NCBI RefSeq assembly: GCF_032362555.1 | Contig: NC_083528.1 | Span: 2,542,001-2,606,000 of the forward strand | Source of the DNA: Amyelois transitella | Taxonomy: Eukaryota; Arthropoda; Insecta; Lepidoptera; Pyralidae | Length of the DNA stretch: 64,000 bases | Reading direction: 5' to 3' | Part shown: positions 1-64,000 of the stretch, piece by piece | How the letters are laid out: the number at the start of each line of letters is the position of its first letter | How positions within the stretch are numbered: the stretch's first letter is position 1 | Made by a program: the position numbers and the translations under genes | The notes under the pieces: generated by a model | Told to the model about the DNA's origin: nothing | Seen by the model: only the letters and a program-made list of their open reading frames with translations | Database searches by the model: none

Positions 1-340
1 AAGATGAGTTAATATAATTCATAACTTTGACAACCAACCTTTCTCTTTTTCTTAACAGACAGCACCCTAGTTACTTCCTTACGGATCTTGCTTTTCAAGT
101 CTTCCGACAGGTCTATACCGCTGTCATAGTTCTTCACATACTTCGTGATCGGCTCATCATCACTACTGTCTTCAACACGGGTTTCCACTTCAGCAAAAAC
201 GTCTCTCAACTTCTTCAAAATCTTTTCTGTTGTATCCTGAAAATTGGCAAGGTTTCTTATAGGGTCTCCCCTATCATCTACATCAGCATTCCCAGTTTCA
301 CACTCGACTATACACTTTTTATAGGCTCTCCATCCCTCCA
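1..340 (-). CDS. Probable exon of an acidic/lysine-rich protein, possibly the same gene as the ZZ exon
   Basis: The minus-strand reading frame runs from an acceptor AG at 341-342 to a stop near position 9. It encodes about 110 residues with an acidic segment (EDSSDDEP) followed by a basic tail rich in lysine. Base composition and low repetitiveness fit a real exon. I do not recognise the domain. The preceding ZZ exon ends on a complete codon, while this exon needs one extra base from its predecessor, so an unplaced exon or a different partner is required. It could be the downstream part of the p62-like gene or of another gene cut by the window edge. Confidence 0.35.
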
Positions 341-588
341 CTAATATGACCCACCCAAGATTAAAATATTATAATACTAGGTGAATGAATAGCCCTTTAA
401 TGACTTCAACACCTCAGCTTTTCCTGATGTTCAAGTTCTCAGCTTAGTAATAATATAAGTTCATGAAACATAAGATCTGCCCCATCAGAAAAATGAAAAT
501 GAAAAATATTTTATTTGGAAACAAGAACAAGTACAATATAAGTAACATAGGATAATAGGTGACATCTGCAGAAGTTATAAAACTAAAA

Positions 589-1002
589 ACTACTCGTCCT
601 ACCACTCCGGGAAATAGGTGTGATTTTTAGTATGTTTGTATATATTTGAATGCAGACAAGGCACTATCCTTACTTCTCTCTTTGTTTGCTTAGAATCAGA
701 GATAAGCCATGCCCTGTCAACGCCCCAGCCCATTGAATGGCACGCGCGACGCCGTTTATATCGCGCAATAAACTTTCTCTGATTTCAAATAAAAAGGGAA
801 AGAGCGACAGTTTTTCGCGCGATAAAAACGGCGTCGCACGTGACAAGTTACGAGGCTGGGGCGTTGAAAGGGCATGGCTTCACTCTGCTTCTTAGCTTCA
901 TCAAAAAAGAGAGAAGTAAGATTAAGGCCTTGTCTGCATACACATATATACAAACTTACTTATAAATCATGCTTTTTTTCCCAGAGTGGTAGGCAGAGTA
1001 GT
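589..1002. mobile_element. Foldback MITE (414 bp)
   Basis: The two halves are imperfect inverted complements from end to end. The left end ACTACTCGTCCTACCACTC pairs with the right end around GAGTGGTAGGCAGAGTAGT. The inner arms pair through the runs CTTACTTCTCTC, GGCATGGC and GACGCCGTTT. It sits in the putative intron between the ZZ exon and the next exon. No coding capacity. Its inner core (ACGCGCGACGC...ATCGCGC) recurs near 20.33 and 39.6 kb. Confidence 0.75.
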
Positions 1003-1055
1003 CTTATGTAATTATTATGTTAGTACATACTTTTAATAACTCTGGTACAACTTAC

Positions 1056-1231
1056 GTCTTTGTCAGGTCTAGAAATTCTCAGCATGTAATGTTTGGAATG
1101 CGTCTCAACTGTCTCGCAGATAGAACAAAGGTCGTAGTCCGGGCAGGTCAAGCATTTGTACCGGAACCCCACTACGGGGTTATTGCACTTGTTGCACAGC
1201 ACATCTTCATGCGTTAGGACTTCGGAGTCAG
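1056..1231 (-). CDS. ZZ-type zinc finger exon, p62/ref(2)P-like
   Basis: This is a minus-strand exon between a good acceptor (ttttccag, just above 1231) and a good donor (gtaagt, 1050-1055). It encodes a ZZ zinc finger with paired cysteines in the order CNKC, CLTC, CSIC and then spaced histidines. The core PVVGFRYKCLTCPDYDLC is very close to the ZZ finger of p62/SQSTM1 (ref(2)P in flies), a selective-autophagy receptor whose ZZ domain binds N-degrons and RIP1. PB1 and UBA domains are not visible, so only an internal exon is supported. KCMF1, Mind-bomb or dystrophin-type ZZ proteins are alternatives. The 5' part of the gene must lie above 1231, but I could not place it. Confidence 0.6.
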
Positions 1232-2690
1232 CTGGAAAACATTTATTAAATCAAGAGTGTACAGACTTTATTTATATCCATTATGCATAGTACAGTCAAC
1301 CACATGTCAACTTACTCGGCTGAATTTTTTAATGTGATAATAAAGATTAGTTCACATTGAATTTGGGTAACTGGATATACTCAGCTGTTTACTGTATGTC
1401 AACCTTCTCATGAAAATAAATTTTGTAAATATAAACGACTTAACTCCACCAACAAAAGTTAGTTTTAAATTTAAGAAGAATAAAAAAGGACTTGAAGTTA
1501 TAACACACTATAAATGATGGAACTGTTCGTGCAATTTTTACCACTTTTGAAAACAAGGCAGGCAAATGCGGAATTGTTTATTTGTAAGTATATTTTCAGA
1601 TACAGTTGCACTTTTGTTACCTTTGAAGCTATGAGGGCATGCTGATTGGTTAGGTGAAGACTAATCTGATTGTGGAATCAGCCATATAGTTAATTATCCA
1701 AGCTCAAACATTGCTAATTTCAGTAGGCACTAAAAGCTCTCTCTTACTCTATAACTAGAGAATGCCTACGGCTCCACCAGTGTCAAACGATAAAAACCCG
1801 TTAAATACTGTTCTCGCGGGAATTTCGCGAAATCCTTTCTTATTATGTACCCCTATACCACATAAGGAAGCTGTATGCCATATTTCAAGCATCTAGAACA
1901 AGTGGTCCGTCTGTGCATTGCCAGTCACTCAGATTTCTATACTATTTCTATCTATGATTTATGTCATACTAACAGTCATCTTGGTTTGTGGAGCCAGGTA
2001 AATACAACGTAGGCACAGCATCGGGCTTCAGATGTTTATTTTTGACGCTGTTGGGCTCGAAATGGCGCGAACAAAACCGATAGCCAAGCTTTTCTTGGCT
2101 CTTTACAATCAAGTCCTCCCTCCCTGCTGCTTTAAACCATTCTATTTGTCTAAAACAAAGGTAAAATGGTTATTTTCTTGTAGTAATATTCCCTATGATT
2201 ATTTCACTTTATGTTCTATTATTTACACAGAAAAATATCTATGTACCGTGAGCGCTCTTTTGGAAGACTGTAATAATTTAATTGTTTGCTACATCGACTG
2301 TTCCGGCCACAACCACTTACGCAGCAATAATTAACCATTGTTTTTCACAAAAAGATTAAGTTTTAGTTGTTTTGTAAACAATATTAGAACTGACCACGAA
2401 CTGACTGACAGTGACATAGAAAATAGACACACACTATGCCTTTTTTTCTTAAAAACCACGCAGGGGCGTTATAATAATAATCTACGGGCAACAATAACAA
2501 AAACGACGCTCTCTCTGCCAAACTCTCCTCTAAAATATTTACAGAGACTATGACGTACGTGTAACATATCCACTAAAGCTTACGATATCCTTAGGAAAGA
2601 TACAACGTGGTCCTATTCTAAAGTGTTCTAAATTGTTTTAAAATAATATGCAACTATGTATCTACATACATAATATATAGGTACTTATTT
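1232..2690. other. AT-rich stretch without a recognised gene
   Basis: No splice-consistent coding exon was found. The segment about 1690-2030 reads like an old LINE tail (the phrase about a matching fragment and 'agtcactcag' recurs near 55.5 kb). The open frames at 2032-2553 have no recognisable domain and AT-rich composition. Confidence 0.4.
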
Positions 2691-2693
2691 ATA

Positions 2694-2906
2694 ACTAGCT
2701 GTGCCCGCAACTTCGTCCGCGTGGAATAGTTATTTTGGGCATTTTCCATTATTTTTTTGCTCCTTATAGTTGCAGCGTGATGTTATATAGCCTACCTCGA
2801 TAAATGGCAACGCAAAAAGAATTTTTCAATTCGAACCAGTAGTTCGTTGGATTAGCGCGTTCAAACAAACAAACTCTTCAGCTTTATAATATTAGTATTA
2901 GATAAA
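2694..2906 (+). repeat. LINE-tail-type interspersed repeat (family B)
   Basis: Starts with ACTAGCTGTGCCCGCAACTT and ends in CAGCTTTATAATATTAG. The same roughly 250-bp block recurs at 22.2, 23.9, 27.0(-), 36.2, 52.4 and 63.7(-) kb. It is probably the 3' end of a non-LTR element or a SINE derived from one. Confidence 0.8.
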
Positions 2907-3509
2907 TATAATAATTAATTATTTATAAGTTTTTATATCGATTCAAAAATGACAAAGTTCCATACAAACTTGCACCCTGTATTTCATCCCCTTGGGATAG
3001 AATTTCAGGAAAAAAAGTAGCCTATATTCTAATCCAGGTTACTAACCATATCTGTGCCGAATTTCGTTCAGCAGGCTTACTCTCGAACTCAATCTCAATC
3101 TCAATTCTGTCGCAATCCAATTCCAATCGCAATTTAGTTTGGTACTCTTGAAATCATTAATCTTGAGATTGAGTTGGTATTGCGATTGTGTCATTATTGT
3201 GTTTTCCTTGGCGATTCCACTATACGTCAATATGACAGTGACATACATCACCATGTCTACGACAGAAATAGAACGAATTAATGAATGAAAACTTTGATAA
3301 ACAATATTAAATTTAAGTAATTTTCAAGTAAATAATTAATTTTAAATGATATTTTTATTAACAATGCTTATTTCTTAGTAATAAATAACTTTAAGGCAAA
3401 AAATAATCAAATTAAATGTTTCAAACAGCGTATTTGGCTGTATGAGTATTTTCCTGTGCCTATATGTAAAGTTCACAATAAACAAAACAACAAAATAACA
3501 TTTTAAAAC

Positions 3510-4149
3510 CAGTGTTGCCAACTTAGTGGAATTTCCACTAAATCTGGTGGTTTTGACTTGTCTTTTAGCGGACATATATGAGTTTTAGTGGCTAGTGGAT
3601 TTATCTAGTGGAATTTAAGAATTTTGTTTTTTTTTGTTTAAATTATTGGAATAACGCCTATAAAATCCAGTCGTATCGTTGTTGGAGTTCAATTTCTAGA
3701 CTTATCAATCAATAATTTGCCAACCTTCAATTTAGTAGTGAGTACAACGCTCAGGAGGACCGGCATCCAGGCCAGAAACCACAACATTTCATTTCATACT
3801 TTATGTCTCTGAGAGTTCGACAACAAATGGGCTTTGTTACTTTTTATTGTCAACCACTTACTATAATTTATGATCGTAACGAATTGTTTTAAAAATTTAT
3901 TTTAAACATCATTTTTTTTTTATTTAATTGTAACTAAACTTATAACAATTTATTTATTCTGATTAATTTGAATATCTAATATTTGCCGCTTAATCCGCCA
4001 ACAGCGACATCATTCATGCTAATTTCGACACAACAGAAATAAAGTTAATGGAAAATTTAGTGTTTGATGGTCCGACTTTTTTTAGTGGATTTCTAGTGGT
4101 TTTAGAGGTCGATTTTAGTGGGGAGCTTGATACGTCGTTGGCAACACTG
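3510..4149. mobile_element. hAT-type MITE nested in the Harbinger element
   Basis: The 13-bp perfect terminal inverted repeat CAGTGTTGCCAAC / GTTGGCAACACTG bounds a 640-bp non-coding segment. It is flanked by near-identical 8-mers (TTTAAAAC at 3502-3509, TTTAAAAA at 4150-4157). The CAGTG terminus and 8-bp duplication are hAT hallmarks. The interior is rich in repeats of TTTTAGTGG near both ends, possible transposase-binding sites. The autonomous partner is not in the window. Confidence 0.8.
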
Positions 4150-4316
4150 TTTAAAAATGTGGTTTAAAAGTTTTAGTTTGGCGCTCATAAGGTAAGTAAT
4201 TTTTTCACTTATTAAAGTTTTTGATACTTTTATTTATTATAAAACGATTGTCACTAGTACACAAGTGATCTTCAAGCAAAAAACTGTTAGTAATGCTGTA
4301 TCATACTATTACAGAA

Positions 4317-5294
4317 ATGGCAAACAGACCCACACAATACCAAATGGCAGCGTTAGTGGAGTTCCTGGAGAAAAATACAGGAATTGCTCGAGGCCTTCTG
4401 CCAACGCAGCAGGCCAAACAGGAAACTCGAAAAAAGTGGCAGGAGTTCGCTGAGTCCACTAACGCCTTGGGTGGGATTATCAAAGATGGGCAGGCTTGGG
4501 CTAAGGTAAGCTAGCATTAAAACAGATTTATTATATTAGTTACATGCATATATATTAAATCATAATGATTTCCTTTTCATGCATTTCAGTATTGGACTGA
4601 AATAAAATCATCCCTTAAAAAAGTCTGCCAACAAAGGGCTCAGTCCATGAGGCGCACCGGAGGTGGCATAGATGTGGTGCCAGAGCTGTCGTTGCTGGAA
4701 CAGCGCCTAGTGGCAGTCATGGGTGGGGACTCATTTGCCACGGGCACAAGGGGAATAGCAGTAGACCCCTCTCCCCAAAGTAATGTAAGTAAAATAATAT
4801 GAAAAGTTAAATAAAATTTGTTTATTCAGAAACCAAGAATTGACGTCAGTTATTTACTTAAAACTAAGTTTACTACCGCCTCCAAAGCGCAAGTGAAGAA
4901 GAAGCGGCACAACAAACTTCACTGCTGCATTTCTACAACAACGTCAATTTACTTACAAACATTATATTAAGCATTTACTATAGATTATTTTAACACGCTT
5001 AATAAAATAATAGTGTACAGTTAAAATTACATGAATTAAGTCTATGATCAGTAAAATAACATTAACAAAATTAAACTCTGAACTAAAAAATAAAAATGAC
5101 ATTCATCAATACAATTCAGTTAAGTGATTTTATAATAATTTTATTTATTTTTCCTGTTACAGTCTAGCCCCTCCATCTTGCCATCCACGTCTGATGCAGT
5201 TTTACCCATGATAGACCTGCCAACATCTAGATTATCTATGGTAGAGCTGCCTTCCACCTCTGCCGCTGTTGTACCCGAAGCATTGGACAGATAA
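4317..5294 (+). CDS. Myb/SANT-like DNA-binding protein of the Harbinger element (zeste-like)
   Basis: Three exons join in phase 0: 4317-4505, 4590-4784 and 5163-5294, with gtaagc and gtaagt donors and ttcag/ttacag acceptors. They give an intact 171-aa protein. Residues 1-85 form a trihelix/Myb-SANT-like domain with the spacing of tryptophans seen in insect 'regulatory protein zeste' type proteins (KKWQEFAESTNALG, then QAWAKYWTEIKSSLKKV). The C-terminus is Ser/Pro-rich. In Harbinger systems this accessory protein binds the element ends and helps import the transposase. The ORF is unbroken although its partner transposase is not. I chose the ATG at 4317 because it directly precedes the conserved domain. 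Confidence 0.75.
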
Positions 5295-5630
5295 AACTAT
5301 CTACTATATGTGATGCACCTCCAAATGCTGCATCTACACTTAATATATTTAAGTCCGCCTCACAGATCTGTAACAAAAATAAATTAAAAATAAATAAATA
5401 TAGTATTTTTATTTTATATTAATTTATCTACACTAATATTATAAAGAGGAAAACTTTGTTTGTTTGTAATGAATAGGCTCAAAAACTACTGGACCAATTT
5501 TAAAAATTCTTTCACCATTCGAAAGCTACATTATCCACAAGTAACATAGACTATATTTTATTTTGGAAAAAAATAGGGTTCCGTAATAATATATAAAAAT
5601 AATTGGCAAAACAGCGTTTGCCGGGTAAGC

Positions 5631-5680
5631 TAGTATTTTATATTACCACTACATATAGTAGTGGTAATATAAAATAAGCT
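5631..5680. repeat. Perfect hairpin inside the Harbinger element
   Basis: Arms of 19 bp (TATTTTATATTACCACTAC and its complement) surround a 5-bp ATATA loop. It lies where the transposase homology stops and a LINE-tail fragment begins, so it may mark a rearrangement junction. Confidence 0.7.
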
Positions 5681-5689
5681 TATTATGAA

Positions 5690-6473
5690 TTTATGTAATA
5701 AACATATAAAAGGGATACATACTATTAATACATTTGTTGAATGGTAATGTTTTCTGTTAAAATATCTTTCTTCATTTTCAGCAGGACGTACTATTGCCAC
5801 ATGGGTTCCATCTATGCATCCTATTACTCCAGGAATGCGAAATTATTCATAAAACCTACAACAAACACAGATATTAACACACATTTCTGCCATCTGCCAA
5901 ATAAAATAAATTGTCATGTCTTAAACACAATTTACATACCTTCTTTTAATAAATTGCGTTCTGGAACAGTTTGAGGAAATTTTATGTATTTATGCAGGAT
6001 TGTCGGGTCATTCAATGCTGCTGTCACATCTCTCAATGCCCGAGATACTGATTGCTGCGACATGGGAGTACCTAGTGAACATCCTACTAGGCGTTGGTAG
6101 CTGCCAGTTGCATAGAATGAAAGTGCTACTAGTATCTGTAGACCAAAACCAATTATTTAAGCAATTAGGTACCTTTGCAAACTTGTTTGTATCACAAACT
6201 AACACAAAGTACTCACATAATTTAAAACAAAATTACCTTGTATTTTGTACTGATATCACTTCTTCTTTTAGGAGCTTGCATCAAGGGTTTTAGCTCTTGA
6301 TATAAATAATGGAACAATGCCTTGGTGACACGATAATTTCGCTTAAATTCGTCATCACTCATAGCAAGTGCTTTATCGGCGTACCGAGCAATCCTACGCA
6401 AATTACGCGTTTCTCGCAAATCCTTTCTACAGGCATCACTGAAAATTACATTTTGCAACACCAAACGAGCCAT
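5690..6473 (-). pseudogene. HARBI1-type Harbinger transposase, frameshifted and truncated
   Basis: Exon 1 (6473-6237) encodes the N-terminal region with DDEFKRNYRVTKALF and LKPLMQAPKRRSD. Exon 2 (6135-5940) encodes LVALSFYATGSYQRLVG and MSQQSVSRALRDV, both diagnostic of HARBI1-like nucleases. A third segment (about 5850-5690) has the first catalytic aspartate in [13 protein letters not shown], followed by RKHYHS. It is reached only across a one-base frameshift near 5838 (in frame, the exon stops after GFMNNF...). After about 5700 the homology ends, so the rest of the DDE core is missing. The protein cannot be active. Any mobilisation would need a transposase supplied elsewhere. Confidence 0.8.
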
Positions 6474-6782
6474 TGTATGCACTTTTTTACAAGTAAAATG
6501 TATATGCAATTTTCACAAAGTTACTATTTCCTTATTGTGATTATCACAATAAATATCCAAGAATAACACAAGTTCAACGCAATGTCGAGCTGTCAAAATG
6601 GCTTCAAGAGTACCGAATTCTCAAGTTCCAGAACAAAATCTCAATATTAATTAGTTCACTCAATATCCGCCCGATTTCGCCCCAATGTGGCGCTAGTGTG
6701 AAATTCAAGAGTGCCAAATGACGTTTCTTGCATTGAGATTGGCATTGGATATTGGCATTGCGAGTCGAGAGTAAGCCTGCAG

Positions 6783-7010
6783 ATCCGTTCGATAGATTTT
6801 CCGTGATGCGCGTACAAACATACAGACAGACAGACGGACAGACAGACAGACAACAATTCTAAAAAAAATTGTTTTGGCTACTATTGACCCTAATGTAGTA
6901 TTTTCATTACTAAAAAATATTGCATGCTTGAAGGGGCAAACTGTTGATACTGTTAAATGTAATTCCATCTATATGTCTACACAGTTATGCAATAAATATT
7001 TTGAGTTGAG
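6783..7010. repeat. Right half of a LINE-tail repeat split by the Harbinger insertion
   Basis: Continues the repeat that ends at 3071 (left half about 2940-3071) and includes the GACAGACAGAC microsatellite. About 6860-7540 holds no recognisable gene; it is AT-rich unique sequence. Confidence 0.6.
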
Positions 7011-7544
7011 TTGAGTTGAACCCGGACCTCATGTTGTTTGTGCTATATTTTTTTTTAATGTGTGTTTGATCAACTATTTAAATAATAGGCTAGGTAGGTA
7101 AATAGATAACTAATTTAAAGAAAGCTGTATCGATAACAATTTTTAGGGACTTGGCGTCCTTATAGGTTAGCAACTTCTAAAATGCAATCAATAAATATCT
7201 CTGTCTGCATTTATTACGTACTGAATTATTTAGGACCACTGAATTAAAAATGTACGTAGGTACTATAGTTATAGCGCGCGCTTCCCTAAGTTCTTTAGGA
7301 ACATGATAGGTAGCGTACCGACTAGACTGGTTTCAAGACAAGCATCCAGTCTAGATAGACCGCAGGAATGCCACTGACTAAAGTAGGTAGCTACCTACAG
7401 TGGCTATTTATAGCATCGATCTATATTTAATATCATTATTGTTGTTCATGGATCGCTCGGCGATACCAAGCGGCAATTTATTGCACGCAATTTGTTTTTA
7501 AGCTTAGAAATGCGCGATTTGGGTAGGTATGAAGTTACACATAA

Positions 7545-7716
7545 GTACATACATATGGTCACGTCTATATTCCTTGCGGGGTAGACAGAGCCAATAGTCT
7601 TGAAAAGACTGAATGGCCACGTTCAGCTGTTTGGCTTAATGATAGAATTGAGATTCAAATAATGACAAGTTGCTAGCCCATCACCTAAAAAAGAATCCCA
7701 AGTTTGTAAGCCTAGG
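7545..7716 (-). repeat. SINE-like family A, partial copy
   Basis: Read on the minus strand it ends in GTGACCATATGTATGTA. Family A is defined by GTGCCGTGTGGTTCCCGGCA at the head, the core GGCGATGGGCTAGCAACCTG, CTACCCCGCAAGGGATATAG near the end and a (TATG)n tail. Confidence 0.75.
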
Positions 7717-7974
7717 TATGAAGTTGATCACTTTAAATTTCTTTGTCACCTTATCCAATCAATTTTAATGAATTATAGCATAGTATCTACCTCCATCCAT
7801 CCCAAGATCGAGATGGTAGGTTCCTAGTCTACTGTGTCGGTTTAGTAAATATTTTTTTAGGAAGGTAGTCTGCAATGTTTTAAGATTTACTAAGTTGATA
7901 CCTACTTTGCCTTGTCTCCCTATCTTTCTAAGTAAAGAACTCAATCACGAATATATATATACGAGAATATTTAT

Positions 7975-8215
7975 AACTAGCTTTTACCCGCAGCTTCGTC
8001 CGCGCGAATTTAGCGCCATAACACGCTCGAATTGAGCGTCACCTTCAAATGAATATAGGTTTTTCGCAAATCCCACGAGAACTATTGTTATACCGGGATG
8101 AAAAGTAGGTTTATAGGTACTGTGTCCTACAAGACGATTGGTTCAGTTCAGCAGATAAAGCGGGAAGAGTCAAATAATAAACTTAATTTCGCATTTATAA
8201 ATAATACCTACCTAG
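7975..8215. repeat. LINE-tail fragment
   Basis: Begins ACTAGCTTTTACCCGCAGCTT, a common lepidopteran LINE 3'-end phrase, and ends near a TTTCGCATTTATAAATAATA tail. A related fragment is at 11.8-12.1 kb. Confidence 0.6.
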
Positions 8216-8398
8216 TTGGGATGTAAAAAATATTTATCGCTTGCCTTGCATTTGCATGGTAACAAAAAAAATAACATCTATGTACCTACCTACCTGCTTA
8301 TCAGAAATTCAGAATACATTGTATCAGCTGTTTTCATGTTGATGTGTGCGTAAAACCAACTAAACGATGTCAATGGCCGTGAATCGCGACCGTTGGAA

Positions 8399-8974
8399 AA
8401 GTGTGCATTACCCCAACAAGAAAGTAGCTCCTAGAGAGATATTACTGGAAAATAAATAAGTTCCCAATTAGCTGTGGATGTACATAAAATAAATAATTTA
8501 TACGAGTTGTAGTTTTGGTAAAATGCCAAAAAAAAATCCTGTTTAAGAAATCTACTCTTCAAATTCAAAACTTATAATCGAAGCAAGAAATATTGTGCAT
8601 GGACAGATAGCTCTTTGTACATGGAAAAATGTGCAGCCGAAATAAAATTGGTGCGGGTTCAGGTTCTCGAGCTATTAAGTTTCCTGCTGGAGGAATGGTT
8701 TGCAAAATCGTGTATCACTTAAAGCATTACTTGTGCGCGTCAAACGTACAAGCATATGGACTAAATACATACAAGTATCTTTTAATGTGCTCATGGTATA
8801 CAAAATTAGATCAAAGAAAATACTTATACATTTTAAGTAATGAATAAGAAATATGATATAAAAGAAAATTGATATGTAGCTATTTTTCCGAAACTACTAC
8901 ACGCTGTTATTATTTAATTCAGGCACAGCTAAATTACATCTCTCTAGGAGCTATTTTCCTGTTGGGGTAATGCA
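8399..8974. mobile_element. TIR-bounded non-autonomous DNA element
   Basis: Inverted termini of about 45 bp with few mismatches. The left end reads GTGTGCATTACCCCAACAAG; the right end is the complement of GTGTGCATTACCCCAACAGG. Both continue into TAGCTCCTAGAGAGAT. I could not fix a target duplication, so the superfamily is open. No meaningful ORF. Confidence 0.65.
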
Positions 8975-9600
8975 CACGTTCGAGAAAATGTTGGAATGTT
9001 CTTGCAAATGGGCGGGGCCACTAAAGCGGCGCAGCTACGCGATTGGCCAATTGCGTGGCGCCATGGAGCCTAGAAACATACAGAGTTTGTATTTAGATTT
9101 AATAAAAATTGCATTTTATCGTAAAATTGTAGTAATTAAGAGAAATAAGCATCTTTTGTTATGAGAACTATTTTTAAAGATAAATTTATTTATTAGTTAA
9201 GTTAATTCACAGCACTGTGACATTATATTTAAAACATAAGTTCTAATAGAAATATAATCTAAATCTTAAATAAAAAATCCTTAAATGTTCCTTTAACACA
9301 TAAAAGTAAAAACTAAAGCAGGCATAAAATTACTCGAAATGCTAGTGGCTTATGTTATTATGGTGTTATGGATTATGTTTTTTTTATGATTCAAATCTTT
9401 CTGTAAGCAGTTACGAATGAAAAGTTTTATTTTATTTTAAATTCTATTAACTAAACATGCTGCACAAATAAAACATGAATAAAAACCACGCTAAAATAAA
9501 CAAAGCTTACAATGTATTTAAATGCTTACTCCAGACGCAGACATTTTCTAAGCTCCGTGTTTTACAAGGATCAATAAACAGCTGGCAAACGCACACAAAC
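8975..9600. other. Intergenic, no gene seen
   Basis: About 8975-9080 is locally GC-rich (contains ATTGGCCAATTGCGTGGCGCC, an inverted CCAAT-type arrangement). The rest is AT-rich and lies upstream of the small heat-shock gene. No exon or repeat family was recognised. Confidence 0.35.
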
Positions 9601-9618
9601 GTCTATCCTTCTGTAAAC

Positions 9619-9679
9619 TTCGTGAAATTTCTCGCTTGTTCTACTCGCCGCTAGATGTCGCGCTCGCCGCGTATATAAA
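9619..9679 (+). promoter_or_regulatory. Heat-shock promoter: HSE, shared 20-bp block and TATA box
   Basis: A three-unit heat-shock element TTCgtGAAatTTC lies at 9619-9631. It is followed by CTACTCGCCGCTAGATGTCG at 9641-9660 and TATATAAA at 9672-9679, about 115 bp before the start codon. The 20-bp block is identical in the promoter of the second small heat-shock gene. Transcription would start near 9705. Heat or stress induction through HSF is the expected control. Confidence 0.75.
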
Positions 9680-9795
9680 CTCGCCGGCCGGCTTTCCGGC
9701 ATGTTATTTGTGAACAAGCATTACTCGAAGCGAATTGGTGCTAAAGCACTGCGATCTCTGAACTAACTGCGAATTTACCTCCAATTACAATCAAG

Positions 9796-10329
9796 ATGTC
9801 TCTGCTACCTTTCATCATGGGCTACGAGCACCCTCACCGCCTCATCGATCAGGATTTCGGCCTGGCGCTGACTCCCGAAGATCTGCTGACGGCCGCCGTG
9901 GCACCCATGTTCTCCCGGGACTACTACCGACCCTGGCGTCAACTAGCCGCGGCCGCGCGAGATGTCGGATCCACCATCAAATCCGACAAGGACAAATTCC
10001 AAGTAAACTTAGATGTCCAGCATTTTGCGCCCGAAGAAATCTCAGTGAAGACCGCGGACGGGTTTGTGGTGATTGAGGGCAAGCATGAAGAAAAGAAGGA
10101 CGAGCACGGGTACATTTCGAGGCAGTTCTCTCGGCGCTACGCGCTGCCTGAGGGTTGCAACCCTGAGACGGTGGAATCACGGTTATCTTCGGACGGAGTT
10201 TTGACTATCGTCGCGCCGCGGGTGGCTCCGGCTTTGAAGAACGAGAGGGCTGTTCCTATCGCACAGACCGGTCCAGTGAGGAAGGAGATCAAGGATCAGA
10301 CTTCCCAGGCTAACGGTAACCAGAAGTAA
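9796..10329 (+). CDS. Small heat-shock protein (alpha-crystallin family), cytosolic
   Basis: A single-exon gene encodes 177 aa, the usual length of insect 20-kDa HSPs. The N-terminus is hydrophobic with the conserved DQDFGLALTPEDLL and YYRPWRQL phrases. The alpha-crystallin domain spans about residues 66-153 (FQVNLDVQHFAPEEISVK through SSDGVLTIVAP). The VPI near the C-terminus is the IXI/V-type motif that docks between dimers. It acts as an ATP-independent holdase that keeps unfolding proteins soluble. The closest type is the l(2)efl/Hsp20 group of insects. There is no signal peptide. It is convergent with the second small HSP gene 2 kb away, and lack of introns is normal for stress genes. 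A polyadenylation signal is at 10433-10438. Confidence 0.95.
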   Translation: MSLLPFIMGYEHPHRLIDQDFGLALTPEDLLTAAVAPMFSRDYYRPWRQLAAAARDVGSTIKSDKDKFQVNLDVQHFAPEEISVKTADGFVVIEGKHEEKKDEHGYISRQFSRRYALPEGCNPETVESRLSSDGVLTIVAPRVAPALKNERAVPIAQTGPVRKEIKDQTSQANGNQK

Positions 10330-10432
10330 CTGTACAGTATTATGGTACGAGATTGTTTGTGATAGCGCGTGTCTATGTTCGATGTGATTTCAGTGTTTTA
10401 AACATTTTTTAATTAAGACTGAATTATTTAAA

Positions 10433-10438
10433 AATAAA
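10433..10438 (+). terminator. Polyadenylation signal AATAAA of small HSP gene 1
   Basis: AATAAA lies 104 bp after the stop codon in a T-rich context. Confidence 0.7.
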
Positions 10439-10851
10439 TGCTTTTAATTTATTCCCGTGTTTTATTAATTTTCCTTTGGTTGTTATACATATAAGTGTGG
10501 GTAGACAGGTCCTTATAATTCCAAATTCCAGTTTTTCAAAAAGCTACCTACCTACCTACCTCAACTCGTGTTTGTTATTGTACGAATGTGTTCTAATGCG
10601 ATAACTTTCAAACAGCTGGTTTGTTTTTGATGAAATTTAAAACTTAGTAGGATAGGATTTGTAAATATTATTTTCAAGTTTGTAGGATAAACAAATTCGG
10701 TTTTGATATATCCATAATTTTGTGAAAAATAGTCTGTGAGGTCAAAGTTCGTTGGAATTGCAAGTAATAAAAAACTATCTAGGTGATTTATAAATTTTTG
10801 TTTAAATTGATGTAACTCTACGTTAAGTACCTACCTACTCAAAGTTAGAAA

Positions 10852-10970
10852 TGACGTCTGTAACCCTTGTGGGGTAGACAGAGCTAACAGTCCTGAAAAC
10901 ACTGAAGGGCCGCGTTCAGCTCTATGGTTTTATTATGGAATTGAGATGAGAAATTGAGATTCAAATAATA
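10852..10970 (-). repeat. SINE-like family A, degenerate partial copy
   Basis: Contains GGGGTAGACAGAGCTAACAG and the GCCGCGTTCAGCT segment of family A. It lies between the two small HSP genes. Confidence 0.6.
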
Positions 10971-11148
10971 TTCTCGTTATTTTGGTGTATTGATCGGACA
11001 AAAGTAAGAGTTGCGCGTAGCGTATTCAGAATTCGAGACTACCTAACTGCGTACTACCTAACTATTTTTATAGAAATTAATTTCAGCTACCTAGGTACCT
11101 ACTTACATTTTTTTATAAATATAATAAATTTATTATCTGTGTGTGTAT

Positions 11149-11214
11149 TAAGCCGTAATTTACCTTTTCTCCACTTAAGACGTTTAAGTGGAGAAAAGTT
11201 AAATTACGGCTTAT
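11149..11214. repeat. Long near-perfect hairpin
   Basis: The arms TAAGCCGTAATTTACCTTTT.. and their complement pair over about 30 bp around a short AGACG loop (the ACTTAA/TTAAGT stems next to it). The region between the two small HSP genes (about 10.5-12.2 kb) otherwise holds only repeat fragments. Confidence 0.75.
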
Positions 11215-11814
11215 AAATTCGTATCTTATGCAATTGTAAGCTTCCATTTGGTGTAGCATTTAGTATGGAGGTCAAACAAGGAGCTAAAAAATATTCCCGG
11301 TTGGTCCAGTTACATCTTTTTAGGGGTAGGGTTAGTAATAGGGTCCTCTGTCTGTCGGTAAACAGGCTGAATCTCATAAACGTGGTGGCTAGAAAGCTGA
11401 ATTTTTCACAAATTATGTACATATTTCCGTTGTCGCTACACAAATACAAAAAAAAAAATTAAAATCCAGTATGTAATATATACAAGACATCTGTGTTTTT
11501 GTATTTTTCTTGCTCAATGTCATAACGGTTACGGTTAAAATTTTCGCAGAATATTTTTTTTCAAAATAAATAATTAAGTATATGTAAAATAATGAAGTAA
11601 TTATTAAAGGGAGCCTTCCATACAACAAACGTAATTTTTAAGCAATTGTTTGGTCGATTTTAATAAACAGCTTGAAACGTGAATATAAAAAATTAATATT
11701 AACAAAATATGTGATGATGGTAAGTGGACGAGAGAATGCAACGGGGAAGGAATAACTGTAAAAAAATATTACCTTTAATCCTGCCTACCTATTGATAACA
11801 TTGCTTGTACTTAC

Positions 11815-12060
11815 CTACGAGTACCTACCCGCAGCTTCACTTGCGCGAATTTAGCATCATCTCCAAAGGAATAAGGACAAGTTTTGCAAGTCTCACGGGA
11901 ACTATAGATTTTACCGGCTTGAAAGGTATGGTACTATGTCGTGCTCTAACTAGAATGTCTAGAATTTTTAATTATACTTATTATACGCGAAATTTTAAGA
12001 AGAGTGGTTCAGTAGGTAAATAACGCGTGAAGAGGTAGTAAACAAACAAACAATTTTCGC
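11815..12060. repeat. LINE-tail fragment
   Basis: CCCGCAGCTTCACTTGCGCGA followed by TTTCGCATTTATAATAACTG. This is a diverged relative of the 7975 fragment. Confidence 0.5.
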
Positions 12061-12236
12061 ATTTATAATAACTGGGATAAACTACCTATAAAGTAGGTTA
12101 CCAAACTTCTTCCCCACGAGGCACTGAATACTAAATACATACATAATTTAAAATGCACTGACAAAGTACGTATAAAATATATGTAGGCAGATAACTTAGT
12201 AGGTATAAAAAAACAAATTTTACTAAAAAAAAAAGG

Positions 12237-12242
12237 TTTATT
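12237..12242 (-). terminator. Polyadenylation signal of small HSP gene 2
   Basis: TTTATT on the plus strand reads AATAAA on the minus strand, 132 bp downstream of the stop codon. Confidence 0.65.
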
Positions 12243-12373
12243 CAGTCTTATTTAAAAAAGAGGAAACTAGGAAGTGACCATTTCTATTTAGTACAATATA
12301 AAGAACTTATATGCACTGTATTTTTATCCCAAAAATCACAGACCAGAATTAAAAATTTCTACGTTTAAATTGT

Positions 12374-13000
12374 TCAGTTACAAGTTTGTCCTGGCGCCTG
12401 ACAAGATCCCTGTTCTTCCTTGTCCTTCTTCGGTTCCTGCCGCACCGGACCAGTCTTCGTGATGGGAACCACTCTCTCTCCTTTGCCATCAACCTCTTTC
12501 CTTGGCGCCGTGACCGTCAGAATACCATCGCTGGATAACTCAGAAACAACATTCTCCGACTCTGCCCCTTCTGGCAAAGCGTACTTCCTCACAAACTGTC
12601 TGGACACGAAGCCGTGTTCGTCCTGTTTCTCTTCATGCTTCGCTTCGATCACCACGTAACCATCAGATGTCTTCACTGAGATCTCATCAGGCGAAAAGTG
12701 TTGTACATCCAAATTGATTTGAAACTTATCTTTGTCAGTCTTAATTGTGGATCCGAGATCTTTTGACAGCGATGCCAATTGTCTCCAGGGTCGGAAGTAA
12801 TCGTGCACTGCAAACGGCGACAGGAACGGTGACATCATGGATGTGATGATGTCGTTCGGAGTCAGCGGCATCCCGAAGGTTTGGTCCAGCAACTTGCTCC
12901 CAGGTTTTTCAGCACATTTTTCTTCAGCGAATGCGGATCGGTCTCCGATGCCCAGGAAAAAAAGGGCAGCGAAAACGTAAGATAAACTGACAGACTTCAT
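12374..13000 (-). CDS. Small heat-shock protein with N-terminal signal peptide
   Basis: A single exon encodes 208 aa. Residues 1-25 form a classic signal peptide (basic start, hydrophobic AALFFLGIG core, cleavage after AFA), so this copy should enter the secretory pathway. There is no C-terminal ER-retention tetrapeptide; the tail instead has two cysteines in QAPGQTCN. The conserved DQTFGMPLTPNDI and YFRPWRQL phrases precede an alpha-crystallin domain at about residues 92-180 (FQINLDVQHFSPDEISVK, SSDGILTVTAP). VPITKTGPVR follows. It is clearly a paralogue of the gene at 9796, with domain and promoter both conserved. The lumenal location is inferred from the signal alone. Confidence 0.93.
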   Translation of the reverse strand: MKSVSLSYVFAALFFLGIGDRSAFAEEKCAEKPGSKLLDQTFGMPLTPNDIITSMMSPFLSPFAVHDYFRPWRQLASLSKDLGSTIKTDKDKFQINLDVQHFSPDEISVKTSDGYVVIEAKHEEKQDEHGFVSRQFVRKYALPEGAESENVVSELSSDGILTVTAPRKEVDGKGERVVPITKTGPVRQEPKKDKEEQGSCQAPGQTCN

Positions 13001-13159
13001 TGCAGATTTTAATATGACTTTTTTAAAAATATTTTTAAATCACGCACGTTATATCACTTCACTTCAATGTCCGAAGCCCACGAAATCGTCTCGTATATAT
13101 TGCGATGCGCTTTGTTTGCTTGTATTCAACTCGATTGCCTTGAAATTCTCGCTCCCATG

Positions 13160-13204
13160 TTTATATACTCCGCCCGACATCTAGCGGCGAGTAGACATTT
13201 CTAG
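13160..13204 (-). promoter_or_regulatory. Promoter of the secreted small HSP gene
   Basis: Read on the minus strand: an imperfect heat-shock element around TCTAGAAATGTC (about 13191-13206), the 20-bp block CTACTCGCCGCTAGATGTCG (13175-13194, identical to gene 1), then TATATAAA (13160-13167). The spacing from block to TATA is 7 bp here and 11 bp in gene 1. Just upstream, CAGACGTGGT and ACCACGTCTG (13211-13244) form an inverted pair. Confidence 0.7.
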
Positions 13205-13249
13205 ACTGCGCAGACGTGGTTTACGGCAAAATCGACCACGTCTGTTGTT

Positions 13250-14277
13250 TTTTGTTTATTGTTATCGATATGATAAGGACTGCTATGTATCAATTTGGTC
13301 CCAGGTGCATACCTGATAAGCTTTTAGATTATATTATACAAACAAGATAAAAAAATGCAGTGTGCATTTTATTTGGCTAAAAATATTTCATCAAAGTACC
13401 CACCTACTACTTATCTACCTAACATGCATCAAAAGAAATTTAAGTTAAGTTGAATAGGTCGGAATACCATCAGGAATATGTTTAGAAGAGAGAAAGTGAC
13501 GGTAATAAAAAAATTTAAAATATTATTTATTTGTGGACGTTCTTTCCAGCTATGTTTTTTTGAAAAATAATAGATAGAAATGGCCAAAAAGCAACTTGTT
13601 TGTAGAAACTTATTATAAATTTAGTACCTATATGTGTTTTTTTTACTATCATTCATTCATTCGAATATAAAAACAAATTAAATTTCCATTTTGAATACAC
13701 AAGGATTAGAAACTTTTTGTTTTACTACAGCCACTGCCATCTAGTGGTGAGAAGCAGAACTTGAGATACTGACCTATGCAATAATTTCCATGGAGTTCCA
13801 TTCTTGAACTCTCTGGAATATACTCGAGAACCTAGAACCTTCGCCGTGTCATTGAACTCTAAACGTAACAATCGATAAAAGATCTCGTGTCCATTATTGT
13901 ATCCATAAATGCCACAAAATTTAAACATTTAAATAAAAATATAGGTATTTCTAGAATGAAATGCTTGATAAAAATTATAATTCATTGGTTCTATAAAGTT
14001 TCATTACTAGCTGACCCGAAATCCTAACCCTTAGGGTTAAGGAATTAGAAAATAAAACTATATTTTTATTATTCAGTTGCAATTATAGCTATTAGCTTTG
14101 GATTAGCTATATACCTCGTTTATGGTTCAGGACCATATTTCCTTTTATTTGGTGAAAATAAATAGGTAAGTTACCATTTCCTTGTGCAAGAACCATTTAT
14201 GATAATCCAAGCTAGACTTAAATCACTAGAAAAATAAATAGATAGGTATGGAGAAGGGGGAAAGAATAAAAAAAAAA
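13250..14277. other. Intergenic region with a CTCF-like site
   Basis: AT-rich with no coding exon. The complement of 13734-13747 reads CCACTAGATGGCAG, the vertebrate/insect CTCF core. A short LINE-tail start (ACTAGCTGACCCG) is at about 14008. Confidence 0.4.
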
Positions 14278-17200
14278 TCAAAGACGTTTATTCTAAATAG
14301 TGGTATATTTTCAAAAATATTGTTATACAAGACCTGCATATCTATTTACAAAATAAAACAAAATTAAAATTAATATCAGTTTTACAACCGCCATTACTTA
14401 TAAATAATAAAAAAAAAATGAAAATAACTCGAAAGTTGCGCATAATTGTCACTTATTTTAATAATATTTACATAGAAAGTTACGCTTTTCGATATCAAAA
14501 GTCAATCGTCGTATAGTAAAAATAAAATTGTATAAAATAATCATCATGTAAAATGGTATTTAATTTAGTATTCCATCATTTTTTTGTTACAATTAAGACC
14601 TAAATGGATGAGGCCTTAGTTTTTGCTCATAAAAAAACTAACATAATTAACTGAGAACAATAATACTTAAACTTACAATGAATAAGCGTTTTATCTACTG
14701 CTTAAGCGGTTGGATCTTACTGGACTCAATGATGCTACTTGAATTTGTCACCCCGGTTAGTCAGACTATTTTGTAAAGTTGATCAGATTATAAACTAAAA
14801 AATTATAATCGATACTAGTAAATTAAAATTCACCCGAACTGTAAAAATTAATTTTGCCCTAGTGAGTCGATAGTTTTGACCCGTATAAATAAATACCAAC
14901 TAATATAAAATAATGATACTATTTTGATACTAGTTTGGTGTCTCCAGAGTTCTCACAAGTTAGAGTAATTAGTTTTTGAATAGGTTTATTTAGTTTGTCA
15001 AAGATAACTTATGGAGTAAAATGTAAAGATTTTTTTTATTTTGTAATGATAAAGAGATTAGTACAAAAACAAGTCCAATAATAACCAGATGTAAAAATCT
15101 GTATGGCATACAGCATTTGTCATGAAAGTGCCGATCGAACTGTGAATAGTTTTTATTTAAAATCAGCTTTAGTTATAAAAAAAACACATTAGAATACAGA
15201 ATAAAACCAGAGACCTTAAAATTGAACTTGTGCAAAAAATAATACAGATATGTTTTTGGTGACTTAGATGTAAGCCTTTATTGCAATATTACTAACGCGG
15301 CCGATATGACACTTTTCTGTAAAGTTGGCATTTTTTTAAGTCAACTCACTGTGTCCTCTGATGACAGCCTGGTCATACGGCTTAACATGCTTTCCTAAGT
15401 AGGTAAGGAGTAGCTCGAACTAGATAGATAGATCTAAATTAGGCGGACCCCGGGCACAGTTGTACTGCCACAGCTATTCGAAGTATATCGCTATGCAAAG
15501 ATAGATCTTTCTATTTATCTAGATCGAACTCCTTCGTGCTTCGTATGTCCTGGCTGCCATCAGAGGTAAATTTAAATATTTAAAAAAAACTTTCCCAAAT
15601 GTTGGTTACTTGAAAAAAACAATAATGATGTCACTTTTTTGTATATTGCATCATCGGCTGCGTTGGTAATGTTGCAAAAAAGGGTTATTAATTTTTTTTT
15701 ATCAACATTTTGCCGACATGTAGTTAACTCCAAGTTTTTATTATTTATTGTGCTGTACGCAAAGAGCGTTTTTGATATGCGCTCTAAATGTTATTGAATA
15801 TTCGTGCTGGTTTATTTTGTATTCTAAAGATGGACATTTTAATAAATAGGCTCGGTACACACCTACAACAGTGGGTTACCGGCAACATTTCACAATTCGT
15901 ATCTTGGCCTAACGGGGAACGCCGATTAATGGCTATAGATACATATTGTCACGTTTCCCATCCCTGACGGGGTAGACAGATCTTCAATTTTGTTGTTACC
16001 TTTCGTTTAAATCGAATTGCTGAAAACTACGCGTATTATTATTAGTAGGAAAAGATGTCTATACGTTTACACTATTCGGTGTTCCCCATTGCAATATTAC
16101 CTAACCTAACTTACTAACTACGATTTATAAAAAACTTCGCAACATTCCTACTTGTTGTATTAATCAATATCGATACAAAAAAGCTAAAATAAAAAACCTC
16201 ACATAATCAGTCGCCTGGGGACTCGCATACAAGTTACACTATATAAAATTGAACACAAATCGGAGATCATAATTGTGACATGAGTTAGGCCAGTTTTTAG
16301 CTAAAAACATAATGATTATAAATATTGTTAACAGTTTTTCTTGTCTTCTTATCATACGTGGTGTTTACAATGGCATTTTCAGCCTTGATTAAACGGTCTT
16401 TTTACATACATAATCTATAAAAAAAATTAACTGCTATCATTGGTTCTAAAGATTTTTACGCGATTGGTCCAATTCTACTTAAATGTACTTCTAAGACCAA
16501 TCGCGATATTGATTCGAATTGTACCAATTGCGAATAAATATAATAATAAAAAAAAAATGTAAAACAGAAAACGGAACGGCCTCTGAAAGCCAGCGGTATG
16601 CAAGTCCCCATCCAAGTCACTCCACTGGGTGACAATTTCAACGTACCAGCGGGAATTCACGAGCCTTGACAAGACATATGTCGTACCTTCTCTCTCTCTA
16701 GCTATGAGTATGAAAAAAAGATAGAAGATAAACGTACGCCTAGCCAATGTTCGTGAATCGACCCATAGATTGTGTATTCTTGTGCTGTTCGCTAAAACGT
16801 TTATTGTTTTCAGTATTGTACCAATTATTACACATTTGGAGAAAACGGGTCGTTCTTTGAAATAATGAAAACATTTCTCCTTACCAACATATACTGAATT
16901 CGCCTAGCTTAGTAAGAATCGAATCTTCTTCGAAAACATTCTTTCAACATTTATGTGTGAAACGTCGTAATATATTTGCTAGTAATAAATTTTCTTCTTT
17001 CAACACCAAATTTATTGTTGTACCGCGCGATTTAAAAGCACACTTTTTATGGACAATGATTAAAAAATATAATTTTGAGCTATACTGACACCCGTCAAAG
17101 CAAACAGCGCAAAACAACCCTCTTATTCTTTCACTCACTTCATCTAACATCAACATAGTGTATATTTTATTTAGCTCATACAAAATCTAATTACATAGCT

Positions 17201-20163
17201 TACATTACATATATGTAGACAGTCGTACATACAAGACTATATCGGTCTTGATTTTTTTTATATATATCTTAAAAAAAACATATAAATACATCAAAAAATC
17301 GTCCCGGAGCGCTTGCGCACTCGACCGAAAATAATGCATTTCTACCGGTTTATACTCCAAATGACAACATCGCAAAACGTCAACCGAACGATGTCAATTT
17401 TCGATATGATTAATTCGAGAATTTCTAATTTAATTTGTTTTACAAAATGGTTTCTTTAATAAGCTAGTTAACTGTACTTTTTATTTTTTATTTAATTTGA
17501 CATCATACAATTAATTCAACTGTTGACATTTCGCGTACTTGACATTTTGCGACGTCTACGTTTCTACAGTACAAAGTTAATATTTACAAATGCGTCAATA
17601 GTCGAACGTATGCACCACTACAAAAATTTGTGCTCAACATTGGGGTATATATTTTAATTACACATTTTTGGCCTTAATTAACTTTTCGGTTCTTTATAAA
17701 AACCTGAGAATCGAGTAAAAATCTAACTAAATAATCTGATACGATTGCGTAATATGGCCATCATTTTTATCAAAATAAATACGTAGTTATTTAAAATTTA
17801 TACATAATCATTGATATTATAACCTACACATCTCTTTGGACACGATTTTAGATTGGTAATGGTACCAAAATCATTATAAAATATTAGTAGATATAATAGT
17901 ATGACAGATCTATACCTATACTACATGCCAATTATCTGGTTTTACGGGTCACTGCGATCTTCCGAAAAAGATTTTAGTATTTGAAAATATTACAAAAAGG
18001 TTGCATCTATACTTAAGAGATCAGCGTGCTCTTCGGTATGAACAAAATTGTTCATGAGACATGGGTTTACATATTTTTACGTCCCCACCAAAAAGGCGCC
18101 ACATTTTTAATTTATGTCTTGACCCATTTCAACGAAACCTCCCAAAACAAGTACACTGACCTGTATAACTATAGATATGCACTTTTTGTTAATAAAAAAT
18201 ATAAAACAATTCATCCGTAATAACCATCTAAATGGAAACAATATACTAGTTAATTTTTCAAAATTATTTTTTTGTCTACTATTCGAAGCTTGAGTTTCGC
18301 GTTTACAATATGGCGGTAGGTATCGAAAGCGAAGCGGATTCTTGTATATACCTATCTAAAAACTACTCTTAAAACTAAAGAGATGATCACTCGTTTGTAC
18401 ATTAATGGAAACTTGTTAAAAAATATGCGAAAAAGCGCCAAAGCAAGAACTGGGGTCATACCATAGTCTCGTTTTAACTCACACTTATCTATATCGAAAT
18501 AGTTATAGCGAGAAAGGGGAAAAAAGTGATCAAGACTTCTTTTCAAAACAGTTTCGATTTATATACGGAACGTCGTCACCCGAGGGATAAAAATGTAAGT
18601 ATAATGAAAGCTGTATTTATAAAATCTACCGAACAAAGTGGTCGAAATATTGTTTGATTAACAAGAAAAAAATCACATGCTTTGAAGGTGCTCGAGCACG
18701 ATGCTGGATTTTAAAATAGATGGGTGATCTCGCTGCATCTATGTCTATCATAACTTTTAACGATTTCAGAATTTTTTTTGTGGGAAGATTTTAATTTGCC
18801 GTATCTATAAAAATAGTTTTACAAAAACAATATTATTTTGCAATGTTACATTTTCATATATCATTGCACGAAAATAATACTGAATCCAATAATTTTCCGC
18901 CGATTGAAAAATACAAACTTACATACAAAATCTACTCTTATGTTAGTGTGATGAAAGTGATAGTGAAAAAAACATATACTTATCACTGAATTGTCATAAT
19001 TTCGTTTACAAAATATCATTTTTACTATAGACATGTCACACTTTATTACACTTTTTGTAAAGGTAAGTGAATCAAAACTAGTTTAGTGATAAGTATATGC
19101 TACAGTTTTGAGCATTTAACGTAATGATTGTTTAGAACGACGATACAATTCAAGTCAGTTAATTGTGTTAAATAGACCTTGAAAACATATTAAAAAGTAA
19201 ACATTCAGGTACAGACGATTTAAAACAATGAAATAATTAGAAACTCCTTTTACTTTATTTTTTTAATCATAAGAAAAGTAAAGCTTAACATTTAAACAAA
19301 AGGATATTAAAAATAACTTAATTTCTCAATTCAGTCAATGCTACGAAGTAATTAAAATTTATGCTTAGACTAAGTTCTAAATAACACAAGAAACATACAG
19401 TCATACAGCTTAACACGCGAGCCTTCTAAAAAAACACGAGTGGTGTGTTTTTAAAGTATTATTTTTCGAGGAAACTCACAAATTACTTTACGTTTTCAAA
19501 TGACAATTTACGTTGCCTCCGAGTTTTGGCGCGCCGCCGTAAACGTGTCAAACAATGTTAGGCCGAAATATTTTATTTCATTTTGGTCGGGCGATCACTA
19601 ACCTTCCTAGTAATGAACTTAATGTACTCCCAAAAGAAGAGAAGTAATTGATTGTAATGGCCGACCGATTGTACTGAATCCACTTACAGTCAAATTTTTA
19701 TAAGCTGAAACTTTTAAATCAAAGAGAGATGAGAGACTTGGGTTGAAGATAGGATTTGTTTTTTTTAACATAATCCTAGGGAGCAGGTTACACCGAGCAA
19801 TTTTCATCTAACTTACTACCTTTGAAGCTAAAAAGAAAAACTCTTGAGCATACGATTAATAACGAAATCAAATTATTCCGCGATAATACATTTTTAAAAC
19901 CATCATCATCATTATCTTCGTTTTTATAAAATCAGTTCGCGACTATAAGTTTCCAAATTAACCCAAAAATTCACTGATGATTCGAAACGTCTGAGATAAA
20001 ATAAAGGTTTACGTTACGTGCGGGCTTAACACCTGTATTATTTATGAATAGTACCATCAAATCCTGCGTGATCGCCCTGAATAACATTACCCAAAAGTTT
20101 CCATCAATAATTCCGTGATTCTTCTGTATTATCAACAAGTCACCAGCGCCCCCTGGCGGCTGC
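14278..20163 (-). other. Probable 5.9-kb 3' UTR of the Ptp69D-like gene
   Basis: Between the stop codon at 20164 and a minus-strand AATAAA (plus-strand TTTATT near 14289) the DNA is AT-rich, almost free of the repeat families that crowd the introns, and without splice-consistent exons. Long 3' UTRs are common for neuronal receptor genes. It includes a 212-bp foldback (15355-15566) and a small SINE scrap at 15942-15982. Its extent is inferred and needs transcript data. Confidence 0.5.
15355..15566. repeat. Imperfect foldback, arms of about 65-70 bp
   Basis: CCTCTGATGACAGCCTGGTC near 15355 pairs with the complement of the segment ending CAGAGG at 15566. Pairing continues through GAGTAGCTCGAACTAGAT and its partner ATCTAGATCGAACTC. 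Transcribed in a 3' UTR it would form a long imperfect dsRNA stem. Confidence 0.7.
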
Positions 20164-23100
20164 TTAACTGTCTTCTAGAAGATTGTGCAGTTCCGCATAG
20201 TTGAGTATGGCACGGTGGAGGAATTCATACTGCAACTGTGGAAAGAGATTTCCATTTATAACATAATACCAGTTGGAATAACAAATGACAGTTGATATAT
20301 TATAGTTCCTCCTCTACCAGCGTTCGTAGCATGACACGCGCGACGCTATTTTTATCGCGCAATAAACTATCGCTGTCCCGTTACACGTTAGACAGGAAAC
20401 GGGAATTTGTAACTGCCAAACTGAATTACAAATGACAATTCAAATTTAAATTTTTTATTCATTATTATGGGCACTTAATAATTGTCATATCTTTTGGTTT
20501 CACAACATTTGGTTATTATATTTTAGTCCATGTTAGACTTTCACCTATCTGGAACACGAGAAGCGCTTTTTGACTATGAACCTGACCCAGAAAACAAACA
20601 GCGATAGTTTTACAAATCGCGCGATTTAAACGGTTATTACATTTTAGTTTTTTTATAAATTTCAGCAACACGATTCTCTTAAAAACAAACGTTGTTTTGC
20701 CATATAAATTATTTAAAAGTAATTTCTAGTTTAAAAAAAATGTTAATAGTGGACAACCCTTATCACTAAGGGGTATAAAAAATAGATGCTCAATATAAGC
20801 TTACAAAATTTCACGAGAATCGGTCAAGCCGTTTCGGAACAGTCTATACGGGAACGCACATTGTGACACGAGAATTTTATACATACATATGGTCACGTCT
20901 GTAACCCTTGCGGGGTAGACAGAGCCAACAGTCTTGAAAAGACTGACTGGCCACGTTCAGCTGTTTGGCTTAATGATAGAATTGAGATTCAAATAGTGAC
21001 AGGTCGCTAGCCCATCGCCTAAAAAAGAATCCCAAGTCTGTAAGCCTATCCCTTATTCGCCTTTTACGACATCCATTGGAAAGAGATGGAGTGGTCCTAT
21101 TCTTTCTTTTCTAATGGTGCCGGGAACCACACGGCAATATAAGTATAACAAATATATTAGAAAGATATCAGATATATATTTTATATATATATATGTATAT
21201 AAGGACTCACGAAAGTGTCTATGGTGCCGTTCCTTTGCGCCCTGACCTTCCTGGCGACGCAGTTGACGTCCACGCGGCGCTCCGTGCGCAGCTGGCTGAT
21301 GAGGATGCACAGCGCCACGAACAGCGACGACCGCTCTGTGCCGTAACTGGAAATTGTGAGAAAAAAACAACTTGATGTAGAGTTAATTCTATTGGTTAAG
21401 GTCAAATGGTTAGGAGAGGTATGAATAGCGATGTCCGCTCTATGCCATAACTGGAAATAATTAGATATAAAAAATAATTTAATTGAATTCATTGCTTTCT
21501 TTTGGTACGGAATTATACAAAAACTGATTAAGATTGTACACTACAAAATAATTTAGAAAAAACACATACATAATATAAAAATAAAAATATATTTTACTTT
21601 ACAAATTATAATTGATACAATAAAGAATAATTGAAATCACGCCTTTGTTGATATATCCAGATCTTATTACGGACATATTTTTTCCATTCCCTTCCATCTC
21701 TTTCAAATAACACCGATAAAACCTGACTTAACCAATCCATGATCATGGTGAAATGCACACTTTGTGCTCTTACTCAGAGCTGAGGATGGGGGAAACGGTT
21801 AGGAATTCTCCCATTGGGTTAGCTACTATCACCGCTAGACAGGCAGCAGTCTTCTTTTATACAAGTTTCTGCTGGGGCTGGAAATTGAGATTCCTGAGTC
21901 TTAACTTTAGCACGTTGACCACGCCTTGTTTAGATATCAACTTATTTATTTCTATGTGTGTGGGGGAGACACTTCAATTTTTTTTTATTGTGTTTAATTT
22001 GCTTGCCTGCATATTGCGCACATTATTTTTCTAACTGTCAAAATTATTGTACCTAATGATTTCTTATTACCTACTTATATTTCTTAGTACCTATTGATTT
22101 GGATTGTTACCCATAACACGCTGGTTTTACCCCTGCAACTGGTCAAGCAATCAGAATTGACTTATGTTGCGTACAAATGCGCACGTCACATTCACATCGG
22201 CTGTCGGTGCGCTAAATAAAGAAACACTAGCTGTGCCCCGCGAATTCGTTCGCGTGGAATAGTTATTTTGGTCATCATTGAAGCCCTCAAGAATGAATAA
22301 TTTTCCCCATTTTTTTTTTCACATAATCCATTATTTCTTTGCTCCTTATAGTTGCAGCGTGATGTTATATAGCCATAAGCGTTCCTCGATAATTGGTCTA
22401 TTCAACGCAAAAATAATTTTTCAATTGGAACCAGTAGTTCCTGAGATTAGCGCGTTCAAACAAACAAACTTGTTGGTAACAATGTAATAGGCGTGTGTTA
22501 TTTTTTTATATTTGTATGCTGGTAACACTGAGGATACTGTTCTTAAAATAATTGTGTGTGCTGCCTTTTGTAAAGTTTCTATACATTTCAATAAAAGTCT
22601 TCTATCAAGTATTCATTGTTTTTACTAAATTAAAAAAAACTATATACATATGATCACGTCTGTATCCCTTACGGGGTAGACAGAGCCAACAGTCTTGAAA
22701 AGACTGATGGGCCACGTTCAGCTATTTCAAACAAACTGTTCAGCTTTATAATATAAGTATAGATTTGTGTGTGGTGTTGCGGACTCACAGACAGTGCTGC
22801 AGCGTGGTGCCGGCGGCGGACGGCAGCGCGTCGGCCAGCTCGGCCAGGCCGCGCGTGACCTCGGGCACGTGGCCGGGCGCCGTGGGCCAGCCCTGGTACT
22901 GCAGCTGCCGCACGGCGTGCGTCTCGCCGCTCTGCAACAACATACACGGCTCCCGTTACTCTTCATGGCATTATTTCATTAAATAGTGGCCGTATTGGAT
23001 ACTATACTAGTAAAATAAGGGATTAAAACCCAATGACATATATTGTAACAGTATATCCTAAACATTGACATACATACATATAATCACGTCTATATCCCTT

Positions 23101-26100
23101 GCGGGGTAGACAGAGCCAACAGTCTTGAAAAAACTGTTAGGCCACGTTTTGTTTTAAGATAGAATTGAGATCTAAATAGTGACAGGTTGCTAGCCCATCG
23201 CCTAAAAAAAGAATCCCAAGTTTATAAGCCTATCCCTTAGTCGCCTTTTACGACATCCATGGGAACGAGATGGAGTGGTCCAATTCTTTTTTTATTGGCG
23301 CCGGGAACCACACGGCACTATTGTTTACTTTGCTAGTAAAATAAAGAATTTAAAAACATATATATCACTACATAGTTTTAAACTATGTAGTGATATATAT
23401 GTAGATGCCACTCACCCTGGTATCAGTGAGCCTGAACTGCCGCCGCGTGTAGTACGGACAGGACTCGCTCTCCTCGTACTGCACCGAGATGTTGTCATAC
23501 TGCGCCGTTCCATCGTCCCAATATCTCGGACACTTGCCTTCGCCCAGCTGAATGTGGAGATTTAATTGAATCATTAGGAGAACATACATATATACGCATA
23601 AATAATCACGTCTATATCCCTTGTGGGGGTAGACAGAGAAAACAGTCTTGTAAAGACTGATAGGCCACGTTCAGCTCGCAGGCTTTAAGATAGAATTGAG
23701 ATTTAAATAGTGACAGGTTGCTAGCCCAACGCCTAAAAAATAATCCCAAGTTTGTATGCCTATCCCTTAGTCGCCTTTACCGACATCCATGGGAAAGAGA
23801 TGGAGTGGTCCTATTGTTGTTTGTATTGGCGCCGGGGAAATAGAAAAATTGTATCTATTTCTATCCATCCATACGAATTTTATCAACTAGAGGACGTTTA
23901 TATCTCTGCTAGTTATGCCTGCGACTTCGTCCGCGTGGAATAGTTATTTTGGGCATCATTGAAGCCCTCAAGGATAAATAATATTCCCAGTTTTTTTCAC
24001 ATTTTCCATTATTTCTTTGCTTCTTATAGTTGCAGCGTGATGTTATATAGCCTAAAAGCCTTCCTCGATAAATGGTCCTCTATTCAACACAAAATCAATT
24101 TTTCAATTCGAACCAGTAGTTCCTGAGATAAGCGCGTTCAAACAAACTAAACTCTTCAGCTTTATAATATTAGTATTGATTATTAACTAATGGTTATTTA
24201 CCTCGCTGAGCATGACGATAGTGGACACATTGTGTTCACACACCATCCGCCAGAAATCAGCTATCGTGTTTGGCAAAGGATCTTGTGTGATGATGAAACC
24301 TTCCGAGTTGTCGTACGCTGAGGGAATAAAAAATCAAAACGTTATTATTTATGCCGCAAGTTGTAATTTTGGCGCAATATGCGAAACAAATATTACGATA
24401 AAATAACAAAGCTTTATTTCATAAATAAAAAGTTGACAGATATTTTTGAATTAGTAATTTTAATACCCTAAGAATTTTTAACGTGGTTATTTTTTATTAT
24501 GGTGTAATTTAAATTTGGCGCCTTCCTGGCAACACAAATACTTTTATTTTATCTGTGACAACTTACTTCCGCTCTCTCTGTAATTCCAGTTTTTGTTGTA
24601 TCCGGTCATAGTTAAAGTAAATCCTAATAAATCCATCATTTATTATTACATTTTCAGACGTAAGACTTTCACGCAAGAAGTTCGTTAAAGAAAATATAAA
24701 CTTGGATATATGATTACCGCTATATTTTTTAACCGCGACCCCACCACACGCTTATCTAAAATCCAAAACTCCGAGGGCGACACTAGTTTTTTCACCCCCC
24801 TTTTCCTGTCACCGCTTAAAACGCAGTCAAAAATGCGATTAGTCCAATTCCCCTCTCACTTGCCTTCAATGAACGAAGCGTTGATGTATAAAATCCAAAA
24901 CTCCGAGGCCGCCACTAGTCTTTTCACCCCCACTTTTTCCTGTCACCGCTTGAAACGCCATCAAAAATGCGAGTAGTCCAATTCCCCTCTCACTTGCCTT
25001 CAATGAACGAAGCGTTGATGTATAAAATCCAAAACTCCGAGGCCGCCACTAGTCTTTTCACCCCCACTTTTTCCTGTCACCGCTTGAAACGCCATCAAAA
25101 ATGCGAGTAGTCCAATTCCCCTCTCACTTGCCTTCAATGAACGAAGCGTTGATGTAAGTAGAGAAGTCCCTCCCCGGTATGGGGGTGAGTATGACCCTGT
25201 TCCGGTCGTAGGGCAGGTAGTCCTGGCTGCGGTTCTTGGCGCGCACCTCGTCCCCGGCGCCGGCCGCGCAAGACTTCACGGGCTCGGCCACTGGACTGTT
25301 TATCATTTTCTGAAAACATTTGGTGAATGATTAGCGGATTTTACTGTTAGTGCCTTAAACTATACTTTTTTATTTATTTATTTATTAATGGAAGGCTTAC
25401 AGTCTAATTTATATGATATATATAAGTAATAATAATATAATGCGATTGCTAATTACAAGACTTCACAAGTAGAATTGCAACCATGGGAAGATTATACGGT
25501 TATAGTATATGGTTTAGGGTCCCAAGATTTCCGAGTTGGATTACAGTTAGGACAGAATAAAGCCAGTTTTTAACGATACTTTTTTATAAACAGTCGCAGT
25601 AAGAACCAATGAAAGAATTGAATTGATATCTGTCATGATAACATGAGCTTCCAATATGTTTTTTTTTTGGAAATTCCTACGAACGTCACGAGACAGCTTC
25701 GGATGGTTTGATGTCATAATGTATTTAATATATAATATATACGGGACAAATTACACGGATTGAGTTGGCCTCGAAGTAAGTTCGAGACTTGTGTTACGAG
25801 ATACTAACTCAACGATACTATATTTTATAATAAATACTTATAGAGATAAACATCCAAGACCCAGGCCAATCAGAAAAAGTTCTTTGCTCATCATGCCCTG
25901 GCCGGGATTCGAACCCGGGACCTCCGGTGTCACAGACAAGCGTACTACCGCTGCGCCACAGAGGCCGTCAAATATTATCGTATTAATTTATAATATAAAA
26001 AATGGAATAAAAACCTCGAATTCAACCTCCATGAGACATTTGTAAGCTCTTTGGAATGTTTCTCAGTGGGTCGATTTACGCCTTCTAACGGGTACTTGTA

Positions 26101-29100
26101 ATCTAAATGTCTAGTATTCTTCTGCCATAATCCACGCTTCTAAATTCAAACATGTTTTGTTCCTAAAGCTATGAACTAATAACATACATACATAAAATCA
26201 AGCCTATTTCCCGGAGGGGTAGGCAGAGACTACCTCTTTCCATTTGCCACGATCTCTGCATACTTCCTTCGCTTCATCCACATGCATTGCATAACTCTCT
26301 TCATGCAAGCTCGGCGGTTGAACTAATAAACATACCTCAAACTCTACTTCCATGAGACATTTGTCAGCGCCCTCTGGCGTGTTCCTCAGGCGGTCGATGG
26401 ACGCCTTCAGGCGAGAAGCCGGAATTTCCGTGTCGCCATAATGCGCGTACTCCACCAGCGCACGGTACACGAACACGTATTGTTTCTGTGGAGATGGAAA
26501 TATTTTATTATTTTTATTATGTTCAATTCAATTCAGAAATTATGAAAAAACACGTGACAATTGTTTCTCGTTCCGCCAGTTTTTTCCGTTCAGTGTTCTT
26601 TTAGGTGATGATCTATGGTCAATTTCATTAGGTACTGAAAAAGGTTGACAAACTTGAAACGTCTTTTTGTTGCTGTACTCGCTACTGAACCAAAATTCTC
26701 GGATATTTATCTATTTAAGTATAAGTTTTTATTATAAAATACCGCTGCCGTCGAGCACGGGTAGAAGTGGCAGGCCGAAACGATCGTGGCTGGACGTCGC
26801 AAAAGATGATACGCGAGCCAATGTACTGAAATCCGAGGACACCGATAACCGGACCAAATGGACAGAGAAATGTCGGAAGGCGGACCCCGGGCCCCGAAAC
26901 ACTTCTGTGGAGGGTGCAACCGGGACACGCGCAGAGATATAAGAGAGAATTTATTATCTATACTAATATTATAAAATTGAAGAGTTTGTTTGTTTGTTTG
27001 TTTGAACGCGCTAATCTCAATAACTACTGGTTCGAATTGAAAAATTATTTTTGTGTTGAATAGACCATTTATCGAGGAAGGCTTTAGGCTATATAACATC
27101 ACGTTGCAACTATGAGGAGCAAAGAAATAATGGAATAAGTGAAAACAACGGGGAAAATTATACATCCTTGAGGGCTTCAATGATGTCCAAAAAGTAACTA
27201 TTCCTTGTGGACGAAGTCGCGGGCACAGCTAGTAAAATATAGAAACTTACTTTGGCGCTAACTCAATCTAAGCTTATTGCCTCATACATACATAAAATAA
27301 CGCCTCTTTCCCGGAGAGAGAGAGACAGAGACTACCACTTTCCACTTGCCACGATCTCTGCATATTTCCTTCGCTTCATCCACACACATAACTCTCTTCA
27401 TGCAAGCTCGGCGGTTTCGGGTACTTTTGACCTCTTTTTGCCTCATATATAGATATTTACATACATATGGTCACGTCTATACCCCTTGCGGGGTAGACAG
27501 AGCCAACAGTCTTGAAAAGACTGAATGGCCACGTTCAGCTATTTGGCTTAATGATATAATTGAGATTCAAACAGTGACAGGTTGCTAGCCCATCGCCTTA
27601 AAAAATAATCCCAAGTTTGTAAGCCCTAAATCCCTTAGTCGCCTTTTACGACATCCATAGGAAAGAAATGGAGTGGTCCTATTCTTTTTTGTATCGGTGC
27701 ACGGGAACCGCACACGGCTATAGATATAATATAGATATTGATTGATCCGCATACCAGCGACTGCACCAGGAAGTTCCTCTGGCGGCGGAGCTCGCAGACG
27801 GTGTTGAAGACGGCGGCGTGGCCGGTGGCGCGCAGCTGCTCCAGCAGGCAGTCCAGCGCCACCAGCGTGCCCGTGCGGCCCACGCCGGCCGAGCAGTGCA
27901 CCACCGCCGGCCGCCCCACCATGCCCGCCCACGCCTCGTTCACGCGCTGAATTGGTCACAATCGACATACATACATATGGTCAGGTCTATATCCCTTGTG
28001 GGGTAGATCCAAAAGTCTTGAAAAGACTGATAGGCCACGCTCAGCTATTTGACTTAATGATAGAATTGAGATTCAAATAGAAACAGGTTGCTAACCCATT
28101 GCCTAAAAAAAGAATCCCAAGTTTGTAAGCCATTTCACATTTCAGGCACAATCGACATACACATATATATATAATCACGTCTAAATCACTTTTCTATTTT
28201 TTAAAAAGTTGACATTACATATATACATGTGATATATAATCACGTTTATATACCTTGCGGGGCAAACCAAGCCAACAATTTTCAAAAGTTTGATTGGAAC
28301 GTTCAACTGTTTGGCTCTTTGATAGTATTGATATTCAAATAGTGACAGGTTGCTAGCCCATTGCCTAAAAAAAGAATGCCAAGTTTCTAATCCTAGCCTT
28401 AGTCGCCTTTTTCATCAATGGAAAAGATATGGAGTGGTTTAATTCTTTTTTCAATCCATATATGGAATTTATAAAACAGTTAATGTAGAAACTCTTGTTA
28501 TTGAGTGATGATCAGTGACACAACCGAAACTTTTGATCGTAGAAGGTGTAAAAGCTTCGTTGACGCGTTGAAAATTCAATCTGAAAATCTCAAATCCATC
28601 TCATTTAGCCATACAGCTGAATATGGCTTTTCAATCTTTTTCAGTAACGGCACTGTCTACCCCGCAAGGGATGTCGACGTTACTATATATATGTATATTT
28701 ATTACAATGTAAAACGAAAATAACAGACGATATGCATATCATAGAGGTATTGAAATTGATGTACTTTTCCATGTATATCGCATTACTGTATCTAGTCTCG
28801 AGCATATAAGACTATATCTTAAATCTCTGTCATTATTTAGATCATCAACATAGCACACATCAAAACTAAATCGTAGAAACATGAAATTTCGGTTTCTCAG
28901 TAATTCGAAAATTATTAGCAGTTGATGCATATCAAGAGAAACATTTGTAGAGTAAATAAAAAAAAAAACTTCATATCTACATGAACGAATTGGTCAGAGA
29001 AAAATTATATTTTACCTTTATAAACTTGAGTATGGAGTGTGGATGTTCAGGAGCCGCGAAGTCCTTCCACATGAGGAAGTGGTACTGCTTCACCAGCCGG

Positions 29101-32100
29101 GACTCCCCCTTGCCCTCGCGGGGGGACGTGGGCGCTGTGTCCGAGCCGGACCCTGCGCCGCCGCAATCTACAAACAAAACTTGGAATTAATACATCATAT
29201 ACGTGAAGAACAGATTTATTTTCCTATTTAAATTTTCTTAATTTCTTTATCAGCATTATCCACTTAATTTAAGGTTTTTTTTTAAGATAAGTTATTAAAT
29301 GCAATAAATAAATAAATATATTACACAGATTGAGTTAGCCTCGAAGTAAGTTCGAGACTTGTGTTACGAGATACTAACACAACGATACTATATTTTATAC
29401 ATACATACATACATACATACATAAAATCACGCCTCTTTCCCGGAGGGGTAGGCAGAGACTACCTCTTTCCACTTGCCACGATCTCTGCATACTTCTTTCG
29501 CTTCGTCCACATTCATAACTCTCTTCATACAAGCTCGGCGGTTTCGGGTACTTTTGACCTGACCCTTTACCAGGACGTCCTTAATTTGATCAAGATACGT
29601 TCGTCTAGGTCTTCCCACTCCGACCTTTCCCTCCACACTCTCCTTGTATATCTGCTTAGTCAACCTGCTTTCATTCATCCTCTCCACATGACCGAACCAT
29701 CTTAACATACCCTTTTCTATTCCTGTAACTACATCTTCTTTCACATCACAACATTCCCTTATCACGCTGTTCCTTATCCTGTCACTCAATTTCACACCCA
29801 TCATACTCCTTAACGCTCTCATTTCCACTGCATTTATTCTGCTTTCATGCTTCTTTTGCCATACCCAACTTTCACTCCCATACATTAATGTCGGGACCAA
29901 CACGCCCCTGTGCACAGCCAGTCGAGCCTTTTTGGATAGTTTCTGACTGCTCATAAAGGCATGCAAAGCTCCATTCACCATGTTCCCCGCGTTCACTCTC
30001 CTTTCAATATCACTATCATACTTGCCATCTGATGTAAACTTTGATCCTAGATATACAAACTCTTTCACTTGCTCCACTTTTTCTCCTCCAATCAAAATAT
30101 TACATGCTGTCATTTCTTTCTCCATTTCAAAAACCAGTGTTTTAGTTTTACTTACGTTCACTTTCATTCCTTTCTCTTTTAAAGCTTCATGCATACAGTT
30201 TACCATCTCCTGTAACTCCTCCGCTGATGACGCCAGTATAACCTGATCGTCGGCATAGAGCAGACATTTGACGAGTAACTCATTCATCCTTAATCCACTT
30301 TTAGACTCTTTCAAATCTGTCAAACAGCTATCCATAAATAGGTTGAACAGCCACGGTGACGCAACACATCCTTGCCTAACGCCTTTCTCAATCTTAAACC
30401 ACTCAGTGTGCGCTCCGTTTATCCTGACACAAGCACTCGAATCCTCATATAAGGATTTCAGTGCTCGTATTAAGAGACTGCTCACCCCATGCATAGAAAG
30501 TGCTGACCACAATTCATTCCTCTCAACTCTGTCATAGGCCTTTTCCAGATCTACGAATGTGCAATAGACTTTTTGACTCTTGGCCAAAAACTTTTCGGCT
30601 ATGCACCGCAAGGAAAAGACCTGATCAGTACATCCCATTCCCTTTCGAAATCCCGCTTGAGCATCCCATATTTTGTCATCAGTTTCATTCCTGACTCTAT
30701 TAATCAATACCTTAGCATACAATTTGCCGACGACGCTAAGCAGGCTTATACCACGATAATTTTTGCAGTCCAGCTGTGACCCTTTTCCTTTGTAAAGTGG
30801 CACGATAACAGCCTTACACCAATCTTTTGGTACTCGGCCGCTTCTCCAACACAAATTGAAAAGGCAGTACAACTGACTAGCTACTACGCCTTTTCCTGCT
30901 TTAAGCATCTCGACCGACACTCTATCACACCCAGCAGCCTTTCCCGCTTTCATACTCTTAAGTGCTTCCACAATTTCGAACATTTCAATTTCGCCTTCCA
31001 TCTCATTCTCTTTTTCTTCGCTATAGCAGAAATCTTTCTTATTTCCTTCCTTTTTTTCAAATAAACTTTCAAAATAGTCCTTCCATATCTTTAGTACACA
31101 TTCTTCTCCTTTCACAACGCTACCATCCTGGCATCTGATCCTAGTCAGCTCTCTGGTTATAGTATTTCCTCGGGCTGACCTTACGGATTTCCAGAATACT
31201 TTCAGATTTGACTGAAAGTCTTCTGATAGCCTTTTATCAAAATCCTCTTTATACTCTTCTTTCTTTCTAATCACAGCTTTCTTAACCAGATCCTTCACCT
31301 TCTTATATTCCTTACGTGCTTCATTCACATCTTCATCTATAACCTCTTGCATTCTTAAGTTAGCTTTTGCTGCTAACAAATCCATCTATATTTTATAATA
31401 AATACTTATACTTATATAGATAAACATTCAAGACGCAGGCCAATCAGAGAAAGTTCTTTTCTCATCATGCCCCAGGCCGAGATTCGAACCCGGGACCTCC
31501 GGTGTAGACAAGAGTACTACCGCTGCGCCACAGAGGTAATCTAGATTTTTACCTCCATTCCTCTTAGCGATGCCGTTGTTCTCAACAATCGGTTGTCCAT
31601 CAGAATTCGTAGGCGCCTTGGTGATCCGCAACTCACGGACTATATAGTCGGAATAACTGAAACAATATATTTTTTTGTTATTTAAAATATCATAAATAGT
31701 TCTACATTTTTTTTCCCTAAGAGGTAAGCAGAGTACATCTTTACACTTCGCACAAGCATTTCTGCTGTACCCACATCCTTTTTTTATGCAAAATGGTTTA
31801 GGATACTCTTGACCTGACCTTTCAGGACAGTCTTTGATTAGATCAAGAAAATTTCGCCTTGCCTTTTCAACGTTTACACCTAGATTATTAAGACGAAAAA
31901 ACAGTTGAATTGCGAGCTGGCTCACTTTTTGAAGTAGGGTTACAATAAAATTACATAATGGAGGAAAGTGGAGCCACTTTACTCCATCGACAAGAGTTAG
32001 CTCTTAAATTTAAGAAGAAGAAGCTGTATTAATACAAAACTTTCTTCTGTGCTCGAAAGCTTCTGTTCTGTAGTAGACATGACCAAAAATAATTTACATA

Positions 32101-35100
32101 CAATCCACGACAATAATAGATTAAACGCTTAAAACATCTAGAAGACAAACATTTCTCAGCATTTCCATTTAAAAATTATCTGATACTGAAGCCATTTCCA
32201 CTACGGTAGAAATCATAGACCCATCCATAAATAATCCAATGCTTATAATGAAATGTCTTAGTAGAAATGAGATTGTAACCAAAAAAAAATTTCTCACCGT
32301 TTCTCATCGACATGGTGCACGGTGATGCTGCCGAAGTTCCTGGAGCCGCGCAGCTCGTCCGGCCAGTACTTGCTGCACTTCACCTTGGAGTACTCCTCCA
32401 GGTTCGTCAGCATCACGATGAGCTCCAGGCCGTGCTCCCAGATCATGCGCCAGAAGTCGTTCACGGTCGTCTCTGTGGGCCCTTGGGCGCAGATGAATTG
32501 TTTGCGTTCCTGGCGAAACGAAATATTTTTAACCGACTTCAAAAAAGGAGGGGGTTTCTCAATTCGACCGTATTTTATGAGAACTGTTTCAGAATGTATT
32601 ATAGCTAGCTACGTTTAATACCATATGGGATAAACAGAGCCTTAGATAATTAAGCAAAAAAAATCACATGTACATGTTCTTAGATTGTTGATGATAAAAA
32701 TGCTGGATAATTATTCTGAACTTGGCAAATTAGCCCTTGGTTAGTCTTCATTCCATCTGGCTCCTCTACAGAGTGATGAGGATGCAACTGGAACTAAAGC
32801 CAGGAGGAAGAAGAGGTACGACAGATCATATAATAAATAAAATAAAAAATATTTACGGACATGCATAAGCAGAATAAACATAAAACTAACAAATGGATTG
32901 GTGAGGTCATATGTAATTATTAAGCGTTAAATTTGTTATGCATTGGAAATTTATTTTCAAATATCACATTAATGAAGATTATGCACTGAAGGAACTATGC
33001 AGCATGCTATACCTTGTTAGGCTCCGAAGGGTCCTTGCAAGCATAGGACAGAAAGAGAGATTAGACAACATAAGGTACTATTTATAGGATTTGCAAATAA
33101 TATATATATATATATATTTACTAATCAAACAGCAACTAATCTCAATGTTATTCTTTCTTATTCTAATAATTTAGATATATAACAGAGAACATTGACAGTT
33201 TGTTACCGCTTCTTCTGCACCGACGCTTTGGAAGGGTACTAAATTTAGCTTTGAGTAATTTATTCGACGTCAATCAATGTTGTGAAGCCAAAAGATGTGA
33301 CTATTATTAAGTGAAATTCGAAATATTCTATAATGATGAAAAAAAAATTGATTTGATCGACTGACTCATCTAGGCACAGCTCAAAATGTTGGGTCTAGAG
33401 ATTTGACATTTGGAATGTTTATCAGAGGCTTTCCCGCATTTCCCGCGGTACCGGAAATTCAAACAATTTTTAGCACTACCCTATTTTTTTTATATATTTG
33501 TACTAGAGTGCACCTTCCAGAACAAACATATGAAAAAAAGAATTTTTCAATTCGAACCAGTAGTCCCTGAGATTAGCGCGTTCAAACAAACAAACAAACT
33601 CTTCAGCTTTATATATTAGCATATCACTATGCTCATCTTGTGCCGTGTGGTTATCACCTATCAAAAAATAACCACCACGGTAATCACACCCGTCATCCAT
33701 GCCATCACAAACTCACCCTATACCCGGAGACGTAGTTGGCGTTGATATAGTCGGAGCCGGCGACGCCGTCCAGCTGCGCCAGCTTGACCCTGGTCTGGTC
33801 GTAGGCCTTGATGTCGGGGTACCGGTTCTTGGGCTGGTTCTCGCGCGCCTCGGACGCGTGCGTGGTGCGGTCGCTGTAGCAGTCAGGAAGCAACTGCAAC
33901 AACTTCGCCGTTCGCGTTTCACGTTTAGATAGATAGATAGATGAAACTCTTTATTGCCACCATAAGAGAAAACGTACAAAACAACACAAAGCAGATTTTT
34001 TATTTTTTTTTATTTTTATTAAAAAAAAAAACACAAAGCAGATAGTACAGTTTAGGTATATTACGTTTGGTCGAGCTATGTTGTTGTGTGTAAAAGGCGA
34101 TATAGACATACATGTTTACAAAACATGTTTGAATTTAGAAGCGAGGATTATACATACACCCATACATATGGTCACGTCTATATCCCTTGTGGGGTAGACA
34201 GAGCCAACAGTCTTGGAAACACTGATAGGCCACGCTCAGCTATTTGGTTCAATAATAGAATTGATTAGGCGATTTTTGTTATAATTCATTGGCTTTTTGT
34301 AGTTGGTGCGAATTTCGTTGCATTTTTTGTTAGGTAGCGTATAATTTTAGTGTGATAATAAATAAATAAATTAGTCGCTTTTTGTTGATGGCGCTAAATT
34401 CACGAAGGCGAAGCTGTGGGTAAAAGCTAGTTGGTTAATAAGTTTGAAAAATGGTTGTTCTTATAGAAACCTTCGTGTGTCTGAGGGTTTAATGAATAAG
34501 GAGACCTGTTAGGTCCCAGTAACAAAAACAATTTATTATGACTGAAACGAAACAGAGATAATTTTTTCGCTGAAAAGGCTAAAAAAAAGATATGGATATT
34601 GTTGTATTGACCTCGAACTCCTTCTGGAAGCCGTAGTCGGAGTCCAGCTGCCGGTCGGCGTAGGCGCGCGCCAGCTCCTCCCGCGGGATGGGCGGCATGT
34701 CGGGCGGGCTGGCGGGCAGCAGCGGCTGGCGGCCCACCAGGTGCTCCACTATGTACCTGCGGGGCAGACAACATTTATCCACACTGATATCATAAATGTC
34801 ACAGTGAGTCTGATTGTTTATTTGTTGATTCTCTTCGCGGTTAGGTTTAAAGATCTTTATTTGACTCACAAAGAATTAAATTCACTTACAATGAGCCTTA
34901 ATCTAATACAAAATAATAGTAAACAAGTAACGCATTCAAGCAGTGTTGAATTTTTAAACACAGTTGTCACAACAATAATTTTAAGCTTGTTCGTAGACAT
35001 GTTTTTTTAATCTTTCTGTAAACACTGGAACTGGTTAAACCTTTGAATATATTATGTAATATATAAAAATTTCATGCAGTTCGGTTCAGTGGTTTAACAG

Positions 35101-37765
35101 TTCGGTTTATATTATGATATATTAAATTTTGGACTAAAGAGTACAGAGAAAGACGGGCCGCTCTCTAAGAAGGATCTAACAAAGACAAACGGTAAGAAGA
35201 CAAAGCCTAAAGACAAAGATTCTAATATTTGACCACACCGCACTTACCTGAACACCGGATTCATCTCCAGAGGCGCTTGGGGCAGTTTCCTCGACCTTCT
35301 TGTCTGCAGAATGCAGAACGCTATCATGCAGACGAGGACCAACGCTGCTACGCCACATGTAACCTAAAATCAATAGATATGCATAAATGCTATTCTTCGG
35401 TTACTGAGTGATATTTTTTGAGTAGACTGACATTACAAACATACATTACATACATACATACTTCCTAAGCGTATATATCGCGCTTAGAAAGTGCAGAAGA
35501 GCACTAAAAAAATGTGTATATATTTTGTTACCCAAAACGAATATTGGACGAAACATTTAGAACTGACGTAAATTTATCTTAAGAGTTAATTCATAGAAGT
35601 CTTCAAATATACATACAATCGCGTCTTTATCCCTTGCGGTGTAGACAAAGCCAAAGCGTGGCCATTCAGCATTGAAAAGACTGAAAGGCCACGTTCGGCT
35701 GTATGGCTTAATGATGGAATTGGAATTTTATAACATTATTGCAAATTTTGGTGTGCACCACATTTGTTTAGTAAACAAATCTATATAGTATTGAAATAAA
35801 GTTCATTTTTGTTTATACCTGTAGCGCTATTTCCAGTATGTTAGGTGGCGTGTGCGGCGGCGGCGTGGCGGCGGGTATTAGGGCATTTACATAGTCACTG
35901 TACAGTGAATCTTCGGAATTTGGCGCTGAAACAAGTATTAAACTGATAAGTATCTTTCAATAGCGGCCTCTGTGGCGCAGTGGTAGCGCGTTTGTCTGTG
36001 ACACCGGGGGTCCGGTTCGAATCCCGGCCAGGGCATGATGAGAAACGAACTCTCTCTGATTGACATAGGTCCTGGTTTATCTATATGTATAAGTATTTAA
36101 TATAAAATAAAGTGTCGTTGGGTTAGTATCTCGTAACACAAGTCACGAACTTACTTAAAGGCTGGCTCAATCTGACCCGTATATATTTATTTATCACTAG
36201 CTGTGCCTGCGACTTCGTCCGCGTGGAATAGTTATTTTGGACATCATTGAAGCCCTCAAGGATGCTCCTTCCCCGATTTTTTTCAAATTTTTCATTACTT
36301 CTTCGCTCCTAATAGTTGCAGCTAGACGTTATATAGCCTAAAGCCTTCCTCGATAAATGGTCTATTCAACACAAAAATAATTTTTCAATTCGAACCAGTA
36401 GTTCTTGAGATTAGCGCATTCAAACAAACAAACAAACTCTTCAGTTTTATAATATTAAGTATAGATTAATCTAAGTGCCTATTTATACTAAAAAAAATAT
36501 TCTAATAGAGTTATTACGTTATGTAGGTACCTACAACTTACAAAAGAAAAAGAAATGAAAATAAAGTTGAAACGCCTGTGCAATACTATCTTGCCGTCGT
36601 CGGGTCTTCCCACACTCCCTTAGGGGAGTCGGAGTAGATTGGTCAGGGCTTTTGGCCCTCTTCAATGGCATCATCGCTGCCTACGACAGTAGGCAGGTCG
36701 ATGGAGCGGCCGTGGCGGCCTGGGTCTTCACGTCTTCATACACTGGGAATTCCCATCGGCGGCGGCGTCGTCACTGGTCGACGACGTCTGCCGCAAGGCA
36801 GCGAGGAGAGGGTTTCACCCGACGGTCCGGAGGGCGTGCGTGGAGCGGTGCGATGCCGTGCAGGTGGCTGTGTGATGACGCGTCCGCCCTCCCAAACATC
36901 TAGGTTCTCCCACTTCAGGTCCCTGAAGATCGTCGAGTTCCTCACGTAGCGCAGGGTTGTTTCCGACAACTGCTCTGAGACTTTGGTTCTCTTGGGCTCT
37001 GAGTCTTCTCCTGTTGGTCTCAGAGCAGTATGCGTACCACGCCGGGGCCGCGTACGTGAGGCGGGATCTGACGTACGTTTGGTAGATCCCGAGCTTCCTC
37101 CTCAGGGGGAGGCTGGAGGAGATAACTGCGTGAAGTCTTCCCCTGGCTGCCTTGGTCACGAAGCTTGCACTCGCCTCCCGCCCCTTTTATACCCTGCCGC
37201 CGCGAGACGCGTCGAGTGCAGCAACCGTTACGCAAAAATAATTCAGTATTTACGCGCGATGGCTTATTAGCGTATTTCATTTCATGTATAAGTTTGGTGT
37301 TTCTACACCGATTTCGATGTTTCTTTTTTTATTGAATAGGTATTTATATGAATTTTTAAGAATTACGAATGAGTGTAAGTGTTATTGGTATTATAAACGT
37401 CAGAGTATAGAATTATAATCAGAAATCTCCGAACTGCTAAGCTATTAGCAATTACACGTGTTATTGTGAGTCAACCATAACAGATAGACTTATGCTGTCG
37501 TGGGATATTTTTTTAATAATTTTATTTAGAATATTTCCGTAATACATGGTTTCGCTGTAGCTTTAACCATTAAGGCTGCACACGGGACGGAAGCTTAAAA
37601 AATCAAGTAACTTCTCCCGTTTTCCCAACATTTCCTTTCACTGCTCTGCTCCTACTGATTGTAGCGTAATGAGAAGTATACTATAACCTGCTCAGGAGTA
37701 TGAAGAATAACTGTACCAAGTTTCGTTAAAATCCGTCAAGTAGTTTTTGTTTCTATAAAGAACAT

Positions 37766-37810
<45 letters not shown>

Positions 37811-40800
37811 AATTTTACTGATTGCATTTTTGGCATCAGTATCGATCACTAATCACCCCCGGATAGTTATTTTGAAAATATATTCAATGTACAGAATTGA
37901 CCTCTCTACAGATTTATTATAAGTATAGATTTGTGTCAATGACTTTTTTGAGTAACGGTAGGACTGATTACAAACAGTAAATCTTATGGTGAGGGGTAAT
38001 ATCGTAAGAAATTATGCGCATTCAGGCAACCTAATGAGTAACCAGACTCCAATCTGGTCTAGTTCAAGTCACGGTCAGTCAGTGATTTCGCACTTTGAAA
38101 TTGTGGATAAACAGACTATGGGCTTTCTCACTTAGAAATTGTGGGTAATCGGACCAGAGGTACTTGCTGAAATAATCATTGACTCACCAATCAGTTCCAC
38201 AAACATCGTGTAGTTGGACCCGGAGTCAAGTGGACCGTCTCTCACTTCGATGAGGAACTCTTCTTCTCTGTGTATATTGTCAGTATGCTTGTTCAGTATC
38301 TGGTTGTTCGAGAAGTCTCTGCAACAAGAGGAAAGTATGAATTTAGCAAATATTTAATGCAACATCTCAATATATTCGAATAAAAATGATATAAGAGATG
38401 TACGCTGTTGTGACCAAACATCTTCTTAATATAAGTAAGAAGTCACTGAGCGACATATCAACGCACAGCTGAAAAAGCTGTGTATAGAGATTTGAAATTT
38501 GGTAAAAAGTTTCCTTATGTGGTCTGGAAGTACATTAAGGTTAGCGGATTTGACTGTATTCTTCGTTGAGCCGCGGGAGTACTGGTTTATCTCACCAGCA
38601 CCCACCAACCTTCAGGTTATCATCGCCGAATCATGGAAAGATCCATTTTCTTCTGTAACAGCGCACTCTTTTTTTGACTCGTCACAAAATCTCATTAGTG
38701 TCCCTTTAATTCTGTATTACTCACCCCCTATTTTTAAGGGCTGACGATACACGTTACTTGCAAAGCCATGCTGCGGGTGTACTCTAGTAAAACATTAATA
38801 ATTTATTACCTATCATCGCTGACGTCCAAATTCCTCCTCCGCCTTGTAGGCGCCTCAGGCGGGGGCTCCGCAGTGAAATCTTCCAGAAAGTCTGGGTCTA
38901 GAGTCGTTTCTGCCGTCGTCGCTGGCGTTGTTGTGCTCTGTCAATAGAAAACATTATTTTATAATCATAGATGGCCTCTGTGGCGCAGCGGCAATACGAT
39001 TGTCTGTGACACGGTAGGTCCCAGGTTCGAATCCGGGGTAGGGCATGATGAGAAACGAACTTTCTCTGATTGGTCTTACTTTGAGGCTAACTCGATCCGT
39101 GTAATTTATCCCGTACGAATTAATTTATTATAGACGTAGAGAAAAAGGCAGACGGAGTGTGGGATGAAAAAAAAAGTAAAGCATCGTAATGACTAAACAT
39201 GGACTTCCAGTAATTTAGATACCGTTGAATCCACCCAGTAAGAGATAACCTACATAAGATGCAAAAAGCTATAAAATTATAGGGAGCAGCAAATGTGAAT
39301 TCTCGTATAATGATAAAATTCTTTGATGATGATCACAACGCCTTCAGAATCAATGGGGTCAGGTTCATTGATCCACGTCTATACACACCTGCGCCAGAGT
39401 GACGCCGTCGCCCGCGCGGCGGGGCTCCCCGCGCGGGCGCAGCACGCAGCGGCGGCACTCCGCGCCGGCCAGCGCGGGGCTGTCGCGGCTGTAGATGGAG
39501 ACACCGTCGCCCAGCACTAGCTCCGAGTCCTGCGGGAACTGCTCGCTGGAAAGTGGGAAAGATGATTAGAATCGATCGATCGAATCGAGTTCCGTAGTAC
39601 GACACGCGCGACGCTGTTTTTATAGCGCGATAAGCTATCGCTGTTTCGTCAGTCAGTTAGGTATTCTCATATATATAGATAGGTACCCTGAAGAGTGAGC
39701 ATTAAAACAGGAGAAGAGAGTAGAATAAGTCCAAGACATCTTTACAACACCAAATTAGGCGTGATCAATAACCACTTCACTTAAAAATCTCACAATAATA
39801 ATGTGCCGTGTGTTTCCGTCACCATTAGAAAAGAAAGAATAGGACCACTCCATCTCTTTCCCATGGATGTCGTAAAAGGCGATTAAGGGAATGGCTTATA
39901 AACTTGCGATTCTTCCTTTAGGCGACAGAATAGCAACCTGTCACTATTTGAATCTCAATTCTATCATTAAGCTAAACAGCTGAACGTGGCCTATCAGTTT
40001 TTTTAAGACTGTTGCCTCTGTCTACCCCGCAAGGGATATGGACGTGATTATATGTATGTATGCATGTATAAAATGACAATTACTTGGTGATAACATCGGT
40101 GATGTAAGCGCCGAACACAGGATGTACCGCGTGCGCTTCCTCATAGTTGATGATGCTGATGTTCTTCGTAGGTGGCAGGTTCTTCAGCTCTTGGTGTGGA
40201 CGGAGGCGTATCATGTGTACCCTGGAATAACATGAGAATATGTAGACTTTTGTAAATATTGAACGCGATCCTCTTAATGTCAGGTTGGTTGGAAGAGATC
40301 CCACTTAGGGATAAGCCCGCCTTTTTAGTGTACTACTGTTTTATATTTGTAATGTACTCCTTTATTGAACAATGAAGCATTTACTTACTTACTCATTTTT
40401 CATCCTGATTTTGTCTTTAGTCAAGTAATTACACATTGTAACTCCCTTTTGAGCTCTATGTTTACTCTATTTGGTTCATGGAGCTTGTACCGAGTAAGCA
40501 CTTATTCCCTAAATAAAGTAAGGAGGTTAACAATAGTTTGATAGTTATACCGAATATTGGGAGACAGTTGCATTTAAATTATATATTTAAAGGGCCTTAT
40601 TTTGCTGCTACATATTCTGTTATACAACCGAATCTACATTTTTTTTGTACATACATACATACATATGGTCACTTCTATATCCCTTGCGGGGTAGACAGAG
40701 CCAGCAGTATTGAAAAGACTGAATGGCCACATTCAGCTATTTGGCTTAATGTTAGAATTAAGATTCAAATAGTGACAGGTTGCTAGGCCACCGCCCAAAA

Positions 40801-43800
40801 AACAATCCCAAGTTTGTAAGCCTATCCCTTGGTCGCCTTTTACGACATCCATGGGAAAGAGATGGAGTGGCCCTATTCTTTTTTGTATTGGTGCCGGGAA
40901 CCACACGGTTTTTTTTTGTGTAATGATGATGACTGATGACTTCGAGTCATTAAAATCTACCTGTAACAACAGATGGGGCCGTTTCTCTCAGAGATCCTGG
41001 GCAGGTACATTTTAAAAACGTAAGAGTTGCCGTTCTGTATCTGAAAACAAAAAGTTTCAAATTAAATAAAACTGAATAGTATCAATCAAATTGTATCGTA
41101 TGTCGTCGTATTGTAGTATCAAATAAAATTAAATAGTTATATTGGGCATCCTTGGAGCCCTCGAGGATGAAAAATTTCCCCCGTTTTTTTCACATTTTCC
41201 ATTATTTCTACGCTAATAATAGTTGCCGCGTGATGTTCCGGTTGACCCGCGACTTCGTCAGCGTACTTGCGGAGTTTGTTATTCTTTCACGCAAAAACTA
41301 CTGGACAGACTTTGATGAAATTTAGTACATGGGTAGAATATAGCCTAGAATAACACATAGAGTCGTTTTTATCCCGAAATTCTCACGGGAGCGAAGCCCA
41401 AGGGCGCAGCTAGTTACTTGCTATGGAGATCATATTCACCCCCCCATTTGAGTATTTTGGGGGACGATTTTGAAAAAAAAAAAGTAGCCTATGTCTGAAC
41501 GCGGGTCTTAAATTATACCTATACATACCAAATTTCATCAAAATCGGTTCAGTGGTTCGGCCGTGAAAGAGGAACAGACAGACAGTCAGACAGACTTTCG
41601 CATTTATAATATTAGTACGGATTTAACGGCACAGTCACCTTCCGCCAGCGCGGGCGCGGCGGCGCGTCGGGCAGCTCCCGCAGCGTGACGCAGGCGCGCG
41701 TCTCCTCCTTGCCGCGCCGGCGCATGCGCGTCATGGCGCTGAGGCGCACTGTGTACTGGGTGTTGGGCTGCAGGTCGTCGAACCTGATACAAAACAATTT
41801 TATTTTCGGGCTGCCTGGATGGATGTCGCAAAAGCCGACTTAGGAAAAGGCTTAAGCTTAGAGAAACTTGAGATTCTTCTTGTAGGCGATGAGCTGGCAA
41901 CCTGTCACTATTTAAATCTCAATGCCATCATTTAGCTATAAACTATTAGCTCTGTCTACCGCGCAAGGGATATAAATGTAATAAAAATTTTGTACGTATG
42001 TTTTCAGTTGATAGTGTCATGAAATACAGAAGGCTGTTCTTTCCGTTCAAAGAGCTTACCTGACACTTTTGGACTCATTTGTCATAAATTTCATGAGCGG
42101 TCCCCAGATAGCCTCCTTCCTCATTCCGTAGCGGTCCGTGTATGTCGCGTTACCGGTAAGTTCCAACTGAAATAAAATGCACACTTGTATATTTAAAAAT
42201 AATTTTACAGATTCATCAACAGCTAAGGAATGTTCCTTTGAATATGTACAAAATAAAATAAAATCTTATTGTCTTAAAATCAACTTGGTGGTAAAATATT
42301 TTTTTATATGTAACGCGGATAACATTCGCACAGTCAGATTTATTGATGTAATTTAAAATGTATGTAGGATCTGTCAATAGAATTTTTATAATTTCGTGGT
42401 ATCAAATTAAATTAAGTTGTTTATGAAAAAATTTCAATTTTTGTAATAACGTCAAGTGTAACCCACTCAAGTTTAAATTTAAAAAAAAACTTCTAATGAC
42501 AAAATAGGCCTGAAAAATCCTTACCGTATACCCCTTGATCTCCGCATTGGGTTTGTCCGGGGGCTCCCACGAGATGTTCATGACCCGGCTGGAGCACTCC
42601 ACGACGCGCACGTTCTTGGGCTCCCCCGGGATGCCGTCCAGCGTCGCCGCCTCCTTGTCCAGGGACCAGTTGCCGCAGCGCTTCAGGTCGCCGAATTCGG
42701 AGCAAGCCTGCGCCTGGAAGTAGACTTTCATTTTAATTTCTCCTCCGGATTCCTTGATATGTTTATATCAGCTTTATTGTGAACTTCATGATTTATTATA
42801 ACTCTTTGCAATATCACACCTATCTAGACTACTGAGACTTGTGTTAAGGGATGCCTTGAAATGTTTATAGCAGCTTTATTGTGAACTTCTTGATTTATTA
42901 TAACTCTTTGCAACATCACACCTATCTACTTGTACTACTACTGAGACTTGTGTTAAGGGATACTATCTTATCTTCTTCCTCCTGGTGTTTGTCCCAGCTA
43001 CAGTCTAAGACCATGATCTTGGATTGGGCAAATTAAATTTTGACATGACTGACCTCCACAACCTATCCCAAATTACTCGACCTTTAGCAAACATTAAACC
43101 CTATTTTATTTCCAACATAAGAAAAGACTTACCCTAAATATATAAGTACTGTATGGATCCAGTTTTCCAAACATATAAGGCAAATTCCTATTATCCCTCA
43201 TGTGTACAGCTGTCAACGGCTCGCTTTTCTCCGTGTTACTCTTCTTCCTAGCCTCCAGATTGTAGTAATGTATCAGATTGGCTATTTCATTAGGTATATC
43301 TCCTAATCCGAGGGTAACAGAAGTAGCCGAAAACCCGTTAATAGACAAGACTGGGACGTAACTAGGGTCTTCTGCTAGTGTTGTCACTGGAGGGAATTTG
43401 GCCGAATCAGTCCCATAATCAGTTAAAACCGTTATTTCTATAATGTACTCCTTAGACTTCTTTATATTGTTACGGATAATAGCTGAAGTTGCATTTGTTG
43501 GTGTGGGTTTATCCGTGTACGTTTTAGTTCCATTATTGTAAATCAATATGATGTATTTCTTGATCTTTCTATTGTTACTCTGGACGGTCCAATTGATGAA
43601 GATTTCAGACGTGCTTATAGCTATTGCATTTCCTATCTCAATTCGAGGTTTGTCGTACACTATGACATCGATTTCTCCAGATACCGTCTTATTAAAATCT
43701 TCGTCGGTTATTTCACAAATGTACGTTCCGTTTATGTTTTCGTTGTCATCTTTTGGTTCGCTATTGTTGAATGTGTACACGGTTTTGATAGTTTTGATGT

Positions 43801-46800
43801 CGATTTGTTGAAATGAAGTGAGGTAAGGTTCTTGCTTTACATCTTTTTTACGCCATTGAACTTCTTTTGGTGGTTTGTATACTGGAATAAAGTTTGTACT
43901 GAATATAATGGTTTAATCAGAGTTGTGATTAAACAAGTAAAAACAAAAAATTGTTTAAATTCTAGCAATGTAAGGTTTCTATGACTTTCAAGGCATTCAT
44001 TTAAAATATATTATTAAAACTGCATGTATCTTAAAATGCTTATGTTAACTACAAAACTAAAAAAAAAATTTTTTGTAAAAAACCTTGTCTTCTTTTATCT
44101 TCTGCTCTCATTGACCAAGTTTTCTTGAAGACATGATTTTAATGACAATTATACCTTCAAAAATGCAGTACAGCTCAAAATTCGTAGTATCAGTCTTGTT
44201 ATGTTCTACGGGTCCGCTCGTCTTGTTCAGCAGCTTGCTCTCGAACTTCAAGTCGAGCACCTGGGTGTGGTTGCCCACTGTGACGTCACCGTCCGTCACC
44301 AAGCACGTGTAGTTCCCGGCGTCCGATGACGTCACATTAGTTAAGACAACAGTTGAGGTCTGCTTCTTGATGGGATTTCCGTCCTCGTCCCTCGTCACGT
44401 TCTCTTCTCGGACGCTCTCTTTTATCCTGTAAGTACTGTATTGTTAATACAACTTCATGGGCTTTAAAAAAAAAATATTTTTGATTTCGATTTTAAGTGA
44501 TTGTTTAATTTCCCACTAAACATTTTCTAAATAAATGAGCATATAGAACAAAACACCCTCACGAACACGCATTTAGTCACGTCGATATCCTTTACGGAGT
44601 ACACAGTGCCAACAGTCTTAAAAAGACTGAAAGGCCATGTTCAGCTGTATGGCTTTATGATTAAATTGGGATTTAAATAGTGTTGTGAATAAATTTCCAG
44701 CCCATCATGTACAAGAGGACCCTTTGTCGCCTTTTACGACATCCATGGGAATGATGTAGAATGGTCCTATTTTAAAGTTTAAAAAAAGCAAGCATTAGCC
44801 AATTTCCATCTGTTGCAAATTGATGAATTTCTGAAAAATTAAATAAACTTTTTCAAATAATGAAAAGCCAAGATTGTCATAATCTCATTGCCTTGATGTT
44901 GATCAATGTAAGCTTAGTGATGGAAATCTTTTAAAATAAGATAAAGTGTTAATTATACCCACTTCAAAACAGAGCAATAATTGTTGTTTAACTTGCGTGT
45001 ATATTTTTATCTTTATCAGTTGCGGTATGAGTGTTAAAATATAAATAAATGTTGCTACAATACACTTATTGTCCTTGTTACTGCAATATGCCACACAATC
45101 AGTTTCCTCATTTCAGTATTTCTGAACTTGAAGACTTATAAAACTTGGGATTTTTCTTATGGGAATGGGCTAGCTAGCAACCTGTCACTATTTGAATCTC
45201 AGTGGTAATTTAATCTACAATTGAAAAATACTGACCTGTCACCAAACTCCAGTTTGATTCCATTGAATCTCCAAGTAACATTCATGGTCGGGTTGTGGGG
45301 TGTTACATTGCAGACCAAGGTGGCATTCTCTGCCACTTTCCCCTGGACTGCCACTTGGATGTCCAGACTCCATGCTGAAATGAAAAATAATTCAAATTCA
45401 TACTTTTAATCTGACCGCCTCTGTGGCGCAGCAGTAGCACCCTTGTCTGTGACATCGGAGGTCTCAGGTTTAAAATTCTGGCCATGGCATAAAGAGAAAC
45501 GAAATTGATTGATGGACATACATACACACATACATACATAAAATCACGCCTCTTTCCCGGAGGGGTAGGCAGAGACTACCTCTTTCCACTTGCCACGATC
45601 TCTGCATACTTCTTTCGCTTCGTCCACATTCATAACTCTCTTCATACAAGCTCGGCGGTTTCGGGTACTTTTGACCTGACCCTTTACCAGGACGTCCTTA
45701 ATTTGATCAAGATACGTTCGTCTAGGTCTTCCCACTCCGACCTTTCCCTCCACACTCTCCTTGTATATCTGCTTAGTCAACCTGCTTTCATTCATCCTCT
45801 CCACATGACCGAACCATCTTAACATACCCTTTTCTATTCCTGTAACTACATCTTCTTTCACATCACAACATTCCCTTATCACGCTGTTCCTTATCCTGTC
45901 ACTCAATTTCACACCCATCATACTCCTTAACGCTCTCATTTCCACTGCATTTATTCTGCTTTCATGCTTCTTTTGCCATACCCAACTTTCACTCCCATAC
46001 TTGATTGATGGACAGTTATAAATATAAAATTATTAACTTATAAAAGTATGTTATATATTATGTTAAAGAATGCATATTATAATTTATGAAATTATCTTGT
46101 TAATTAATTGCATTTTTTCTAACAAGGCCGTCCTAAAATAAATTTCTTTTATATGTATATTTTTTCAAGTGTTAGGGTAACTCAACTAGTTTATTGTTTA
46201 TTTAAATATATCTGTAAATCTTGTTTTTTTATAATTGAATAGCTCATAATTAAAACCTAAAGAAGACTATAAGCTATGAAAACAAATATCAGTTATTCAA
46301 ACTGGGAATTAATAACATATTAATAATGCATCACAAAGCTGACAACTATTCTAAATGGACAATAACCATCAAAATGACCCCCTACTTTGCCAAGATATAA
46401 GGATCCTGCAGTAACAAATTACATGAAAACTGGAACGGAACCTAGTCTATAGTTAGCGCTGCTGAAATTATTACAAGCAACAAAAGGTGCTATTTTCTTT
46501 ATAAATCTAGATGTGCCCAATATTTCATTAAGATCAGTTACAAGTGTGTAGAGGCACCTTACAAAGTATTGAAACATTTTATGATAATAAAGATACATAC
46601 ATATAATTACGTCTATTTCCCTTGCCAGGTAGACAGGGTGTTGACCCTGTCTACCTGGCAAGGGAAATAGACGTAGTCTTGAGAGGACTGAAAGGCTTCA
46701 CTCAGCTATAATAATGATAATATTTGGAAAATAAAGTCATCTAACACTTTGCACAGAGTATGAGTCTTAATACCTATTTATTTGCAGTGGCTTTGCATTC

Positions 46801-47278
46801 TTCGCCCGAAAATTGCAAGCAGATAAGAAATCAGATGCCAGAATATTAAAATTTTGAATCAGGCCTGCAAAATGGTAGGTACTATACAGAAACAAATGTG
46901 TAAGTGTACATAACATGAAGTTAACTTCTGCCTATATACCTACAGATAACTAGAAAAATGTAAAACACGTTCTAAATCAGTATCTTAGTAATAATATATA
47001 TAAAATTAATAGATTATGTAGTGTCGTGTCGCTACCAGGAAGGATTCGTTTCTTTACATAGACACATTGAAAAAAATACGCGGCTGAAAGAAACACAGGT
47101 ATCCGATGTTGGCATCAATGTCTGTATATTTTTCTTAAAGACTTCTCAACAAAGTGTAACGATGTAAATTATGTTAAATATTGTACAACTTACCTAAAAT
47201 TGGACAACACAACGAAACACACACAAAATATAGAACAAGTGTCGCAGGACACTTCCCGTCGGTATGGGCCATTGTCAT
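20164..47278 (-). CDS. Ptp69D: Receptor-type tyrosine phosphatase, Ptp69D orthologue (27 coding exons)
   Basis: The protein is a neuronal cell-surface phosphatase; in flies Ptp69D guides motor and photoreceptor axons. Exons 5' to 3': 47278-47194, 45374-45236, 44426-44155, 43881-43133, 42713-42525, 42166-42060, 41783-41639, 41040-40961, 40221-40084, 39545-39389, 38937-38810, 38318-38188, 35925-35819, 35363-35248, 34756-34612, 33893-33717, 32509-32298, 31656-31553, 29167-29016, 27946-27755, 26485-26336, 25309-25132, 24317-24202, 23547-23416, 22931-22789, 21346-21211, 20235-20164. All phases agree and the total of 4,452 nt gives 1,483 aa. Domains: signal peptide to about residue 28; Ig domains at about 30-245 (NYTC, GTYICE); FN3 domains at about 250-570 ([16 protein letters not shown]); RRRR at 719-722; transmembrane helix at about 808-828; D1 at about 890-1165 with catalytic Cys1129 in [11 protein letters not shown]2 at about 1190-1470, degenerate. 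Introns are phase-consistent GT-AG except for the one after 25132, which is GC-AG. Orthology to Ptp69D rests on architecture and length. Confidence 0.88.
20318..20640. repeat. GC-palindromic MITE-like segment
   Basis: Contains GACACGCGCGACGCTATTTT followed by ATCGCGCAATAAACTATCGC, and further on the inverted AACAGCGATAGTTTTACAAAT with TCGCGCGATTT. The same core is at 39593-39650 and in the foldback MITE at 589-1002. It lies in the last intron of the Ptp69D-like gene. Confidence 0.55.
20740..20880. repeat. LINE-tail fragment
   Basis: Includes ACGAGAATCGGTCAAGCCGTT, a conserved phrase of lepidopteran LINE 3' ends. It abuts the family A SINE at 20880. Confidence 0.5.
20880..21137 (-). repeat. 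SINE-like family A, full-length copy
   Basis: On the minus strand it runs from a TGCCGTGTGGTTCCCGGCAC head to an ACATACATATGG-type tail (as read on plus). At 258 bp it shows the whole family consensus. Confidence 0.85.
21388..21440 (-). pseudogene. Partial duplicate of Ptp69D-like exon 26 with its splice acceptor
   Basis: On the minus strand, tttccag|TTATGGCATAGAGCGGACAT mirrors the start of true exon 26, tttccag|TTACGGCACAGAGCGGTCGT, for about 40 bp. It lies about 75 bp upstream in the direction of transcription. The reading diverges after YGIERTSLF, so it is probably a decaying pseudo-exon. Confidence 0.7.
22231..22470 (+). repeat. LINE-tail repeat family B
   Basis: ACTAGCTGTGCCCCGCGAATT through AACCAGTAGTTCCTGAGATT and the AAACAAACAAACTT end. 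Confidence 0.8.
22647..22765 (-). repeat. SINE family A fragment joined to a family B scrap
   Basis: TATCCCTTACGGGGTAGACAG (family A, minus) is followed directly by AAACTGTTCAGCTTTATAATA (end of family B), close to the donor of the D2 exon at 22789. Confidence 0.65.
23071..23318 (-). repeat. SINE-like family A, full-length copy
   Basis: Complete from the (CATA)n tail at 23071 to GCCGGGAACCACACGGCAC at 23318. Confidence 0.85.
23354..23402. repeat. Near-perfect hairpin next to an exon donor
   Basis: CATATATATCACTACATAG and its complement pair around TTTTAAA. The hairpin lies within 10 bp of the 5' splice site of the exon at 23416-23547. Confidence 0.75.
23583..23838 (-). repeat. SINE-like family A copy
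   Basis: From ACATACATATATACGC to ATTGGCGCCGGGG; the head is truncated. Confidence 0.8.
23908..24178 (+). repeat. LINE-tail repeat family B
   Basis: CTAGTTATGCCTGCGACTTCG to CAGCTTTATAATATTAGTAT. Confidence 0.8.
24745..25165. repeat. 134-bp tandem array carrying an exon 3' end and its splice donor
   Basis: The phrase CTTGCCTTCAATGAACGAAG occurs at 24859, 24993 and 25127, exactly 134 bp apart. The last copy is the genuine 3' end of the D2 exon 25132-25309. Between copies lies the intron segment with AAAATCCAAAACTCCGAGG and TTTCCTGTCACCGCTT. Copies 2 and 3 are nearly identical; copy 1 is slightly diverged. Confidence 0.9.
25735..25975 (-). repeat. tRNA-derived SINE
   Basis: On the minus strand it has a tRNA-like head with box A (TGGCGCAGCGGTAGTAC) and box B (GGTTCGAATCC). 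A body with CTTTTTCTGATTGGC.. follows and then a tail reaching ATTTGTCCCGTATA. Further copies are at 29.3/31.4(-), 36.0, 39.0 and 45.4 kb. Confidence 0.8.
26010..26105 (-). pseudogene. Diverged duplicate of Ptp69D-like exon 21 (3' half)
   Basis: Read on the minus strand it ends [11 protein letters not shown], like the true exon at 26336-26485. Upstream the similarity decays and an in-frame TGA interrupts the region that should read [11 protein letters not shown]. It lies about 300 bp downstream of the real exon. Confidence 0.65.
26186..26330 (-). repeat. 3'-end fragment of the window's LINE
   Basis: Same 3' terminus as the LINE at 29400 (CCCGGAGGGGTAGGCAGAGA, then GCATACTTCCTTCGCTTCAT), broken after TCGGCGGTTG. 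It lies directly beside the exon donor at 26331-26335. Confidence 0.75.
26957..27237 (-). repeat. LINE-tail repeat family B
   Basis: Reverse orientation: ATACTAATATTATAAAATTGA to GACGAAGTCGCGGGCACAGC. Confidence 0.8.
27283..27440 (-). repeat. 3'-end fragment of the window's LINE
   Basis: Shares GCACACATAACTCTCTTCATG-type and GGTTTCGGGTACTTTTGACC sequence with the copy at 29400; 5' truncated. Confidence 0.7.
27460..27722 (-). repeat. SINE-like family A, near-complete copy
   Basis: ACATACATATGGTCACGTCT to GGTGCACGGGAACCGCACAC; about 30 bp from the donor of the D1 catalytic exon. Confidence 0.8.
27965..28135 (-). repeat. SINE-like family A, partial copy
   Basis: CATACATATGGTCAGGTCTA through GAATCCCAAGTTTGTAAGCC; begins 15 bp upstream of the acceptor of exon 27755-27946. 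Confidence 0.75.
28228..28700. repeat. SINE-like family A, two degenerate copies in opposite orientation
   Basis: The minus-oriented copy is about 28228-28455 (TATACCTTGCGGGGC, GACAGGTTGCTAGCCCATTG). A plus-oriented scrap is at about 28600-28700 (CTGTCTACCCCGCAAGGGATG). Neither is complete. Confidence 0.65.
29320..31540 (-). repeat. tRNA-derived SINE split by a LINE insertion
   Basis: The SINE tail half is at about 29320-29399 and the head half, with tRNA box B, at about 31386-31536. The two halves join at the duplicated CTATATTTTATA. The SINE head ends 10 bp from the 5' splice site of the exon at 31553. Confidence 0.85.
29400..31385 (-). mobile_element. 5'-truncated LINE with intact reverse transcriptase ORF
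   Basis: The element is flanked by perfect 12-bp target duplications (CTATATTTTATA at 29388-29399 and 31386-31397). A 652-aa uninterrupted minus-strand frame (31385-29427) holds a non-LTR reverse transcriptase: [56 protein letters not shown] and the active-site YADD. A C-terminal region with [10 protein letters not shown] and [13 protein letters not shown] follows. The N-terminal endonuclease is missing, so this copy is dead on arrival. The 3' tail is a (CATA)n microsatellite. The clade was not determined (not obviously Jockey). Confidence 0.88.
31690..31925 (-). repeat. Old diverged copy of the same LINE 3' end
   Basis: CCTAAGAGGTAAGCAGAGTA, ATACTCTTGACCTGACCTTT and TTGATTAGATCAAGAAAATT align with the 29400 element at clearly lower identity. 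Confidence 0.6.
32520..32600. repeat. Repeat scrap
   Basis: ACCGACTTCAAAAAAGGAGG and TCAATTCGACCGTATTTT are a recurrent lepidopteran LINE-end phrase. The rest of this intron (to 33530) is AT-rich with nothing recognised, except ATATAT microsatellite at about 33100. Confidence 0.5.
33530..33625 (+). repeat. LINE-tail family B fragment
   Basis: Only the 3' part is left: AATTTTTCAATTCGAACCAG to CTTCAGCTTTATATATTAG. Confidence 0.7.
34148..34270 (-). repeat. SINE-like family A, partial copy
   Basis: ACATATGGTCACGTCTATAT to TAATAGAATTGATTAGGC. Next to it is a LINE-tail fragment at about 34370-34430. Confidence 0.7.
35610..35730 (-). repeat. SINE-like family A, degenerate copy
   Basis: ACAATCGCGTCTTTATCCCTT then GGCCACGTTCGGCTGTATGG. 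Confidence 0.6.
35964..36190 (+). repeat. tRNA-derived SINE, complete
   Basis: GGCCTCTGTGGCGCAGTGGT (box A region), CCGGTTCGAATCCCGGCC (box B), a body ending CTGACCCGTATATATTTA. This is the best-preserved copy. Confidence 0.85.
36196..36466 (+). repeat. LINE-tail repeat family B
   Basis: Directly follows the tRNA-SINE. ACTAGCTGTGCCTGCGACTTC to CAGTTTTATAATATTAAGTA. Confidence 0.85.
36580..37285 (-). pseudogene. Jockey-clade LINE 3' fragment, frameshifted
   Basis: The minus-strand frame 37159-36960 encodes the end of a reverse transcriptase: [51 protein letters not shown]. It then shifts frame into [18 protein letters not shown], the usual Jockey C-terminus. There is no active-site portion. 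GC-rich composition contrasts with the flanking intron. Confidence 0.75.
37500..37930. repeat. LINE-tail repeat with (GACA)n microsatellite
   Basis: A GACAGACAGACAGACAGACA tract at about 37767-37807, preceded by a diverged LINE 3' end. The remaining intron to 38188 has no recognisable feature. Confidence 0.6.
38973..39120 (+). repeat. tRNA-derived SINE
   Basis: GGCCTCTGTGGCGCAGCGGC, AGGTTCGAATCCGG, tail ATTTATCCCGTACG. Confidence 0.8.
39593..39660. repeat. GC-palindromic MITE-like core
   Basis: GACACGCGCGACGCTGTTTT then ATAGCGCGATAAGCTATCGC; matches the core in the elements at 589-1002 and 20318. Confidence 0.55.
39801..40067 (+). repeat. SINE-like family A, full-length copy
   Basis: GTGCCGTGTGTTTCCGTCACC to a TATGTATGTATGCATGTAT tail, 16 bp short of the donor of exon 40084-40221. 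Confidence 0.85.
40648..40912 (-). repeat. SINE-like family A, full-length copy
   Basis: CATACATACATACATATGGT to GGTGCCGGGAACCACACGGT. Confidence 0.85.
41125..41625. repeat. Mosaic of LINE-tail fragments
   Basis: A family B start (about 41130-41240) runs into a second LINE tail: GACCCGCGACTTCGTCAGCG, ATCGGTTCAGTGGTTCGGCC, ACAGACAGACAGTCAGACAG and TTCGCATTTATAATATTAGT. It ends about 15 bp from the exon donor at 41639. Confidence 0.65.
41808..41990 (+). repeat. SINE-like family A, degenerate copy
   Basis: GATTCTTCTTGTAGGCGATG, CAACCTGTCACTATTTAAAT, TGTCTACCGCGCAAGGGATA. Confidence 0.65.
42745..42965. repeat. Two-copy tandem duplication, unit of about 105 bp
   Basis: ATATCAGCTTTATTGTGAAC through GAGACTTGTGTTAAGGGAT is repeated next door with a few mismatches (ATAGCAGCTTTATTGTGAAC ...). 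It lies in the intron just upstream of exon 42525-42713. Confidence 0.8.
44560..44775 (-). repeat. SINE-like family A copy
   Basis: TTTAGTCACGTCGATATCCT to CGCCTTTTACGACATCCATG. Confidence 0.7.
45133..45205 (+). repeat. SINE-like family A scrap
   Basis: GCTAGCAACCTGTCACTATT core only, next to the exon at 45236. Confidence 0.55.
45416..45518 (+). repeat. tRNA-derived SINE head, interrupted by a LINE
   Basis: CCGCCTCTGTGGCGCAGCAG then a diverged box B (CTCAGGTTTAAAATTC). A LINE copy breaks in at 45519. Confidence 0.7.
45519..46000 (-). mobile_element. Severely 5'-truncated copy of the LINE
   Basis: A perfect 14-bp target duplication TTGATTGATGGACA flanks it (45505-45518 and 46001-46014). Over about 460 bp it appears identical to the 3' end of the LINE at 29400, including the 133-aa C-terminal frame (minus, 45945-45544). 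It must be a very recent insertion. Confidence 0.92.
46609..46674. repeat. Perfect 31-bp-arm hairpin in a SINE family A fragment
   Basis: The arms start ACGTCTATTTCCCTTGCCAG and are perfectly complementary around a GTTG loop. The sequence is the CCCTTGCxxGGTAGACAG end of family A, duplicated in inverted orientation. SINE traces extend to about 46710. Confidence 0.9.
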
Positions 47279-48722
47279 GGCGGAAGCGGCCGCTTTTCTC
47301 ATACAGTATAAACAATACTGCACCAATTAATTCATCTCACAGTTCCTAAATCATTTTTTACTTATTTCAAACAGCAATTACACCGATTATTTCTAAAATT
47401 ATCACTAAAATTGCAAAGCGGGTGACACCCGAAGCCGAACAAACAATCCAACTGGGAATGTTGCCAAAGAAAATATAATATGTAACTACCATTGTTTATG
47501 ATAGGCGTTGAGAGCAACACAGGCCTCCGCCGATCCGCGGGAATTTTTATACAGTCTGGTGTATATACATAAATTAAAAAACCTTAATCTGAGAACCACC
47601 ACATTCAAATCGGAGAAGACGTGGGTAATCTCGATTTCGAGGCGTGTTGGAACTCACTCACTTAGTCTACACGCGATACCGATTCCTCCGATTTAATAGA
47701 CGTCTGCTACATTTGCTCGGTTACTGGTTTTATTCAATATAGTACATTGAACCGGCATCGTTTGTGAATTCAATTATTAGTAATTCCTAGACAAACAGAG
47801 AATCAAATATCTGCGTCGTTCGTTTTCCTGTATAAAAATCAATTTTTCATAATATTCTTATCTTACTTATTGTAAATCACACATTGAGAAAAGCGTGAAA
47901 TAATAGCGGAGAATAAGGTGTGTTGGTCCCAACATTAATATATTAAGGTGAAGAAATAAGAAGTATCCATTTTTATGGCCCCGTACCTAAAAGATAGTAT
48001 TTTTAACAGGTGTTGAAGGCGGTAAAGCACTGCATAAAAAGTAAAACTTGGATATGGAAATAAAGTGGGGATGGTCTTGAGATGAAATAAAACTGCAATT
48101 TGGTTTAACTTTTAATATGCACTGCAATAAACCGCTGAACTTATTGGTACAATAGTTTTAAAACAATTTGGTATGTACTAGATTTAACATTGTAAAAAAG
48201 AATCAAATGCACACATAAAAAAATTCTTTTTCCTTCTTTATAACTGGCCAGTTATGATACATTCTGAACAAAACGGAAAAGAGGTTGCACTGTACATTAC
48301 AAATTATATTAAACAACAGGTATTACAATACACGTGATGATGGTACGGAACTCTTTGTTGGCGACCCCGAATTGCACTTGGCCGGTTTTTATTTAAGTAT
48401 TTTTATTCAAGTGTAAATAAGGGTATCAACAGTAAGAAATGGAAAGGCCAAAATGAATTATTTGTGATGAGTGAAAATGTACTACTAAGAGAATCATGAA
48501 TACGGTACGGCAACACTTCTTGTTTATTGACAAGTCGAATGACAGGCGGCGGGGTCAATCCGTCTATTGCAATGGCAGCTTACTAATTGAAACAATTTAT
48601 ACGAAATAAATGTGTTTTTCGAGTAATTTTATGTTTTTGCCGTGTCCCAGTGTAAAAATGTGGTTATCTAGTATTGTTTAATCTATTTACATGCGTGTTT
48701 TATGTGCGCATCAGCAGATAAA
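47279..48722. promoter_or_regulatory. Divergent intergenic region between two receptor phosphatase genes
   Basis: 1,444 bp separate the two start codons, which point away from each other. The region holds both 5' UTRs and any shared control elements. It lacks the SINE and LINE repeats found everywhere else nearby, which suggests constraint. No obvious TATA box at a convincing distance from either start codon was identified. Confidence 0.5.
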
Positions 48723-51700
48723 ATGTATAATCAGTATACGATAGGAGCCATTTTTATTATATTTATTTTGTGCGTTCATTGTGATAATGCCGTTAATAAC
48801 AACGAAGTTAAGGAAATTTATGGTGAGTTTCATGTGCTTTTATAAACAATTATGTTCATATAGATTCTTAGACAAAGATATAGGGATTACGCCCAATTTG
48901 TGGGGGTGTCATGAACTGTCATAAGCCCCATCACAAGGCGGGTTCCTTGTTTGCAACCAAGTGCGAACCTTATATCTTTGCTAGAAATTGATTGAGTATA
49001 TATAGTTCAGTTTCCTGTGTCTATTTTTATATGGTGAATGTACCATATAAGTAATACTCTTGAGGCCCATAAAGACCACTATTTATAGAAATAAAGACTG
49101 ATTATAAAGGCGTGCAACCACATTAACATTGCTGATTAAGAGATTTACAATTACACATATTCAACTTTTATATTAAAAACATATCAGTCTCCATCCCCAC
49201 ATCATTCTGACACAAGGGGCTTCTCAATTTCTTTCCACTTTTTTCGGTATATCTATCAGGTTTCTCTAGCAGGTTTTCCAGTATTTAAAATAATTTACAG
49301 TCCAGGCTTAATAGCTACGTATCAAAGAAAGTTTCATTCAAATATGGCCAGAAATACCTGAGATTAGTGTGTACAAACAAAAACACATACTAACAGAGTT
49401 TGATTTTTAAATCAATACACTTCAATCTTTTATTCATTGCTAGTTTTGTTTTTATGTAATTAATGGTATATTTTACTGTTTTGAGTATTGAAATGGTATA
49501 TATACATATAAGCAGTAGTTTATCACTGTTGATTTTTCTTGCTTTCGGAACAAAAAAAATGGTCCGCTATTGTCTTCAATTCAACAATTAATTTGGTTCA
49601 AGGTTCTTACTGTTTACAACACTGGTGTGAAAGAGACAACCTGCTTGACCTCTCAGGATTAGTCACAGCACAGCCCCATTGGTTTTGACTTGGCACCAAT
49701 TGTTTTAACTACTATTGTTAAACAAATGCAAAACATGTAGACATAATTTCAACCACCATATAGGATTCCCTTTGATCTATCCATACACCCATAAAATTGC
49801 AACTCTGACCAATGTACATATATATGTATGTACATATAATTACGTCTATATCCCTTGTAACAGTCTTAAAAAGACTGACAGGCCATGTTCAGCTGTTTGG
49901 CTTAATGATAGAATTGATATTCAATGCCATGTGATTTCCGGTACCAATAGAAAAAAATCCTCTTGTAGGTGATGGGAAAGCCATACTCTGTCTACCATGT
50001 TAGCAATATAAAGACGTGACAAAACCAATGTGATAAAACAATGTGTTCAAGAATCAAGGACATACATATTAATTTATGCAATATTAAGTCCTGACAGACC
50101 ATATTTGCCAATGATATCTTTATAAGGATTATTAAACCCACCGCTAGCTACAATCAGGGGGTTAAGACTGTAAAAAATAAATACAAATGTGTCAATAGAG
50201 TTTCAAGGGAATAGTTTTTAACAGAGTCTGAGTCAGAGAGAGAGTAGTTCTATGCTCTTTAGAATAGGACCACTCTCACCTCTTTCCCATGGATGTCATA
50301 AATCGCCTTTGCCTAATGATTTAGCCTAAAAATTATTGCCTAATGCCAGCTGTTTCTATTCCCATGCAGATTGTAAGAGTCAATCAAGGAAAAGGCTTAT
50401 AGACTTGGGATTCTTCTTTTGGGCGATGGGCTATCACTATCACTATTGTATTTCATTTCCATCATTAAGCCGCACAGCTGAATGTGGTCCTTCAGTCTTT
50501 CGTAACTATCGGTTCTGCTTACCCATTAACCAATTGATACGTGAACAATATATGTATTAGTATGTAGGTAATTCCATATTTTAACGTCAAACTAATTACC
50601 AATGTGCTGATTAGCTCGCGAGTCCATTAGCCCATTGTTCTAGATAAACATGTCGTTTCATTGTTTCTTCATGCTTTATCTGTTTTTAAAAATATGTGTT
50701 CTATTACACATTTATTTGTAAGTAATGTAAGAACTAGTTATGCGCCCGGCTTGATAAACCCAGTAGCAAAGGAGAAACACGAAAGAGAGACAGGAAATTT
50801 TGTAATAGAACTCTCTCCCTCTCTCTCTCATCATGGCGTGTTCCCAGTTGCACCCTCTGTCATTGGGCTTTGGTGCCTGGTGTTCGCTTTCCTACTTCTT
50901 TCTTTCATCTTCTGCCGGTTTGCGTCTTTAGTTAAGTCAGTCAGTTAAAATTCTGTTATAGAACAGACATAACATATAGGACGATTCGATCTGCGATCTG
51001 ATGTGTGATATGTAATCATATCTTTTACCACATGTATCAGTTTACACGTCTCCAGCCCTTGGAGCAGACAAAACTAAATAGTTAAGAAGACTTGCAGACC
51101 ATGGCTGCATTAGGCTTAAAAATTCAATTGTTTAATAGGTTGCTTAGCCATTGCCTAAAAGAATCCTAAGTTTTACTTGTACATACCTACTTTGTTTCTT
51201 TGGGTGTCAGCCAAACATAGAAGTCATACATTTATATATAAACTTTAAACTTTATTAAAACAGGTAACACCACATCACAAACTCGTCCTTGATTCATCTG
51301 AATAATACTTAATTAAATAAAAAATAAAATACATCTTTTTGCGCAGATGGGTTAAAAATACATACCTTATACGAATGATTCCGTCATTGGTGCCGTGTGG
51401 TTCCCGGCATCAATAGAAAGAAGAATAGAACCACTCCATCTCTTTCCTATGGATGGCGATGGGCTAGCAACCTGAGTGTGGCCTATCAATCTTTTCAAGA
51501 GTATTTGCTCTGTCTACCCCGCAAAGGATTTAGACGTGATTATATATGTATATGTATGTATGTTATACGAATTATCCAAGTTTCTCTCTTACTACACTGT
51601 CATACATATGATAATTATCTGTCATTGACACATTAAACATGTTCGTTATTAAAATTTTATTAGCGCACGCAACTTGAAGCCGTAAATAAAGATTCTGCGT

Positions 51701-54700
51701 GTTGAACAGACCAACTAGAAGATTCTATCTGTACATATATTTAATGTAGTCAAATGAGATTGTAAATTAATATCTCGGAGATAATTCTTTATCAGCCAAG
51801 TTGAGGTTTACTTGCGTGGTGGTTTGACACATGTAAACAAACATCACGTTTTTTTTCTCGGAGAGAGAGATTTGAATCATACATACATATAATCACATCC
51901 CTTGCAGAGTTGACAGAGCTAACAGTCTCGAAAAGACCAATAGGCCACATTCAGCTGTTTGGTTTAATGATAGAATTGAGATTCAAATAGTGACAGATTG
52001 CTAGCCTAGGATTTCTTAGGGATTCTTCTTTTAAACCTATCCTTTAATCGATTGAACAATCTATCTCCATACATACATATAATCACGTGATTATATGTAT
52101 GTATGTAGATAGATTGTTCTGGTCCCAAAGTATTTTAATCATGTAAATATCATATAGAATATGTCCACGATACTTCCTTTTAAGACAATCAAATCAATGA
52201 GCGAAGACTTATGTAGGTTTGTATTGAACACCGGATATAAACGATTGCGGAACACTCGATGAGACGAATCAATTTACATACCGAACTCGACCGACGTGAC
52301 TTACATCTCATTCTGACCTGTTATACCCATGGAGGCTTTGTTTTAACATTTGACCAATCGCACCTAAAGGACTAGCACTACGTCCGCGTGGAATAGTTAT
52401 TTTGGGCATCATAAAGGATGAATAATTTCCTCCGTTTTTTTCACATTTTACATTATTTCTTCGCTTCTTATAGTTGCAGCGTGTGATGTTATATAGCCTA
52501 AAGCCTTACTCGATAAATGGTCTATTCAACACAAAAAGAATTTTTAAATTCGAACCAGTAGTTCCTGAGATTAGCGCGTTCAAACAAACAAACTCTTCAG
52601 CTTTATAATATTCGTATAGATTTTATTGCGTCGCATTCTACATACATACATTATATCACGCCTCTTTCCCGGAGGGGTAGGCAGAGACTACATCTTGCTA
52701 CGATCTCTGCATACTTCTTTCGCTTCGTCCACATTCATAATTCTTGGCCTTGGTACTTCTTGGTCGGCGCCCCGATCCTTCCACGGCAGTCTTTTTGAGG
52801 AAATTTAATTCATCATGGTCACTGTAAATCACCCTCTAAACAGTTGATGTGTTAGAGTAGAAAAGTTAGATAGATATTTAATTGATTTGTTTAATCAGTG
52901 TAGGTTTGTCGCGATATCGGGTACTCACAATCATTAGTATCATCTGGGGCATTCCATGGTGACGGTCGGGACATTTTAACTCTCTTTTCTATGTACTTAA
53001 ACACATATTTTATTTATATTGAACAGTACACAATAGATATGAACAGTAATATAAAATTCAATAAGTTAGCTCTAATTTACCTGAATTTCACGTGTTAAGA
53101 TTATATTTTTCATTGAAAAAAAAAGTGTTACAAATTGTGACGGTCGGGACTCTTACTTAATAATCTACTCCAGATTTACAACTACTTATGAAAGTTTGTA
53201 AGAAACTGTTAATGATATTAGTCCAAATAATTATGTGTGTATACTTAAAGGTTAAAACTTTCGATACTTACAGATCTGTTCGAAATTAAATTATAATTTT
53301 CAACAAAATTCTGATTTGAAGAATGTGACGGTCGGGACAAGCCGATGTGACGGTCGGGACAAGTAGCAAATGAACAAAAATGCATGTATTTTTTATACCT
53401 TTATTAACGGTTGTTACGAAAAATATGGCGAAAAAGTTTTAAAAAAGTTAAAAAGTTAAAAAAAAAGTTAGGTCATGCCTCGAAAACATCAATGTTTTCA
53501 TTGAATTCATAAAAAATTCGGTCTCCACTGGTATGGATGGTTGGCTCTGGTAGCACCTTAATTATTTCTGACATCATTACGTATGCTACATCGCTGGGAT
53601 TACTTATAAATTGTTTTGCTTCATCTCCTTTAGAAACATTTTTCATGTACATCACCTTTACTTCGGAATCTTCCTCTGGAGGTCCCTGACAAATAGCGAC
53701 GTATCTATAAATTTTATTTTTTCTTTTTGCATTTTCTACCCTTACTAACACAAAACAACCATGCTGAATAGTGTTTTCGTGCGTCATACTTGGACCTGGT
53801 GCTAATGGTACCTCATCATCATCTCTTGCACATAACGAAGGCCCAATGTTAAGCGATTTATCGCTAGAGACATCTGAATCATCTTCGCTTCTTGGTCTTG
53901 GTTTTTCTTAGCTTCTATTTTTCTTTTCCTACTTCGTTCCTTCTCCTTCTCTAACAAAAGCTTTCTCTTATCTGGGTCTTCTTTTTGTCTGGCCCTAGAC
54001 AAACGTTTTCGCTCTGCCGCGTCCATAGGCATCTAAAATTATACCACAACCACTTCATGCCATGCGAAATAAAACCAAAAACTAATAAAGCCAACACAAA
54101 ACTAATCATATTTTGGATATACAAGCGATATAAGGGATATTTGCACAAAAACAAAAATTTTGCTAGCATAGGATCATGACGGTAGGGTTTGTGACGGTCG
54201 GGACTGTGACGGTCGGGACATACCTAAATATTAATGTCTAAAAAGCCCAACGGCCCATAGCTACTTTAAAATGTATACAATCACTCAATTTCTATCCATT
54301 CGTTACTTACAAAGCACACATTTTATCATAAGCAATCGTTTTTGAGGTTAGAATTTACAAAATTGAATCAAACTGTGACGGTCGGGACACAAGACTGGTT
54401 ACCAAATTTTGTTTAATATCATAGAACATAACTTACCGTTTTGCTTCGTATTTTTTGCCGTAAATCTTTAATAATATATCAATTTGCTCACGTTGACAAC
54501 GCGCCGATTCACAAACAAAATGGCCGAAATATTTACTTTTAAAACCATAGACAATGACTATGCATTGAGCTTGACTACATCCGGTGTTGCTATTGAGCAA
54601 AAACAGTAAAAATGCAGATTTTCACGAAAAAATAAATCTGTTTAGTAAGGTTAAGATTATGTACTGTTATTCAAAAGGCATATTCTAACATAATTTTCAC

Positions 54701-57700
54701 TTTTATTTTTTTTTGTTTGGTGTCACTTACCTTGGAATGCCCCATCTATACATATATCTATATCACTGTGTCGTGTCGTGGCGACTTAGGGCAAGATGAT
54801 TCTTCTTGCAGGCGATGGGCTAGGGACCTGTCACTAATGAATCTCAGTTCCATCATTAAGCCATCAGCTGTACGTGGTCTAGAAAAAGCCCATCGCCTAA
54901 AAAAGGCTCTCAAGTTTGTAAGCCTATCCCTTAGTCGCGTCGAAAGAGATGGAGTGGTCCTTTTCTTTCATGTATTGCTGCCGGGAACCACACGGCATAC
55001 TCTGCCCTTCCAGGAAAAAGCCGTGATTTCATGCATGTTTTTACTGGATTTTAAAACAGTGTTTTGCCGGTTTGTTTGGACGTCAGAATCTCCAATGATA
55101 CTTCATTTTTATTCATTGTTTATTTTTGTAAATATAGATAACGGCTTAGAAAATAATTGTATCTTATCAGTAAATTTGATTGATTACGCGTGAATTGCGT
55201 TATCACATTACGTCGTGGGAAAATTCGTATCGTAAACATTTTTTATCAGGCATCGCAAATCGGCATTGCCATTCTATATTATGCGAATAAAGGCGTAAAC
55301 CGAAAAAAAAGCCTTTTTTCAATTTGCGTGGGAATTTTGGATATTCCCCTATTTCTGCATCCCTACAACACACAAGGAACCTACGTAACTAAGTTCAAAT
55401 ATCTAGTAGATAAATAGAATACCGTCTACATATAAAATTATAACAATATAACAATAAATTTTATATAGTACCAGTAATTTAAGCTGTAGGTCAAGTTTGT
55501 CAGTCACTCAGTTTTCTTTTTATATATATTTAAACATATATACGTATAAAAAGAAAATATTATTCATGCTGGCGGAGCCGCGGGTGGAAAATAGTCATTT
55601 TTTAAAATGTCTGGTATAAATATCACTCATAGGATTGTTAGTTCTTGTCGTGGCCTCCATCTGCGAAGCGGAGGCCTCACGTATTTCAACATACGTCGTC
55701 TTGAAGTAGAGCACTCAGCGACGATGAAGAGCTGGATTGAAGTTCCACACACACTTATGTTGATTGACCCATATTCCTAGATTATCAATGTTGTCCTAAC
55801 ATGCTTACTTATCACATAATGTGTGTCTAATTTTATATACATATAGTCACGTCTACATCCCTTGCGGGGTAGACAGAGGCCGGTCTTGAAAATACTGAAA
55901 GGCCTCGTTCAGCTGTATGGCTTCATAATGGAATTGAGATACAAATAGTGACAGAACAAATACCTTGTTTATAGGCCTATCCCTTAGTCTAATTTTAAAA
56001 GAGCCCGAGTATTCATACAATATGATGATTCACTTTCATTTCCAAATGATGCATCGGATTTCTTTTAAATTTTGTCAAAGTAGAAAAACTTAAAGTATGG
56101 TCTATGGCATGCATAGCGAAGATGAAGGGCTAGACTGAAGTTCCATCATCTTACATAATGCTCTTGAGTTGATTGACCTATATTCCTAGTTTAGTGATGT
56201 TGTGCTAAAGTGCTTAGTTAACAAAAATTTACTGAGTACCGTTAATGTTTGTATGTTTAAACTATAGACGCTACGCTCAGGTTTACACACAATATTTTTC
56301 GCAAAATGGTACATTTGTAGATTGTTGAAATTTGTATATAAATTACAGATGGACTCTTATAAAATTGAAATTTACATGAAATATGTGTGTTTTTAATGTA
56401 TGTCCTGCTAGCTTAAAAAAAAAAACAAGTTTATAATTATGAAAATTTTCTTTACTTTTTTTACTTAAAGTTTGAAGTTAAGTTGAAAAATTTAACTTAT
56501 TAAAGGTGATTATAATAAAAATTGCAAATTATTCTTCGTTGTTACAGTACCGTCCGCACCGCAGAATCTCGTGACGTACCTGGTGACATCCAACGAGATC
56601 CTACTGTCATGGGCCCCGCCACTGACCTACACGGTCGCCCTCTACTCAAGCCCGGAGAAGGAGCCCACTACCACAACTGCACCACCCAAAAAACAAGAAC
56701 CACAATCTGACGAACCAATCAATGACGTAATCGAAGAACCGTCAGACTCAATAGCGCCGGAGAAACTCAAAGAAGATTACTCCTCTTACTGGATCAACGA
56801 TAAGAAGAATTTGAATGACGAATACCCACCAGATTTGGACAGCTATAGAAGTAAAAGAGAAGTCAGGTCGCACAGACACAGAAAGAGACGGCAAGATGCG
56901 AACAATACCGAGGCGAAGCATCTTGAGAACGAGGAATATATGGAGACGCATTCGGTTTACAATTATCCTATTGAAGTAGTGAAGAAATCTGGTACAAAAC
57001 AGTTGAAAGATACAACGCAGTACGCTTATGTTTTGTATTATGAGCAGGGTGTAGCTAGGTTTGATACTGTCAATGTGTCAGGGGTACAGACTTCGGATCA
57101 AGTGAAGAGGCAGAATGTGTTTTCGAGTGATCTGGGCATGGAGGGATACTCCAGGTCCACTAAGAATCTGACCCTGTTGAATACTTCGGGCAAAGTGACC
57201 AAAGTCGTCGGTTTTCGGTTGAAGAATTTAAGTGAGTATTTTCTTAGTATTATAGCACTTTTGGTTACAGTTATATATTTTTTAAAGTACAAATAATTAC
57301 TATACATCAATTAGTTCCGAAGTAAGTTTTTTTGGTTATGGATTATCAACTCAACAATACTGTATTTTCTAGCAAATAATCCATCCGAATTTATTACTTT
57401 TGTCATTTACCCCCTTTATGGGACCAAGGTGCAAGCATACTACCTCTACTAAGCCAAACACCTACAGATAACTAATGTATATATTTGTTTTTAGAACCTT
57501 TTACGCCATACAAAATCTGGGTCCGCGCGTTCTTCAACACGGAAGGAGTGCTGTCTTCGGATCTCCATTCGCGACTCAGCAACAAGTCTGAACCTCTTTA
57601 CGTGCTGACTGACGTCGTGCCACCTTCAGCACCCAATATCTTGGACATCAAGTGCGATTTGGACAAACGTAAGTGCTCTTAGACGATTTTTTTAAGGTAG

Positions 57701-60700
57701 AGATTGGGATACCTTACTTTTACTTATTAAGCCAAACAGCTGAATGTGACCTATCAGTCTTTTCGAGACTGATAGCTCTGTCTAAAGAAAGAAAGAGGTC
57801 GACTTCTAGTGCCGGCAAATCTCTTTTTTCTCCTTAAAATCCTTTCTAATCTATAAAGAGGTTTATCTGGATCAAATTTTATTCTTATATTTAATAGCTG
57901 TCCGCGGATTTAAGTCGGATTTAAAAATGAATTATTTTTTCCAGGTAACCTATACCTCCAATGGCGCCAACCAGCGGAGTACAACAACTCCCTGGACCAG
58001 TACGTGGTCACCGTCAGGAAGATACCAGACCTACAGCCTCGGACTAGACTCACTCTGCCTACAAACAAGAACGATATCGAGACTACTATCAGTGTGGTAT
58101 GAGTTTTCTTGAGTATTGAGAATAGGAAGAAGATAAAACATTCGTGTTTTTGTGTCTGTTAGTTTGTGATGCTTGTAATTTGGCACAGATAAAGAATGAA
58201 TGCAGGTAGTCAACGGTTTTAGGACCTCAGAAATAGGATATTAGCATTCCGTAGAAGACAAATGTGGTACCAGCCAGCTAGTTAAATAAATAACACAGTT
58301 ATTTAAATTGTTTTTGACTGTTCTGTTTTCATTTTTAAAAGCGGTTTATATTTGACTACCTTTTCAGCGGGGCTTTGCTCCCATTGGGATTTTTAGAAAA
58401 AAGTAGGTAGTTTGTGTTATTCCTGATGGCTTTGTACTTCGCTGTGCATAATATCATCAAAATCGGTCCAGTTGTTGTTTGAATTTTGTTCTTTTCTCTT
58501 TATATTATTATTGATTATTCTCTAGTTTCTATCTATAGAACGTGGATAATAACAATATTGTGTGTTTGCCAGGAGGTGGACACTTGGAACAACACGAGTT
58601 ACGAGGTCAAGATGTACGCCGCCACGAAATCAGTCGCCAGGGCGCATACCGTCATCAACGGGTCAGAGTCACCTCCTAAGGTAACATTTATAAATGCAAA
58701 ATCTTAAATTTAATAGCTAACTCTTGTCAGCGGAGTTAAGTTGAGCGTTCTCCTTTCATCTCTGCAATTTTTGTTATTTAGATTACAGATGAAGAGTCTG
58801 AATTTTTTTAAGCCTCAGCAGATTCTATTTCTCTCCCTAAAAATGCATTACAAATAAATAGGGCATGGTAAATAATTATTAATAGTTTTAAACCTGAAGT
58901 TTTGGAGCACCGGCACCAATTCAAAAAAGAATAAGATCACTCCATCTAGATGTTGTAAAAGGCGACTAAGGGATAGGCTTATAAGCTTAGGATTAATTTT
59001 AGGCGATGGGCTAGCAACCTGTCCCTATTTCAATCTCAATTCTATCATTAAGCCAAACAGCTGAACCTTTCAGTCTTTTTAAGACTGTTGGCCCTGTCTG
59101 CCCCGCAAGGGATAAAGACGTGACTATATGTATGTATGGTAAGAGGGAAAAAACGTTAGAATTATACGAGGAAACAAAATAGTTTGTACGAGTTAACGAA
59201 CTAATGAAAAGCGATGATTCAGCTTCCCTTGATGTTGTAGTTTCGTATGAATTGTGGTTCTAATTAGTGTTAATTAGATAGCAAGTGTTTTGATGGTTCA
59301 CTCGTAGTGGTTAATAATGTGGTTCTCGTAAATGACGTAGTTTACAAGGTTTAACTAGTTGTCAGTGTTCTAAAGTTCTATTTTATTTCTTCAGTTTTAT
59401 TTTATTTATTTTATTTATTTAAAACGTTACGTCCTCCTTCCTCCTGGCTTTAGTCCCGGTTGCATCCCCACCACTCAAGAGAGGAGCCCGGGGTGTGCCT
59501 TTGACCATGGATCCTGGATTGGGTGAGTCAGGTTTTTACACAAAGCGACTCCCGTCTGACCTTCGCTACCATTGCAGGTAAACCTAACTCGTATTGAATT
59601 GATCATGGTTACACATCCAGTTGCCAGAACAGGTTTCCTCGCGATGTTTTTTCTCACCGTTAATATTCAAACTAATGCACATAACTTCAAAAATAGTCAT
59701 TGGTACATGGCTGAGGTGGGATTTGAACATGCGCCTTTCTGCGCATCACGCATTTTAAACGGGCACCTTGCGAATTCGACCACCGATCCTCAAACGTGCC
59801 GTGTGGTTCCCGGCACCAATAATAGGACCACTCCGTCTCTTTCCCATGGATGTCGTAAAAGGCGACTAAGGGATAGGCTTACAAAGTTGGGATTCTTTAT
59901 AGGCGATGGGCTCGCAACCTGTCACTAGTTGAATCTCAATTCTATCATTAAGCCAAATAGCTGAACGTGGCCATTCAGTCTTTTGGCTCTGTCTACCCCG
60001 CAAGGGATATAGACGTGACCATATGCATGTATCCTCAAACTTGAACATTTCTAATATATCTTTTTTCCACCAGGAGGTGTCAAGTGAATGGTGTTCCACC
60101 CACTCGGAAGCCATGTCTCCACCCAGCGAACAAGGCGCCCGTTCTGGCGGAGTTAGCACGGCCGCTTTGCTTGCGGTCGCGCTGATTCCCATACTGGCCG
60201 CTTTGCTTCTGGCGCTTGTCTATTGGAGGTGAGTAACGTCGACTGAAGAACGTTCTAGAAGGAGAAAATATGCTCTGAATGGTCTAGAAGCAGGAATCAC
60301 GCTTTGCTTGCGGTCGCGCTGATTCTCATACGTTGATTCCCGCTTTGCTTCTGGCGCTTGTCTATTGGAGGTGAGTAACGACGACTGTCGAAGGTTCCAG
60401 AAGAAGGAACCAGTCTTTGCTTGCGTCTTTCCTAACGAACATTAGTTGTCGGACACAAAGTTCTAGAAGGAGTAAACATGACGTCCATTGCTGAATGTTA
60501 TATAGAAAATGTTATGATTCTTATTACTTGTTTTCTTTTTCATAGTTATTACAATTAGTTGACATATTTGTTCTTTTATTTTGTCTTATATATGTTACTG
60601 GAATAACAGGTGTTATTTGTCCTAGGTGTAGATCTCGACTAAGCAAGTGCATCAGCGCCGCTTACAATTACCTGGAGGAGGGCGGAGAGAGGGCTGCCAG

Positions 60701-63700
60701 GGCGCCGCTGAACGCTTACAAGAAACCTGGTGAGGAAACTTTAAGTTCTGTTTGGATTTGTAAATGTCGATAAATATTATCTTATGTCGTCCAAAATGGC
60801 TCTGGATTGAGACGATTGGGGGAAATATAAGAGATGAAGGGTTAAAGCAAAGGTACAGAGAACTATAAGGTTAGAAAATATGACAAATAATCGATAATAT
60901 CCTAGTCATTTAAGAAGAAAAAGATATATTTATTTTAAAAAGAGAAAGTTTTATTTTATTTTTTAATTTAACAACTACATATCGGCTGAAAATATCAATA
61001 TGAAATCTAAATATTAGGGCACTGGAAATGGAGATCAAACGGGAGTCGCTTCGTAAAGTTACCTTAATACTATTGTTAATGGATTAATATAATACATAAG
61101 CTATACAAACGCGACGACTCACATTAACACAAAACATAACCTCCCCAGTAGCGGCGTGCTCCCCCGTGCGCGCGGCGAGCAGCGGCGCCGGCAGCGAGGC
61201 GGAGGCGGTGTCCTCCCCCGCGCCGCCCCCCCGCATGGCCTCCCCCCACCACCCCGCCGTGCCCGCCGCCGCCTTCCCGCGACACGTGGCCGCGCTGCAC
61301 GCCGACGGCGACATCGGCTTCAGGTACACGCAGCCCCCCGCCCCCCGCCCCCCGCGACACGTGGCCGCGCTGCACGCCGACGGCGACATCGGCTTCAGGT
61401 ACACGCAGCCCCCCGCCCCCCGCCCCCCGCGACACGTGGCCGCGCTGCACGCCGACGGCGACATCGGCTTCAGGTACACGCAGCCCCCCGCCCCCCGCCC
61501 CCCGCGACACGTGGCCGCGCTGCACGCCGACGGCGACATCGGCTTCAGGTACACGCAGCCCCCCGCCCCCCGCCCCCCGCGACACGTGGCCGCGCTGCAC
61601 GCCGACGGCGACATCGGCTTCAGGTACACGCAGCCCCCCGCCCCCCGCCCCCCGCGACACGTGGCCGCGCTGCACGCCGACGGCGACATCGGCTTCAGGT
61701 ACACGCAGCCCCCCGCCCCCCGCCCCCCGCGACACGTGGCCACGCTGCACTGCTATTGGTCGTCGCTGCTGGCGACATCGGATACATTAATTGCTCCTAT
61801 ATTATTGGGTTTCCACGCGGACGAAGTCGCGAGTGGCCTCTAGTAGTTTAATAAGTTACTAGTAAAAACACTTGGTCACTTTGATTTTTATAATTGCCGC
61901 TGTACGAACCACCTTTCTCTCACCATTTAACTACTATTTCAGTCCATTTTGTATAAAACATATGAAAATATCTTATCATTCTGATTACAGCAAAGAATAC
62001 GAGATAGTGGTGACGAAGTCTGCGGCGCTGGGTCACACCAGCCACCACAGCCACCGCCCAGAGAACAGACAGAAGAACCGCTACCTCAATATTACTGCTT
62101 GTGAGTAACTTAATGTGATGGTGAATGTAATGAGTAACTAAGTGCCGTGTGGTTCCCGGCAACAATACAAAAAAGAATAGGACCACTCCATCTCTTTCCC
62201 GTGGATGTCGTAAAAGTCGACTAAGGGATAGGCTTACAAACTTGGGATTCTTTTTTAGGCGATGGGCTAGTAACCTGTCACTATTTGAATCTCAATTCTA
62301 TCATTAAGCCAAATAGCTGAATGTGGCCATTCAGTCTTTTCAAGACTATTGGCTCTGCCTACCCCGCAAGGGATATAGACGTGAGCATATGTATGTGTAT
62401 GTATGTATGAGTAACTTAAAATTATTTCAATGTTAAAGTGGTAGGGATTTAGCGTTCATTACCACCATCTATGTCACGTCACGTTTATATCTCTTGTGAG
62501 GTAGGCAGAGCCAGCGGTCTTGAAAGGCCACGTTCAGCTGTTTGGCTCAATGATAGAATTGAAATAGTGAAAGGTTGCGAGCCCATCGCCTATAAGAAGA
62601 ATCCTAAGTTTGTAATCCATGGAAGAGGTGGTATTATTCTTTTTTTGTATTGGTGCCGCGAACCGCACGGCACTACGTTTGCATCTATGGTAACAGTATG
62701 AACAGAGGTTGGCGGAAGATTTGCCTTTTGTTGCGCTGGATAATTAGCTTAATTTCGCTATTGATAGTCTTCTCTCGAGAGAGGTGAAGATGTAACTGGG
62801 CGGAGAAGACTATTGACTTGCTTGTTAAATCGCATTTTGTCTAATGTATTTTAGTTTTTCTACATACATACATTTCACGTCTATATCCCTTGCGGGGTAG
62901 ACAGAGCCAACTGTTTTGAAATGAATGTGCAGCTGTATTCATGATGGAATTGAAATTCGAAAAGTGATAGGTTGTTAGCCCATCGCCCACAAAAGGAATC
63001 CTAAGTTTATAAGCCTATACTTTTACAATATCACTACATAGTATAAAACAAAGTCGCTATTTTAGTCTGTTTGTCTGTATGCTTAAATCTTTAAAATTAC
63101 GCAACGGATTTTGATTCGGTTTTTTGTAACAGGTAGAGTGATTCAAGAGGAAGGTTTTTATGTATAATAACATTTATAATTTTGCACCCGTGCGAAGCCA
63201 GGGCGGGTCGCTAGTCCATTATAAAGATATGAAGTGTTTCTACTGTGAAGTGGCGGAAACCACACGTCACATTTATAATCGTGTTATTTATAACAATGTA
63301 TGGTGCAGACGACCACTCGCGCGTGTGCGTGTCGGCGGGCGGGCGCTGCGGCGCGGCGGGCTGCGCGGGCGCGGGCGGCGCGGGCGGCGCGCGCTGCGAC
63401 TACGTCAACGCCAACTTCATCGACGGCATGCGCCCGCGCCTCACGCGCCGCGCGCTCGCGAGGCTGCGCCGCAAGCTGGACCGGCGCGCCAGGCCGCACA
63501 GGTAACCCTACAAACCTCTATTCTGTCTAGTCACCATATTTAGACAAAAAAAAATTTACCTGAATCCAAGCGAGCTTATATTTTCTTAAAAGGGAATTCC
63601 GATAAGAGCTACTGAAGAAATGACAAGCAATTTCTTGGGTTATTATAAAGCTGAAGAGTTTGTTTGTTTGAACGCGCTAATCTAAGGAACAACTGGTTCG

Positions 63701-63999
63701 AATTGAAAAATTACTTTTGCGTTGAATAGACCATTTATCGAGGAAGGCTATAAGCTATACAACATCACGCTGCAACTATAAAGAGCAAAGAAATAATGGA
63801 AAATGTGAAAAAAAACGGGGAAAATTATTCATCCTTGAGGGCTTCAATGATCCCCATAACTATTCCACGCGGACGATGTCGCATGCACAGCTAGTTTAAA
63901 ATACAAGGAGCGTGAGTTCGTCGTGTCCATGTTAATTTCAGAATATTCAACCGCAGAAACCGTCGTAGAAGACATAAACGTCGTAGCGGCGTTATCCGC
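48723..63999 (+). CDS. Second receptor-type tyrosine phosphatase, 5' part (runs off the window)
   Basis: Ten phase-consistent exons: 48723-48822, 56548-57231, 57495-57668, 57945-58096, 58573-58680, 60074-60228, 60626-60729, 61149-61323, 61991-62100, 63309-63501 (651 codons plus 2 nt). A possible eleventh starts at 63942. Exon 1 is a signal peptide (IGAIFIIFILCVHC). FN3 domains follow: VPSAPQNLV..ILLSWAPPL with a long basic insert (REVRSHRHRKRRQ), PYKIWVRAFFNTEG, then PPSAPNILDIKC..LYLQWRQPAEYNNS. The transmembrane helix is at about residues 433-456 (AALLAVALIPILAALLLALV). The cytoplasmic part has SKEYEIV, PENRQKNRYLNITAYDHSRV and DYVNANFIDG, the start of a PTP domain. The architecture suggests a Ptp99A-like or related R-PTP, but the subfamily is a guess. 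The P-loop lies beyond the window. Confidence 0.75.
49815..49990 (-). repeat. SINE-like family A, degenerate copy
   Basis: GTACATATAATTACGTCTAT, then GACAGGCCATGTTCAGCTGT. Confidence 0.65.
50260..50525 (+). repeat. SINE-like family A, degenerate copy
   Basis: AGAATAGGACCACTCTCACC, CCATGGATGTCATAAATCGCC, and a second overlapping start GGAAAAGGCTTATAGACTTG. Confidence 0.65.
51025..51180 (-). repeat. SINE-like family A, old copy
   Basis: CACGTCTCCAGCCCTTGGAG and AGGTTGCTTAGCCATTGCC. Confidence 0.5.
51385..51565 (+). repeat. SINE-like family A, internally deleted copy
   Basis: GGTGCCGTGTGGTTCCCGGC head, jump from GGCGATGGGCTAGCAACCTG to GTGTGGCCTATC, tail TGATTATATATGTATATGTA. Confidence 0.75.
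51875..52045 (-). repeat. SINE-like family A copy
   Basis: CATACATACATATAATCACA to GATTGCTAGCC; the CCCTTGCAGAGTTGACAGAG core is present. Confidence 0.7.
52055..52122. repeat. Long perfect palindrome of SINE tails
   Basis: GAACAATCTATCT and ACATACATATAATCACGTGA read the same on both strands about the central CACGTG. Arms are about 32 bp with one or two mismatches. Confidence 0.8.
52375..52622 (+). repeat. LINE-tail repeat family B
   Basis: ACTACGTCCGCGTGGAATAG to CAGCTTTATAATATTCGTAT. Confidence 0.8.
52637..52805 (-). repeat. 3'-end fragment of the window's LINE
   Basis: TCACGCCTCTTTCCCGGAGG and TTCGCTTCGTCCACATTCAT match the 29400 element, then the sequence diverges. Confidence 0.7.
52946..54743. 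mobile_element. 1.8-kb DNA transposon with repeated GTGACGGTCGGGAC motif
   Basis: Terminal inverted repeats GGGGCATTCCAxGGT bound the element. Both ends abut ATCT (52942-52945 and 54744-54747), a 4-bp target duplication. Seven exact copies of GTGACGGTCGGGAC, all in plus orientation, lie at 52959, 53137, 53325, 53347, 54190, 54205 and 54375, with a degenerate one near 54175. They flank the coding part on both sides and probably bind the transposase. I could not assign a superfamily; the 4-bp duplication would fit several. Confidence 0.82.
53473..54032 (-). pseudogene. Accessory or deleted transposon protein, one frameshift
   Basis: The upstream frame (54032-53802) starts MPMDAAERKRLSRARQKEDP, a highly basic helical segment. 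The downstream frame (open from about 53890, stop at 53473) has an acidic stretch (SEDDSDVSSDKS) and then a beta-rich domain (GCFVLVRVENAKRKNKIY, EVKVMYMKNV, SEIIKVLPEP). The two frames overlap, and a single extra A in the A-run near 53907 separates them, so they were probably one protein of about 185 aa. Both end domains resemble those flanking the catalytic core in larger insect transposon proteins. No DDE-type core is present, so the element is likely non-autonomous. Confidence 0.6.
54788..54998. repeat. Two SINE family A fragments in inverted orientation
   Basis: A plus-oriented part at 54788-54885 (CAGGCGATGGGCTAGGGACC) is followed at once by a minus-oriented part at 54889-54998 (GCCCATCGCCTAAAAAAGGC to GCCGGGAACCACACGGCATA). 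Confidence 0.7.
55640..56225. repeat. Diverged direct repeat flanking a SINE
   Basis: About 110 bp (AGCGACGATGAAGAGCTGGA ... CCATATTCCTAGATTATC) recurs at 56115-56220 (AGCGAAGATGAAGGGCTAGA ... CTATATTCCTAGTTTAGT). A minus-oriented family A copy lies between them at 55838-55995. Confidence 0.65.
57715..57785 (+). repeat. SINE-like family A scrap
   Basis: AAGCCAAACAGCTGAATGTG and TTTTCGAGACTGATAGCTCTG. Confidence 0.6.
58908..59138 (+). repeat. SINE-like family A copy
   Basis: GCACCGGCACCAATTCAAAAA to GACGTGACTATATGTATGTA. Confidence 0.8.
59400..59795 (-). repeat. SINE-like repeat with tRNA-type box B (third family)
   Basis: CTTCCTCCTGGCTTTAGTCC, GAGAGGAGCCCGGGGTGTGC and, on the minus strand, a box-B-like GTTCAAATCCCACC near 59720. 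A fragment of the same family occurs at about 42968-43060. Confidence 0.6.
59797..60033 (+). repeat. SINE-like family A, full-length copy
   Basis: GTGCCGTGTGGTTCCCGGCA to TGACCATATGCATGTAT; ends 40 bp before the acceptor of the transmembrane exon. Confidence 0.85.
60164..60440 (+). repeat. Tandem duplicate of the transmembrane exon 3' end plus donor
   Basis: GCTTTGCTTGCGGTCGCGCT at 60164 (inside the exon) recurs at 60301. Both copies run through GCTTCTGGCGCTTGTCTATT into GGAG|GTGAGTAACG. A weaker third start (CTTTGCTTGCGTC) is at about 60414. Unit length is 137 bp. Copy 2 has an in-frame stop (CGTTGA) but keeps a perfect donor. Confidence 0.85.
61281..61760 (+). repeat. 75-bp in-frame array: exon end plus 5' splice site, six full units
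   Basis: GACACGTGGCCGCGCTGCAC starts at 61281, 61356, 61431, 61506, 61581, 61656 and, diverged, 61731. Every full unit contains the last coding stretch of exon 8 and the donor TTCAG|GTACAC, at 61323 and then every 75 bp to 61698. The unit is divisible by three and open, so using a later donor inserts RYTQPPAPRPPRHVAALHAD plus DGDIGF-type repeats of 25 aa. The full units look identical. Confidence 0.92.
62142..62408 (+). repeat. SINE-like family A, full-length copy
   Basis: GTGCCGTGTGGTTCCCGGCA to a long TATGTATGTATG tail. Confidence 0.88.
62470..62685 (-). repeat. SINE-like family A copy
   Basis: CACGTTTATATCTCTTGTGAG to GGTGCCGCGAACCGCACGGC. Confidence 0.75.
62868..63030 (-). repeat. SINE-like family A, degenerate copy
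   Basis: CTACATACATACATTTCACG, CCTTGCGGGGTAGACAGAGC, GTTAGCCCATCGCCC. Confidence 0.7.
63645..63897 (-). repeat. LINE-tail repeat family B
   Basis: Reverse orientation: TTATAAAGCTGAAGAGTTTG to GCATGCACAGCTAGTTT. Confidence 0.8.
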
Positions 64000-64000
64000 A

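Follow-up and report, generated by a model that had tools for sequence, protein, structure and literature searches.

The window, the whole stretch of Amyelois transitella DNA analysed here (64,000 nucleotides, C24:2542001-2606000, C24 being the contig label), carries GC-rich exons set in AT-rich DNA. We annotated by eye 27 exons belonging to two receptor tyrosine phosphatase genes, leaving out two minus-strand exon candidates near 44400 and 43800 whose ends were not located. The minus-strand gene (21211-44443) is transcribed away from the plus-strand one and, by eye, has immunoglobulin-like, fibronectin-like and two phosphatase domains. The plus-strand gene, probably of the R5-type receptor tyrosine phosphatase class (PTPRG/PTPRZ, with Ptp99A), is a receptor phosphatase as originally predicted: its first phosphatase domain is closest to PTPRG and PTPRZ, which supply the best PDB chains (best E 2.6e-13, query residues 1-90), with LAR and PTPRS ranking behind (E ~1e-11). 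Fibronectin type III (fn3) profile matches are weak (E 0.013 and 0.96, under the curated cut-off), and the sole Pfam match of the membrane span is MFS_1, also under its cut-off. Beyond the window, four PF00102 matches lie on the plus strand of C24, the last of which restarts the profile (24-77), a possible beginning of a second phosphatase domain. Where phosphatase sequence should continue after DYVNANFIDG (63420-64000), the reading is instead arginine-rich (MRPRLTRRALARLRRKLDRRARPHR); the following phosphatase-domain match is at C24:2608766.

Table 1. Exons, arrays and duplications. Positions are those of the window unless a contig or stretch is named.
Feature	Position	Strand	Description
Transmembrane exon	60074..60228	+	Membrane span by eye
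Exon between transmembrane and juxtamembrane exons	60626..60729	+	Splice model
Juxtamembrane exon to first donor	61149..61323	+	175 nt; splice model; phmmer match to PTPRG from residue H
Array A	61276..61725	+	Six identical 75-bp units, starting at 61276, 61351, 61426, 61501, 61576 and 61651
Array A donors CAG|GTACAC	61324..61700	+	GT at 61324, 61399, 61474, 61549, 61624 and 61699 (spacing 75)
Seventh, decayed unit	61726..61781	+	Insertions; donor lost
Next exon, KEYEIVVTKSA...NRYLNITA	61991..62100	+	Common acceptor AG at 61989-61990
Exon with YDHSRV...DYVNANFIDG	63309..63501	+	First phosphatase domain; splice model and phmmer
Duplication B	60163..60428	+	60163-60285 copied at 60300-60428, 82% identical
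Duplication C	26006..26408	-	26408-26325 copied at 26085-26006, 77% identical
Array D	24757..25156	-	134-bp unit, three copies; receptor phosphatase gene
Acceptor-side duplication, exon M20	21319..21497	-	21397-21319 copied at 21497-21423, 75% identical
Array G	C24:2620231-2622104 (L003:4231-6104)	+	156-bp unit, 12 copies, 100% identical; strand as for the plus-strand gene in which it probably lies
PI4KB-like exon end	L015:4521-5556	-	Exon end and donor, about six copies, 98% alike
HECT-ligase exon	L011:1260-1593	-	Old donor-spanning duplication

The juxtamembrane exon, seventh of the plus-strand gene as annotated within the window, is flanked in the splice model by introns of 419 nt and of 292-667 nt, the latter depending on the donor. 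Its end, HVAALHADGDIGF, is the start of the first phosphatase domain: human PTPRG (PDB 3qcl, E 2.6e-13) is matched by the junction protein HVAALHADGDIGF|SKEYEIV... beginning at the first residue of the latter. Since the PTPRG match begins at HVAALHADGDIGF, the beginning of the first phosphatase domain recurs in every unit of the array described below.

A donor repeated in frame

At the end of this exon lies a tandem repeat across the exon-intron boundary, made of head-to-tail copies holding both exon and intron sequence, with the border set by the splice model. Each 75-bp unit of array A consists of 48 nt of exon end, the donor CAG|GTACAC and 27 nt of intron head, and no letter differs among the six, exactly as had been reported when the array was first noticed. 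A seventh unit is decayed, as also stated then, but it extends further than had been seen: starting at 61726, it carries one change before departing and can be aligned to 61781 if 14 inserted bases are allowed, without a CTTCAG|GT donor. Between 61149 and 61984 we found no GT matching at least six of nine consensus positions other than the six array donors. By eye, CCCGCG is common to both edges of the unit, and the CAG|GT present in every unit is not preceded by a U-rich tract. One search of its own assembly (327 Mb, 33 contigs) found the array at a single place, this window. Dating it from zero differences in 450 bp at an assumed insect mutation rate gave ~2.3 million generations, a bound too loose to be kept.

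The frame is likewise as predicted: 75 is divisible by three and all six donor choices are open when spliced to the neighbouring exons in the model. Any of the six restores the same phosphatase-domain start, with a predicted linker between membrane span and domain of 79, 104, 129, 154, 179 or 204 residues. Openness of the unit is nonetheless at chance level for its composition. Of its six frames five are open, 95% of 20,000 shuffled intron parts leave it open, and so do 54% of 3,000 stretches headed by GT and drawn at random from the window; we therefore discarded the open frame as a sign of coding. One period in three is expected to be a multiple of three anyway, which leaves the frame as weak evidence for use. 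Predicted RNA accessibility is alike at all six donors (0.036-0.098) and, expressing no preference among them, was set aside as a guide to donor choice. The donor matches the consensus at six of nine positions, and at only one of four from +3 to +6, the lowest of six donor sequences compared.

Sibling duplications at other exon ends

Array A has company. We scored the last 150 nt or less of each of the 27 exons against that exon's own downstream intron, and four, those of arrays A and D and of duplications B and C, stood out (scores of 104, 100, 64 and 50) from the rest (at most 19); the maximum among 702 mismatched pairs was 31. Exon starts scored against their own upstream introns reached at most 31 (exon M20). 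Mismatched pairs in that comparison reach 94, which we attribute to the upstream intron of one exon being the downstream intron of the preceding one. In two further controls, exon ends against upstream introns gave a maximum of 31, and exon starts against downstream introns recovered three of the same four exons, as many exons are 150 nt long or little more. When local duplication groups were instead collected across the window, three of ten were removed as repeat families, and among the seven low-copy groups retained four span a donor and one an acceptor; random placement yields at least four donor-spanning groups at a frequency of 0.00027, in a test devised after the pattern had been noticed.

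The siblings in the window differ in detail (Table 1). Duplication B takes in the end of the transmembrane exon, its donor GAG|GTGAGT and the intron head, and reading through meets a stop 1 nt past donor 1. Duplication C comprises the exon end ..CLMEVEFE, the donor and 11 nt of intron, and the donor of its copy is degraded; between its copies, at 26175-26330, lies an apparent repeat element with the direct repeat TTATTAGTTCA on both sides (by eye). Array D repeats an exon end together with a GC donor, AAG|GCAAGT, and intron head. At exon M20 the intron tail and exon start were copied upstream, the sole acceptor-side case found.

Array G, some 14 kb beyond the window and probably part of the plus-strand gene that holds array A, repeats an exon end, the donor CAG|GTGAGA and some 22 nt of intron; reading through meets an immediate stop. 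Its exon has no PDB match and presumably belongs to the second phosphatase domain. A survey of 25 of 50 phosphatase-domain matches (four in the remainder of the plus-strand gene, the others at five other loci) gave one more donor-spanning copy, on C15 (38 of 46 aligned bases), and no upstream copy. On C12, an exon scoring 57 against its downstream intron was dropped, its match being mostly TA repeat, though the donor is also touched. In 12 of 145 kinase matches, chosen for clustering and scored without a mismatched control, we found a two-copy unit, 98.8% identical, in a CDK12/13-like gene and, in a different kinase, an exon segment copied at 86% identity; no upstream score exceeded 24. Overlapping kinase profile matches on C4 were rejected as a duplication, with no copy between them.

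We also took an arbitrary sample of 19 stretches of 10 kb, one from a fixed position on each of 19 contigs. Seven of the 11 low-copy groups kept were exon-derived, and every extra copy lay in the downstream intron: the PI4KB-like exon end in six copies, the HECT-ligase exon end, two exons of an MTA1-like gene, an ankyrin exon, and groups in L018 and L030. Exon calls here were made by eye; five of the seven have a domain or PDB match, and L018 has no Pfam match. Among the four non-exonic groups L014 was read, and L012, L013 and L019 were classed by their GC content of 0.25 alone. Groups dropped as repeat family or low complexity numbered 17 of 28 in L002-L026 and 3 of 6 in L027-L031. One real case, L033, was at first lost to this filter, its unit carrying a piece of a repeat family, and the filter may conceal more cases of either kind. 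Successive donors of the PI4KB-like array are spaced 173, 173, 171, 171 and 171 nt apart. Diverged siblings at other exon ends have 68-90% identity.

Tandem duplication at exon ends is common in our sample. Exon-derived duplications outnumber purely intronic ones, an excess that is partly expected, since selection holds the exon copy constant and repeat-bearing intronic copies were filtered out. Over all cases, exon copies lie in the downstream intron 15 times and in the upstream intron once (two-sided sign test p = 0.0005, with some cases sharing a gene); 4 of the 15 (L017, L018, L029b and L036) are exon segments without a donor. Restricted to the 64 homology-defined exons, the counts are seven and one (p = 0.07, not significant). 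Our tentative generalisation, which we hold with less than even confidence, is that exon sequence, mostly exon end and donor, is copied downstream at roughly one exon in nine (7/64) and rarely upstream (1/64), that the direction records splice-site choice, and that the copies form a reservoir for arrays (of 6, 12 and 6 copies) and, now and again, for new in-frame coding segments such as the HECT-ligase copy. The direction may reflect a rule by which the first-transcribed site wins at both exon ends: a second donor would then be harmless, and donor-side copies would persist because the upstream donor wins, whereas a new first acceptor would alter the exon, making acceptor-side copies rare.

Which donor is used, and what the array is

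The siblings bear directly on donor use. Nine of the 11 donor-spanning duplications found give no intact protein from donor 2: an in-frame stop lies within 6 nt of donor 1 in duplication B, arrays D and G, L015 and L033, a later one follows donor 1 in duplication C and L030, and L023 and L029a have their second donor in a different frame. A full protein at these nine therefore needs the first donor. Only array A and the HECT-ligase duplication keep the frame and stay open as far as the next donor, and two of 11 is close to expectation if one period in three keeps the frame and half of those escape a stop. The step from frame to length-variable linker in the original prediction thus finds no support, with openness near chance and nine of the 11 duplications permitting the first donor only. 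First-donor use at the nine agrees with a human minigene study (PMC9225289), where two equal strong donors with 365-nt introns led to exclusive use of the upstream one; short introns favoured the downstream donor, and larger constructs with both donors weak skipped the exon. By analogy these data may guide, and do not prove, an expectation for array A, whose flanking introns measure 419 and 292-667 nt, whose donor is weak (6/9) and whose insect host may differ.

The reading we favour, and consider probable, is that array A arose recently as a minisatellite anchored on a donor and does no harm, since the upstream donor still joins 61990/61991 while the extra copies leave with the intron; we infer this donor choice, the mutational route and the neutrality of the array, which would probably be mostly intron. 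Tandem duplication at the DNA level, probably by slippage or through microhomology (the CCCGCG at the unit edges), would have captured 48 nt of exon end, the donor and 27 nt of intron before growing to six copies, and donor-side duplications would occasionally expand in this way to perfect or near-perfect arrays. Neutrality does not explain one feature: in all three arrays of at least six copies there are periods that are multiples of three (75 in A, 156 in G and, for three of the five spacings, 171 in L015).

The original proposal, that several of the six donors are used or that unit number varies between individuals, giving a linker in 25-residue steps, is one that we do not favour and judge unlikely. 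Its strengths are the six open choices spanning 79-204 residues with the same domain start rebuilt, the equal predicted accessibility, and the precedent of PTPRG, whose forms in mouse and in human vary by a 29-residue juxtamembrane exon (PMC11215419). The HECT-ligase duplication also suggests that a donor-spanning copy can turn coding. Its copies are 174 nt apart, both open, with the downstream donor nearer consensus, and differ at ~23 of 117 nonsynonymous and 30 of 39 synonymous sites (pN 0.20, pS 0.77). In a second copy free of constraint, the density of nonsynonymous changes should reach roughly half that of synonymous changes or more; the sequences therefore suggest that this copy has been translated, as was proposed for array A, although rapid synonymous change in the first copy alone could contribute too. 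As the second copy is open and its change mostly synonymous, some downstream donors may be used. Against a variable linker at array A stand the near-chance frame and openness, the 9 of 10 sibling duplications that require the first donor, and the preference for an upstream donor under exon definition (PMC9225289).

Use of the last donor, with all six units translated as a coding minisatellite in the linker, we regard as quite improbable: the reading is open through the sixth donor and the final intron, at 292 nt, would be of the short kind that favours downstream donors in the minigene study (PMC9225289), but such splicing implies a 550-nt exon with 125 extra residues, and in this gene the transmembrane exon, likewise duplicated, has to be spliced from its upstream donor. 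Very improbable, too, is a role for the extra donors as U1 decoys or as an avidity platform that aids a weak donor, the cut still falling at donor 1. The low +3 to +6 match at array A would suit it, as would the nine donor letters kept intact in the diverged copy B and the donor nearer consensus in the HECT-ligase copy; the donors duplicated in B (GAG|GTGAGT) and G (CAG|GTGAGA), however, are not weak, and the copy in duplication C has a degraded one. Least credible is an assembly artefact concealing a real locus with one or two units, since, although perfect identity over 450 bp in array A and 1.9 kb in the 12-copy array could reflect assembly error, the diverged siblings (68-90%) show the process to be real, and perfect arrays are what its youngest products should look like.

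Should annotated genomes show the same direction, such tandem duplications would be a natural test of splice-site competition, in which many repeated donors and few repeated acceptors would show the winning site in living cells without a minigene. The pattern would also offer a route for the stepwise growth of exon ends, and a warning to gene predictors, as such arrays may prompt calls of extra donors or of tandem protein repeats.

Relation to known systems

Published precedents exist for exon-border tandem repeats, for intron gain by tandem duplication and for splice variants of the PTPRG juxtamembrane region; among the matches listed in the open literature, judged by title and start of abstract, we found none describing a genome-wide pattern in which exon ends are copied on the donor side. 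Intron gain by tandem duplication was reportedly the subject of Zhuo et al. in 2007. Tandem alternative donors lie mostly a few nucleotides apart and are defined by transcripts, whereas those of array A are 75 nt apart, identical and predicted from DNA. The two share several in-frame donors served by one acceptor (reportedly, for example, in PMC2423196). PTPRG belongs to a homologous receptor class and has variants that differ by 29 residues just past the membrane span, but these arise by omission of an exon and not by repeated donors like those of array A (PMC11215419).

Intron gain by tandem duplication is described for Drosophila (PMC2891723) and a potato RdRp gene (PMC4974935). As here, the tandem copy takes in AG|GT or a border between exon and intron; unlike there, our copies sit within an existing intron, show no new intron and affect the donor side, whereas the potato duplication crosses an acceptor (PMC4974935). 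Also comparable are the internal tandem repeats at exon-intron boundaries of human segmental-duplication genes, which are minisatellite units like ours, mostly in frame when coding, recent and variable in copy number (PMC2812944). That work compared transcripts and paralogs; ours, from one genome, adds a donor-side direction and needs no duplicated gene.
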